Below are positions 1 to 64,000 of a stretch of DNA of 64,000 bases, piece after piece; within the stretch, counting starts at the first letter, position 1, and each line of letters opens with the position of its first letter. This DNA comes from Mya arenaria (lineage: Eukaryota > Mollusca > Bivalvia > Myida > Myidae): NCBI RefSeq assembly GCF_026914265.1, contig NC_069126.1, positions 76,573,232 to 76,637,231 on the forward strand. Direction: 5' to 3'. The notes beneath the pieces were generated by a model. That model saw nothing but the letters and a program-made list of their open reading frames with translations, did no database searches and was not told the origin of the DNA. The position numbers and the translations under genes were made by a program.

Positions 1-17
1 GTCTTTTCGGTAAAATG

Positions 18-376
18 ACAGTATCCGGTGCATTCGGAGCTCCTCGGCCATTTTTTCAAAAACAACCTCGGATGTATATGGACGGTTTACATACTTAAAA
101 AGTGGTACGTTTAAGTCCGCTGCAAATAGATCGCGTAGTAATCTTATTTAGTAGTTAAAATTTATGACTTAACTCTTGGGAATCGTAATTATGTTTGCAA
201 TAATACACTTCACTGGCAATCAATTTAAACTGAGAGCAATGAATACAACTCTTAAACACTACATTTAATTAATGCTTTTATTCAAAAAAATACGGACTAC
301 TTCAACAGATGTACCGGCATACATCCGAGGTTGTTTTTGAAAAAATGGCCGAGGAGTTCCGAATGTATCCGGTGTA
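18..376. mobile_element. MITE with about 55-bp terminal inverted repeats
   Basis: The left arm (about 20-82) and the right arm (about 313-375) are near-exact reverse complements and share the core CTCGGCCATTTTTTCAAAAA. The ~230 bp between them is AT-rich and non-coding. This is the layout of a non-autonomous DNA transposon. The window edge is close, so the target-site duplication could not be judged. Confidence 0.75.
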
Positions 377-500
377 CGAGGACAAACTAACTAGTCTGGA
401 GTTCCTTTCCCTAACACTATCGTTATCGGGACGTACTGTATGAAATATCAGTAAGCAGAGAACCAGACTAACAAACTAACATGCATTTATTTCCCGTTAT

Positions 501-590
501 GATAACCATATAACTAACTAGTTAATTAAGAGGTTAACTAGTTACGTAACTAGTTAACCGCTTGATTAACCAGTTAGATATATGGTTATC
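501..590. repeat. 90-bp near-perfect palindrome
   Basis: The sequence reads almost identically on both strands around the centre TTACGTAA (between bases 545 and 546), with GATAACCATAT at both outer ends and a few mismatches. There is no loop, so it could form a cruciform. Reiterated AACTAGTTA motifs make up most of it. It may be a very short foldback element. Confidence 0.85.
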
Positions 591-780
591 TGGTGGCAGA
601 AGTATGCCACCATAGAACGATAAACTTTGCACTGTGAAGACGATAAAAAATTACTTGGAACGAACCAGGTGCCTTAGTGTAATGTTTATTGTTATTTAAA
701 TGTCAACCTGCCAACCACGCCTAGCTATACTGGCTCCTCTGCTGATAACATCATAGCAAGCATGTAATTTTAGAAGTATT

Positions 781-1629
<849 letters not shown>

Positions 1630-1754
1630 AAGAACTTTCTCTAATATCCTAAAGTTTTCCTGAAAAAGCCGTGTACTTTGCCTTAGATTTCAACTCTGAG
1701 AAATCAGTTGGTCAAGATTTTCAGGAAAACTTTAGGATATTAGAGAAAGTTCTT
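1630..1754. repeat. Perfect 37-bp inverted repeat
   Basis: Arms 1630-1666 and 1718-1754 are exact reverse complements (37 of 37) with a 51-bp spacer. The right arm overlaps the end of the LINE fragment at 1740-2385, so this looks like a foldback duplication at an old LINE end. Transcription would give a stable hairpin. Confidence 0.9.
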
Positions 1755-2385
1755 CCATGTCTATTCTTTCTTTAACGAATTTAATAAAATATTCGTATTT
1801 AAGTTGAGATTGGTTCACCTTACATTTGTAGATATAGTATTTTGCTGTTAATATAATGAAGTTAGTTATTACGGAATAATCTGTTTTGGGCTGTATACCA
1901 AATGATATTGTTTTACAATCAATTAGTTCTGGGATATTATTTTTACTGATTAGATTTTTGATATTTGACCAAAAAACTTGACTATGATGGCACTCCCAGA
2001 ACTAGTGCTTTATTGTTTCGATATTCATGTTACACATATCACAAAGGGTAGATTGGACTATCATACAATTGAAAAGATGTGTTAGTTGGCACTAATCTAT
2101 TGATATACTTATATTGAAATGCTCTATTGTGTCTATAGTACATTTAATGGGATTTAAATATATTGATTTCCAGTCGAGGTCTTTAAATATATTATTCCAT
2201 TTATTTTTAGGTTTATTTATCACTCCTTTAATGGTTTGTTTCATATAATGTTCATATCCATATTTGTTTGTTTTTTTTTTATTCCTAATATTTTGCCAAT
2301 CGATTTGACTTTTGGACTCATGTTTGTATAGTTGCTTTTTTAACGTACGTTTCCATTTATCTGGTTTTAAATAGCAGCTAAACAC
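1740..2385 (-). pseudogene. LINE reverse-transcriptase C-terminal remnant
   Basis: Reading the minus strand from 2385 gives a lysine- and asparagine-rich segment containing KWNNIFKDLDWKSIYLNP. After a frame break near 2100 it continues with CNMNIETIKH, stop, FWECHHS and FWSNIKNLIS, then a further ~60 residues of open frame to about 1740. The Cys/His spacing and the FWECHHS motif fit the zinc-knuckle-like C-terminal region of L1-type clam LINE ORF2. It is dead: there is at least one in-frame stop and one frameshift, and no polymerase core is present here. Confidence 0.75.
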
Positions 2386-2794
2386 CCATTTGGGTACAAT
2401 GAGCTCTTACGTTTCTTAAATACATCTCCTAGCTGTTTCTCAAAAGTTTCTTTTGTGGTCTTAAATCTGACACTGACTAGAATTAGACTTATTTTACAAG
2501 AACATTTATATTCCTATTTCAAATCACATGTGTACATGTACTTTAATGCAATGGCATTTTGTTTTATGATAGTTATTTAATTAACACTGAGTAAATAAAT
2601 AAATATTACTTTTCTTAAATCACATAAATTCTTAATAAATTCTTAATGTTAGGAGGGTTGAATTACACAAGATGTGTGTTTCTGTTAATCGTTTTCACCT
2701 ACACAGGTATAGATGTTATAAAAATCAAAATCTAGATAACAGTTACACATATACATGCAATTACACATATACATGCACATGGCTGTATGTTTTT
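2386..2794. other. No recognisable feature
   Basis: AT-rich spacer. It holds only short imperfect repeats of an ACACATATACATGCA-like motif near 2745-2775. Confidence 0.4.
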
Positions 2795-4060
2795 TTTATT
2801 ATGCCCCCCTTTCGAAGAAGAAGGAGTATATTGCTTTGCACATGTCGGTCGGTCGGTAGACCAAAGCTTGTCCGAGTGATAACTCCACAATTCCTGGACC
2901 TATTGTCATCAAACATGAAGATTAGGCTTAACCAGTAAATGACCCCTATTGATATTAGGGGTCATCGGGTCAAAGGTCAAGGTCACAGTGACCTTAAATG
3001 GTAAAATGTTGTCAAAGCTTGTCCGAGTGATAACTCAACAATGCCGGGACCTATGGTCATAAAACTTAACATGGAGGCTGGGCCTGACCAGCAGTTAACC
3101 CCTATTGATTTTAGGGGGCATCGGGTCAAAGGTCACAGTGACCTTGAATGCTAAAAGCTTGTCCGACTAATAACTTGACATGCCTGCACGCATGACCCTC
3201 AAACTTGACTTGGACGTTGGGCCGAACCAGTAGATGACCCCTATTGATTTTAGGGGTCATCGGGTAAAAGGTCAAGGTCACAGTGACCCTGAATGCTAAA
3301 AAGTTGTCCGAGTGATAACTGGACAATGCATGCACCCATGGCCCTCAAACTTGTCTTGGAGGTTTGGCCTGACAAGTAGATGTCCCTATTGATTTTAAGT
3401 GTCATCTGTCAAGGTGAAGGTCACAGTGACCTTGAACGTGAAAATGATGACAAAGCTTCTCCGAGTGATATCTCAACAATGCCTGGACCTATAGTCATCA
3501 ATCCTTACATGGAGGCTGGGCCTGACCAGGAGATGACCCCTATTAATTTTAGGGGTCAAGGTCACAGTGACCTTGAATGCGAAAATTTTGTCCGAGTGAT
3601 AACTCGGCAATGTGCCCTTGAACGCAAAAAGCTTTTCTGTGTGATAACTCAACAATGCCTGCACCCATGGTCTTCAAACTTCACATTTGGGTCGGAGGTG
3701 ACCAGTAGATGACCCCTATGGATTTTGAGGTCAACGGTCAAGGTCAAAACTCATATTGGTCATTAAAATGACGTCATATTTACCTATTCCCTGCTGCTAA
3801 GAGAATACATGTTTATCTGCAAATATCAGTCATGATCTGAACATGATTAAAAACTGTACCAAATATCCTCACACTTTGAATGGTTATAATCTTAAAACTG
3901 CCTGAAAGCATCTTATGGCAATGACAAAGCAGCTGTCGTTTCGGTCCATGCATATTTCATTCAATTGTCCAAATATTCTTGACAACATGGCGCTCAGGGG
4001 GAGGATAATGTTTGACAAACATTTCTTGTTACAGCTGTATTGCACTGATAGGAGGAAGTT
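2795..4060 (+). repeat. Dispersed clam repeat with internal ~140-bp units carrying GGTCA palindromes
   Basis: It begins near TATTATGCCCCC and ends near GATAATGTTTGACAAACA. The inside is a chain of ~120-160-bp imperfect units. Most units contain AAGGTCACAGTGACCTT followed by a variant of 'TTGTCCGAGTGATAACT'. A longer inverted relative lies at 13575-15395 with matching ends, so both belong to one mobile family. The short ORFs are by-products of the units and share no protein pattern. Outer ends are approximate. Confidence 0.8.
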
Positions 4061-4180
4061 GTTGCATAATTGTTGTTTTCTTCCACAAAAATCAAATGGC
4101 CATTTTAAGTTTAGGAAAGATGTGATTTATGTACACTTTGTTATTGTCATGGTAACAACAAAACTGTAAGGTAACCTAAA

Positions 4181-4842
4181 GATACAACTTTATATGTATG
4201 CGTATGCATGGACTCATGGGCAAAATGTTTAAATGGTTAAATTCATGTATAAATGGTAATTAAATTATTAAATATTTTTAAAATTGGAAAATGTAGTTGT
4301 GATACTTTAAATTATAAGTAATACTATGGAATGCGAATGTTACGTATCAAGTTCCGTTGTCCCTACCAGATTTATAAATATTTCTTTGGTATCTGTAATA
4401 TGTGTTCATTTCTCATACAATCATGCAAGAGAGTTAATGCAAACACTTGCAAATCTCCTACGCAGTGATCTCCAGCTATAGCTAGATTTCAGCTTTATAA
4501 ACTTTATATAAACTTTTTTTATAAATGTTTTTTCTTCTCTCTTTTTTGAATAGTTATCGAAGTTCAATTATTCAAGGTGCATTGAGGTTAAACTAAAAAA
4601 AAATATTTAAAAGTAAAAATAATTTACAAAATATCTATGGTCATGTGATTGTCAAGGTGGCAGTGATTACTGTTCTGAGTTATGATCCTTGCTTAACATG
4701 GGTGTACTGTCTCTGGTAAAGTTGCCTTTGAATATCTTGAAAGGTTTTTGAGTTATTTTTTGTTAATAAAGGAGCATAATTTGACAATAATGAAAGTCAG
4801 AGTTCATGGGCCTTGCTATACATGAACATATGTCCTACGTTT
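4181..4842. other. No recognisable feature
   Basis: AT-rich non-coding DNA between two dispersed repeats. Confidence 0.4.
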
Positions 4843-6540
4843 CTAGCTCACCTGAGCACAAAGTGCTCAAGGTGAGCTATTGTGATCGGTATATGTCCGG
4901 CGTCTGTCGTCCGTTGTCTGTTGTCCGTCGTCCAGCGTCAACAATTGCTTATAAATATCATCTTCTCCTAAACCGCTTAGACAATTTTATTGAAACTTTA
5001 TAGGAATAATCCTTGGTTGGTGCTCTTTCAAAATTGTTCAAAGAAATTAATTCCATACAGAGCTCTGGTTGCCATGGCAACCTAAAGGAAAACTACAAAA
5101 CGTTTCTTGACAAAAACCATGAGGCCTAAAGCTTAGATATTTGGTGTGTAACATTGTCTAGTAGTTGTCTACCAAGTTCTTTATTATGCCCCTGGGGGTC
5201 AAAATTGGCCCCACCCCGTGGGTTACAAGTTCACTATAAATACATTTTGTTAAAATCTGATAGTTATGTAAAGTTTACTCTTGAAGCAAGGGCAGCAAAT
5301 CTTGCTATATGGTCTCCCTTTCTATTGGAAATTGCACTGTCTATTCTTAGTTGTCTATTTATAGTAACAAGGGAATATATTTTATATTTTATTAATTCTT
5401 CAAAGTAGTCCTTTCTAAGGTAATAATTGTTCTTTTTATAGGTTTATCGGTTAAAGTAATTATTATAGCTCTTTATTTTCTTGAATAATTTCATTTTTAC
5501 TCAATGATAAATTTAATAATCAGACTTTTCCATTGAACTACATATAGACCATTGTAAGGTACCATCTTATCTTTTACGTGGCTAGTGAATACACCTTATA
5601 TATATACAAGAATGTTAATACTGTTTTTATACGGAAAGTTGTGTTGGATGGATGAAAGGACATTGATAATTGAAGTTATTACATGTGTAGTTTTATCAAA
5701 TCCTCAAAGTTCATTGATTTTATTGGATGGTGCACTGTCTGTCGTTCTTGTGTCTGTACTTAACAAAATGACTTGTGAACACCAACTTATTCCTCTGTGG
5801 TCAAAACTGGCGATGCCATGAGGTTTCCTGTGGACTTATATAGGGTATTCTTGAAAATCTTCTTGTCTGAAACCGCTAGGCCCAGACCTTTAAACATTTG
5901 TTACAAGCATCCTATAGTGGTCCTCTACCAAGATTGTGCAAATAATGACCCTGGGGTCAAAGTCGGTCCCACCCTTTTTGACCTACTGTCTTATTTTTGA
6001 AACTACAGCAAAGAAATTTTGACCATGTTAACAATTCTGTAAACAAATAACAATGTTGTGCTTGGATGACCTTGTCTGTGACCTGTTGACCTCCTTTCTT
6101 ATTTTTGAAGCTACAGCAATGAAATTTGGACCATCTGTAGGGTTTTGAAAACAAATATCAATGTTGTCCTCGGATGACCTTGACTGTGACTTTTTGACCT
6201 ACTTTCTTGTTTTTGAAGCTGCAACAATGACATTTAGACCATGTGTACAGTTTTGAAAAAAATATCAATGCTGTGATTGGATGACCTTAATTGTAACTGT
6301 TTTACCTTTCTTATTTCTAAAGTCCGTTATGAAATTTCGAGCATGTGTACAGTTTGAAAACATATATCAAAATTGACATTGTCAGGTGACCTTTTGACCT
6401 ACTTTCTTATATCTGAAGCTACAGTTTTGAGATTTGAACCATATGTACAGCTTTGAGAACACATATCAAGCTATATTGATTACAAAGGTGAAACACATTT
6501 ACTCAGGTGAGCGATTTAGAGCCATCATGGCCCTCTTGTT
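4843..6540 (+). repeat. Dispersed clam repeat, 'CTCACCTGAGC' family
   Basis: It opens with AGCTCACCTGAGCACAAAGT, which can fold on itself with the following CTCAAGGTGAGCT, and closes near 6535 with ACTCAGGTGAGCGATTTAGA and CATGGCCCTCTTGTTTT. The last ~550 bp hold imperfect ~115-bp units built around 'TGACCTACTTTCTTATTTTTGA'-type sequence. Partial relatives in opposite orientation lie at 8686-9460 and 20140-20410. Probably a non-autonomous element; no transposase is visible. Confidence 0.75.
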
Positions 6541-6765
6541 TTAAGTTATGGCCAATATTTAAGTTACTGCATGCTGCCACCAATTACAAAAACACACAAG
6601 CTTAACATCAAGAAAAGAAATTTATTAACACTAAAAACTTGCATAACAATTCTAGAATTGACAGCAAAGCACTATTTAAAATATTGCCTTACCAATAGGT
6701 AAAACATTTTATCTTGGCTATCATTGTACATGTACATTATAATAACATCAAGTAATGAGACAAAC

Positions 6766-7190
6766 ACAAGGCCCTAATATCACAACAAATACTCAAGTCA
6801 AATCTCAATCTCAGTCTCACCTCATTTTACCAAATAAAAGCATAGTATGATTCAAAATCTGACATATTTTCTCATAGAATGTGTTATTAAAAAACTTCTG
6901 TCAATAAATCGAAGAAAACTTAGTCTAGAGCAAAAAGTATACTTGAGTATAAATCAGTATACTTGAGTAAAAAACCTTGAGTTGTACAACAATAACATTT
7001 TATGCTATAGAATTGTATTTCTTCTTCATATTGACCAATGTTTCTTATTTACACATTCTATGAGAGAATGAGCATTTAAAAGGGTGTCAAAACATACACA
7101 ATTTTCAATAACTTTTATGTTATGTGGTAAAATGAGTTGAGTCTGAGATTGATATCTGACTTAAGTATTTTTGTGATACTGGGGCCCGAT
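6766..7190. mobile_element. MITE with long imperfect terminal inverted repeats
   Basis: The left end AAGGCCCTAATATCACAA and the right end TTGTGATACTGGGGCCC are imperfect reverse complements. The similarity extends ~130 bp inward, with matching segments around TCAATCTCAG / CTGAGATTGA and CTCATAGAATG / CATTCTATGAG. The centre is AT-rich with no ORF. Confidence 0.75.
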
Positions 7191-8685
7191 AAAAACTAGA
7201 TTACTATGTATATTACTTGTATGTATGGCATACATTTTGTATTTACATATGATTAGCAATATCAGCAGCAGTTATAAACACTTATACTTGAAAAGTGATC
7301 CAATAAAGAAGTAAAAAGCGTATACAGTATTTTATGAAAATCAGTTATGCATTATATATAAAATTCTGGTTATACGATAATGGACGCACAAGATTTCATA
7401 ATAACAAATTCACCAGTTAATTTCATGCAGAAACAAATTTGCATACAAACAAGTTATGTCCAATGGCCCGTTTCAGTAAATGATCTCAGTCCTAACTTCG
7501 TTAGTCTTACATCAGTAGAAACATAAAAGATGTCAGCAACGTCATTTTTTTTCAATAACTTGATGTTCATTTTTAGTACTGGCTTAAGTTCCATTCACAC
7601 TGATATGAACAAAATAACACAAATATGACACATAATTTCAACTTCCGACTATATATTCTACTTAGATCTTTATTGAAATGGGCTACCGTTAACACCATTT
7701 CTTTCATGCTTTCCAGTGGTTTAATGAAAGGTAAAGGTGGATTTTATCCTGATAAATTTATCGTATGAAACAATGAGTTTATCCAAATACAATTTCACTG
7801 TTTTTCTCATTTTAGACCATTTCACAGTTAAAATATGAATGCACACAGTGTTGGGCATAAAATCAATGGCATCATTTCTGGTATGACGTCATTTGGCTTA
7901 AATTTGGTGCAATGTTCCAATTAAATATCAATTTTTAATTAATTTTCATGTACATGTATTATAAGCATGAAATAAAAAAGTTTTTGTTTGTTTCAGTGTT
8001 AACCTAATGAACAACAAAGGTAACATTTCGTTACAAACCACTCCTGTAATATAACTTTTGGGACTCACTTGGTTAAATATATAGCTATCATACTCTGAAA
8101 AAATACAAGTATCCACTATATTCTAAATAAACATCTATGACTAGCAAATCTAACTGTTTAAAGTTATATTTCAAACATGTACAACTAGTTATATATAACA
8201 GTTCACACAAAAATATGGAGTATTACACCAGTACACCTGAGATAACATGCTGGAATGTTGTAAGTCAGTGATTAGTGTCTGTACTGTGACAATAGTACAT
8301 TTGTGTATCTGTACTGTGACATACAATATGTACTAAGACATTAGTGTATGTACTAGCTTAGGATCAAAATCTTTTATGAAAAACAAAAAAATCTTTGAAT
8401 AGATGAAGTAGATTACGGGTAGTAATTCTTACATTACATTGTCTAATGATGAAGAATTAATGAGCTTTTTCTGCAAATGATTGTATGATTTGTATCAATT
8501 AACAATACATGTATAAGGATTCAGATACAAACATTTCATGGATATATTCAGCTTTTCCATCCATAACTTAGCAGTCTTATTTATCAGTCTAAAGAGGAAG
8601 TGGGATGTAAGTAGCGATCAGCATGTTTTTACCAATCAAATGTTCCCTTAAGATTTAAGCATGCACTATGTGACATGTTCAAACA
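7191..8685. other. No recognisable feature
   Basis: About 1.5 kb of AT-rich sequence with scattered stops in all frames. I see no exon-like segment, RNA gene or clear repeat. Confidence 0.45.
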
Positions 8686-9460
8686 AGAGGCCCATGAGGG
8701 TCCTTAATCGCTCACATGAATGAGTTTGTTGGTTTATGGCAATGCAACAATGCAACTAAGAATTAAACTATGATCTAGTATTGTCAAATGTTGCAGTGGT
8801 TAAGGTCATCCAAGCACATTATTGATATTTGTTTTCAAAACTGTACACCCGGTCCAAATTTTATTGCTGAAGCTTCAAAAATCATAAAGTAGGTCAAAAT
8901 GTCACAGTATAGCTTATCCTAGGGTCTGGGCCAAGCAGTTTTAGACAAGATAATTTTCAAAGTTTGTCTTATATAGATCTATAGGGTATTGTAACCCTCC
9001 GGGGGGTAATTTGAACAAACTTGATAGAAGACTACTATATGGTGCTTCATACAAAATTTCAACGGTCTGGGCCTTGCAGTTTCAAATAAGAAGATTTTCA
9101 ATGATTTCCCCATATAATTCTGAAAGAAACTTGTGACCCCCGCGGCAGGACCACTTTGGACCCCAGGGGCATTATTTGAACAAACTTGGTAGATGACCAC
9201 TAGAAAATGTTACACACCAACTCTCTAAGCTCTAGGCCTCATGTTTTATGTCAAGAAGATTTTTATTTTTAGTTGCCATGGCAACCAGAGTTCTGCATGG
9301 AAATAATTTCTTTGAACCAACTTGAAAGGGCACCATCCAAGGAACATCCCTAAAGTTGGTGGTTTAGGAAGACATGTCGTTCGATCAATTGTTGATTGAT
9401 GGATGCTTGACAGACACCAGACAGACACCGGATGGTGGGCAATGGGAATATTCACAATAA
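8686..9460 (-). repeat. Partial copy of the 'CTCACCTGAGC' clam repeat
   Basis: On the minus strand this matches the family seen at 4843-6540. ACAAGAGGCCCATGAGGG and a nearby GCTCAC lie at one end. Segments meaning 'gaccactatagg' and 'ccccaggggcattatttgaa' lie inside, along with a GTTGCCATGGCAACC palindrome shared with the other copy. Internal deletions have shortened it to under half the length. Confidence 0.65.
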
Positions 9461-9884
9461 CTCAATTGAGCACTACATGCAACACCACTCAAAAATGTAT
9501 GCACTACTTTCTGCTGATGGCCATGAATGTCCTAGGAGTGATTTTGTACCTAGGTGACATTTTCAACAGTGTACTTAGTTCATGTATAACATTTAAAAAT
9601 AATTTTCTCTACAGCGGTATGAATTCTTATAACAAGCAGCTAAGGCGAGAACTGGACAGTGGTCAGTTGAGTGACCACACATTCGGTGGTCTCTTCTTTA
9701 CCCCACATGTTAAGTCCTTCAACAGAAAAACCTTGTCATTGCTGTTATTTCAGCCTTGACATGCTGCATGAAGATGAGCAGCTGATGATATGACTCATCA
9801 ATCATTGGTCTATTGAGTGTAGAGTAGCTTTTCTCTTGACCCATTACTAAGTCAGTAGAACTTCACTATTACATGCGCTCTTGT

Positions 9885-9960
9885 GGCTACTTGCTCTAGA
9901 GCTGCATGATGACTCAGTAGACAAGATCTGATGGGATGAATAGACAATGGTCAGTGGAGT
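9885..9960 (-). pseudogene. Decayed copy of the terminal exon of the NDT gene
   Basis: The plus-strand block GGCTACTTGCTCTAGAGCTG at 9889 resembles GGCTACTTGATCTGGAGCTG in the real last exon at about 10057. About 60 bp further on, both carry a GTCAG..AG.AACCAC motif. The spacing is conserved but the reading frame is not. A weaker third trace (GGTCAGTTGAGTGACCACACA) lies near 9661. These look like tandem duplicates of the gene's 3' end inside its 3' flank. Confidence 0.45.
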
Positions 9961-10042
9961 AACCACCAGACAAACTACACATCCAACCAGATTGACTCCA
10001 CACATGCTGGTGGTACTTTTGTATGTGTCAGTCATGAAAGCC

Positions 10043-13000
10043 TCAACATTTCAATTGGCTACTTGATCTGGAGCTGCATAAGGTCGGAGTAGCATGCATT
10101 GGGTGTGATGGCATGACATCAGTCAGCATAGCAACCACACAGTTAGTGGCCTCAAGGATGTTGTCGAAGAGGGGGACACCCTCACGACTAGCGAGGTCAC
10201 ACAGGTAGTCCCGACCTCGGTTGTAGTCCTTGATGGCACAGGGGGATAACTGCAAGGAAAATAAGTATTGATGTTAAATAATCTTCCATGTAACACTAGG
10301 ACCATGACGATTAAATTTACAACAAACAGTTGAATAAACATGACAGCTTTTAATTTGTAACTTAAGGAAGGGCTAGAAACATTGAAAGACTAACCTACTT
10401 GTGACAAACAAAAAGACACGGATAAATTTCTTTTACTCAATTTATCTAATAATATCAGCCTTTTTAGGACGATAGATTGTTGCAAAACTTTCACACAGAT
10501 CATTGGTAAAGACATGTACATCTGCATTGTGTACAAATAAATCCACTTGTAACGAAGCTCCACGGGACATTCGGAAATTGTCTGTTATAACCCGTCTTTG
10601 CTTCATCCAATATATGGAATAATTTCCTTATAAAAGATATCTGTATGTGAAAATGAAATATATGACCAACAACTCCAATAACATGCTTGTATTAAGGTAT
10701 TGCGTATAAAAAATGAACAGTTTGTCTGTAGAGATTTTTTTAAAGATACTATAACCATAATTATTATCATAGACATTTTCTCTACAATAAATTCATGTCT
10801 ATATATGGCTGGGTATTCATGTCACAATCAATCTATACATAAAACTGGGCAATAAATGCATATTTCATACAGACATAAAGGTTTTTTTTGTATTCATAAT
10901 AGGAATTTTTATTTTCGGAGCTTATCTTTACGAGATGTGCTACAAACAAAAATTGCATGTATATTGCATAGATTTCATACACTATGTATATACAGTTGAA
11001 CACCGAAATCGTAGGGACACAAAAAATTATTTTGAAAAAGCGATATTTCGGATCAAGAATTTTCAGAAATTGTCAGTTACACGTTACCAATAAGATACAT
11101 TAGTTTGAGTGATCATTCGTATACATGTTTATTGAATTATTGTTTAATAAATGACAAATAATTCATTATTATACTTCTGTATTAAAACAACATTCAACAA
11201 TTAAAACAAAATGCCAGCACATGTATGCAAGTCGTATCCGCCCGGGTTGGTTACCGCGCCATTCTCCGAACTGTTCGGAAGCAGCTCGAGTGAGCAAATT
11301 TGTGACGATCAAATCTGATGAGGTATTTTCGAATGATATTTAGTTTGTGTTAACCAGCAATTATATACACACTACATCACCCAAATGAATCGCTCATTTT
11401 CTGACATCGATGCTTGTAACATATGCATGCTCAATGCGCTAACTGTGCTCCATTGTCACCTCAAGCCGATGCCCAAGTGCATTCCCCTTATGGTGTGAAA
11501 AACTATGAGATGATCAAGTTCAAAATAAGGATTGATATATCGGTGTGAAATACCAAATTGGGACCGTAATTTTTACTTCGAAATAGCAATTTTTTCGGAA
11601 TAGCGATTTCAGATTATAGATTAAAAATTTAGTTAAACAAAGGATTAATAAAATCGGGACCAAAAAATAATTTCGAAATATAATTTCAGATGAACGGTGT
11701 TCGAAAAAGTGGTGTTCAATTGTATGTGTTAAAACAGGCATTTTTTCACAAGTCATCGTCAATATTAAGCAAGTGAACTTCATTTGTCAGAGAAATGTGA
11801 AGTAGAAAATGATTTTTTATAATTATAATTATAACACTAAAATTCCATTTGAAAAAAAAAGTAGTTTCATTTTTTTATTTCATAAAGAAGGATAAAAAGC
11901 AGGCCTACAAGATATATTCATTGCATCTAGAGTTCCATCCGGAGTTATTATAATCATAGTTTACTGTACTCAATTTAAAAAAGCAAATCATATCTGAGAG
12001 CGAGTGTTATGTGATATTGCTACTGTACCTGTTCACCATTCATGCTAGCATTGTCGGGGATCTTTTCCACACAGATCACCATCCTACACCCCTTCCCGAT
12101 GTAGTAACCAGCCTTAAATTGGAGCATACACATGTTTGTATTGGTAAATAATATCCAACTACAAATGCTTTCATACTTTATATTAAAATTTACCCCTGAG
12201 CTTTTAAAAACTTATTACCTTATGGTGCACATTTCTACTTCACTGTTATTAGACACATATCTCCATATTTGCAAAAACATACTGCAATCCACATCCACAT
12301 GTTGTTTTTTTCTGAGCAACATATACTTTTTTCCCATAGGTGAAAATAGAATTCCCAATTTCTGTTTTGAACTGTTATGAAATTTGGTTCATCAAAAAAT
12401 CAACCAATGGGAGAATAGGTGTATCCTTAAAGAAACAACTATTTTCCAATATATTCTCATTTCTGTCTATTTTTTAAAGCATACTTGTTCATTTCTAAGC
12501 AAATTAGGTATTCACAATTAAATTAAAAAAATAAGAATTTTCTTCCCAAAAAGTAAGGCAAGAAGACAATCGCAAAATTGTTAATAAAACACTGACATTA
12601 TATATTTATAATACATCATCTTCATAAACATCCGTGGAACAAGACTTAGTCTTGCATTACAATCTCTTGTTGAAGTTGCCTGGTTATGCATGATTATAAG
12701 TAAGGGCTATTCTAGTAAAACATATAACCCATGGGGGAAAGGCAATTATTTTCTTAGTATATGGGTGGAAGTCTTTTTCGCTAACTTGGACCCAAAAGGG
12801 TAAATTTGCTTCTATAGGGGGTGGCATAATTTAAAAGTGCCTTCCCCCAGGGGGTTAAATGGTTAAATGGAATAGCCCTAAACAAAGATATTTGTGTTGG
12901 TTTTATCCCAAGAAACACAATACCTCACACATGGAGCCTAGTGAGCGCCTATCTTTGGCAGTGTTATAGAATAGCAGACGGCACTTTTCCCTGAGTGCGA

Positions 13001-16000
13001 CATGTATCGGGATAAGCTTCTGATCCCAGTCGTGTAAGGAGGGGTCCACATACGATAAGCCATGCTTCCTGTAGGAGTAGAACAGACATACCATGACATG
13101 TTTGTACAATAATAACATACGAATTTTTTTATGAGAGAAACATGGTTTAGAATAAGACTCTGGTCCAAGTCAAGGAAGGAAGGGTCAATATTCCCTAAAC
13201 CATCTGCTTGAAAGGTAGAACATTCTCATTAATACCCAATTCTTACTTGAATTGATAAATAATTATGAATTTCTTGAGAGCAACATGTATCAGGATGAGT
13301 TTCAGGTCCAAGTCATGGCGGGAGGCATCCACAAATGTTGAACCATAGTTCCTGTAAAGCATAAACACAAACAACAGAAAACATAAACCTGCCAGGGAAA
13401 AACATAAAAGATGCACTCACCTGAGAGTTGGTATGGCTATTTCAGACCTCCACTGAGAGTCTCCAAAGCTTCCCCCGAGGTAGACATCACGATATTCCTC
13501 GTCAGAGTTAAACTCTTCAGCCTCAAAAGGCTCATTGAACTCTGTCAACAACATCGGTTATATATATATATATATATGAGAATCAAAGCAAACAAGAGAT
13601 GTTTGTCAAACATTATGCCCCCCCTGAGCGCCATGATGTCAGGATTATTCAGACAATTAAATGAAAAATGCATGGACCGAAATGACAGATGATTTGTCTT
13701 TGACATTGGATGCCGTTGAGGCAGTTTTAAGATTATGACCATTCTAACTTTGAGGATAGAGTGTGTTATGACCATGACCTTTGACTCTATGACCTCAAAA
13801 TCCATAGGAGTCATCAGCTGGTCACCAAAAATCTAAATGTTAAGTTTGAGGGCCATGGGTGCAGGCATTGACAAGTTATCACACAGACAAGCTTTTTTCG
13901 TTCAAGGTCACTGTAACCTTGACCTTTGACCCGATGACCCCTGAAATCATAAGGGGTCATCTACAGGTCAGACACAACTCCAAGTCAAGTTTGAGGGCCA
14001 TGGGTGCAGGCATTATCCAATTATCACTTGAAACATTTTCGCATTCAAGGTCACTGTGAACTTGACCTTTGACCCAATGACTCCTAAAATCAATAAGGGT
14101 CATCTCCTGGTCAGGCCCAACTTACATGTCAAGTTTGATGATCATAGGTTCAGGCATTGTTGAGATATTGCTGGGAGAAGATTTGTTAATTTTTTTGCGT
14201 TAAAGGTTACTGTGACCTTGACCTTGGCCCGATGAACCCCAAAGTCAAGAGGGGTCATCTACTTGTCAGGCCCAACCTACATGTCAAGTTTGATGACCAT
14301 AGGTCCAGGAATTGTCAAGTTTGCTTTTAAGGTCACTGTGACCTTGACCTTTGACCCCTAAAATCAATAGGGGTCATCTACTGGTCAGGCCCAACCTCCA
14401 AGTCAAGTTTGATGGCCATGGGTGTAGGCATTGTTATCACTCGTACAACCTTTTATCGTTCAAAGTCACTGTTACCTTGACCTTTGGCCCAATGACCCCT
14501 AAAATCAATAGGGGCCGTCTACTGGTCAGGCCCAACCTCCAAGTCAAGTTTGATGGCCATGGGTGCAGGCATTGTTATCACTCGGACAACCTTTTACCAT
14601 TAAAGGTCACTGTGACCTTGACCTTTGGCCCAATGACCACCAAAATCAATAGGGGTCATCTACTGGTCAGGCCCAACCTCAAAGTCAAGTTTGAGGGCCA
14701 TGGGTGCCGGCATTGTCGAGTTATCACATGGACAACCATTCAAGGTCACTGTGACCTTGACCTTTGGCCCGATGACCCCCAAAAACAATAGGGTCATCTA
14801 CTGGTCAGGCCCAACCTCCAAGTCAATTGTGAGGGCCATGGGTGCAGGCATTGTTGAGTTATCACTCGGACAACCTTTTACCATTCAAGGTCACTGTGAC
14901 CTTATCCTTTGACCAGATTAGGCCAAAAAACAAGAAAGGTTTGGTACTGGTCAGGCCCAACCTCCAGGTCAAGTATGAGGGCAATGGGTGCAGGCATTGT
15001 CGCGTTATCACTCGGACAACCTTTTAACATTCAAGGTCACTGACCATGACCTTTGGCCCGATGACCCCCAAAAACAATAAGGGTCATCTACTGGTCAGGC
15101 CCAACTTCCATATCAAGTTTGATGACCATAGGTCTAGGCATTGTTGAGATATCACACGGACAAGCTTTAAAATTATTTTACCATTAAAGGTCACTGTGAC
15201 CTTGACTTTTGACCCGATGAGCCCTAAAATCAATAGGGGTCTACTGGTCAGGCCCAACCTTCATGTCAAGTTTGATGACCGTACGTCCAGGAATTGCTGA
15301 GTTATCACTCGGACAAGCTTTGGTCTACCGACGGACCGACCGACCGACTGACATGTGCAAAGCAATATACCCCTCTTCTTTGAAAAGGGGCATAATAAAA
15401 ATGTCCCCATATTTACTGTCTGCATTAAATCTCAAATGGCTGATTTGAATTTATATGTGATTGGAAATTCAATTTATAATAGCATCCATAGCATGGTCTA
15501 AATTAAACTCTTTTGTCTTCAAATTACGTGACCTTAAATAAAAATTACTTTGTCTTCAGTTGATTATATATACCCAATTGAGTTTGCAAAAATACAGAAG
15601 GTCATGGGTAATGATGTAAAATAAAATTAACATTGCACAAAATTACCACTTATGCTTTTAAGTTTGAAATAGTCAATTTAACTATTCAGAACTATTAATT
15701 AGTAAGAAAGATCGAAAGGTACATGAGTTCAATGATGGACCCTATCTCCTTGACAAAGGCATTATTTACTTTCAAACAAAATCAGGGACACATCATTTTG
15801 CAATCACATTTATAACTTGTTATGTTAAAGTGGTTTAAAACTTACTTGCAGACAACCATCTGAGGGGATGCCACAGCACATTCAGTATTTTCTGTAAAAT
15901 AGTCTGATTGTGTTGCTGAAATGTTAACAATACAAAATTACCAAAACATAGCATTTAATGTCCTACTTTTATTACTTATGCAAAACAGATAGTTTGTAGT

Positions 16001-19000
16001 TTATTGTTAAAAGACATCAGAAAATTCTTAAAAGCATTTAAACTATTAAACAAAGTAAGGTCCCTAATGAACACTAAAAAGTTTCACAATTCAGCTCTAG
16101 AACATATATAAACAGGGTACTCTCCATTGATTTTACAATAAAATGACCATATGCAGGTTCATTTGCACATTAACTTGACATTATGATGCATGCAGTTGTA
16201 TGAAGTATTTGGTCTCGTCTTTACCTGAGCTCTATACTCCGTGACAATGGCACAGAATTCCTCGTAATCAAAGTCGTCCTGGTTTTTCCGCCGCTGTCTT
16301 AACCAGCGAGAGTCCATCTCTTCCCCAGTACAAGTCTTGTAGGCAAAACACACCTGAATAAGGGTAGTGACACATATAAATGTAAGAGTATTTTCAGTTC
16401 CTTTGTGCTCTTCATTTAGACAAATTACACCAAAGGTCATATTCAACATAGTTATTATAACATGACGACACAGACAACTCAGACAACGAGCTAGAGAAAC
16501 AGGTGGCCTCCACTCTCTCTCCTCGCAGTACCGGGAGGTGAGCAAGCCGACATGGCTTATCAGGATGTAACTAAAGCACCTATCAATTCTTTGTATCAGA
16601 TGATCGAAGGAGTTCTAGAATTAAAACAAAACTTGTGGCCAAAAAAAGGTTGAGTTTTACCATCTGTTTCCTAGGTGGCGGTCCTTACACATGCATCAGT
16701 AATTGCATTCTGTCTATTGAATAATTCATTTTACAGTCCAATCAAAACGCTCAATACATATTTTGTATGATGCCACATAAGAATATGTTCATAAACAGCA
16801 AGTTCAGAAGTATCAAACTTAACGCACATTATAAAATGTGCTTCTGCAGACTGGCACAAATCTGCTGTTTGATTGTGTGCCCATCTATAATAGGAAATAC
16901 CTTGAAGTTTTTCACTTTTACAAGTTTAAGAACTTTTAAACAAGAACTAAGATTAGATAAATACATTTTATGCATTGAATCAATTAATAGAATTATGTCG
17001 ATGAGGTTTAGATGTTCAGCATATAATTTATTAATCTATCTAAAGAGTTTACATCATCACTAGACAGCCAGCCAAAGTCTTCACTGTCTACCGAGTTGAA
17101 TGCCTCTCGCAGCTCTCTGTAAAATTAACAGAAAATATAATATTGTTGTAGCCAAATTCTGTGTAAACCTCAACATCAATGTTTGTACGTTTTTATAATG
17201 CTGAGTGAATCTTTAGATCAAAATCTTGCAAATGTGAAATTTAGTCTGACCCTTGTGCCATTTTACAAGATCACGGGGAGTTTGGGCAACAGGGTGCATC
17301 CCTGTTGTAGAATGCAATTTGTCACTACTGAATTTGAAATGCCCATGTCTGATTGTGACGGTAAATATGACAAAATTCCCCACAAGAACTCAAAAAAAAC
17401 TTCCAGCAGAACTCTATTGAACTTGAAATTCCCATGTCTGACTGATGGTAAACAAGAATAATTTCTGACAATGTGCTCACTGAATACAATAACTCCAACA
17501 AACTTACAGCAGAGCTCTCCCAAGCTTGAGATGGCCATGTTTTACCGGACGTGCCCCATCTGCCAATGTCAGCTCCTTCACATTGCAACCCTGTGGAAAT
17601 ATCACGCATACAGTTATGACCAGTTATTTAATTATAATCATTATCTTTTTCTTCAAATATTTACTGAGAATTTAGAATTTAACACCCCACATCACCAATT
17701 TTTTAATAGCCCCCCCCCCCCTTAAAAAAAAAATGCCCCAAAACAGACTACTCTATGTAGCAATATCCATTTCAGTTTCAATACACTAAACACCATGCGA
17801 AAAAAAAATGTAGAGTAGCTGAATTAAAAAAAGTTTAACATAATGTATTTTAGGATGCAGCCTGAGGCCTGCGCTCAAACTGAGGACTCCTTATCAGGGC
17901 CAGTGTTTAATCAACTGAGCCATCTGGTGCAGTCATAGTCAAATTTATATGATTTATCAAGAATAAATAGAACACTTTCAGTTTCCTTATAAAATTTAGA
18001 AATTGTACTTGCTATGATATATAATGAACATTAAAAACATCATGATACCGTGGTGACAATTGTGTTGGTACATCGGAGAGCCTTGTGGATATCGGCAAAT
18101 ATGGGGACTGAGTTGCGCTCCACAAGATCGGTGAGAATAAGACGTCCCTTGATAAGATCTAGCATCTCACTGAAAAGTAATGATTGAAAGTTCAGTAAAT
18201 AGAGATATTACAACCTAATCATTGCCCCATGCAGCTAGCCTGGGGAGTCTGTGTGTATTCCACACTAGTTGGCCATAACACTCCTTATAAAGACACTGGG
18301 GTTATTGGATTAGGAAACTTATCAGATATCAAGTTTTACTGAGGTAAAATACTCAGTTAGAATACCCAGTCTAATGTCGCATAATCTCCAACAGTCAAAT
18401 TACTTAAACCTGTCATGGTAGGCTTACAAATGTAGCTGTGAAGCTTTAGCTGAGTAAAAATTCAAAGAGCTTTTTAGGTCTACATACAATAACCAGAACC
18501 AAGTAAAATTGCACATGAAACATAGTTTTGTAGAGTCAAGCCTAAAACAGATTAAGTACTTTGACTGAACATATTTTATATAATCATTTCAATATGAGCA
18601 AAAATGTGTCATAAAAGCTCTGATGTTGAGTACATGTATGGTATATCGTCAAACTAGCAATAACAAAGCATTAACACAAAAGAAGCCAAAAAAAATGCCA
18701 CCTCATGTGTTATCAGACAAATTTGAAACATACATGTCCAAAAAGATGGGCTTGGTAGTCATTTAAGACATAAAACACAAATCTGTTATTGATAATATTG
18801 GTGTGCTGTAACCTAAGCTATCAATAGTGCACTAGGGTAGTGGTTTATATTCATGCCATTTAGTGGGCTGCAAACAAATGGCGAGAGACAATGATTAACA
18901 AGAACATATCTGCATTTTTTTTTTAAAGTTTTGAATCAGAGTTAGCATTTTTTCAGGTTCCAGAATGAATAAAAAAAAACCTGAGAGTCAAGAGGAATGA

Positions 19001-22000
19001 GCTTCTGTAAGGACATACATGTTTATATATAAATCAGGGTCAAATAATTAATTTTGAAAGTTCTAGCTAGGCTGAGTATTTTTTTCTAAGAGCCAATGTA
19101 CAATAAATGCAACATTATCTGAAAAGTATACTTTGAATTTTATCTTTTAAAAGTATTAAAAACAAAATACAAATATTATATCACCATAAACATCAACAAA
19201 TATGCCACAGAGCAAACACTAACGCTAATCTGTTTTATTTGATTAAATAAGGGGCATTAAACAACATTTATTGAAGCCAGACTTATGGGCCTTGCTCTGC
19301 ATGTGTGTATAATGTCTTTGGCAACCTTTGCACGACACCAAGGCTAACACAATACCTCGACTTTTCCTCTGTAAAGGGTGGCAAGCTATAAATCATTTCT
19401 GTCCAGCATGCAATTATTATTGGTTAAACATATTTCCCACAATACTTAAAAAATAGGGCATTACAAATAATATATGCTTGTTTCCGGTTTACCCACTAAT
19501 ACCCCCATCACACCAGAGCTACGTCCATGACTTGCACAGGAAAATGACCCCGCTTACCAAGAAGTTGGGGGTATGAACGCCTATAAACTGTGAAATCATT
19601 TATATTCGTGGTACATTAAGTTTTATGGTTCTGGTGGGTTGGGTTATCCATAAATTCAACATCCCAACAAATATTTGACCTTTACTTGTCCTTTTTCGAA
19701 AAACCACAAAATAGCATGCCCCAGATATAAATTATTTCACAGTATGTTTGCAAAATCTGAGGTATATATTGATTGAGAATGTTGTAAGATATATGTTCTT
19801 CCATCTAACCAACCATGCTACTCGGCCATTATATGTCTATTTAGCTAAATTCACTGCTCAAATGTTTATCAGAACAGTGCAGAAGGGAGAAAACTGCATT
19901 GCATGAATATTGTTGTATATCTGAGTTCCCTCCCCTGTAGTAGGTTGTGCTTTCTTACTTCTTACTTTTCCTTCTAGAATTATTATGCATTATAGTTCCA
20001 ATGAGAAAAAACAAGAACCAGTTAATAGGAGTTTTCTCTTTCATATCTGTGTTTTAAAAGTGTTATTTCTGATAATATACACAAACAAGTATACATTCTT
20101 ACTTCTGAATAAACAGAAAAATATTTTTTAAATCAAACATTATTGCAGGTATGTTTGACAAACTGATTTTCATTGAAATCTGATACTCAAGAGTATGATT
20201 TTCAACTCCACCTTGGACCCCTGGGGCAGTGCAATTTTTCACCCCAGGGACATAATTTGAACAATCTTGGTAAAGGACCACTACATTTCACAAAAAAATA
20301 TTTTCTGGGGAGGGGCCTCAGAGAAGTAGATGTTTAAAGTTTAAACAGATGCGCGACATTGAACAATCACAATAGATCACCTTGAGCACTTCATGCACAG
20401 GTGAGCTAATAGCAAACATCCTACCCTATTATTCTGGGAAATCGGAAACAAACGATTTTGTTTTGCCCTTAATTCAATTTAACTATCACCTGCATAAACA
20501 TTAATTGTGGTACGAAAATGCAATTCCAATATAATCCAGCAGCATTAGCAAACGACACATTATACAAGGTGGTGCAAACTTCTCATTCCCAATTCTGTTG
20601 TAAGCAATACGTACCAGACATGGAATTTAGGGTTTACATTTAACTTATTTAATATTTAACAATAACTGTACAACAATTCATTACAACAATCAATTACACC
20701 CAATGGCTCAATGTTATCCAATGCTGTGGTCTTGTATTGTGGGTAAAATCAGAGTACCAAGAAGAAAACAACTTGTTTGCCTTGGTAACCGCTAACAAAA
20801 CTCACATACTCCCAAGCCGGGCTCCTTGGTGTGAATATAGCCAATGGGGCTTTCAAGACATCTGCAGTCAATTGTATAAAACTGGTTAACTCTTTGGTTT
20901 TGTCAAAGTGAGCCAAAATGTTTATTGATTGGTCAATATTTATCCAAAACTTGCTTTTAACCAATCAAATCATTTAAATGTGCAAACCAGCCAAAATAAA
21001 ACTGTGGATAACTTATCCCAGTTTAATTCAATTGGCTGGTGAAATTTAAGATGAAGGTCAAACACACTGAAATAGCATTACATGCATGTCTAGTTCTATC
21101 TGAGGGACATTCAAAATGTTCCCACATGAAACATGAGAGAAAGATTCTTTAATAAATTGGACTGATCTGACAACGTTATATGACAGAAAACAGAAATAAA
21201 ACAACACATGTACAGCTTAAATTAACATGCTTAATAGCCGACTATATCAAACTAGGTCACTCAATGCCAAAACACTTTTTAAAGGATATCTAGTGGCAGT
21301 TTTTATAGGAATGAGACTCCTCTATGCTTGACAACAATACATCGTGGGTCTCGCAATTGCCACATTGCCTTTACGTGTCAAATACTTACTGCAAAATAAT
21401 TAAAATTGCCTTATGCCCTTATATGCAGCAGTCCAAAGTAAACAAACACTTAGTGTGACCTTGACCTTAGAGGTAGGGAGACAGGACTTGCACACAACAC
21501 GTCGTCTTGGTATGTCAAACAAATGTGGCAAGTTATTTTAAAATCTGTTCATACATGAAAAATTTACAGCTTGGACACGACCACCTATACCCTATGCCTC
21601 ATTTGCTGCATTCAATAGTATTCAAACACTATTTGTGACCTTGACCTTAGAGGTAGGTACACAGGTCTTACACATGACACGTTGTCTTGGTATGTCAAAT
21701 ACATGTGGCAAGTTATTTTAAAATATGTCCATACAAGAGAAAGTTACAGCCCGGACATGAGAAGTTGAACCTGACACACGGATGGACGATGGTACGAACA
21801 GTGCGATTTAAATATGCCCACCCCTGGGGGCATGAAAACCCATGCGAAGAGCAGGTTCTAAACCCAGGGTACCGTGGGCCAGCAGTCTTGGACTTTATCT
21901 ACTGTGCCTACTTTTGTAGGCTGTAAACAAAATTTATCATAGAGAAGTTGTCAACATCTGTAATTTTAATTGTTTAAGGTGAATGAAAATTCTTTTCATC

Positions 22001-25000
22001 TTTTGTCAACTCTTTTTGCATTCAGGGTGGTATGCTTTTAAGAAGTGTTTAAGAGGCCTAATCCTAATTTTATTTATTTATTTATTCGTAAATATAAAAA
22101 CAAACACACTGGCACAACAAAGGAGTGGGGCTTTTATACAAATCATAGTAACATTCCTTTAAATCACTTATAACCATGCACCAACTGGTCTGTAGCCATG
22201 CCTTATTGTTTGTCTAAGGTTGTGTGTCTAAGGATCTTAAATGAAGAATGGTTTATTTATTCCACAAAAGTGAATACTTTTATTGGTTACCTAAACCAGT
22301 TATTAAAACCAGGCACCAGTTAAATTTCATTGATATCTATCAACCATAAATTATCCAGTTAATATACTATTGGCTATTCATGTTGTATACTTATACAATG
22401 GTAATCTAAATTCCATAACTGGCAGCACAAACATAGACTTATGGTTTTGGAAGCGTTAATTTACCATGGGTCTGGCACACTATCACACCTCTGTAAAACC
22501 CTAAAGCTACAAAAAATATAAACACACAAACACGTAACAATAAACAGCATCCAATAGAGTACAATAAGGCAGTCCATATGAATTGTATGTCAAAATGAAA
22601 GTTAACAATTCATTTAATCCTGATTTAATCAGCACTGATTTTAGTTGATTGGTTGAGCTATGCTTCAGCTCAAGATCTGTGTGCTACACTACAGCTTAAT
22701 TGCAAAGACAAAGGCTCTTAGCTTAAATTAATCACTCTCATGTCTGTTTCCTGGATGGAATCCAGATTTGTGGCCATGATGAGAGACCAAAAATTAAAAC
22801 CCTTTATTAACCTTTTTTGGGTATTGTACCCATTAAGGGTTCAATACTTATGGCCATTGAACCCCTTTTTGATATTGAACCCCGTAAGGGTATTGAACTG
22901 CTTATGGGTTCAATTCTTTTGGGTATGGAATCACTTTTGGGTATTGAACCCTTTTTGGTGAGAAGTAAACACCTATTTCACTATACACTTTACATTAATC
23001 ATCTATGCTATATGTGAGAAATGTCCTGATTATACTAAAAATACTTGGAACGTAATCACACAGTAAATAATGGTTCTTAAAATAAGCCAATTTTAATAAC
23101 AGAAAACAAATGTGAACAAAACCAAAAAAAATATTTCAACTAACAAGTAACATGACAAGCTGATGCCAACGCTTCAGGTCCATTATTCTAGAGTTTTTGG
23201 AACCAAAGTTGCCGCCAGAGTTACGAGATTTGCCACATGTGACTGATTACCAGTCACCATGAACATGTGTACCAAGTTTCATGTACACATCTATAAAGAT
23301 TTTCCAATAAAAGCTAACCTTACAGGTTATGCACACCTACTCCAATGACCCCAATACTAAGTCTATGACAATACCAATATTCTTATCTTAGAAAACCTGA
23401 CACGCTAAAATTGAAACCAGCAGGCCTCACCTGTCTGAAAGTGTTTGACCTTCGACCTCTATACACGGAGTCTTGAATTCACACATTGTCACAACCACTT
23501 GCTTGTTGGTCGCTGAAATATCAAAGGGATATTAAAATGTAATCATTAAAGCAGTTAAACCTTGAAGTTATATGATATAAGTGGCCAAAGAAATTGCATT
23601 TAGGAGTAGAGAAAAATCATAATGCTCAGTTCCTATTCTGGATTATAAAGTGAGAAGCTTGTAATAGAAAGTTTCCAAGACACATGACAAATGGCCCCTG
23701 ATTTGACCTTGTCAGAGTGATAGCCATTTGTATAATATGGAGGGAATTTGAATAAAAGTTTATAACTGACAAACAGACCTGATGTTGGACAACATTCACT
23801 TGCCAAAATATACCTTCACACACACACACACTGTGATAAATTGGCAGTGCAGCCTCAAAATATAAGTATGAAATCCCTTTCCATATTGTATAACACTGAC
23901 CTCCAAGATTGACATTGACCTTTGAGATAAGAGCACAAATTGAATGAATTCCCTTTCATAGTTCAAAAGGTATGGCTGAGGCAAGAAGTGTTGCTATGAA
24001 ATTATAACACTGACCTCAAAGTGTGACCTTCATCTTTCAGATAAGAGCACAAATTTGTGTGACACACCTTCACATGATGCTCTACAAGTATGTGATGTTT
24101 AAAATAAATCCCAATAACAATAACAAAGTTATTGCTTACACAAGGTTGTCATTGACAGAAACGCAGACGAACAGACAGATAGGGACTTCAGTTAATTTAT
24201 GCCTATCCTTCATGGCCACTTATAAGGTCAATGTAGAGGTCAAGATCATAACATCATATGGCATTTTAACCATAACATTTAAATGTATTGACTTTAAAGT
24301 GAACATATTATAATGCTAACTGTAATTATCTTTTAAAATAAACGTATCAATAAATAATTTACCACAAGCCAATGTCTATGAACTATTAACATACTTATAT
24401 CATGACTCCGCAAGCAAATGTAAAATTAAACTAATTGTCTGGAATCTCAATAATCTATATTCTCAGTCAGAAAATGTACAAGGTGTTGTTTTTTCATCCT
24501 TTTTACAAGGAAGGTAATGGTTTAAACACATACCAACAAGATAGGCTACTTCAATCATCGAGGAGATGGCTCGTGTTTTACTGTCTATCACAAAAAACAA
24601 AATGTCAGCCATCTGAAAAAGTCATCAACGTGAGGTAATAGCAGCATACATTGTGAGCAACAGATGACAGATTTACACAGCCATTGTGAAATGAGATATA
24701 CAGAATGATTTCCTTGTTTTGTAATTGAGAAAATAATAGCAATCAGAAACTATTACATTAGGTTACGGGTATATCTCTCATTCTTTATAACAGACAACTT
24801 CAAATTAATTTTATGCAATTAAAATATGTAAATGATTAATATAAGTTATCAAATATCAGAGGCGCAGAATGCGATAGGTTTAGGGAGGTGGTGTAGTGGG
24901 TTCAGGAGGGTTTGTCCCACTCCTAATATTGTCACCAGAGAATGTCCCTGAGGGAAAGTTTAGTTTAGGTTTTACCAAAATAATTCATTTTTTCATTTAT

Positions 25001-28000
25001 TATAAGCAGTCATTTAGAGACTTTCCTCAGAACTTTATTTCCCATAAAAATATTGATCCTATCCTGCTTCTTTGCAAACTAGAAATATATGAAACATTAA
25101 CTGAGAAAAAATAAAATGAACATAATTTATTATAAGGTCTTACAAACATCCTTGTGCCTTTTATAGTGCAACGTTATTGAAGAAACCATGAGATGTTGTC
25201 AAACATTATGTACCAGCTTTGTCATCATGTTGATGATTGAATGATGTTTTTTTAGAAAATGATGTATTTATTGTGAGAAATTGCACATTTTTTTGGTGAA
25301 ATTTAAGGCAAATATTTCAAACTTTGAACTGTGATCAAAGTTTCCATGAGACTCTACTGTGACCTGGACCCGACCTCCCCAGGATGTGGAACTGCATTAT
25401 GTTTGCTTACCTGTTCAGTGTAAGTATATCATTCCTGTTCATAGGTTATTTTACCTGTTTTTTGTTAGTTTTCGCGTTAAGTGCATGTTCGCCTGTTGAG
25501 TGTATGTTTACCTATTTACAGTATTTAGCTGTTTAGTGTATAGTTACTTGTTCAGCGTTAGTTTACCTGTTATGTGTATGTATATCTGTTTCACATTTGT
25601 TTAACCTGTCAAGTCTACCAGATTAGTGTGTGTTTACCTGTTTATTTTATTTACATTTTTAAAGAATGCTTACGTGTTCAGTGTATGTTACATGTTTTGT
25701 GTATGTGTACCTGTTGTGTGTATGTGTACCTGTTGTGTGTATGTGTACCTGTTGTGTGTATGTGTACCTGTTGTGTGTATGTGTACCTGTTGTGTGTATG
25801 TGTACCTGTTGTGTGTATGTGTACCTGTTGTGTGTATACATACCTCTTCAGTGTTAGATCTTTGTGTATGTTTACATGTCTATTGTGTGATAACCTGCCA
25901 AGTCTAAGTTTACCTACCTTGTCTAGTGTATGTTTATTTGTCAAGTATGAGTTTACCTGTCTAGTGTATGTTTACCTGTCTAGTGTATGTTTACCTGATT
26001 AGTGTTTGTTTACCTGACTAGTGTATGTTACCCTGTCTAGTGTATGCTACCCTGTCTAGTGTATGTTTACCTGACTAGTGTATGCTACCCTGTCTAGTGT
26101 ATGTTTACCTGACTAGTGTATGTTACCCTGTCTAGTGTATGTTTACCTGTCTAGTGTATGTTACCCTGTCTAGTGTATGTTTACCTGTCTAGTGTATGTT
26201 ACCCTGTCTAGTGTATGTTTACCTGTCTAGTGTATGTTTAGCTATCTAGTGTATGTTACCCTGTCTAGTGTATGTTTACCTGTCTAGTGTATGTTACCCT
26301 GTCTAGTGTATGTTACCTTGTCTAGTGTATGTTTACCTGTCTAGTGTATGTTTACCTGATTAGGTGTGTACCTGTGTATTGTAAATGTTTACTTGTTTAG
26401 AATGTATGTACCAGTGTATAGTAAATGTTTAAATGTTTAGAATGTGTGTACCTGTGTATTGTAAATGTTTACCTGTTTAGAATGTATGTACCAGTGTATT
26501 GTAAATGTTTACCTGTTTAGAATGTGTGTACCTGTGTATTGTAAATGTTTACCTGTTTAGAATGTATGTACCAGTGTATTGTAAATGTTTACCTGTTTAG
26601 AATGTGTGTACCAGTGTATTGTAAATGTTTACCTGTTTAGAATGTGTGTACCAGTGTTTTGTAAATGTTTACCTGTTTAGAATGTGTGTACCTGTGTATT
26701 GTAAATGTTTACCTGTTTAGAATGTATGTACCAGTGTATAGTAAATGTTTACCTGTTCAGAATGTGTGAACCTGTGTATGGTTAATGTTTACCTGTGTAT
26801 TGTAAATGTTTACCTGTTTAGCCTGGGCTTCCAGTTCCATCAGCTCTGGTTTCCAGTTTTGAACCTGCTGAGAGAAACAAGCCGTCGTATGGTGATTTAC
26901 TTGGTCTGCATTATAAACAAGACCATCATGTTAATATACTAATGATAGGGTGTAACGTTCTCATAGCAGAAATTAAGGTTATGTCTGGAATGGTAGGTAA
27001 AATTTTGACTTCATTATAAAACATCATATAGGCTATTCAGCCCATACACAGTAAATCCCTTATTTTATTTTACATATTAGATATAAAATGAAAAAATCTT
27101 AAGCACTGCAATGAGAAGGCATAAATGTCTGTTAAACAATTGGACAAGGGGAATAACCTAACAAACATTTTTGCTGGAGTTATGGAACTTGCTGCACATA
27201 TGATCAATGTATCTATGTACAAAGTGAAAGTGATGAAATCTTGACAGATGTTTGAGCTTTATCAGAACGTGAAAGTGTTTGCATGTTGCAACCTTCACTA
27301 ATGACAAAAATAAAAATGCCAATGCTAAAATAATACAACTTTTTTCTTCAACAAATATACAAACTAACATTCACACAAACTGTTTTTTGGCAAGTATGCT
27401 ACAAACTGATTTCCAATACATTTGAAACACCTTGTACTTACAGGGTTATAAAATGTTATTCCATGTTCCTTGAAGTATGGAATGGCAATTTCCGCTCGCC
27501 ACTTTGTTGGGTTGCACGATCCACCAAGAAATACTGAAATCATCAGTGTTGCATGTATAAGGAAAAGGTTTATTGTTTATCATGCAGAGAATAAGTTCCA
27601 AACTACCAGTCTTATTGCATGGAATGGCAAGGCTTTTTACTACACATATAACCAATTTTTTCGTTTCCTATACATTGTTTCTGGATAATTATATTTTACA
27701 TAGATAGACTTTTAGCACAAGAAATTTGGTTGGGTACTGTGTAACTCATTAACATATGCCAATACTTTGGAATCATCAGTAATATTAAGTGACAGCGTAT
27801 ATGAGGCATAAACAAGATAAGTCAAGTAATAAACCCTACTTCTGAATACAGCATTGTGCTTCACTTGTATTACCGATGCAAGTAATGGTAGATCCTACTA
27901 CAAGCTACTATCAAAGTAAACACATCATAAGATATACACTAAATTGTCTTGTACTTGTCTCGATGAGGTTCTTTATACTCCCATAATCCAAGGCACATTC

Positions 28001-31000
28001 AGCCAAAGTGTATTTTTTATCATGTCACCTTACTATTATATTTTAACTATAAGTATTCCCCTCTCTACTTTTTTTATGGCTCGGTCGGAGATAATGGGAT
28101 GGGTCATTGACACCACTTCCTTTTGTTAGATAATTTTCCTACCAAACAAAATCTAAATTTTATTACAACCATTCCTGGTGTTAAAGTAAAATATTGCTCG
28201 TTAAATGGTGTTAAAGTAAAATATTGCTCGTTAAATCTGTGCAAACTCAATGCAATTGTTATTTATTGTTATTTCTATTTGTAATTTTCGCTGATTGAAC
28301 CAAATTTAATACAATTAAACCACATTAATTGGTAGGCTGAAATTGACATGAAATGTTATTGCAATTAATGCATGTCAGAATGCCAGCTCTTTTTTTGAAG
28401 GCATGCCTGTACCATTGTTCCAAATTGGCATAAGGGAAATACTGATAGCTTGTAAAAACAGAATTCTACATGACTGATAAACAAAATTTAAAAATCCTGG
28501 ACAGAAAAATGCACAAGTTTTTGTTATCTACCAAGAATGAACAAACTTATTGTTAGGTATGGATAAAACAAAAATTAAGTGTTTGCCTCAGAAGTAGGCG
28601 GTTTTCGATTCTGTTTTTTTTTAATCGGTTATTTTTCTTACAGTTTAAAGATAAAAATATATATATATATACCAATAGCTATGACAACCCTTTATTCGGA
28701 CATGACTTACCAGATTTAAAGCTGATCTAACAACCCTTGTAATGCGTAAATCTCATTAAAGCTAATTAAACCCCAAATATATGATATAATATAAAACTAA
28801 CATAACCTGAACAAAGTCCTGAACAATAGGCCCAATATGGCGGAAATTTCAACATTTGAAGACATAGCTAGAGTACTATACAGCTCATGAAAGTATCAAA
28901 ATCATTAATGTCAGATGTTAATAACCTCAAAAGAACACCTTGGGTAAACACATTGCAAAGGATGGAATATATTTGAAATGAAATTGAAGTGTAAATAATA
29001 AGAAGGCTGTGCTCAAAACAATTTTAATATGATGGTGTATGGTGAAGCATTCAAACTTTTGCATTTATATTTCGAACTTTGAACAAAATAAAATATGATG
29101 GGACTAAATCATTAATCAAACAGTCATGTACATATGTTTGTACCATATGTACCATTCTTTTTTTTAATTCTCATAATGACGACAGTAACTAGTAGGCGGA
29201 GCTTACAATGCAAGCTAACCATTCAATAAGTTAAGTGCATCAATTGAAATATTTTTGAAAGTAAATTGCATCCCTTGTCCATGAAAAAAAAACGTGTATC
29301 ACACTCCATGCTATGTGATTTGAATAGTTTCAATTATGAGTCAGAATTGGTTGCATTAGTATGGTAACTATTTATTAAGTCATATTTGTACAAATATCCT
29401 ATCTTCTACTTTGTCTTAAATATGTAATTTAAATATTGTAACTCATCTACTGGCATGCAAAGGTCTCAAATGATGTATTTTTCTAAATATCAGCCAAAAA
29501 CTTAAACTGTAAAGCAAGAATACGTAACTGATACAACATGACACATCAATAACAGCTTTATAACACATGAATCTAACACATGGACATGTTTGCATTTAAA
29601 AAAGTGAATGTCTTTACATAGAACAAATACACGAACCAATACATATCCAATATTTTAGTTGCCAATATTTTTATACGTAAATGTATTTAAATTTTCCATC
29701 AAAAAGTTTAAGCAATTTTATTGAACACTTGATTTGTTCTGCTGTAAATGCCAGATTTTTAGAACAATTATGTGCACATAAACACTCACTTTACCATGAC
29801 AATAATCATAAACACATGTGACGTCTTCAGCGAGAATTTTTAATTTTACAAGATTTTGTGCCACATGCGCAGGCAATCATACATATTTTTACATATTTTT
29901 GAAAAGATCCTTGTTGTTAACATGAATAAATCAACAAGATTTACTTTAGCAAAGAGGACATCACATATATTTGTTACAATACTAAGTTGATCTCAAAATG
30001 ATTTTTCCAAAAAGTTTGAACCCAAGTCCAAAGAAAGTCCTAGGGGAATAACTGTCTAAAAGGACTCTCTCACATTTTGGAAAGGTCAGACTTTGAAAAG
30101 GGTAATTTTGTGTGTAATGAGTGTATGTGTGTAAAAAATAGTTGAAATATGGTATAAAGTCATCTTCGGACATTTAGATGTTCAAATTTCTATAAAAATG
30201 TAGCAGAATATCCTTCTTTAGTGAGAGATTGTTTAGTAAAGTGTTAATATAATTAAATCAATTAGAATATGAACAATTATGAGCTTGGTTATAAATGAGT
30301 ATGTCTGTTGCCATTTTGTGTTATAACAAGAGCTGTCACAGAGACAGCGCGCTCGACTATTCCGCCGCTTTTCAATGCAAGGATTGAAAATTTTGGCGAA
30401 ACATGCATGGATCACTGTTAGATTAGATTTCAATGCAATACATGGTGTGCTGAGATATAAACATAAATGTAGTTTCATGCAAAATATTTGCACAGAGTTT
30501 CTAAGTCTAATAATAAAGGGCCATTATTTGCAAAATACAGTTATCTAACTTGGTTATTCAAGTAAGTTGGGTGGTTGAATATCATTGTATAAAGTCTCAA
30601 TGCAATACATCAAATAGTTGCTGAGATATTATCCTACGTGTGCTAACATGCAAGACCTTAACCAGAATTTCTAAGTCGCATAATAAAGGGGCAAAAATTA
30701 TATATTATAAAAGATAGAGTTATCTTACTTGATTAAATAAGAAGGTTAAATAGATGGCAGCCTGTGTGTAAAGTTTCAATGCAATACATGATGTATTCGC
30801 TGAGGTATTGACTTTAAAGTGGTTACATGCAAAACCTTAACCAGAATTTCTATGTCGAATAAAAAAGGGGCCATTATTTTAATTTAATGCAAACTGGAGT
30901 TATCTTACTTGGTTATTTAAGTAGATGGTTGAGTACCATTGTATAAAGTCTCAATGCAATCCATCAAGTAATTGCTGAGATATTAACCTATGTGTTCTTA

Positions 31001-34000
31001 CATGTAAAACCTTAACCAGAATTTCTAAGTCAAATAATAAAGGCCCATAATTTGCATTAAATTAAAAAAAGTGTTATCTGGGAATACATATCTAATGTTT
31101 CAATGCAATACATGATATATTTGCTGAGATATTGACTTAAATGTGGCTACATGCAAAACCTTAACCAGAATTTCTAAGTCGAATAATAAAGGGCAATTAT
31201 TTTGCATTAAATGCAAACTAGAGTTATCTAACTTGGTTAATTTAGTAGGTTGGATGGTTGAGTAACATTGTATCAAGTATCAATGCAATACCTCAAGTAG
31301 TTGCTGAGATATTAACCTATGTGTGCTTACACGCAAAACCTTAACCAGAATTTCTAAGTCGAATAATAAAGGCCTAGTATTTGCATTATATTCAAATAAT
31401 TGTTACTTCATTAATTTAGTATGTAAGATAGTTGGGAATACATATTTAAAGTTTCAATGCAATAACTGATGTATTTACTGAGATAATGACTTAAAGGTGC
31501 TTACATGCAAAACCTTAACCAAGGTGTGAAGCCGACGCCGACGCCAGGGTGAGTAGTATAGCTCTCCTTATTCTTCGTGTCTATATCATATATCTGTTTC
31601 TATAAACGTCATTGGTTTTGCGGCTTAACAACGTGCCGTCATTAAAAAGTGTATGACGTTGACATCGCTTTCTTTCTATGATTGTTGATTTATAAACTGA
31701 TTAAGGCATAACGCCAAAACATTTAGATATAAAAGTCATAACATGTTTGTGTGATTTTTTTATATATACAGCTGAAACCCGTTGACTCGAACTCGCTTGG
31801 CTCGAAATTCCTCATTGGCTTGAACTAGATGAAAGGACCGATGTCTTTATACTGAAGTTAAACATTCCCGCTTGGCTCGAATTTTTCGACGCTCGATTTA
31901 TTTTCAATGGTCTCTAGGAGTTCGAGCGAACAGGGTTCGACTGTTGTGTTAAATTAATAAAATTACAAGATTGAAACAAATTTTGACAAGATTGGTCATG
32001 AACCTGAGGTCTGTGAGAGATTCCTTTCAAGGAGGGCTAATTTCTAGAGCTAATTGTATGACTGAACTTCAAACTACATACACAAACTTGAAAAGCATAT
32101 TTACAGGACCAAACAACAAGACTTAGGAATTAAACTGCAGGAGCACAGCTATGATGGCAATGTATAGCGACATTCATCATGAAAATATCTTGTTTTGGAA
32201 CAAATTTTGTAATCGATAAAATATAGCAGTTGGACTGAAAAATTATCTTTTCAAATATCTTTTCAAATCTGAACATTAAGTAATTTTGAGGATATGTCAA
32301 AAACATATGACCTGCATAAAATATGTAAGGGTGTAATTCATAGATATTAAAGCCACTTTCAACTACTGACATTTTTCGAGCCTTTTATGTGTGCGTTTTA
32401 AAATTCAGCCTATTGTTGACTGTCTTGGTTACGAAAGCGTGAAATTTCATTTAGATACATAATTATCAATTAAATGACTGCTCAGTGGTGCAGAAAAGTG
32501 TTGTATAAAGAAGCATATTGTGTGACATAAATACATTGAATGTACAGATGCTCATATGTTTGACATATCCCCACATACAGCTATGAAGAAACTGATGGAA
32601 AGCACAGATACATGGATGTGTGTGCCCTGGAAGCAACATTACCTGCAAAATGTGCAAGACTCTCTGAAAACAAGCGAGTTGTACATGTAACGTGAAAACA
32701 CACTTTGAAAGCTCTGGGCCATGTTGCTTAAAACTTCAAAACTCATTTTGAATAAAAAAGCTTTATCGATGTTTGCTGCTTAAAAGGCCTTTTTTAAAAT
32801 ACTTATAAATAAACTCTTTGATATAAAAGAGTTTCTGTGTTGATATTTTGAAAAGGTCTTAATGCAAAAACATCAATAAGGAAAATAACAATGGATTATT
32901 ACAGTAATATTCCCTGACGAAAAATTACAGAGATAAAAAAAGGTTATTGTGTCAGACTTATAATTATATTGTAGAAATGTAACACTGCAATATATATATC
33001 TTTTTTTATCTTCTATGTAAAGTTTATAATATATTCTAAACTGTACTTTTATGTTATGTAGAGTCCTGCATAATAAAAGTTAAAATTAAAAAAAATATAG
33101 CACTATTTTTATTTGATGCTGGAGAATTAAGCAACTTAGCCCTGTCTTTGAGATATCTTAGCAAAACTTATATTACACAATACTAGCTATTTTAACTAAA
33201 ACAGAAGCAATATAATATTGCCCTTCATGGGCATAGGTGTCTGTTTTGATCAAAGATAGTGATTTTCCATATATTTATTTAAAACTAAACTAAAATGGGA
33301 GACTGTCTTGGTTCTCTTTTATCAACATAAATGAATGTTAAAACAATTGTTCCACTATCTATCATCAATACAGGGATTAATTTATAAAGAAGTTTTGTTA
33401 TGGGAAGAAAAAGGTCTATGATTATCTTTATTCAGAGCACAATGAGCAAATTCTACTGCTCGTCTGTTTTTTTACAGTTTGTCAAGGGCCTTAACTCATC
33501 ATCATTTATTAAATCCAGAGTCATTGGTCATTGGACCTTCCTGCATGTGTAAATGATAACTGTCACGGTAACATGACCGTGTTCTACGCTTCGTAAACAG
33601 TTTTTTTTATAGTTATGGCCTGCTGTTGACACCACGGCTATGACAATATCTCAACTCTTCGTTGAAAGAGAAAGATACTTAAAATTATATAATCAAGTTA
33701 AGAAAGAAGGTTTTACAAAATAGTATGTATATCTAACAGCAGTGCTCCAGCCAGGATTTGAAAAGGGCAGGGTGGAGTTTTGAAAAGGGCAAGCTACATG
33801 AGTCGTGTAGAGGTTGGGGTGGTTGTGGGGGGGGGGGGGTCCACCCCTGCCACAAGGTGTTTGTTTTTTTGTGGGGGGGGGGGGGGTCTCCCCCTAGAAA
33901 TTGTTTTGTTTTTATACTCAATTTAAACCATTTTCCATGATTTTCAGACTTATACAAAATGGTGTTGTTGTTTTTTCTCAAAATTTAGAAGGGTGTGTTT

Positions 34001-37000
34001 TAATATCAAAATTAAAATTTGTCTTTTTGTCTGTGGTAGTATGATTGTACTTGTTTGGCATCTTCTTTAGTGCAATGTCACATATTTCTTTTAAAAGTTT
34101 GTAAGATGAAGACAAAAACAAACACAGCTAAACATCAAATAAATAGATACACACAAAAAAATAAATGTAGGGGACGAATCTTAGTTTGGTACGATCAGGT
34201 TTGGGTACGAATGTTACATTCAGCCTGTTTGTTATTTAATTGTCTTTGGTAAAATAATGTTCAATATGCTGATGTTTTAGAATATAATGACAATAAAAAT
34301 CACTACCCTGGTTTAAAAAATCACTTATTAAACATAGAACATTGATAAAATAACTCCGAAAATCGTTCTGATAAAATGACGGTTTCGGCGAATTTTGACA
34401 AGATCGTGGACATGATAAGTAAATACTAAATAAAGCATCAACATAATTTTGTGGATTACAAAGAAATTTTCAACATGAATATTTTATAAATAAACTTTCA
34501 AAACATTTACTGAAAAGGTGATGTATTTGATTGTATTAGCGCCACCTTTCTTATGTTTACATATCGGCAGTGCCGTCTGCTTCAAATCAACAATGTTGAA
34601 AATGGCAAGTCTCGTCTGTACAATACAATAAACAACATTTTTCACCATCCCTTCGCATTTTCTATCGCATTTTACGAACTTTCATCATTGGTTGAACGAG
34701 TTCTCAATGTATATTCTGATTGGCTGACATTCAAAAGGCACGCCTCCTGCCGATGTTTCCCTATTTGGCTCTTCCTAATTATCGGATTAGTAGATGACCG
34801 ATTATGAATACACAGGTCGTCTGCTCACTACACAATATGACTTGGTCAAGGCACATGGAAAGATGAAAGGGCAGTACGGCATATTTTAAGCAATCAATGG
34901 GGGCATGGTGACACCTAGCGGGAACACTATTATCATAAGTATTACGTAATTTGTCTCAATAATGACAGCGGATTAAGGGCTGTCAATCTTTTATAATGAT
35001 TTCAATAGTAAAAAGGGCACTAACGGGATATTTGGGGCTAATAGAGCATTAGTGAAAAGGGCACTACTCAAAAAGGGGGCAGGGCGGTAAGAAAAGGGGC
35101 GCTGCGCCATTGAAAAACGGGCTAGCTGGAGCACTGTTAACATATTGAGACTGAGATTTACAGACATAAGGAAGGGAGAATAGGCTGTAGTGCTTTCTTT
35201 TGAACAAAACATAAATACAAATATGAATAGTAATTAACACAAAACAGTTATAAGACATGTTGAATAATATAATATATAATAATAAATGCCAATAAGTGTG
35301 TGAAAAAATTAACTCCAAAGGCAAATTCAACAACAAAGACATACCTCTTCTCTTTCTACGGTGAAAATGGGCCTCAGATCGAACACGGATCAGACTGCAT
35401 GGCACTGGGGGCTTGGGGCTATAGAAAGAGAAACATGCAACATTTTCTTTTGGTTATATAATTCACACACTAACGAAATACATGTAGATCATAGTCTGAT
35501 AGAGATTTCAGTAATAGTTATTGCACCCCCTACCAAACTTATTGAAATTATAAAATTACTCATTTGAATAGAATTTTATTAATCGAAGCCAAAAATAAGT
35601 TTACCAACACCTTCTTGGCAAAATTTAGTTTTTTTTGTCACATTTTAAATAATTATTTACAATAGAGCTTTACCATAATTTGAACTTTTGATGATGTTTT
35701 GTCATTGAGACAAACATTTTGTTTAAAGTTTCACACAAAATTAATTTCTATGTTGTTAGAATTGACCCAGGAAACAAACATATCCCCTTAAAATGTACAA
35801 AAATTTAAAAAGACAGACTTTTTCCCACTTTGTGTTGAAAAAGCTCTGCTAGGTCTTAAGATTGTTCTAGAAATTGGGGCCTTACATTCCAGTTAGTATC
35901 AGTGGGGCACTTTAATTCGTAAACACTCCTTGACGTCTGCTGTTTTTAACATTGAAACAAAAAAAGGCTATAAATATTTTTTACTCACTTGAGTCTGTAG
36001 TAATTCTGTAACTCTGTGACCAGGACACAAAACTCCCCGAAGGTGATGCACTCTGGTTTACATGGACTACCATACTCCACCGCACACAGTAACATCTCAT
36101 GCACTGGAAACACATGACAACAATAACATACATGCAGGCACACCAACCAGGACATGAACATGGAGGTACTTACCCTCTAGAAAACACAAATGTACAAAAA
36201 AGTTGCAAGTCTGCAACATAATGAAAAATAAAAACACATCCAGAACAAAATACTAGTAAAATATGCACAGCAAGAAATACACTTGCATACCTATCTAAGG
36301 CCTAAAAAAAAAAATACATTTGGTTCGGGTTACCCGACCCTACCTACGGAATAGGCGCCGACCCTAACGTTTTTATAGTCAGTTTGAAAAAAATTTATTG
36401 AAAAACTAAAAAAAAAAAAAAAAAAAAAAATATTTTTTTTTTGCTTTTTTTTTTTGCTTTTCAATATGTAGTTTAAAACCTTAATTGCTTATATAGAAGA
36501 TAACTTTAACACCATTCTCCAATGATGAAAATGACATTCTTATATAAAGCCTAATAAAAAAAAATAATAAAATAAAATAAAAAGCCTACCTACCCTACCT
36601 ATTTTTGAAAAAGGATTAAACCCTAACCAAACAATTTTTTTTTTAGGCCTAAGTCAATATAACTGTACATGAACAAAGTATTTTAGAGATAATATATTTT
36701 TATGCAATCCCAATCAATTATGACAAGATAAAACAGCCATGGCCACTGTTATATAATCTGGGAGAATAAACAAGCAAATAAACCACTATGAAAGTAGCCT
36801 CTCCCATTCCACCATTAAACAACAAATTATTTTCAGTTAATTAGCTATGTAACAAGACAATAGATACTGCAGTCAACAAATGTCTTTGAAAATTCTATTG
36901 GAAAACAAGTCTTACACTGTGACGTTGATGGGTAGAGATTGATGGCATTGCAGGCATCTCGAAGTTGCTTTATTGGCAAATGTCCATCTGAATCTTCAAA

Positions 37001-37857
37001 TTTCTTAAAGACCTCAATATGGCTCCTGTGAATAAATGTAACTGTAAACAGTAAAAATATCCTTTTAACATATCAGTGCAAGGCTATATATTTATATTCT
37101 GCATATATTGTATTGAATGCCTATTAACCATTGACTTAAAACATGCTTTCAATAATGGCATTTTTTCATTGTCAACATCCTCATGCAACATAAATTTGTA
37201 TGCAAATGTGTATATGGGCTACATAGCCCAAATAATTGTCCGTTGATGGATTTTTTTACGATTTTTGCTATGGCAAATCCTTCACTTGTTATAAACTTAG
37301 TGACATGAAGCTGCTGCCTCATTTACATATTTAAATAAGTAGGCGTGTCATTTTCACTCAATATCGGATGTTATATATGCACCAGTCAATAGTAACCATG
37401 GCCCCCCCAGGTCCGGGGGTATACCGGGGATAGCTGGGGAAAAGGGCCGTGTCTTTCCAGGTGGCCCTGCAGGGCCGGGTGACCGCGGCGGTTTTGTCTT
37501 AGCACCAAATTTAGCAGAGATTGGGCCTTATATAGAGTCTCTGGGATGCGGGGGCATTTGGCTGGGGTTTTACCATCAGTACGTCCCCGCTACCCGGGGT
37601 TGGCTGGACCGAAAGTAAAAGTCCCCGCTATTCCCCGGACCTGGGGGGCCGTGGTTACAATTGACTGGTGCAATAGACAGTTAGGGATTGGAAGAATCCT
37701 GTATAACACATCTATTATTTTAGACTAATGGGCTACACTTTGGAGGCCTTTATATAAAGCAGAGTATTATACTGTAATTCTTTAAAGTTTATATTAACTA
37801 AAAATCTTACCTTGTGTTTGTTTTTGGTATTGCAATACATATTTTTATGGAGATCAT
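10043..37857 (-). CDS. EF-hand / nucleoside 2-deoxyribosyltransferase-like protein, duplicated architecture (17 exons, 558 aa)
   Basis: Coding exons, 5' to 3': 37857-37811, 37025-36916, 36103-35989, 35418-35345, 27533-27442, 26867-26814, 24612-24534, 23512-23431, 18169-18049, 17590-17508, 17116-17053, 16353-16225, 15915-15846, 13541-13421, 13068-12924, 12112-12029, 10249-10043. All phases agree and the total is 559 codons. Domains: degenerate EF-hand pair (~17-86, GEFCVLVTEL); NDT1 (~116-250: FLGGSCNPTKWRAEIAIP, then SSMIEVAY with candidate nucleophile Glu185); second EF pair (~285-345: DSEDFGWLSSDD, DYEEFCAIVTEY); NDT2 (~392-535: YLGGSFGDSQWRSEIAIP, SMCEAGY with Glu462). NDT enzymes move or hydrolyse nucleoside sugars; the substrate here is unknown. 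The Glu nucleophile is kept in both copies, but the ID pair before it in NDT1 is YN in NDT2. The first EF loop is two residues short and the second has Phe at position 5, so Ca2+ binding is doubtful. No signal peptide or TM, so probably cytosolic. The first exon is the weakest call: an in-frame TAG lies just upstream of its ATG. Confidence 0.85.
10991..11724. mobile_element. pogo/Tigger-like non-autonomous element
   Basis: The left end TACAGTTGAACACCGAAATC and the right end GGTGTTCAATTGTA are inverted repeats flanked by TA, as in pogo/Tigger elements of the Tc1/mariner superfamily. The inside has 'ttcgaa'-type motifs and no transposase frame. It sits in the last intron of the NDT gene. Confidence 0.7.
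13125..13203 (-). pseudogene. Decayed duplicate of NDT-gene exon 15 (copy 1)
   Basis: On the minus strand, after an acceptor-like CAAGCAG, the sequence tracks the first ~75 bp of the functional exon at 13068-12924. One frame reads DPSFLDLDQSLILNHVSL against DPSLHDWDQKLIPIHVAL in the real exon. A stop interrupts the expected phase and the part encoding the catalytic Glu is absent. It lies directly upstream of the functional exon. Confidence 0.7.
13247..13351 (-). pseudogene. Decayed duplicate of NDT-gene exon 15 (copy 2)
   Basis: This starts after a good acceptor (TTTACAG) and reads YGSTFVDASRHDLDLKLILI and HVALKK in the correct phase. That parallels YVDPSLHDWDQKLIPIHVAL of the real exon. It ends after ~105 bp at a plausible donor (CAA/GTAAGA) instead of 145 bp, so the SMCE catalytic segment is missing. 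It could in principle still be spliced. The retained splice sites make it the younger or better kept of the two copies. Confidence 0.75.
13575..15395 (-). repeat. Long inverted copy of the GGTCA-palindrome clam repeat
   Basis: On the plus strand it opens with GATGTTTGTCAAACATTATG and closes near 15390 with AAAAGGGGCATAATA. These are the reverse complements of the ends of 2795-4060. Inside are about ten imperfect ~140-150-bp units with 'AAGGTCACTGTGACCTTGAC' and 'GGTCAGGCCCAACCT'. It has more units than the 2.8-kb copy, so unit number varies. It lies in the intron between NDT-gene exons 13 and 14. Its ORFs have no independent support. Confidence 0.8.
16354..17052. other. Intron 11 of the NDT gene; weak exon-like block
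   Basis: Mostly AT-rich intron. A GC-richer block at about 16500-16555 (minus strand) could encode ~18 residues including SRYCEEREWRPP. It lacks a convincing donor and is not a multiple of three, so it is left out of the gene model. Confidence 0.4.
17310..17350 (-). pseudogene. Fragmentary duplicate of NDT-gene exon 10 (distal copy)
   Basis: The plus-strand block around 17326-17350 (GAATTTGAAATGCCCATGTC) resembles the 3' half of exon 10 (CAAGCTTGAGATGGCCATGT at 17521). It also resembles a second copy at 17398-17450. The frame is not kept. Confidence 0.4.
17398..17450 (-). pseudogene. Fragmentary duplicate of NDT-gene exon 10 (proximal copy)
   Basis: The plus strand CTTCCAGCAGAACTCTATTG followed by AACTTGAAATTCCCATGTCT parallels CTTACAGCAGAGCTCTCCCA followed by AGCTTGAGATGGCCATGTTT at 17503. 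This covers the exon-10 donor and its upstream coding bases. It is offset by ~105 bp from the real exon, consistent with a tandem duplication of exon plus flank followed by decay. Confidence 0.55.
18170..19586. other. Intron 8 of the NDT gene, part without features
   Basis: AT-rich intron sequence. No exon, RNA gene or clear repeat is seen. Confidence 0.45.
19587..19743. mobile_element. Short MITE
   Basis: ACTGTGAAATCATTTATAT at the left and ATATAAATTATTTCACAGT at the right form ~19-bp imperfect terminal inverted repeats around ~120 bp of non-coding DNA. Confidence 0.65.
20140..20410 (-). repeat. Short copy of the 'CTCACCTGAGC' clam repeat
   Basis: The plus strand ends with GATCACCTTGAGCACTTCATGCACAGGTGAGCT, the reverse of the opening hairpin of the element at 4843. 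Upstream it carries 'accccagggacataatttgaacaa' as in the other minus-strand copy. A small, strongly deleted member. Confidence 0.65.
21405..21845 (+). repeat. Two imperfect tandem units (~180 bp) of a dispersed repeat
   Basis: The segment with TGTGACCTTGACCTTAGAGG and GTCGTCTTGGTATGTCAAA occurs at about 21450 and again at about 21631. It ends near ATATGCCCACCCCTGGGGGC. No protein pattern is seen. Confidence 0.6.
22818..22960. repeat. Short array of GGGTATTGAACCC-like palindromic motifs
   Basis: About eight variants of GGGTATTGAACCC / GGGTTCAATACTT alternate in both orientations within 140 bp. Because the motif is nearly self-complementary, the array can fold in many registers. Two overlapping ORFs here are products of the motif. 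Intron 8 of the NDT gene. Confidence 0.7.
25395..26815. repeat. Graded minisatellite abutting exon 6 of the NDT gene
   Basis: Three adjoining zones: a 17-bp unit (TGTGTATGTGTACCTGT, about 25700-25835); a 19-bp unit (CTAGTGTATGTTTACCTGT, about 25910-26360); and a ~40-bp composite unit (about 26370-26815). In gene orientation (minus) the composite units contain CTAAACAG/GTAAACATTTAC. Those are the last 8 bases of exon 6 and the start of its intron, so the array continues directly from the splice donor at 26814. The Cys/Val-rich ORFs here are repeat by-products. Confidence 0.9.
27534..30327. other. Intron 4 of the NDT gene, part without genes
   Basis: AT-rich intron. The only structure noted is an exact two-copy 30-bp tandem duplication at 28176-28235. 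Confidence 0.5.
28176..28235. repeat. Exact two-copy 30-bp tandem duplication
   Basis: Bases 28176-28205 and 28206-28235 are identical (unit begins TGGTGTTAAAG). The lack of divergence suggests a recent event. Confidence 0.9.
30328..31545 (+). repeat. Dispersed clam repeat with ~160-170-bp internal units
   Basis: It starts ACAAGAGCTGTCACAGAGAC and ends with AAGCCGACGCCGACGCCAGG. About six imperfect units lie between, each with AACCTTAACCAGAATTTCTA and 'ATTTGCTGAGATATT'-like sequence. The unique GC-rich ends around a tandem core suggest a non-autonomous mobile element. Intron 4 of the NDT gene. Confidence 0.75.
31767..31945. mobile_element. Small pogo/Tigger-like MITE
   Basis: The left end TACAGCTGAAACCCGTTGAC and the right end GAACAGGGTTCGACTGT form a pogo-like terminal inverted repeat. 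Internal 'CTCGAA' motifs are mirrored on both sides. Confidence 0.65.
33740..35136. mobile_element. hAT-like non-autonomous element with G-runs
   Basis: The ends CAGTGCTCCAGC (left, 33740) and GCTGGAGCACTG (right, ending 35136) are perfect 12-bp inverted repeats of the CAGNG type common in hAT transposons. Flanking TCTAACAG and TTAACATA share TAACA but are not a clean 8-bp duplication. Both flanks have GGGCA / TGCCC-rich subterminal repeats. Two long G-runs (about 33829-33840 and 33872-33886) lie inside. There is no transposase ORF. Intron 4 of the NDT gene, close to exon 4. Confidence 0.65.
36295..36652. mobile_element. MITE with A/T-run terminal inverted repeats
   Basis: CTAAGGCCTAAAAAAAAAAA at the left and TTTTTTTTTAGGCCTAAG at the right are inverted repeats. 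They continue inward as GTTACCCGACCCTACCTAC opposite variants of CTACCTACCCTACCTA. Intron 2 of the NDT gene. Confidence 0.7.
37378..37672. mobile_element. GC-rich MITE with ~40-bp terminal inverted repeats
   Basis: The left end TGCACCAGTCAATAGTAACC and the right end GGTTACAATTGACTGGTGCA are reverse complements with few mismatches. Both continue into CCCCCCAGGTCCGGGG and its complement. The island is far more GC-rich than its surroundings. It sits in intron 1 of the NDT gene, ~140 bp from the proposed first exon, so it could affect the local promoter. Confidence 0.8.
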
Positions 37858-40640
37858 CTGCTAAATTAATTTTCAAACTTATCCGAAACTCTTGTCCGAA
37901 AACTGATCAATATAAAATATTTGAAGTAACATTCTACCTTGTTAATGGGCCCCAAACTTTGGTTTTAGTGCGTTCCGACGACAACTGCCTTCTGAAAATA
38001 CCTGACATCCTCAGGAAACACTGACAATAAGGAAAAACATTGTTTTGCGAGAAAACTCACTGCATTTCGCAACTGCCGTGTACGAAATGGTCGAACCACA
38101 GTCAAGGTTCGTTCCAAGAATAATTCGCACCATGACAGCCACAATAGTGAGCGTTCAGAGATACGTTTTTACACGTTTCAAGCAAAAATACTCGTCAAAT
38201 GGCTGTACTTCAACACGGGTATTGTTGCTAACCACACGGGATTTGTATTGTTATTTGTATTTGATAACATATTGCATTGTGAAACAAAAATATGGATGCT
38301 CAGCCAATAAACAGAACATTATTATTTTCCATACGTTATTATTTATTATTTATTACTACAGAGATTTGTTTTTTCATCATATGTTGAGGGTGTGTCAGCC
38401 TTGTGTTGATCGATTAAGTGAAAAGTATTATACGTTTATTTATTTTTTACATAAATTTAAACCATTGTAAATTCAATTATTGTTGTTTATTAACAGGTCG
38501 TTTTTGTCAGTGAAGAAGACCATATTGGAAAAAGAGTAATGCAAATATACATGTAGTTCAACTACATTTTAATAAACCGAATAGCCACTTGCTAGAGAGT
38601 TGTTAAAAGAAGGGACACAACATTTAATTTCAATCATAACAATTATGTTTAAGTCACAATTTAGGCTTGAGCTTAATTAGCACGCAATTATCTCTAACTC
38701 TTATTTTCAGATCCTTTTAACCTATATTTCTACATTCGAGAGCGTTTTTCAAGGCAAACTCGAGACTACCAATTCCACTACTGATTTATTCGCAGCTTAT
38801 TCCTTTCTAAATGTTTGCTTATCTTCAAAGCTTATGTCGAAGTTCCTCCATTGTCTTCCAGCATCCTGTATTCTCTGTCATAGTCAACTTTGCATACCTT
38901 TTTCTTGTCCTTCCTTTTTTCCTATTTACCCTCATACTTTTCCTTCTTGCCACACGATTCATTCACCACTCTTTTAGCATCATCCGGCTTTTCCTACTAT
39001 TATTTTTAACGGGGATTCCTTCACCTGTCTCCTTCTGGTGGACATTATTTTTATGCTGTTTCAAATACTCCCGATGATCTCCTTGAATGTAGCTCCGCAT
39101 TCAAAACTCCATTTGTCGACAGAAATCCCATTTGGAAGGGTTGCGGCCTCACTTTACTACAATGGAAAGTCAGCCATGGTTACTAACGTTTTTTTAATTA
39201 AATCAACACAATTATAAACTATATGTGTTTAGACATGTGCACATACGAGGGTGTCAACCCTTTCCAAATGGAATCCGGAATACCCGTCTTGGTATATCAG
39301 CCAATATTTTGGCTTCTCTTGCCATTTCTTTAAATGTAATCAGTTATGAGACATAAATTTACATAATTATGTACGCTTTTGTAGCGGTTTAGGGGAAGTT
39401 CTATTTAATAATGATTTCATGTTGTTGTTTTTCTGAAATAATTAAGATAAATGGTAACATCATATAGTATTCACTAGTATAAATGCCTACGCTTTACTAT
39501 GAAACAGTGAAAGCATCAATATTTAGTGCTTACATCATACTATGTAATATGATGTATAAGAAAGTAATCTTTATTACTGGCATTGATGTTTGCTCTATAA
39601 GTGGAATCTGGCGAACCGATAACCTCAGGATTCGAAATACCGCCAAAAATGGTGTGATGGGTGACATCCACGTATACATGGCCGACAGAGAATCTCTTAG
39701 TACAGTTTTATTAGCAGACACATGGTGTCCATATATAATATATAGATGTATAGTCCCCTACTCTATGTGATGTAAAAAGAACCGCCCGAAACTTTACGCG
39801 GATCTTTGTATGGATGTTGGCCTAACCAAGGGTCAACATTAGAATGTGAGAAGAAGCATCAACATGTTATTATGTTTCAACTGCTTGTATGTGAGTAAAT
39901 ATGATGGACCAGCGTTCATTCAGCAATAGCGATACAATGGTGGTTGTAATATTTGAATCCAATTCTGGCACTGGAGACGGCCATGCCGACGGGGAAGTCC
40001 CTCCTGCCTCGCAGGCATAGCAAGGAGGCCGAGGTCCAAGCTCACGTTACTTACCGGGAATTTGCATAAGATGTGCACCGTGTCATTATTTTGCCCAAAC
40101 GCAAGGATGGGGCTGTATGTATACCCATGGGATTAAGATTTTACAATGATAAAAACCCGCCTACAACGCATGCCATCAGAAATCAGAAATGCAAGTTTCT
40201 GAAAATCTAAGGCGTTCAAGATGCTCCAAACAAGACTGCATATAAGTGATTTCTTGAACAATGAAGCTCAAAGGGCATATTAACTAAAGGCATACCGATA
40301 GTTTGATTGTTTATTTAAGTCCCATCAATACGACATACATGTATATAAATTTCATTATAACAATGTGGCACCCTACTGCCCTAATGGAGACCAACATTAG
40401 TACCCTTCTGCCTTTGTAGGAATAAATACGTATGATAATGAAATATTTCTTTTGTTTTGATTAAAACATGTAGTATGGTAAACTATTTGTATAACTTCAC
40501 AATAGGAGACTAGAAATCAATTATATTCTCGATATAAAATCAAAGTAAACAATAAACATACCACACACTATCATGTATACATACATGATAAGGAATGGAA
40601 GTAGAATATCGATAATGAGGCACGTGACGTTTTGTATTTT
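37858..40640. other. Intergenic region between divergent NDT and Lifeguard genes
   Basis: The two genes start back to back here, so promoters of both probably lie in this ~2.8 kb; no core promoter element is clear. An inverted repeat (CATTTGGAAGGGTTG / CAACCCTTTCCAAATG, about 39126-39273) marks a small MITE-like insertion. A GC-rich block at about 39955-40140 has a CCCG/GTAAGT-like donor on the minus strand but no supported frame. Confidence 0.5.
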
Positions 40641-40737
40641 TTTACCAATAGTCTAGTCGCTCGGTATTTGATCAGTTTAAACTCCAATCAATGTATTCAT
40701 ATATTCCACTTCCCGTTTGGACCACGTTCAAAACTGG
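40641..40737 (+). other. Possible 5' untranslated exon of the Lifeguard gene
   Basis: A consensus donor (CTGG/GTAAGT) at 40737/40738 precedes an acceptor-like CTTATAG at 41010, 51 bases before the predicted start codon. The start of this exon is arbitrary. RNA evidence would be needed to confirm it. Confidence 0.3.
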
Positions 40738-41061
40738 GTAAGTTATGTTATGGCATTTATGTTTTATAACTTATCAATTTAATAATGTACACTACGGCCG
40801 GTTGGATTTACAAACTATTAAATGTATAGAGGTGTGATATAAGTGTGATATAGGTATATTCATGTACGTACACATTTTTATATTACATTTTTACAATTGT
40901 GAATACCTTCTGATATTCATACTTGTGTGTATTTCGCAATCCATGACGTTGACAGTTCAACATGATTTGTTATATAAACACAGTTCAAATGTAAATTAAA
41001 TGTCTTATAGATCGACAACAGGTGGGCTTACGGACCCAGGTGCCGACTGAGAGTATCACCA

Positions 41062-43883
41062 ATGTCGAAAATAGCACCGATGATCAGCTACCCCCATGAG
41101 GGGGGCACTACGACGGAGGCCGTGTACCCCCCTTCACAAGGTATGACTGTCACAAACCCTTTAATTGTAGCTTTGAACAGTAATGTCACATTTGACACAC
41201 ACGCACGCACGCACGCAAGCACACACGCACCTGATTATGAATAAACTATAGATATAAACTAACTCAAGAGTCAACATTTAATAGAAGTTCCTGGAGTACA
41301 ATTTCTAATTTAAAATCTTATGTCGATTCACATAATGTAGCATTCACCAATCGTTTAATTTTTTTTGCGTTTTCAGCTATTTAAAACACGCTTATAATAT
41401 TGTTATCAGTAATTAATATTTTGCATAAATGCATTATTTATTAAGTAGTTGAGGGCAAATTATCACTAAAAAATTATGTTTGTTATACATGTGTATTTAT
41501 TGATTTTGAATAAGAATGTCACTTTAAGCATACTCCAAACGCACGAGCGTACGAGTGAGTTAATGTTCCCAATAAATGTCAAGGGGTTAAAATTGGAATA
41601 AGACATAGAGATCGAAGGCTTATATGGGGTGTATACATGTTACTTTTCACTGGTTAGAGTTTGTCGTTATTAATGAACATTAGCGTTCAAAATGAAAATG
41701 GTTCCTTTATATTGTATTCTACGGCAGGGGGCATCAGTCTATCTTCCACCCCATATAACATATTCCGACCAAAATAAAGAAAGACGTGTACATGCTGACA
41801 CCTAACTCACGTGTATAGGTGTACAGTTCAAAATGCTTCAAGTATGCTCCTGACTGCAGAGGACTATATTTATCACAATCATTTTCACAATATTTACTCT
41901 CTAAAGGCGGCGCTTACCCCGACGACCCTGCCTATCCACCTCCTCCACCCCCGATGCCGTCGGGATATGCCCCGCCCCAGCATGCCACATTCGGCGTGGT
42001 GGACACTCAGCCCCGCCCCCGAAAGGACAATGACAGCAGCAAGAGTTCCAACTCAACCATCTTCGGCGGTTCATTTGACGATGATGCCGTGAGAAGAGGC
42101 TTTATAAAAAGGGTATGACATTCACTTATATTAGTAATTACTTGTTATATCATTAACTTAAAACTATATATATTAACGATGTAATTAAAGGGTTGATATC
42201 AATCTCTGATTTGGGATATTTTACTAAATCCTAACTAAATATACATACTTTTTTGGTGTTTGCATGTTTGTGTTGACCAATGACAAAAGAGGATTTTTTT
42301 TCAAATTTTCTGTTAATTTATTTTACGTAGATCGATAGTCCATAGAGTATATTTCATTCATTCTATTTTTAACCAGTGCTTACATGTTAAACACATGTCA
42401 GCAGTTAAAGGTAGCATCTATATACTTAAATTGCGGTTGTTTTATGAAAATATGTTTTTTTCTTTCAGGTTTACAGTCTCCTATTCATCCAGCTGCTGTT
42501 TACATTTGGAATAGTTCTTGTTTTCTCTCTCGTGTAAGTAAAACAGTAAACTAAAAGAAAAGAGACCTAAGTGTCGCCCTATAATTGTAACTGTTGAATA
42601 TGATTGTCATGCAAATATAAAAATCGTTTTGCAAGGAGATTCTAAAAAGCTCTGATGATAAGTAAGAAAGCATTTTTCTCATTTTTTTAAATTAGAATAT
42701 TTCATCTGAAATTCAGAAAACTTAATTCTATTCACTCATGTATTTCATTTCAGGACGTCAGTCAAGGAATTTGTTAAAAACAACCCAGCGGTTTTCTATG
42801 CTTCGTTGTAAGAAATATTTTGTTTGGCTTTTATTGTAATTTCTGAGTTAAGTTTCAATATATTAATACCATACGTTTTCATGTTCCCTTCTTTGCATAA
42901 TAGTGCTGGATTTTCTATGTAAATGAATGATCATTCAAATTGCAAACCAGTTAAACGTAGGTTTCATTTATTTCTTATGACGCGAATATTTGAATATATT
43001 ATATATTATGTATATATCCACACAATATAGAAAGAGTATTAGGTTCATAATCATTAAGATTTTTATAATTTTAATCAAATTGACATGTACATTTAAGAAT
43101 GTCGGTATGTTTGGTTTCGTTGTCAAAGTCGAGCGCTGTTTGGACATACCCAATCGATCAATCTACTGTATATACACTAAAATGAAACTTACCATTTAAC
43201 TCATGTTTCAGTGGAGTTTTCATACCAGTATTCATTGTGCTTGTCTGCGTTAAGAAAGTACGGTATGTATTTAAGGAATTGTAAAAGGTTGTTAGTGGTC
43301 AACATAACATTTTGTCTAATGAAATGCAGTATATTTCAAATTTGCCTATACAATTATTACTGATAATTAGCAGTCGGTTGTTATTTATTGCATTCGGGTA
43401 AAAAGCGGTACTAAGATATCGACATTGGTAATGGGTTTAGCTTTCACAATATTATGTAGACCACTTAAAAGATAATGGTTATGCGACTGTGTCGCATCAA
43501 ATCTTTTTTGTTTCAGTACATTCAAACAACCATTAACCATTACTTCTCAAAATAATCAGATCATTTATTTTATTCAAATGCTATACGTTAAACGTCGATC
43601 AATAGGGAATTCAAATGTCGACCATTGTGAAAATACTGCCATCCCATAGGTTCAAAAATGATATCATGATATAAGGGATTCTGTTAACAATCCAGTTAGT
43701 TTTCAACATTCATTTTATGTGAATTGAACATACTTCAGAACAGAGCTGCCATAACGCGTCCAAGTCAATTGTTTACATTTATTTTATTCATTATTTCAGG
43801 AGAAAGCATCCTGCTAATCTTATATGTCTTGCGATTTTCGTAAGTATATAATAAGTGTATGTATTTATGAATAAGTTGAAACT

Positions 43884-43951
<68 letters not shown>

Positions 43952-43955
43952 GTGG

Positions 43956-44036
<81 letters not shown>

Positions 44037-44058
44037 CGACGACGACGACGATGATGTG

Positions 44059-44109
<51 letters not shown>

Positions 44110-44131
44110 CGACGACGACGACGATGATGTG

Positions 44132-44193
<62 letters not shown>

Positions 44194-44197
44194 GTGT

Positions 44198-44269
<72 letters not shown>

Positions 44270-47200
44270 GCTTGTATAGGTATGATAATGAATAGTGATC
44301 AGTATTATCATTGTCTCGTTTCAGACGATAGCGTTTACATACCTGGTAGCAACATTGAGCAGGTTGGTGTCTAGATGCAGCTGTTGTATCTCTAGTCTAC
44401 GTCCGTTTATAAATTAAATGGGTTTTGCCAAATTTATTCTATGTTAAGAGTCTGGCTCCAATTACGAAAACTAGCCTATCTGGAAAGAAAAATCGATATC
44501 GAAAATAAAACAAAAACATTGCATTCATTCAACCTAGCTATTATATGAGTCTGATTACAGTACGTAGATATAAGCATTTCTAAATGTGTGTTATTATTAT
44601 ATTACCATTCGGTTTTTGAGTTATATGTCGGTTTCTATGTATTAGTTAGATAACATGAATTAAATTCTTAATGATTAAGAATGGGCGGAGTGAGCGTAGA
44701 ATACAACCTCATTGGCTGACACATTGTTAAAGCAAAATCTGACGCAGGGATTGTGTATCGGATGTGTGGTAGTGGGTGGACCTTTAAACAGCCACGAAAG
44801 TTAAAATTATTTAGGATTAAGCCTAGTATAGTTAATGATTGCCTATCTGCAATTTCATTGGCTGTAAATGGAGGTTGTATTCATAAATGTTTAAATTCCT
44901 ACATAGGATCTATTTGACACAACCTAATTTGACGGACTTTCCATAAAGTTTTTACACAAATATCTTTAACGAGAGTAGAAAAAAGAACATAAAATGGCCA
45001 AATTTGATTCTATAGGTATTGTCATAGTTACTTTATTTTGCGAATAGAAAACGTGTTATTTAAATGTTTGCAGTTTCTTCGACACTAACAGCGTGATAGT
45101 GGCCGCGGGCATTACGGCCATGCTGTGTCTCGCCATCACGCTGTTCGCCATACAGACCAAGGTAAGGCTCGCCATCACTCTGTTCGCCACACAAACCAAG
45201 GTAAGTCTCGCCATCACGCTGTTCGCCATACAGACCAAGGTAAGGCTCGCCGTCCCGCTGTTCGCTATACAGACCAAGGTATGCAAACAGACCAAGGTAA
45301 GGCTCGCCATCACACTGTTCGCCATACAGACAAAGGTAAGGCTCGCCATCACGCTGTTCGCCATACAGACCTAGGTAAAGCTCGCAATCACGCTGTTCGG
45401 TTCGCCATACAGACCAAGGTTAGGCTCGCCATCACGCTGTTCGCCATACAGACCAAGGTAAGGCTCGCCGTCCCGCTGTTCGCTATACAGACCAAGGTAT
45501 GCAAACAGACCAAGGTAAGGCTCGCCATCACACTGTTCGCCATACAGACAAAGGTAAGGCTCGCCATCACGCTGTTCGCCATACAGACCTAGGTAAAGCT
45601 CGCAATCACGCTGTTCGGTTCGCCATACAGACCAAGGTTAGGCTCGCAATCACGCTGTTCGCCATACAGACCTAGGTAAGGCTCGCCGTCACGCTATTCG
45701 CCACACAGACCAAGGTAAGGCTCGCCATCACGCTGTTCGCCACACAGACCTAGGTAAGGCTCGCCATCACGCTGTTTGCCAAACAGATCAAGGTAAGGCT
45801 TGCCATCACGCTGTTCGCCATACAGTCCTAGGTAAAGCTCGCCATCACGCTGTTCGCCATACAGACAAAGGTAAGGCTCGCCGTCACACTGTTCGCCATA
45901 CAGACCAAGGTAAGGCTCGCCATCAAGCTGTTCGCCACCACGCTGTTCGCAGTACAGACCAAGGTAAGGCTCGCCGTCATGCTGTTCGCCATACAGACCT
46001 AGGTAAGGTACGCCATCACGCTGTTCGCCATACAGACCAAGGTTAGGCTCGCCATCACGCTGTTCGCCATACAGACCAAGGTAAGGCTCGCCATCAAGCT
46101 GTTCGCCACCACGCTGTTCGCAGTACAGACCAAGGTAAGGCTCGCCGTCATGCTGTTCGCCATACAGACCTAGGTAAGGTACGCCATCACGCTGTTCGCC
46201 ATACAGACCAAGGTTAGGCTCGCCATCACGCTGTTCGCCATTCAGACCAAGGTAAGGCTCGCCATCTGGCTGTTCGCCAGACAGACCTAGGTAAGTCTCG
46301 CAATCACGCTGTTCGCCATACAGACCAAGGTAAGGCTCGCCATCACGCTGTTCGCCAAACATACCAAGGTTAGGCTCGCCATCACGCTGTTTGCCAAACA
46401 GACCAAGGTTAGGCTCGCCATCACGCTGTTTGCCAGACAGACCAAGGTAAGTCTCGCCATCACGCTGTTCGCCATACAGACCAAGGTAAGGCTCGCCATC
46501 ACGCTGTTCGCCATACAGAGCAATGTTAGACTCGCAATCACGCTGTTCGCCATACAGACCTAGGTAAGGCTCGCCATTACGCTTTCGCCATACAGACCAA
46601 GGTAAGGTAGTTGATAGTTAAACATCCACCGTTTGACACCGAAAACATCGTAACAGTAGAACATCTAATGACAATATCAGTAATATATTTTCATATGCAA
46701 AAAGCATTATCGGCCCGAATCATCCTTGATATTTTTTATCCGTCCGCAAACTCGGAGCTGCAACTTCCGAAGGTTATTTAGTCTTTATCATCAGGGACAT
46801 TTGTGTGATTCATATCAAAGAATAACAATTATATGGTTTTACAATAATAATTATATGGTTTTACAATTGGGATTGCATTCACTTATAATTTTGAGGTACA
46901 TATAATTACCAAAAACATGTATTTATTTCATAGCTTACCCATATATTGCTCAAGGGTATTACCACTGTTTGCAGATCGACTTCACCCTATGTACGAGCCT
47001 GTTCTTCTGCATCTTAATCGTCCTCATCTACTTCGCTTTTGTCAGTATCATACTCAGCTTTGTCGTGCCCGACGGACGGGTAAGCTTGTACTCTTGTTAT
47101 CTTGATTTAATTTTGCCTGATTATTGTTTATTTTTGCGAGAAAAAAGTCCAGGTTTAATAATAGCACAGATTCGAGCACAACCTTTAACCTATAAGCATA

Positions 47201-49279
47201 CCGGAGAACAAACGTTATGAAGCATTGTATGCATATTCAAGTGAAGAATATGTGAATGTGTAACAAGCCCATCACTCCGGGCTCACGACAGTGATCTAGC
47301 ATTATCGCGCTGGTGTACGACAGTGTACGAGAGTGATCTAGCATCATCGCTCTGTTGTACGAGAGTGATCTAGCACCATCGCTCTGGTGTACAACAGTGT
47401 ACGAGAGTGATCTAGTATCATCACTCTCGTGTACGAGAGTGATCTAGCATCATCGCTCTGGTGTACGACAGTGTACGAAAGTGATCTAGCATCATCGCGC
47501 TAGTGTACGTGAGTGATCTAGCATTATCGCGCTGGTGTACGAGAGTGATCTAGCATCATCGCTCTGTTGTACGAGAGTGTACGTGAGTTATCTAGCATTA
47601 TCGCGCTGGTGTACGACAGTGTACGAGAGTGATCTAGCATCATCGCTCTGTTGTACGTGAGTGATCTAGCACCATCGCTCTGGTGTACAACAGTGTACGA
47701 GAGTGATCTAGTATCATCACTCTGGTGTACGAGAGTGTACGAGAGTGATCTAGCATCATCGCTCTGGTGTACAACAGTGTACGAGAGTGATCTAGCATCA
47801 TCGCGCTAGTGTACGTGAGTGATCTAGCATCATCGCTCTGTTGTACGAGAGTGATCTAGCCCCATCGCTCTGGTGTACAACAGTGTACGAGAGTGATCTA
47901 GTATCATCACTCTGGTGTACGAGAGTGTACGAGAGTGATCTAGCATCATCGCTCTGGTGTACGACAGTGTATGAGAGTGATCTAGTATCATCACTCTGGT
48001 GTACGAGAGTGTACGAGAGTGATCTAGAATTATCGCGCTAGTGTACGTGAGTGATCTAGCATCATCACTCTGGTGTACGAGAGTGATCTAGCATCATCAC
48101 TCTGGTGTACGAGAGTGTACGAGAGTGATCTAGCATCATCGCTCTGGTGTACGACAGTGTACGGGAGTGATCTAGCATTATCGCGCTAGTGTACGTGAGT
48201 GATCTAGCATTATCGCGGTAGTGTACGAGAGTGATCTAGCATTATCGCTGTGGTGTACGAGAGTGATCTAGTATTATCGTGCGAGTGTACGAGAGTGATC
48301 TAGCATCAACGCTCTGGTGTATGAGGATGTGCGCATAGAAATACATGTACTGCGAAAGGGAAGTATTGGATTCCACTTGTGATGCTTCAAAAGTTATATC
48401 AAAGAAATATGATTGTCAAGTGTTATGTTGTGAAGGATATTAAATCAAAACACTATATTTTTGTAAATGCATTTATTTTTTTACTTTTACTTTTATGTAA
48501 ACTATTGTATGCCTATATGTTTGAAGTACGGTATAATAATCCAAGAAACAAGTACAAACATGTATTCAGTTATTTCCATTTTCCTTTTTGTTTCCCAATT
48601 TTACTTTTAGCCTGCATTTTCACTATATTAAGTCTTCTGTACTATTTCAGTTCATTGACGGCGTGTACGGAACTCTTGCGGCAATGCTCATCTCCTTGGT
48701 GAGGGTTTCTATTTGCTTTTCGTCTGAAGATATATCAAACATTACAGCCGATCCGTACCGCTAATGTGATATTTCCCAGGCTGAGTAGATGAAGTTAGGT
48801 CCGCCTTTCACCCAAGGGAAAGTTTTGCGCTCAACGTCCTCTTGGCCTTTGGAAACAGACGCTAATACTTGATCTTACATTCAAAATATTCGTGTGTGAT
48901 TAGTTGATCAGCCTTATTTAGTTAAAACGTGTTTTGGTTAAATGACCAGTATCTATTTGCTAATTACGATCATACAGATCACATGTGTATGCAAGTACAC
49001 GTATATATATATGTGAACAAAGACGAAAATACTAAAAATGTTGTTGTTCTTTTTAGCCTCTTTTCCGAGTGTGCTTCACAATTAAGCTTAAAAGTAAAAA
49101 CTAAACTAATCTATATCACCTATCGTTTACAGGTCCTTGTGTACGACACCCAGCGGATTATCGGCGGCAAGAGCGAGGAGTTGAACCCAGAAGAGTATGT
49201 GTATGGGGCTCTCCAGCTCTATATTGACGTCGTCGTCTTGTTTCTAATTATCCTGGCCGGCTGTGGAAAATCTGGATGA
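41062..49279 (+). CDS. Lifeguard/TMBIM family protein (Bax-inhibitor-1 fold), 11 coding exons, 306 aa
   Basis: Exons: 41062-41140, 41907-42112, 42469-42533, 42754-42807, 43212-43262, 43800-43839, 44325-44362, 45074-45161, 46975-47079, 48651-48698, 49133-49279. All phases join, with a stop at 49277. Residues 1-95 are a soluble Pro-rich tail (AYPPPPPPMPSGYAPP); seven hydrophobic helices follow (~97-117, 130-148, 156-177, 185-205, 213-236, 246-266, 280-303). LVYDTQRIIGGK with Asp263, EEYVYGALQLYIDVV with Asp290, and the DFTLCTSLFF segment are hallmarks of Lifeguard proteins such as GRINA, FAIM2 and TMBIM1. Family members sit in ER, Golgi or plasma membrane, leak Ca2+ in a pH-dependent way through an Asp pair, and restrain apoptosis. 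Length fits. The end is CGKSG, an unusual tail. The exon-7 donor (AG/GTTGGT) is weak. The exon-8 donor is amplified in the adjoining minisatellite, so that exon's true end is uncertain. Orthology within the family is not resolved. Confidence 0.93.
43884..44271. repeat. (GAT)n microsatellite with duplicated GAC block
   Basis: About 390 bp of GAT repeats in intron 6 of the Lifeguard gene, starting 45 bp after the exon-6 donor. A block GACGACGACGACGACGATGA followed by TGTGTGATGATG occurs twice (about 44034 and 44108), which shows a segmental duplication inside the array. Poly-Asp, poly-Met, poly-Ser and poly-His frames are artefacts. Confidence 0.95.
45129..46610 (+). repeat. 39-bp minisatellite derived from the end of Lifeguard exon 8
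   Basis: About 37 imperfect units. The first unit is itself the exon end: 33 coding bases (LAITLFAIQTK, within TM4) plus GTAAGG of the donor. At 39 bp the units keep frame. Most units retain AAG/GTAAGG or a close variant, while others read CCTAGGTAAG and bring in a TAG. Larger blocks are duplicated inside (offset ~218 bp at 45246/45464 and ~172 bp at 45915/46087). The long minus-strand frames (EQRDGEPYLGLYG repeats) are by-products. Confidence 0.95.
47285..48322. repeat. ~32/45-bp minisatellite in Lifeguard intron 9
   Basis: Units contain GTGTACGAGAGTGATCTAGC followed by ATCATCGCTCTG. A longer version inserts an extra GTGTACGACA-like block. About 27 units are present, including units with ATTATCGCGC in place of ATCATCGCTC. 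The array starts ~200 bp after the exon-9 donor. A single stray unit is found past the gene at 49450-49485. Confidence 0.92.
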
Positions 49280-50061
49280 TCCCATGACGCGTTCGGGACA
49301 CACAAGTATAGGCAATTGTAACGAGCTTCGCGATATAACCGAGTGGGATCCGGTCGTATTATGAGTAGTGGCCAAAACCACTTACAACTTACTTCGTCCA
49401 TACATTATTCCCGATTACTTGTTGTCTCAAACATACTTCAATTGAATCTATCACGCTCTGGTGTACGAGAATGGTCTAGCATACTTCAATCTATATGATT
49501 CGTTCAAGTCTCATAGTGTTGGGTGAAAGCTATACATGTTCTACACTGGACTATTCTCTTTGTTTGACATTTTCATTAAGTACCCTTGGCATTTACGGTG
49601 CTCATGTACGCATTAATTCATCATGTAATGAGATTTATGCAGTGTTTATTGGACCTGCAGATTACTGGAATTTGACGTGTCCCTAGACTATTTTGTATCC
49701 AAGGTGTCATAAGGTCTACCAAGTAATACACGGGCTCTAGTTCATTCATTGGCATTGTACTCTCTCTCTTGTAAGCAATATTTATTTTGCACCAAGCCCC
49801 AAAAGGCTCGACAAAGCGGATGACGGACGAATGCTATCAAACATGTCGAGGTTGCCATCATTCATCATCCGCATTCCAGTATTATCAACAATAGTGGGCG
49901 CCGCATTGAAGTGCACGCCAATTGGAACCCCTGGAATAGGAGCGGTTATTATGTGATTACTGTTGATGGTTTGCTGTTATGTTTTTTTTCTTCATAATTT
50001 GCTGTCATTTTTAAAATATTGCAACAATATTGAATAATGTTTTTTATGTTTGAAAATTATA
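49280..50061. other. Lifeguard 3' flank / probable 3' UTR
   Basis: No further coding exon is seen. An isolated copy of the intron-9 minisatellite unit (ATCACGCTCTGGTGTACGAG, then AATGGTCTAGCA) lies at 49450-49485. A clear polyadenylation site is not evident close to the stop codon. Confidence 0.45.
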
Positions 50062-50862
50062 TACAGTAAAACTGCGATCGTTCGAACAAGCGGTCGTTCG
50101 AGAACCGGCGTTCCCTCGAGGTCGGAGCTTGGTCCCGAACTTTTTCCTTCTATTTTCATATAAGATAAACCTACGCTGCATCGAAACCTAATTATGTCGA
50201 GGAGTCGAGCAATATTCTTGGTCCCAAGTACACAAATCATGCACAAAACCTTATGGCTCCCTCGAGGTCATAATTTCACACTTTTTCCCGAACGCATGTT
50301 TCAAAATAAACAAACAATTGCTAGGTATTTAAATTATCGCAAGTTGTTAAAATTGCAATGACAGTTTAAAGGCAATTTATAAGGTGTGAACAACCGTTTA
50401 ACAATGTTAACGCATGACCGGTATTAGTTGATATGGGCGGTTTAGAACATAATTATGAGAAGTTAATGACGAGCAGTTAATTGTGAGAAATGTAAATGAG
50501 TAATAAAAATATGAATAAACACTACGATATCGATCCAACATCGGAATATCTGAAAATATTTCCTTTTTGTCACTTTGCTTTGCAATATGGCTATTTGGTA
50601 AAAAAATCGATTTATTGATATTTCTTTTACATTTTATATTTAAGTATACATAAAGTAAACGACAGCCTTTGAACATATCAGCGATTTCCACAACGCAACA
50701 CATAATCGTTGTCTTAGTAAACAGACCACTTCATACTTGAAATACACTGAAATATATTTCATAACAGACTGGAGAATTGAAAATCGGGTCGTTCGAAACA
50801 TCGGTTCCCTCGAGGTTTAGGCTCGGTCCCCGGCGACTTCGAGCGATCGCAGTTTTACTGTA
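50062..50862. mobile_element. pogo/Tigger-like non-autonomous element (~800 bp)
   Basis: The left end TACAGTAAAACTGCGATCGT and the right end CGATCGCAGTTTTACTGTA are near-perfect inverted repeats bounded by TA. Subterminal TTCCCTCGAGGT blocks are repeated near both ends. The interior is AT-rich and has no transposase frame. Confidence 0.8.
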
Positions 50863-51659
50863 CTTACATACAACACACTCTATTTAGCATGTGCATGTAA
50901 TTATATATCCATACCACCAGGACCCCGTACCATATAGGTTGGCTTACTCGTAAACCTTACGCCGCTTAAGAGTGCTCAGGTGCACACGTAAAGTCACGGG
51001 CATAATCTATGCAATAAATGTCCCTTCAATATAAAAATACACGCAATTTACGCACAAAACGAGGTTACGTCTGCAAATTTTCGATCTTAAGCCATTCGAT
51101 CTTTATAGAACCGGGACCCAGGTCGTCTGTTATGTAGTTTTGAAGTCGTTCTTGCATACCTGGAGCTGTGTCATCAAAGATACTAGGAGTGATTTCATAC
51201 CTAGAAGCGACCTTTAACAGAGCACTACTGCTGTTGAAAGGCTCTCCCTAGTAGCATACTTTTTATGTTATGTTTGTTTTTGCTTTACTAAACCATTCGG
51301 TCGGGTTAAGCTGGGTGCCATAGTTGTTGACTAAGTCGGGTTAAGCTGTGTGCCATAGTTGTAAATATATACATGTTATTGTAGCTTTAACATTTTTACT
51401 GAAATCAACCTTTTCCTCTTTTCTTTGTTTGAGCGATGTGTTTTGTTATGTTGTCATGCAATAAAATATTCGTACAAATGCACCGTTTTATTTCTATAAC
51501 ACGAATTTAAATCCATTTGCTCGTCACGGTCAGTATTTTATGATGATTTTAGCGGGGTACCTTACCGTATTGTTTTAAGAATACGTGTGTTTTCATCACC
51601 CAAACTGTGTGTTTCTTTTCAAATTTCACCGCAGATGTATTGGTGAAAATGTTCGCATT

Positions 51660-52060
51660 TTACAAGAGGCTATTAATTTAGTAAATGAAAATGATATTTT
51701 TTTAATTAATGTGTTTTTCAGACTTCAATAAAGCATTCGACAGTTTAGATAACATGTTTATTTTGAATGTCTTCGAAAATTTAATATCAGTGAAAATATA
51801 ATTAAATGGGTTCGACAACGTTATAACAATGCAAATGCTTGTGTTACCAACAATAGATTCTATCTGACCCTTTTGACATTGAAAAGGGCGTACGGCAAGG
51901 ATGCCCCCTATTTCCATATTTATTTCTTATTTTATTGAAACGCTTGCTGCCAAAATCAACACAAACCAAAACATAAAGGTATAAATGTATATAATACAGA
52001 ACGGAAACAAATTGTATTTGCGGATGACGCCAATTTCCTTATAAATCTTTCGAAGAACTT
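51660..52060 (+). pseudogene. LINE reverse-transcriptase remnant
   Basis: Broken frames read DFNKAFDSLD (polymerase motif A), then IIKWVRQRYNNANACVTNN, then DIEKGVRQGCPLFPYLFLIL (motif B region), then a trace of the FADDAN-type box near 52020. Frameshifts separate the pieces, so it is inactive. The motif wording differs from the larger LINE just downstream, so this is a second family. Confidence 0.75.
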
Positions 52061-52329
52061 ATGACTGTATTGGAAACACCATCGGATATATGTTTAAAAG
52101 GGACACAAAACCCCGATACAATGTGAGAAGTAATATAATTAAAATAAATATGTAAACAGTGGCATTAAAATGCTCAACATACCATATATAGTAGTAATCA
52201 AACAAGTTTGGTAAAAAGAATACTGTTTTACTACCAATCCAAATGGGTCGAACTATAGATGCGAACTGGGAGTAGGATTCAAGGGAGCAGAAACCAAGTA
52301 ATACATCATAAGGCAAGGAAAACTGCTGC

Positions 52330-55106
52330 AAAACAACGTAGACAAAGAGCCAGGCAGATTAACATCGAGTTGAAATTGATCGATGGATTTTGTTTTGAAG
52401 AGGTAAACACTGATAAACATGACAGCTAGACAGCCAAAACGATTATTGACAGGTGAGTGTGTGAAACGATCACGTGACTAGCAAGCTGTTCGAAAAAAGA
52501 TTATTCTGCAAAGAGAGAAACACGGTTAAACGTACCCGTCTAGCGAAAACGCAGGTTATGTATACAAATTAATGGTTTAATGGTAATTGCCGAGTTGCAA
52601 AATGTTCATATGAGAATGCATTACGGGACTTTAATTATCTTAGAAATAATGATTATAGAGTACGACTGGTCGGTGATAAAAAGGCTTCAAGAGCATAACG
52701 AAGAGGACAAAACGACGTTAAAGGGATGCAAAGATTAAGAAATTGAACGATTAAAAGGCAATCAGCCGAAAGAGTTTTGGAAATACTTTGTTAAGGAAAA
52801 GCAAATGAAAGGACAAAATAAAGACGTAAATGAGTTCAAAGAACATTTTGAAAATTTAGCGAGCCAAATCGGACCACAGTATGAGAGAGATTCGGAGAAT
52901 TTTTGTTCTACGGAGCACCCGACTGACACACCGGCATTTCCTGAGCTAGATAGGGGCATAAGTGTTGACGAGGTTAGACGGGCTATTAAGGGACTGAAAC
53001 GGGGAAAGGCTTATGGAACCGACCATTTGATTAATGAGTTTTTCATCGAAGCAGGGGACATAGTCATTGCACACTTAACGGACATTTTTAATATGATTTT
53101 CAATAAAGTTATTTCCCTTCGTTATGGATGCAGGGCATTGTTGTCCCTATCTTTTAAAAGGGCGATGATAGCAATGTGAATAATTACAGAGGAATTACAC
53201 TTTGCAGCTGCCTGTCAAAACTTTTCACATCGGTTTTAAATAATAGGCTGAAGAGTTGGGCCTACGAAAATAGCAACATATCAGACGCACAGTTTGGATT
53301 TCGTCAGGGATTATCAACTACGTATGCTGTTTTCTGTTTGAATAGTATCATACAACACATATTCTTTAAAGGAAAACGCCTATATGCAGCATTTATTGAT
53401 ATGACCAAATGTTTTGACAGTGTATGTAGAAATGGTCTGTGGTACAAGATTTACAAACAACTTGGTTTACGGGGCAAAATGTTTAGAATTATTAAGAACA
53501 TGTATGAAAATGTACGAGTACAGGTACGGCACTGCAATAGTTATTCCGATTTCTTTGAAATAGCTACCGGCTTGAAGCAGGGAGAAATAAGCTCACCTTT
53601 GTTACGGGCCATGTTTATCGAAGATCTAGAATTATGTTTTACAATCTAATCCAGACAGTGGAATCACGTTAAAAACAGATAACTTTGATATTATTCCTTT
53701 ATGCCGACGACATGGTAATATTAGCGAAAACGGCCAAAGATCTACAACGAAGTTTGAACAGTCTATCCGATTATTGCAAGCGTTGGGGTCTGCAAGTCAA
53801 TGTCGATAAAAGTAAAATCATGGTTTTCAGAAAACGAGGAAGGCTGAAACGTGGCGAAAGTTGAACCTATAACGATAAAGTAGTAGGAAAAGTTGACCAA
53901 TTCACGTACCTAGGAACGATATTTAGTAGTAACGGCCAATTCAACAATAACCAGCAAATGCTAGCGGGAAAAGCTTTAAAAGCTATGTATACTTTAAGTG
54001 GAAATTTAAAGGGCTTTGATTTGAGCCCAAAGACACAGTGTGACCTTTTTGACGCGTTTGTTGGTTCGATATTAGGTTATGGGTGTGAAATATGGGGATA
54101 TTCCAATGCTAAAGAATTGGAAAGAGTACATCTGAAGTTTTGCAAGCGTATGCTAGGTGTAAAGCTTTCAACAAGTAATGTAGTTGTTTATGGTGAATTA
54201 GGAAGCTACCCATTGCATATTATAAGACAGACTCGAATGGTGAAATATTGGTTTAAAGTCATCAATACTAACAACTGTGTAATTAAGGCACTTTATGGCG
54301 AATTAGTTGCTGACAACAATATTAGACATTTAGACAACTGGTCGTCAAAGATAAAGGACCTACTTTACAGACACGGTTTCGGGAATGTATGGGAAAATCC
54401 ATCCACTATAAATCCTGACTGTTTTGCTCAATTGTTTAAGCAGCGGCTTGTTGATCACCTCAGCCAAGAATGGCACACTTCCCTCCAAAATAATAACGTA
54501 CTTACTCTATATAAATATGTAAAACCAAATATTGAATATGAACAGTATCTTGACGTTATGAACTCGTTATGGTCGTTACGGGAGAAACCGAGAAGAGAGA
54601 CATGATCGAATATGTGTAATTTGTGATAGCAGGGACATTGAAGATGAGTTTCACTTCATGTTCAAGTGTGATATATATAAAAACATAAGAAAAGATACAT
54701 TAGTCGTTATTACTGGCAGAATCCAAGTATGTTTAAGCTTATAGGACTGTTACAAAGTAAAAATAAGAATGTATTAAACAACCTTTCTTGTTATATAATT
54801 TGTACGATTAAAATAAAAAATAATTTAAACAATACCTAAAGTAAAATACGGTTTCTGTTTATGTTTATTTATACACATGCTATAAAAATATAGTAACATA
54901 ATAAAAGAAGGTTTTCTGAACTTTTTATTTCTACCCTCCACATTGTTTTCTTTGTATTATTATATGTTTTGTTTTATTTTTTGAATGAATTATTTGTATG
55001 TGTATGTGTTTATTGTTTTTGTGTGTATGTACACTTCTCTGATTGTTTGTATGATGAGAGACTATGAAGTCATAAATCAAAATAAACTTCTGTTCTGTTC
55101 TGTATT
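52330..55106 (+). pseudogene. Non-LTR retrotransposon (LINE) ORF2 remnant with 3' end
   Basis: Segments in successive frames: 52805-53179 (pre-polymerase region, GTDHLINEFF); 53176-53649 (NYRGITL, FGFRQGLSTTYAV, AAFIDMTKCFDSV, ATGLKQGEISSPLL); about 53695-53860 (LYADDMVILAKTAKDLQRSL, the catalytic box); 53958-54605 (thumb and linker, GCEIWGY); about 54600-54680 (CVICDSRDIEDEFHFMFKC, a zinc-binding C-terminus). At least four frame breaks or stops make it non-functional. The tail AATAAACTTCTGTTCTGTTCTG near 55080-55106 looks like a LINE 3' end with a short terminal repeat. The 5' endonuclease part is absent, as in a 5'-truncated copy. The clade is not assignable by eye. Confidence 0.88.
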
Positions 55107-56128
55107 TGCCGATTTTGGGATCATCTGGAGTCTAGTCCCTTTAAGGTCGAATGGAAGACAATTATGGTCATTTTTTTCAAGTTCCATTAAAAGCAAGCTG
55201 GCACAGCCGGTGGGGTTCACAAGTGCCCACGCCTGGGAACGCCATTGTTGAACGTTTGGTGGGAATTCCCTGCGCGTTAAAGTGCATTCATGGGGGATAG
55301 ACTTGTCCAACGAAATGAATTATTTTCTAGGTAAAATATCCATTTTTTTACTATGTTTTCTCTACAAGATAAATAAATAGATGTACACAGAATAATGTTG
55401 TTATGGACAAAACGTATTGAAAGAAGATTGGACATCCAAACCAATGTATGTTGTATTTGTAGCTGAATAATTGTACACTATAGAAAATACTAGTTTAGAG
55501 TAACTTAAATTATCTTGGAGTGGAGTGGGCGCAAAAAACCTACCTTTAACGTTTAGGACATCAACACATACATATATTGTATAATTTATGGTATCCGTTT
55601 ATCATAATAAAGTGGTAAACAGGAGTCATTTAACATATAACAAAGAACATGTTTCGTTGTGGTCCGACTCCATCTACTCAGCTTGTCAGGGAAGATCACT
55701 GCGTAGGGGATAAACTCATAACTGTTAAGTTTTAGTATATTGTAACCAAATGGACACAATAAGAATTAACTCCCTTGTTTTCAAGTTTACAATTTAATTT
55801 GGTTTGTTTGTTTGGTGTAATTCACCCAAACCCTCTAGGCTAGAGTGTTACATGTAGCTATTAGAAAATGCCATACATGATACAAGGTAAGGATATGAAC
55901 AAATCATACATTAGTTCATGTTTATATAAGTTATCATTGACTATGATCTTTCATCTTGAAACTTATTTAACATTTAGCCCAGTTACATCACAATTGTCGA
56001 GATGGATTCCTATTTATACCTGTAGGTACAATTTCTTTAATACTTAAAATATGTTATATAGATACCAGTATGCTTGTTATAATATACAGTATATGTAGTC
56101 GGTCAATAGCTATTCATAGCTAATGTTT

Positions 56129-56181
56129 TTCTCTGTTATGTCATACTGACTGAAAATAAAATTTGATTTGATTTGATTTGT
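56129..56181 (+). repeat. Retroelement 3' tail with (TTTGA)n
   Basis: ACTGACTGAAAATAAAATTTGATTTGATTTGATTTG is a short A-rich end followed by a 5-bp repeat, typical of LINE or SINE 3' ends. The body upstream is too decayed to place. Confidence 0.55.
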
Positions 56182-56462
56182 TTTTGTTTCGTATTTTGTA
56201 TGATAAAAATAACTTTATAATAATATGCTGTCATTAACATTAGAGATTAAATCAAAACACCAGTACATTTCCTTTTCAATGCAGTTGAAACAAGAGTATT
56301 GTAAGGGTTGCCAATGCTATTTTGTTCTGTTTGACAAGGAGCATAACTTGACTAGTATAAAACCAGTGTCATTGGCCTTGTTTGTCAAGTTCAAATTGTC
56401 CCTGCCTGGTTACATGTGTAAAAGTTTCATTGGAATATCTAATGTTTTCTGAGCTTTATTTA

Positions 56463-56567
56463 AGCCAAGGCCACAGGGGGCAGAAACAAATTATTTTCTT
56501 ATATGTATATATACATATAGGCTTAAATAAACAAACAAAAATGTTTCTGGCCCCTGTGGCCAAGGCT
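56463..56567. repeat. Inverted repeat, 26-bp arms
   Basis: AGCCAAGGCCACAGGGGGCA (from 56463) and TGGCCCCTGTGGCCAAGGCT (to 56567) are reverse complements with one or two differences, around a ~50-bp AT-rich loop. This may be a minimal foldback element. Confidence 0.75.
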
Positions 56568-57027
56568 AAAGACTTAGTGTTTGCCTGCTGCCACCTACAT
56601 TATAGATGTTAAATCTAAGTTTTAATCAAACTGAACAATCATTTGACAAGTGACAGTTTTGCAGGTATGTGTTTTTTGTACCAGTGTTACTGGTATCAAA
56701 AATAAAATGCAGAAGTGACTAGAATGGCAGAAAATGGTTTTGAAGATGTCAAAAGTGTAGTGTGTGTATACATGTAGTTCAACAGTTATATTGTTAGTTG
56801 TGTTAAGTGCTACATGTAGTTTTCTCGCAGACACAAGTCTGAACAGCATACCGTACATGACACAAACTTGCTTCCATGATTTGAAATTATTATTAAAGTA
56901 AAATATACACTATATTAAAAAAAGTTCCGATAATGACAAAATTATTATACATTATACTTATAAATATTTACAAAGAACTATGCTCTGTTACTTCTTTGCT
57001 CAAATGTGCCATTGTCTTTTCAGGTGA

Positions 57028-60000
57028 ATGTGCCATACATTTCATCCTGTTCTTCTGTATATCTACTGCATGTGTGGGGTTGTAGCCATGGTAACATGGT
57101 TGCCCCGGAGAGTACGGAGGAAATTGCGAGGTGGTTCAGACTGGGTGTCAACACTTTACTACACCCTCTTTTACAACTACTTCACATCTTTATACGTTGC
57201 TCTAGAAGTCATGCTTGAGCCACTGTTTTGGTTTGTGGAGAAGTTTGCTAAATACCTTGGTCCAGTAAGTGTTGTTATAATTTGTACCATGTTCATGAAA
57301 GATTAATGATAATGCAAAAAATAACAATCAAACAAGTGGATGTTATATTCTGACTGTCTCTTCATTTTATAGTGTATGTTTAGTGGATGTTATTGCATTC
57401 TGTAAATATTGACATAAATTTATGAGACACCTATATTCACAAGACATTTAAATTCATCCCTGTGTTCTCAATATATACCATTTTATTCTGATTTTACAGG
57501 TGTTTGTTACCTTGGTAGTGGTTATGACAACGTCTGTGGTTACGATATTCTATGTGTGCCTTTTGCCCCATGTATACACCACCAGCCTGCCCTGGACCAT
57601 TTTCCACCTGATATTCGGGCACTGGCTGCTGGTGAACATTGTCTTTCATTACCTGATGGGAGTGTTTTCACAACCGGGTACACCACCACCACAAGTAAAG
57701 TTTTTTATTTAAGATTTTGTAACCAAAAAATACATGTTATATGCAGCTGCTGTTTCAATTATGCTGAAATAGAAAGAATTTCCTGTAAGTCTCAATTATT
57801 GTAGACTGACCATGATTTGGGTTGCGTTTATAGAGCGGTACATGCATGATTCCTTTTTATTTGTCATTGTAATAAGTACTTTAAGTAAGGACACAATAGT
57901 GATATATCAATCACCCGAATTGTTCATCAAGGAATATCTGGTCTATAAAGCAGCTTATGCTATATTTGAAATAAGTTTGTGTAAATGTTCAGAGTCTGAA
58001 CTTCAGACAAACGATATAAAATGCTGTATCCTTACTTTTCAAATGGGACATGGCAAAACTCTTCAAAGCTATAACAGTGAACTCTCTGTTTTTACCTGTA
58101 TTTTACAGAATGTTCCTGAGATAGTATCAGTGTGTAAAAAGTGTATTTCCCCGAAGCCTCCCCGCACCCATCACTGTACCATATGTGGAAAATGCATACT
58201 CAAGATGGACCATCACTGTCGTATCCTTACATGTGCAGTATAATAGTAGTCCTTTCACTGCAATGTTATTTCATATTCAGCTTGACTGTTTTTAACAAGT
58301 CTATAATGTTAGTACTTGATTTCATTCTTGTACTAATCGCTATCTTTATTTTTTAAGTTTAAGCAAGTGAATTGAACATGGTCGAGCAACAGAATTTTGA
58401 TGTCAAAATTTATTAGAAATGAATTAAATAAAGTCTAAAATAGCCAGTCGTCGATCATTTTGGCTTTGGCACCAGCCCTTAGGTCAGATTTGTTTTATTT
58501 TCGATATGTTCACATGTACATGTATAAATGTAGATCAATGGTACGTGTAGTATTATGAGAAAGTAGCTTGTTAGTCAGTTTTCAGTCAGCCTCGTTCACC
58601 CTTGACCATTGTCCAGCATGGCTGAACAACTGTGTTGGCCACAATAACCACCGCTATTTCTTCCTGTTCTGTGTTTACATGTGGATGGGTACGATCTATG
58701 TCAGCTGGGTTGGACATGACCTCTTCAGGCAGCATTTCTATGGAGACGAGGTATGAAGGCTTGCACTATATAGATATTTTATTCGAATTTGTTTTCACCT
58801 AAGAAACGGTTTATAGCTGGTACTTAATGGTTTTTATCCATTCATTGGCTGATGCCATGCTTTTTTTTACATGGTATTCTGGAAAGAATTTTACGACTGT
58901 GCAAGTTCTGTCAGTTTATACACATGTACAATTACATAAGCATAGTCTTTTGTGTAGGAAAAAATTGAAATTCCTAGTGTACAACCTGCTCAGGTTTATG
59001 ACAATTACAATATTGCACTTTGATTGGATTAGCGTGCAGTTATTTACCAATGGTTATTATTGACTATTATTATATACAAATTTATGTTATTGAATTTATA
59101 GCGCTCTTAATCAATAAATACTTGACTGCAAAAAATATTACTAATGAGCAGTCATCGAAATTAGTCTTTTGGATAAACAAGCCTGAATTCTTACTCTAGT
59201 GCTTGGCATTTCATTTTTGAACAAGCCCTGCTATATAAAACCCAGAATTTGAGCAAGCCTGGAAATCATTTTACCAGTGCTGGGCTTGTGCTAATTTTGA
59301 CCACTGCGATAAGTAATAAATGTGAATTGATTACATTATTCCACATGTTGATGCTGTATAACACAGTAGGGTGTGTTTGCCAATATTCCATGACATACAA
59401 TTTGCCTGCATGCCCTCCTGCAGCTATAAATCAGTTAACAAGAACACTAATTATAAAGTGACCAATTAAAAAATATACATTTGTATTTGTGACTCTATCA
59501 ATCTGGAAAAGAATTGTTATTGTATTTTTTCTCTATTGATTGAGCCAATAGCGCAATTTCATATGGAATAAAGCTATTACTTACTATTAAACTAACTAAA
59601 TGAACATGTATCTATTGGGCGAATGATTTGTAGAAGCAAAACAAATGTATTTTCTGTTCGATATTTCAGCCCACAGCATTCCCACCCTTGTTCTATCCAC
59701 TGAATGCCATCCACGATGCCATATACAGGTCGAATGTGAGTATGCAAAACTGATACATTTTAATGAAGTTAAATAAAACAAATGATCAAACTTCACAGAA
59801 AATTACTGGTATATTTTTGTAATCATTCAACTTTATGCTAAACCATTTGTATTATGAATAAAATACAATTCATTGCATAATTTAATGCATAGTAATCAAA
59901 TATGTTTCCATAGCATCAATGGAACTATTATGCTTAAATTTTCAATCAAACATATAAAAGAGATGGAAACATATTCTAACAAACTATTCAAATAAAAAAA

Positions 60001-61824
60001 CCCATAAAGTTTGTGTGGGTTAAACAACTACAAATGCAACTAAATTTCAAGACATGCAAGTAGTATTGTACGTACAACTACATCGTCATGTTCGTGACCT
60101 CACAAATGGCCACACAAATGCATTCAGTTTTTACGTTAGGCTATTAGGCTTAAATGTTCCTATCTCTTTTAAATGGAATGATATTACCTTGAAATTTTCA
60201 GGATTGTTGTTTAAAGCACTGACATTCCAGAAAAAACTGGTTATAGATATATCTGTGTACTTTAGTGTACCTCAATCTATACTTGAACTGTTACTTTCTA
60301 TTCTTGTCCTAGGATCCAGCAAAACCAATGTCAATTATCATCAATCCAAATCCACCTCCAAAGGAAAACTACATAGAGCATTACTACCACATAGCAGTAC
60401 TGTATGAGTTTATCCTGTGTTCCGGGGTCACCCTGGCCCTGGGGCTGCTCATGTTGTGGCATGCCAGGCTTATCTCCAAGGGTGAGACCAGTATCGAGGT
60501 GCACATCAATAATACACAGAGAAAGAAGTACAAGAAGAAAAACTTGGTAATTGTAATCCATTTTACAATTATTCTTTCGTTGTATAAGAAAATGTATCTC
60601 CTAAAAAAAAGGTGTCTATCCCTACCAAAGGAACTTTCTTGTGGCCTCTCAAAAGGGACCCTAGGTCTGGTGTCTACCATGGAAACAAAATTATGTATGA
60701 TTTAATAAGCTTTCAGCTTTTAACACAAACAAGATGATTTTTTATGCCCCCAAAGGAAGATGTATTAAAATCACTGTTTGACTGACCTTCGGTGTCTTCG
60801 CTGTAACTTTTATCTGACACAGAGTGATTATGAAATTTATTGGCACATGTGTTCAGTACATACAGGAAAGGTGTCATGTGCAAGACCTATGACCCTACAT
60901 CAAGGTTCAAGGTCACACTTTGAGTTCAATTATGGAATGCTGCATATTCAGTATACATGTAGTTGGTCGTGTCTGGGCTGTATTTTTGTCATGCAGGGAG
61001 AGATTTTAAAATTTTATTGGCACATGTGTTTGATACATAAAGAAGATGTGTCTGGTGCAAGACCCATGTCCCTATCTCTTCATACACCACTCCTCCGCAC
61101 TTGACATCAACCAACATGGTGGCCGGCATTTGCTTCAAGTTTATTATAGCTCTTCCTGAGTGAAGGCATATTATGAAATTAATAATTGCATAATCCATTG
61201 ATGGCACTTTGGGGGCACTCATTACTTACTGTGACAGCTCTTGTTTTAAGTATAAACTCAAAAAAGGGCAGTAGTGTATTTCATAATTGCTTAGAAGTTT
61301 AAGAAATCCACTTTATATCATCATTGTGTTGATTAACAAATAACTTAGCCATTTCAGCAGAGTGAACACTTACCCTTTATCCTTTTTTATTTGCGTAAAG
61401 TAGTGATGAAACATTCTTATTTCAGGTTTACAGAAACCCATATGACTATGGTTTAAAGAAAAACTGGATGGTGTTTTTAGGTTTCCACAGCTGTAGGTGG
61501 GTATTTCAAGATTTGAGAACATTTTCCAATGAGAACATTTTCTGATTGAAATATGGGTCTGCACAATTTCTAAAGTTGTATGCATAACATATTAAAGTCA
61601 GAACAAGGCTGATATTTTGAATATATTTATGAAAATTAAAGAAATAGTGAAATTTAAATACATTATTTCTTGCATGCATACCCCAGTAATCCAAATGTAT
61701 GTGTTTCAGGACATTTATATGTAAGGTTCTGCTGCCATCCACCCATCCACCAGAGGGAGATGGACTGATCTGGTCTAGAGCTTCCTACAAGTTTAAGCAA
61801 GACAAAGGGTTGCAACTCTTGTGA
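57028..61824 (+). CDS. ZDHHC16: Palmitoyltransferase ZDHHC16-type, 8 coding exons, 387 aa
   Basis: Exons: 57028-57264, 57500-57694, 58109-58220, 58617-58750, 59670-59735, 60313-60546, 61426-61496, 61710-61824. Phases join throughout. The protein transfers palmitate to cysteines of membrane proteins, normally at ER/Golgi membranes. The Cys-rich domain runs [19 protein letters not shown], then [13 protein letters not shown], with nucleophile Cys181. The DHHC codons end exon 3 and Pro182 spans the junction. TM helices are at ~81-105, 115-136, 190-212 and 280-300. TSIE (308-311) stands where many relatives have TTxE, and [11 protein letters not shown] (330-340) is the conserved C-terminal motif. 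The length is near the ~377 aa of vertebrate ZDHHC16, and GETSIE plus NPYDYG point to that member. A TGA lies directly before the chosen ATG; an internal ATG at 57088 has a stronger start context and would give 367 aa. The last sense codons and stop lie in the first unit of a 33-bp minisatellite. Confidence 0.93.
60735..61248 (+). repeat. Dispersed repeat fragment in palmitoyltransferase intron 6
   Basis: It begins TTTTATGCCCCCAAAGGAAG and ends TTTGGGGGCACTCATTACTT followed by GTGACAGCTCTTGTTTTA. Two internal ~170-bp imperfect units share TTATTGGCACATGTGTT and 'GTGCAAGACC'. The ends resemble those of other clam repeats in this window. Confidence 0.65.
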
Positions 61825-62097
61825 TGACAGTTATACAAAGGGCTGCAACTCTTGTGATGACAGTTATACAAAGGGCTGCAACTCTTGTGATGACAGTTAT
61901 ACAAAGGGCTGCAACTCTTGTGATGTCAGTTATACAAAGGGCTGCAACTCTTGTGATGACAGTTATATAAAGGGATGCAACTCATATGCCAAGGAATACG
62001 AAGGGATGCAACTCTTGTGATGATAGTTGTATGTTTGCAATACTTTTGATAACAGTAATATGAATTGGTGCAACTCTTATGGCAACAGTTTATCAAA
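61802..62097 (+). repeat. 33-bp minisatellite starting in the palmitoyltransferase stop region
   Basis: Five close units (61802-61966) of ACAAAGGGCTGCAACTCTTG plus TGATGACAGTTAT are followed by about four decayed units. The first unit contains the gene's last codons and its TGA. Units are 33 bp, a multiple of three, so any stop-loss in unit 1 would meet the TGA of unit 2 in the same frame. Confidence 0.92.
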
Positions 62098-64000
62098 GAG
62101 CTTCAACGCTGTATAGTATGCATCTCTGTGTGACATCATTTTTTAGAAGGACTTAAAAGGTGCTTTTGAACTCTTTGAAAACTGTAAAAACATGTTGAGA
62201 TTTAAGGAAGGGTTTGACATATTTTTACATGGGGTGGTAATTCTTGAGCCACCATCTGATTAATTATGTTGAAAGGAGCCTTAATCTTAACATTTAAATA
62301 GTGCATTCTCTGCTCAGCTTGTTTGATTTGTTTATATTTACATCACCAATGAAGAAATAGATAACAGGTTGAATTAGGCCTTTTGAGCAATTTTTGGTTC
62401 AAGCGAAATCAATAAACAAAAATTGGAACCTCTAGGATATGTTTAAATGCATCCGAATGCTGGTATTGCCTACCAACTAGATATTAACTAAATGTCAAAA
62501 GAAACATAAGTTACGGTAGTTTGAATTTTTGTTCTTTATTTAACTGAAATTAGACATGAAATGACTCATAGTTCAATCTCCCAAAGTTAAAAAATCTTGT
62601 TTCCAATCGTTTCTTGGTATAATATTTAGGCATTCTTTTTCTATTCATACAAACCCTGCAAGTCATATCAAAATAATACAGGTTCACCAGTCATCCACCA
62701 TTCACATAATTCTACATTGGATACCATGCCAAATTATTTAAACTAGCGATAGTGCTGTGATTGCATTTAATCTATTAATCGTCGATGGATGCCAACAATC
62801 GGTAAATATCGATTGAGGTCATCTATGATCAGTTTTCTCCAAACATTATTTTACGTAAAAAAACATTAAATACACATGTATAATATCATGTACCATCAGT
62901 AGTTGAGGGATAACATGATATATCCAAGTTGGGGGATATGATTGTACGAAAAATAATTCAATTTTTAAGTTTATTCTTTTGACATTACATATTTTTACAT
63001 AAAATAAGTAAACAAACAAATCATGAATATAAGGCATAGAACTTTTGGAAATAAACATTCTATTTACATTATATTATTAAGTTTGGAAATTTGCTTATGA
63101 TTATATCCAATTTGATGATAGATAAAGATTGTCCAATATAATTTAATTATTGATGATGAAATTTGTCCCATTATACGACACTCATTTAAAGTCAACACAG
63201 TTACCAGCCTCTGATGCCTATAGAGTATTTTCTTAAATGCACATCCAGAGAACTATTTGGTTCTTTTTTCTTCTCTGTAAAATTAATTTATAACCTACCG
63301 GGTATTAATGTTGATTTTTCAATAAAAAATCAGAATGCTTTTGATTACTTCAAAGCTGTTGCTAATGGCTGCAAATTCAAATTCTGTCGCATTATATAAC
63401 ACTATTAACAGTATACCATTACCAAATATTCTAAAATCCTGTTTATTTTAAGCTCACATATATATATATTTGAATATTGTGCTTTATGTGTGTATAGTTG
63501 AGACACATTAACATGTGTGTTATGGCCTGATGTAGGCATACCTGAGTGCCAAACTCGGTAATGTGCAATACGAGATAGTTCAATGTACCAGGCAGTGATT
63601 GTACAATGTGTTGAAAGTGTTTTTGCTGTAATTGTTTTAAAATGTATGATCAGTGTCACGTTATGATAACGAGTTTTTAATATGTTTGTTTATGATTTAT
63701 TTTAAAAAATATATTTCTTTCAGCTATTATTTCAGCTATTAATTATATCATATAAGCCTGTAAGCTTGTTTGCTTTTGGAAGAAATTAAGTTGTGGTAGT
63801 ATCAAAGTCTTTGGGTCTGTGTCGTCTTCGGCAGTGTGCTAAACCATAAACCTAGGCCATTGTTCAAGATAATAAATGTAACTTTGTACACATGTTGCCA
63901 GAGACAATACACAGAGTCATCTTAAGCAAGGCTAAATACTTTGGTGACTTTGAATCATTGTTGAGTTTTCCCCTTTTTCTGACAGAAACACAATAGATGA
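62098..64000. other. Downstream flank without recognised genes
   Basis: Probably the 3' UTR and beyond. AT-rich; no exon, RNA gene or clear mobile element was recognised up to the window end. The ORFs here are short and lack any family pattern. Confidence 0.45.

What the first reader, a model, noticed from the sequence alone, without database searches (positions are those of the whole stretch)
45129..46610. A minisatellite made of an exon end plus its splice donor, in frame
The 39-bp unit equals the last 33 coding bases of Lifeguard exon 8 plus GTAAGG. Because 39 is a multiple of three, donors ending at 45161, 45200, 45239, 45278, 45296 and 45335 are all in phase and precede the first TAG (45372-45374). 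They would add 0, 13, 26, 39, 45 or 58 residues to the end of TM4. The donor after 45200 (CCAAG/GTAAGT) matches the consensus better than the first one. About 30 further donor-like sites follow, possibly acting as decoys. The first donor is favoured only because it gives the family's usual length.
Basis: partly seen in the sequence, partly recalled or inferred. Interest (0 to 1): 0.9.

Follow-up and report, generated by a model that had tools for sequence, protein, structure and literature searches.

The report
Splice-donor minisatellite in clam Lifeguard gene
In the soft-shell clam, the last bases of one exon together with its splice signal stand in 38 tandem copies running into the following intron, a known but little-studied kind of repeat that leaves the cell to pick the right splice site from dozens of similar ones.

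Summary
The window is Mya arenaria, contig C5, with an 11-exon Lifeguard (TMBIM/LFG) gene. Exon 8 (45074-45161) runs into 38 tandem units (45129-46607) whose consensus equals the last 33 coding bases plus GTAAGG, 39/39. Donors 45161, 45200, 45239, 45278, 45296 and 45335 share one frame before TAG 45372-45374, as claimed.

The "isoform ladder" is unproven and not favoured. The annotated Mya protein uses the first donor, none of 120 listed homologues has extra residues at that junction, units show no codon-position bias or extra donor conservation, and the open run of six units is within chance (P=0.12). No RNA could be examined.

The kind is known: lancelet "mirage" minisatellites and the human IFI6 donor minisatellite. 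What this adds is recurrence in this genome: MED17 (47-bp unit, consensus 47/47) and a cathepsin L-like gene (44-bp unit) carry the same structure, with lengths that are not multiples of three. The annotated MED17 protein also uses the first donor.

Most likely a neutral mirage minisatellite, spliced mainly from the first donor. The puzzle is how position selects it.

The parts
41062..49279 (+). Lifeguard (LFG/TMBIM) gene, 11 coding exons, 306 aa: 41062-41140, 41907-42112, 42469-42533, 42754-42807, 43212-43262, 43800-43839, 44325-44362, 45074-45161, 46975-47079, 48651-48698, 49133-49279
   Evidence: Exon assembly with GT/AG at every junction and one open frame; Pfam PF01027 E 1.4e-32; Mya protein P0001 matches it apart from its first residues and the skipped exons 3-6
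45074..45161 (+). Exon 8 (88 nt), ends phase 0 at ...QTK; its last 33 nt are the founder of the array
45129..46607 (+). Minisatellite of 38 units (39 bp typical) = last 33 nt of exon 8 + GTAAGG; consensus 39/39 equal to the exon copy
45162..45167 (+). Donor 1 (AAG|GTAAGG), used in the annotated protein
45201..45206 (+). Donor 2 (AAG|GTAAGT), in frame, +13 residues, stronger than donor 1
45240..45245 (+). Donor 3, in frame, +26 residues; unit is an exact copy of unit 1
45279..45284 (+). Donor 4 (GTATGC, weak), in frame, +39 residues
45297..45302 (+). Donor 5, in frame, +45 residues (18-bp short unit)
45336..45341 (+). Donor 6, in frame, +58 residues; last before the stop
45372..45374 (+). First in-frame stop (TAG, from AAG in unit 7)
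45207..45642 (+). Six-unit, 218-bp segment duplicated perfectly (45207-45424 = 45425-45642, 218/218)
45916..46257 (+). Four-unit, 171-bp segment duplicated (45916-46086 / 46087-46257, 170/171)
46975..47079 (+). Exon 9 with the acceptor that all donors would share

Best explanation
It is an exon-boundary ('mirage') minisatellite. Shown: a 39-bp piece holding the last 33 bases of Lifeguard exon 8 and the first 6 bases of the intron exists in 38 tandem units; the array contains duplicated blocks of four and six units; it is absent from the one paralogue examined. Inferred: the founder was duplicated in tandem once and then expanded by slippage or unequal exchange, while selection kept only the true exon copy. 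The other units drift neutrally, losing frame and gaining stops. Inferred: splicing joins mostly the first donor (45161) to the acceptor at 46975, and the rest of the array is removed as intron. Exact-copy units share 33 exonic and 6 intronic bases with the true donor, so what picks it must lie outside the unit: the upstream 55 nt of the exon, pairing with the upstream acceptor across a short exon (exon definition), or being transcribed first. Use of donors 2-6 would give longer proteins. Use of those tested from unit 7 on gives a premature stop after residue 277 and probably decay of the transcript (general knowledge).
For: Origin: consensus 39/39 equal to exon end + donor, 5 of 38 exact copies; the exon end is conserved in the family (QTKIDF in 76 of 120 homologues); the paralogue at C5:27402800-27406500 has the same intron position and TRF finds no repeat there. 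Growth: 218/218 and 170/171 block duplications. Neutral decay: substitutions in the exon part of the 37 other units fall 21/19/24 on codon positions 1/2/3 (chi-square p 0.74); donor hexamer changed at 18 of 222 sites against 64 of 1178 elsewhere (Fisher p 0.12); 12 of 38 units broken by stop or length, first-six-open run P 0.12. First-donor use: Mya protein P0001 reads ...AIQTKIDFT..., on a contig of 80,778,335 bases, the length of C5; 0 of 120 homologues have an insertion at the junction. Recurrence: MED17 (unit consensus 47/47 equal to exon end + intron start, 16 of 23 downstream donors as good as the first, annotated protein P0121 uses the first) and a cathepsin L-like gene (43.7 copies of 44 bp between two protease exons). 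The genome is full of minisatellites: 40 arrays, 32.4 of 200 kb, in 20 arbitrarily placed 10-kb pieces. Precedent: lancelet mirages are reported not to disturb regular splicing (PMC3087553 passages; PMC3902484 passage).
Against: No RNA reads could be examined, so first-donor use rests on gene models, on protein families and on precedent. P0001 lacks exons 3-6 and has a different 5' end, so the model is imperfect, and repeats were masked before annotation, which could bias it to the first donor. In human IFI6 two downstream units are reported as used donors (PMC4526556 passage), and PMC3087553 itself says that mirage splice signals could be used as cryptic sites. An exonic enhancer between two competing donors is reported to favour the intron-proximal one (PMC5585400 passages); the copied exon pieces could act so, favouring a downstream unit. 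Synonymous changes are 5 of 12 in units 2-6 (p 0.32), 25 of 70 in units 7-38 (p 0.10) and 23 of 61 over distinct variants (p 0.058), against 0.265 expected: not significant, but all on the side of constraint. None of 70 TRF rows in the 20 sampled pieces carries a strong donor octamer, so donor-bearing arrays are a small minority.
Confidence: 0.8

Rival explanations
1. Functional isoform ladder: donors 1-6 are all used, adding 0-58 residues after TM4 in a regulated or individual-specific way, as a length-tunable membrane protein.
For: All six donors are in frame, and four of the five extra ones score as well as or better than the true one; human IFI6 is a precedent for downstream units serving as donors; a weak, non-significant synonymous excess.
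Against: No homologue of 120 has an insertion at the junction; the Pfam Bax1-I score falls from 113.6 to 101.9-104.5 in the three longer forms scanned and the match splits in two; annotated protein uses donor 1; no significant coding constraint; the open run is expected by chance at P 0.12; sister arrays in MED17 and a cathepsin gene are not multiples of three.
Confidence: 0.1
2. U1 decoy array: the 37 extra donors bind U1 snRNP without being spliced, and thereby regulate splicing or protect the intron from premature polyadenylation.
For: By matrix, 19 of 39 downstream sites are as good as the exon's own donor; by U1 pairing, 6 of the 9 downstream units computed are.
Against: The donor hexamer is no better conserved than the rest of the unit. 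The intron has no AATAAA or ATTAAA to protect against. Donor-bearing arrays are not in consistent genome-wide excess over the reversed pattern: 273 against 393 matches for CAGGTAAGT, but 761 against 301 for AAGGTAAGT and 3044 against 889 for AAGGTAAG, the last two listings being dominated by single huge arrays.
Confidence: 0.06
3. Assembly artefact: the array length or the perfect 218-bp duplication is a product of assembling noisy long reads.
For: A perfect 218/218 block copy next to diverged units; no second assembly could be examined.
Against: Assembly is PacBio with linked-read polishing (PMC10663159 passages); units differ from each other; minisatellites are common in the sampled genome. 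The copy number could be wrong, hardly the structure.
Confidence: 0.03
4. Reverse origin: a pre-existing minisatellite was recruited as the end of exon 8.
For: Exon end and units are identical, so sequence identity alone gives no direction.
Against: The exon end encodes the family motif (QTKIDF in 76 of 120, close variants in most others), and the paralogue fetched has it without a repeat.
Confidence: 0.01

Closest known systems
Lancelet (Branchiostoma) 'mirage' minisatellites: Adh3, globins BflGb6 and BflGb9, troponin C, PGBD5 (PMC3087553 and PMC3902484, passages seen; Canestro et al. 2002 known only as cited there)
   Same: Tandem minisatellite-like duplication of an exon-intron boundary with the splice signal in many units; reported not to disturb regular splicing; unit length 10-72 bp at Adh3
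   Different: Here a mollusc, 38 units (the two BflGb6 haplotypes have 6 and 3), donor side, unit length 39 so the first six donors share one frame; length instability and somatic change not tested here
Human IFI6 (6-16, G1P3) minisatellite providing multiple splice donors (Turri, Cuin, Porter 1995, not held; seen as cited in PMC4526556)
   Same: Repeat units serving as splice donors, so that several donors compete
   Different: There two downstream units are reported as used, giving three mRNA species; here no use beyond the first is known. The IFI6 unit sequence was not seen
Human internal tandem repeats at exon-intron boundaries of segmental duplications (PMC2812944, passages seen)
   Same: Minisatellite expansion at an exon-intron boundary altering or creating introns
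   Different: Those are recent paralogue differences, on average 30-bp units repeated 4 times
MED17, cathepsin L-like and C1:39076 kb exon-end arrays in the same Mya genome
   Same: Exon end plus donor repeated into the intron, first donor at the array's upstream edge
   Different: Units of 47, 44 and 52 bp, not multiples of three; the third gene is unidentified

Membership tests
Mirage minisatellite (exon-intron boundary tandem repeat) | Unit spans a real exon-intron boundary | tested here: met
   33 nt of exon 8 + 6 nt of intron, 39/39 consensus
Mirage minisatellite (exon-intron boundary tandem repeat) | Tandem, minisatellite-like array with the splice dinucleotide in the units | tested here: met
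   38 units, GT in 38 of 38
Mirage minisatellite (exon-intron boundary tandem repeat) | Regular splicing not disturbed | tested here: inconclusive
   Annotated protein P0001 uses the first donor; no RNA reads available
Mirage minisatellite (exon-intron boundary tandem repeat) | Length instability between alleles, somatic instability | not testable with these tools
   One haplotype only; block duplications 218/218 and 170/171 fit turnover
IFI6-type multiple-donor minisatellite | Downstream units are used as donors in mRNA | not testable with these tools
   No transcripts held
Lifeguard / TMBIM (PF01027) gene | Pfam Bax1-I above the curated cut-off and conserved QTKxDF junction | tested here: met
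   113.6 bits against cut-off 34.1

The most novel reading that the evidence does not exclude
Mya arenaria carries a class of exon-end arrays in working genes (Lifeguard, MED17, a cathepsin, probably others) where up to tens of near-identical donors compete downstream of the true one. The clam's spliceosome ignores them by a position rule (first transcribed, or exon-defined), and in Lifeguard, where frame is kept, some leakage gives individual-specific longer membrane proteins. These arrays would be natural minigene series that separate the effect of donor position from donor sequence.
Probability: 0.25. Interest if true: 0.7.

Novelty: new member of a known kind. Interest (0 to 1): 0.5.

Why it matters
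How one donor is chosen among several good ones is an old question, usually studied with two sites (general knowledge). Here nature offers 38 unit donors, five of them with the same 33 upstream and 6 downstream bases, at known positions, and similar arrays in two other identified genes. Junction counts from existing RNA-seq would show directly whether the first, the strongest or the last site wins. It also shows that exon-boundary minisatellites, known to me from lancelets and human genes, occur repeatedly in a bivalve, including in MED17, which argues that they are tolerated by-products of a minisatellite-rich genome. I saw no report of such arrays in molluscs in the listings (open-licence full text only; one search listed 12 of 63 papers). 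The one mollusc minisatellite paper looked into (PMC6905558, passages) describes a 27-bp intron repeat in abalone without saying that it holds the splice boundary.

Tried and rejected
RNA secondary structure hiding the downstream donors: the stretch 45100-45380 folds no better than shuffles (z +1.07, 170 of 200 shuffles at least as stable). Rejected.

Rfam element in the window: 0 matches at gathering score.

Polyadenylation signals for a U1-protection role: of five hexamers sought in the intron, only AATATA at 46682.

Genome-wide enrichment of donor-bearing arrays: three sites 20-50 bases apart gave, against the reversed pattern, 1304+1740 against 469+420 for AAGGTAAG (the listed rows are one GTAAG-rich array), 170+103 against 262+131 for CAGGTAAGT, 153+608 against 135+166 for AAGGTAAGT. 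Counts are of overlapping matches, not loci, so no consistent excess is claimed.

The listed rows hold 17 loci by my recount (an earlier notebook entry says 20 or more, which is wrong). I fetched 12 of the 17, not at random: some units looked coding. Two have upstream exons with recognisable protein homology (L030 MED17, L036 cathepsin L-like). Two more look exonic but are unproven (L033, L034). In two the upstream edge was not reached (L029, L039). In the other six (L031, L032, L035, L037, L038, L040) I recognised no exon. L042 (C1:39076 kb) was picked because its unit looked exon-like, a biased pick. Its 63-aa exon found no PDB match, no protein in the large database (where the region was misplaced and covered about 50 of the 63 residues) and only a sub-threshold Pfam hit.

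A Pfam scan of 5 short exon peptides gave no family above its cut-off, though the cathepsin and MED17 exons were recognised by the PDB sequence search. A Pfam scan of the ZDHHC-like end gave nothing. No PDB chain matched the LFG protein by sequence. No structure prediction was run.

A CAGGTGAGT scan (tried once) and a PF10156 (MED17) scan of the genome did not complete, so I cannot say that MED17 is single-copy. The second LFG paralogue hit (C5:61741105) was not fetched.

Full report
What it is. The window maps to contig C5, 76573232-76637231, of a 1.216-Gb, 18-contig assembly. C5 is 80,778,335 bases long, the length of the contig that carries P0001, "LFG2-like protein [Mya arenaria]". The published soft-shell clam genome is 1.22 Gb in 17 phased scaffolds (PMC10663159, passages). 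So the window is Mya arenaria. I assembled an 11-exon gene at 41062-49279 with GT/AG at every junction. It codes for 306 residues with Pfam PF01027 at 113.6 bits.

The repeat. TRF and a unit-by-unit decomposition give 38 units from 45129 to 46607. Their consensus is identical to the last 33 bases of exon 8 plus GTAAGG. Five of 38 units are exact copies, the exon's own included; GT is kept in 38 of 38, and 30 of 37 spacings are 39 bp. GT invariance is not special, because 15 of the 39 columns never show a substitution. The array contains block duplications: 45207-45424 equals 45425-45642 at 218 of 218 bases, and 45916-46086 equals 46087-46257 at 170 of 171. Nothing like it lies elsewhere in the window (best 16 mismatches of 39), and a 327-bp query finds only this array in the genome (7 of 7 reported matches).

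The frame. Donors at 45161, 45200, 45239, 45278, 45296 and 45335 are in one frame and would give 306, 319, 332, 345, 351 and 364 residues. Then TAG follows at 45372. The donor at 45200 is the best of the first six. Of 39 downstream GT sites scoring 6 or more, 19 match or beat the exon's own donor. The scoring matrix and the U1 sequence are recalled, not from a call.

Direction of origin. The exon end encodes ...AIQTK, next to IDF in exon 9. QTKIDF stands in 76 of 120 listed homologues and close variants in most of the others (123 were found, 120 were listed and held, P0001 itself among them). The LFG paralogue on the same chromosome (L028) has its intron at the same place...FAIQTK|...|IDFTMC, and TRF finds no repeat in that 3.7 kb. 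The exon is therefore old and the array new.

Is the ladder used? I could not see RNA. The annotated protein P0001 reads ...LAITLFAIQTKIDFTLC..., the 45161-46975 junction. The published annotation used MAKER with a Trinity transcriptome, but repeats were masked first, and P0001 lacks exons 3-6, so it is fair but not strong evidence. None of 120 homologues has an insertion at the junction; one has a single extra residue four positions on, and seven have deletions of 2-5 residues a little further on. Longer forms (+13, +26, +58) lower the Pfam score from 113.6 to 104.2, 104.5 and 101.9 and split the match. Changes in the 37 other units fall 21/19/24 on the three codon positions, and the donor hexamer is changed at 18 of 222 sites against 64 of 1178 for the exon part. 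Twelve of 38 units are broken by a stop (9) or a length that is not a multiple of three (3). Six intact units in a row at the start have P 0.12 under shuffling. Selection for a ladder is not needed to explain anything seen. A weak excess of synonymous changes (5 of 12 in units 2-6, p 0.32; 25 of 70 in units 7-38, p 0.10; 23 of 61 over distinct variants, p 0.058) is the only hint the other way, and it is no stronger in the units that could be coding.

Is it a one-off? No. In 20 arbitrarily placed 10-kb pieces of this genome there are 40 minisatellites covering 32.4 of 200 kb, so some should hit exon ends by chance; none of the 70 TRF rows there carries a strong donor octamer. I searched the genome for three CAGGTAAGT sites 20-50 bases apart and fetched 12 of the 17 loci in the listed rows, not chosen at random. 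Two are exon ends by homology.

At C11:19104200-19106200 (- strand) the exon ends ...SIQLVAPNND, matching MED17 (E 2e-7). The unit is 47 bp and its consensus over 22 units equals the exon end plus the first 20 intron bases, 47 of 47. The next exon, (R)MLSVRSGP, lies beyond the array. The annotated Mya MED17 (P0121, contig 71,350,902 = C11) reads NNDRMLS like Ruditapes and Mactra, so the first donor is the one used in the model although 16 of 23 downstream sites are as good.

At C8:32093500-32100300 (- strand) a cathepsin L-like exon (E 1.3e-4) ends ...VGNQ, runs into 44-bp units (43.7 copies in L041), and is followed just beyond the array by the exon GQCGSCWAF (Peptidase_C1 6.5e-20 for the two pieces joined). 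Its unit consensus in the first kilobase matches the exon end plus intron start at 39 of 44, and only 3 of 21 downstream sites are as good as the first donor, so this array is more decayed. A further array at C1:39075000-39077600 has a 63-codon open exon and 17 exact AAGGTAAGT sites, mostly at a 52-bp period, but its protein is unidentified. Neither 44, 47 nor 52 is a multiple of three, so the 39 of Lifeguard needs no special reason.

How it likely works. I take it as an exon-boundary ("mirage") minisatellite: one tandem duplication across the boundary, growth by block duplication, neutral decay, and splicing mainly from the first donor. The puzzle is the choice. Units 1, 3, 9, 25 and 35 have the same 33 exonic and 6 intronic bases, so any enhancer in those 33 bases is copied too. 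What marks donor 1 must be upstream in the exon, the exon's short length, or being transcribed first. SRSF1 is reported to activate the intron-proximal and hnRNP A1 the intron-distal of two competing donors, and an exonic enhancer between them to favour the proximal one (PMC5585400, passages). If the copied exon pieces act as enhancers, a downstream unit should win, which would mostly give a premature stop. The simplest reading is that commitment to the first donor happens before or regardless of the rest. This is inference.

What is known. Lancelet "mirages" are the same thing by anatomy: minisatellite-like tandem duplications of exon-intron boundaries in Adh3, globins, troponin C and PGBD5, unstable in length, not disturbing regular splicing, though cryptic use is allowed for (PMC3087553 and PMC3902484, passages). 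Human IFI6 has a minisatellite giving several splice donors, two downstream units being used (PMC4526556, passage; the 1995 paper is not held). Tandem repeats at human exon-intron boundaries are described too (PMC2812944, passages). So the kind is known. The taxon, the array size and the recurrence in one bivalve genome are what this adds.

Noticed in passing
window 61802-62028: A 33-bp minisatellite whose first unit overlaps the end of another coding sequence...[12 protein letters not shown] then TGA, the stop repeated in following units. The gene looks like a ZDHHC palmitoyltransferase ([29 protein letters not shown] near 58208; name recalled, no Pfam hit for the end piece). A second array in this window seeded at the end of a coding part.
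   Followed up: partly
window 47285-48325 and about 49450-49482: LFG intron 9 holds another large minisatellite (42/74 bp); one lone unit that looks related by eye lies in the 3' UTR of the same gene. It does not resemble an exon end by eye.
   Followed up: no
window 43884-44269: About 130 copies of TGA in LFG intron 6, shortly after the exon 6 donor.
   Followed up: no
window 51640-54700: Broken reverse-transcriptase-like open frames, by eye of a LINE-type element, downstream of LFG.
   Followed up: no
L034 (C8:70679700-70681900): A 51-bp array that seems, by eye, to start at a terminal coding exon with a TGA stop inside the first unit; another possible end-of-coding minisatellite.
   Followed up: partly
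L033 (C5:76669500-76671800), about 32 kb beyond the window: A 57-bp donor-bearing array after what looks like a transmembrane-tail exon; unit consensus 55 of 57 equal to the putative exon end plus intron; not proven by homology.
   Followed up: partly
P0001 against window 41010-44362: The deposited Mya LFG2-like protein skips exons 3-6 and starts differently, by eye in an alternative 5' exon; probably a wrong or minor gene model, since the 306-aa form is complete.
   Followed up: partly
L040 (C4:68860400-68864300): A 39-bp array of about 61 units with 41 exact CAGGTAAGT sites, many preceded by an acceptor-like CTATTGCAG, resembling a chain of recursive-splice-like sites.
   Followed up: no
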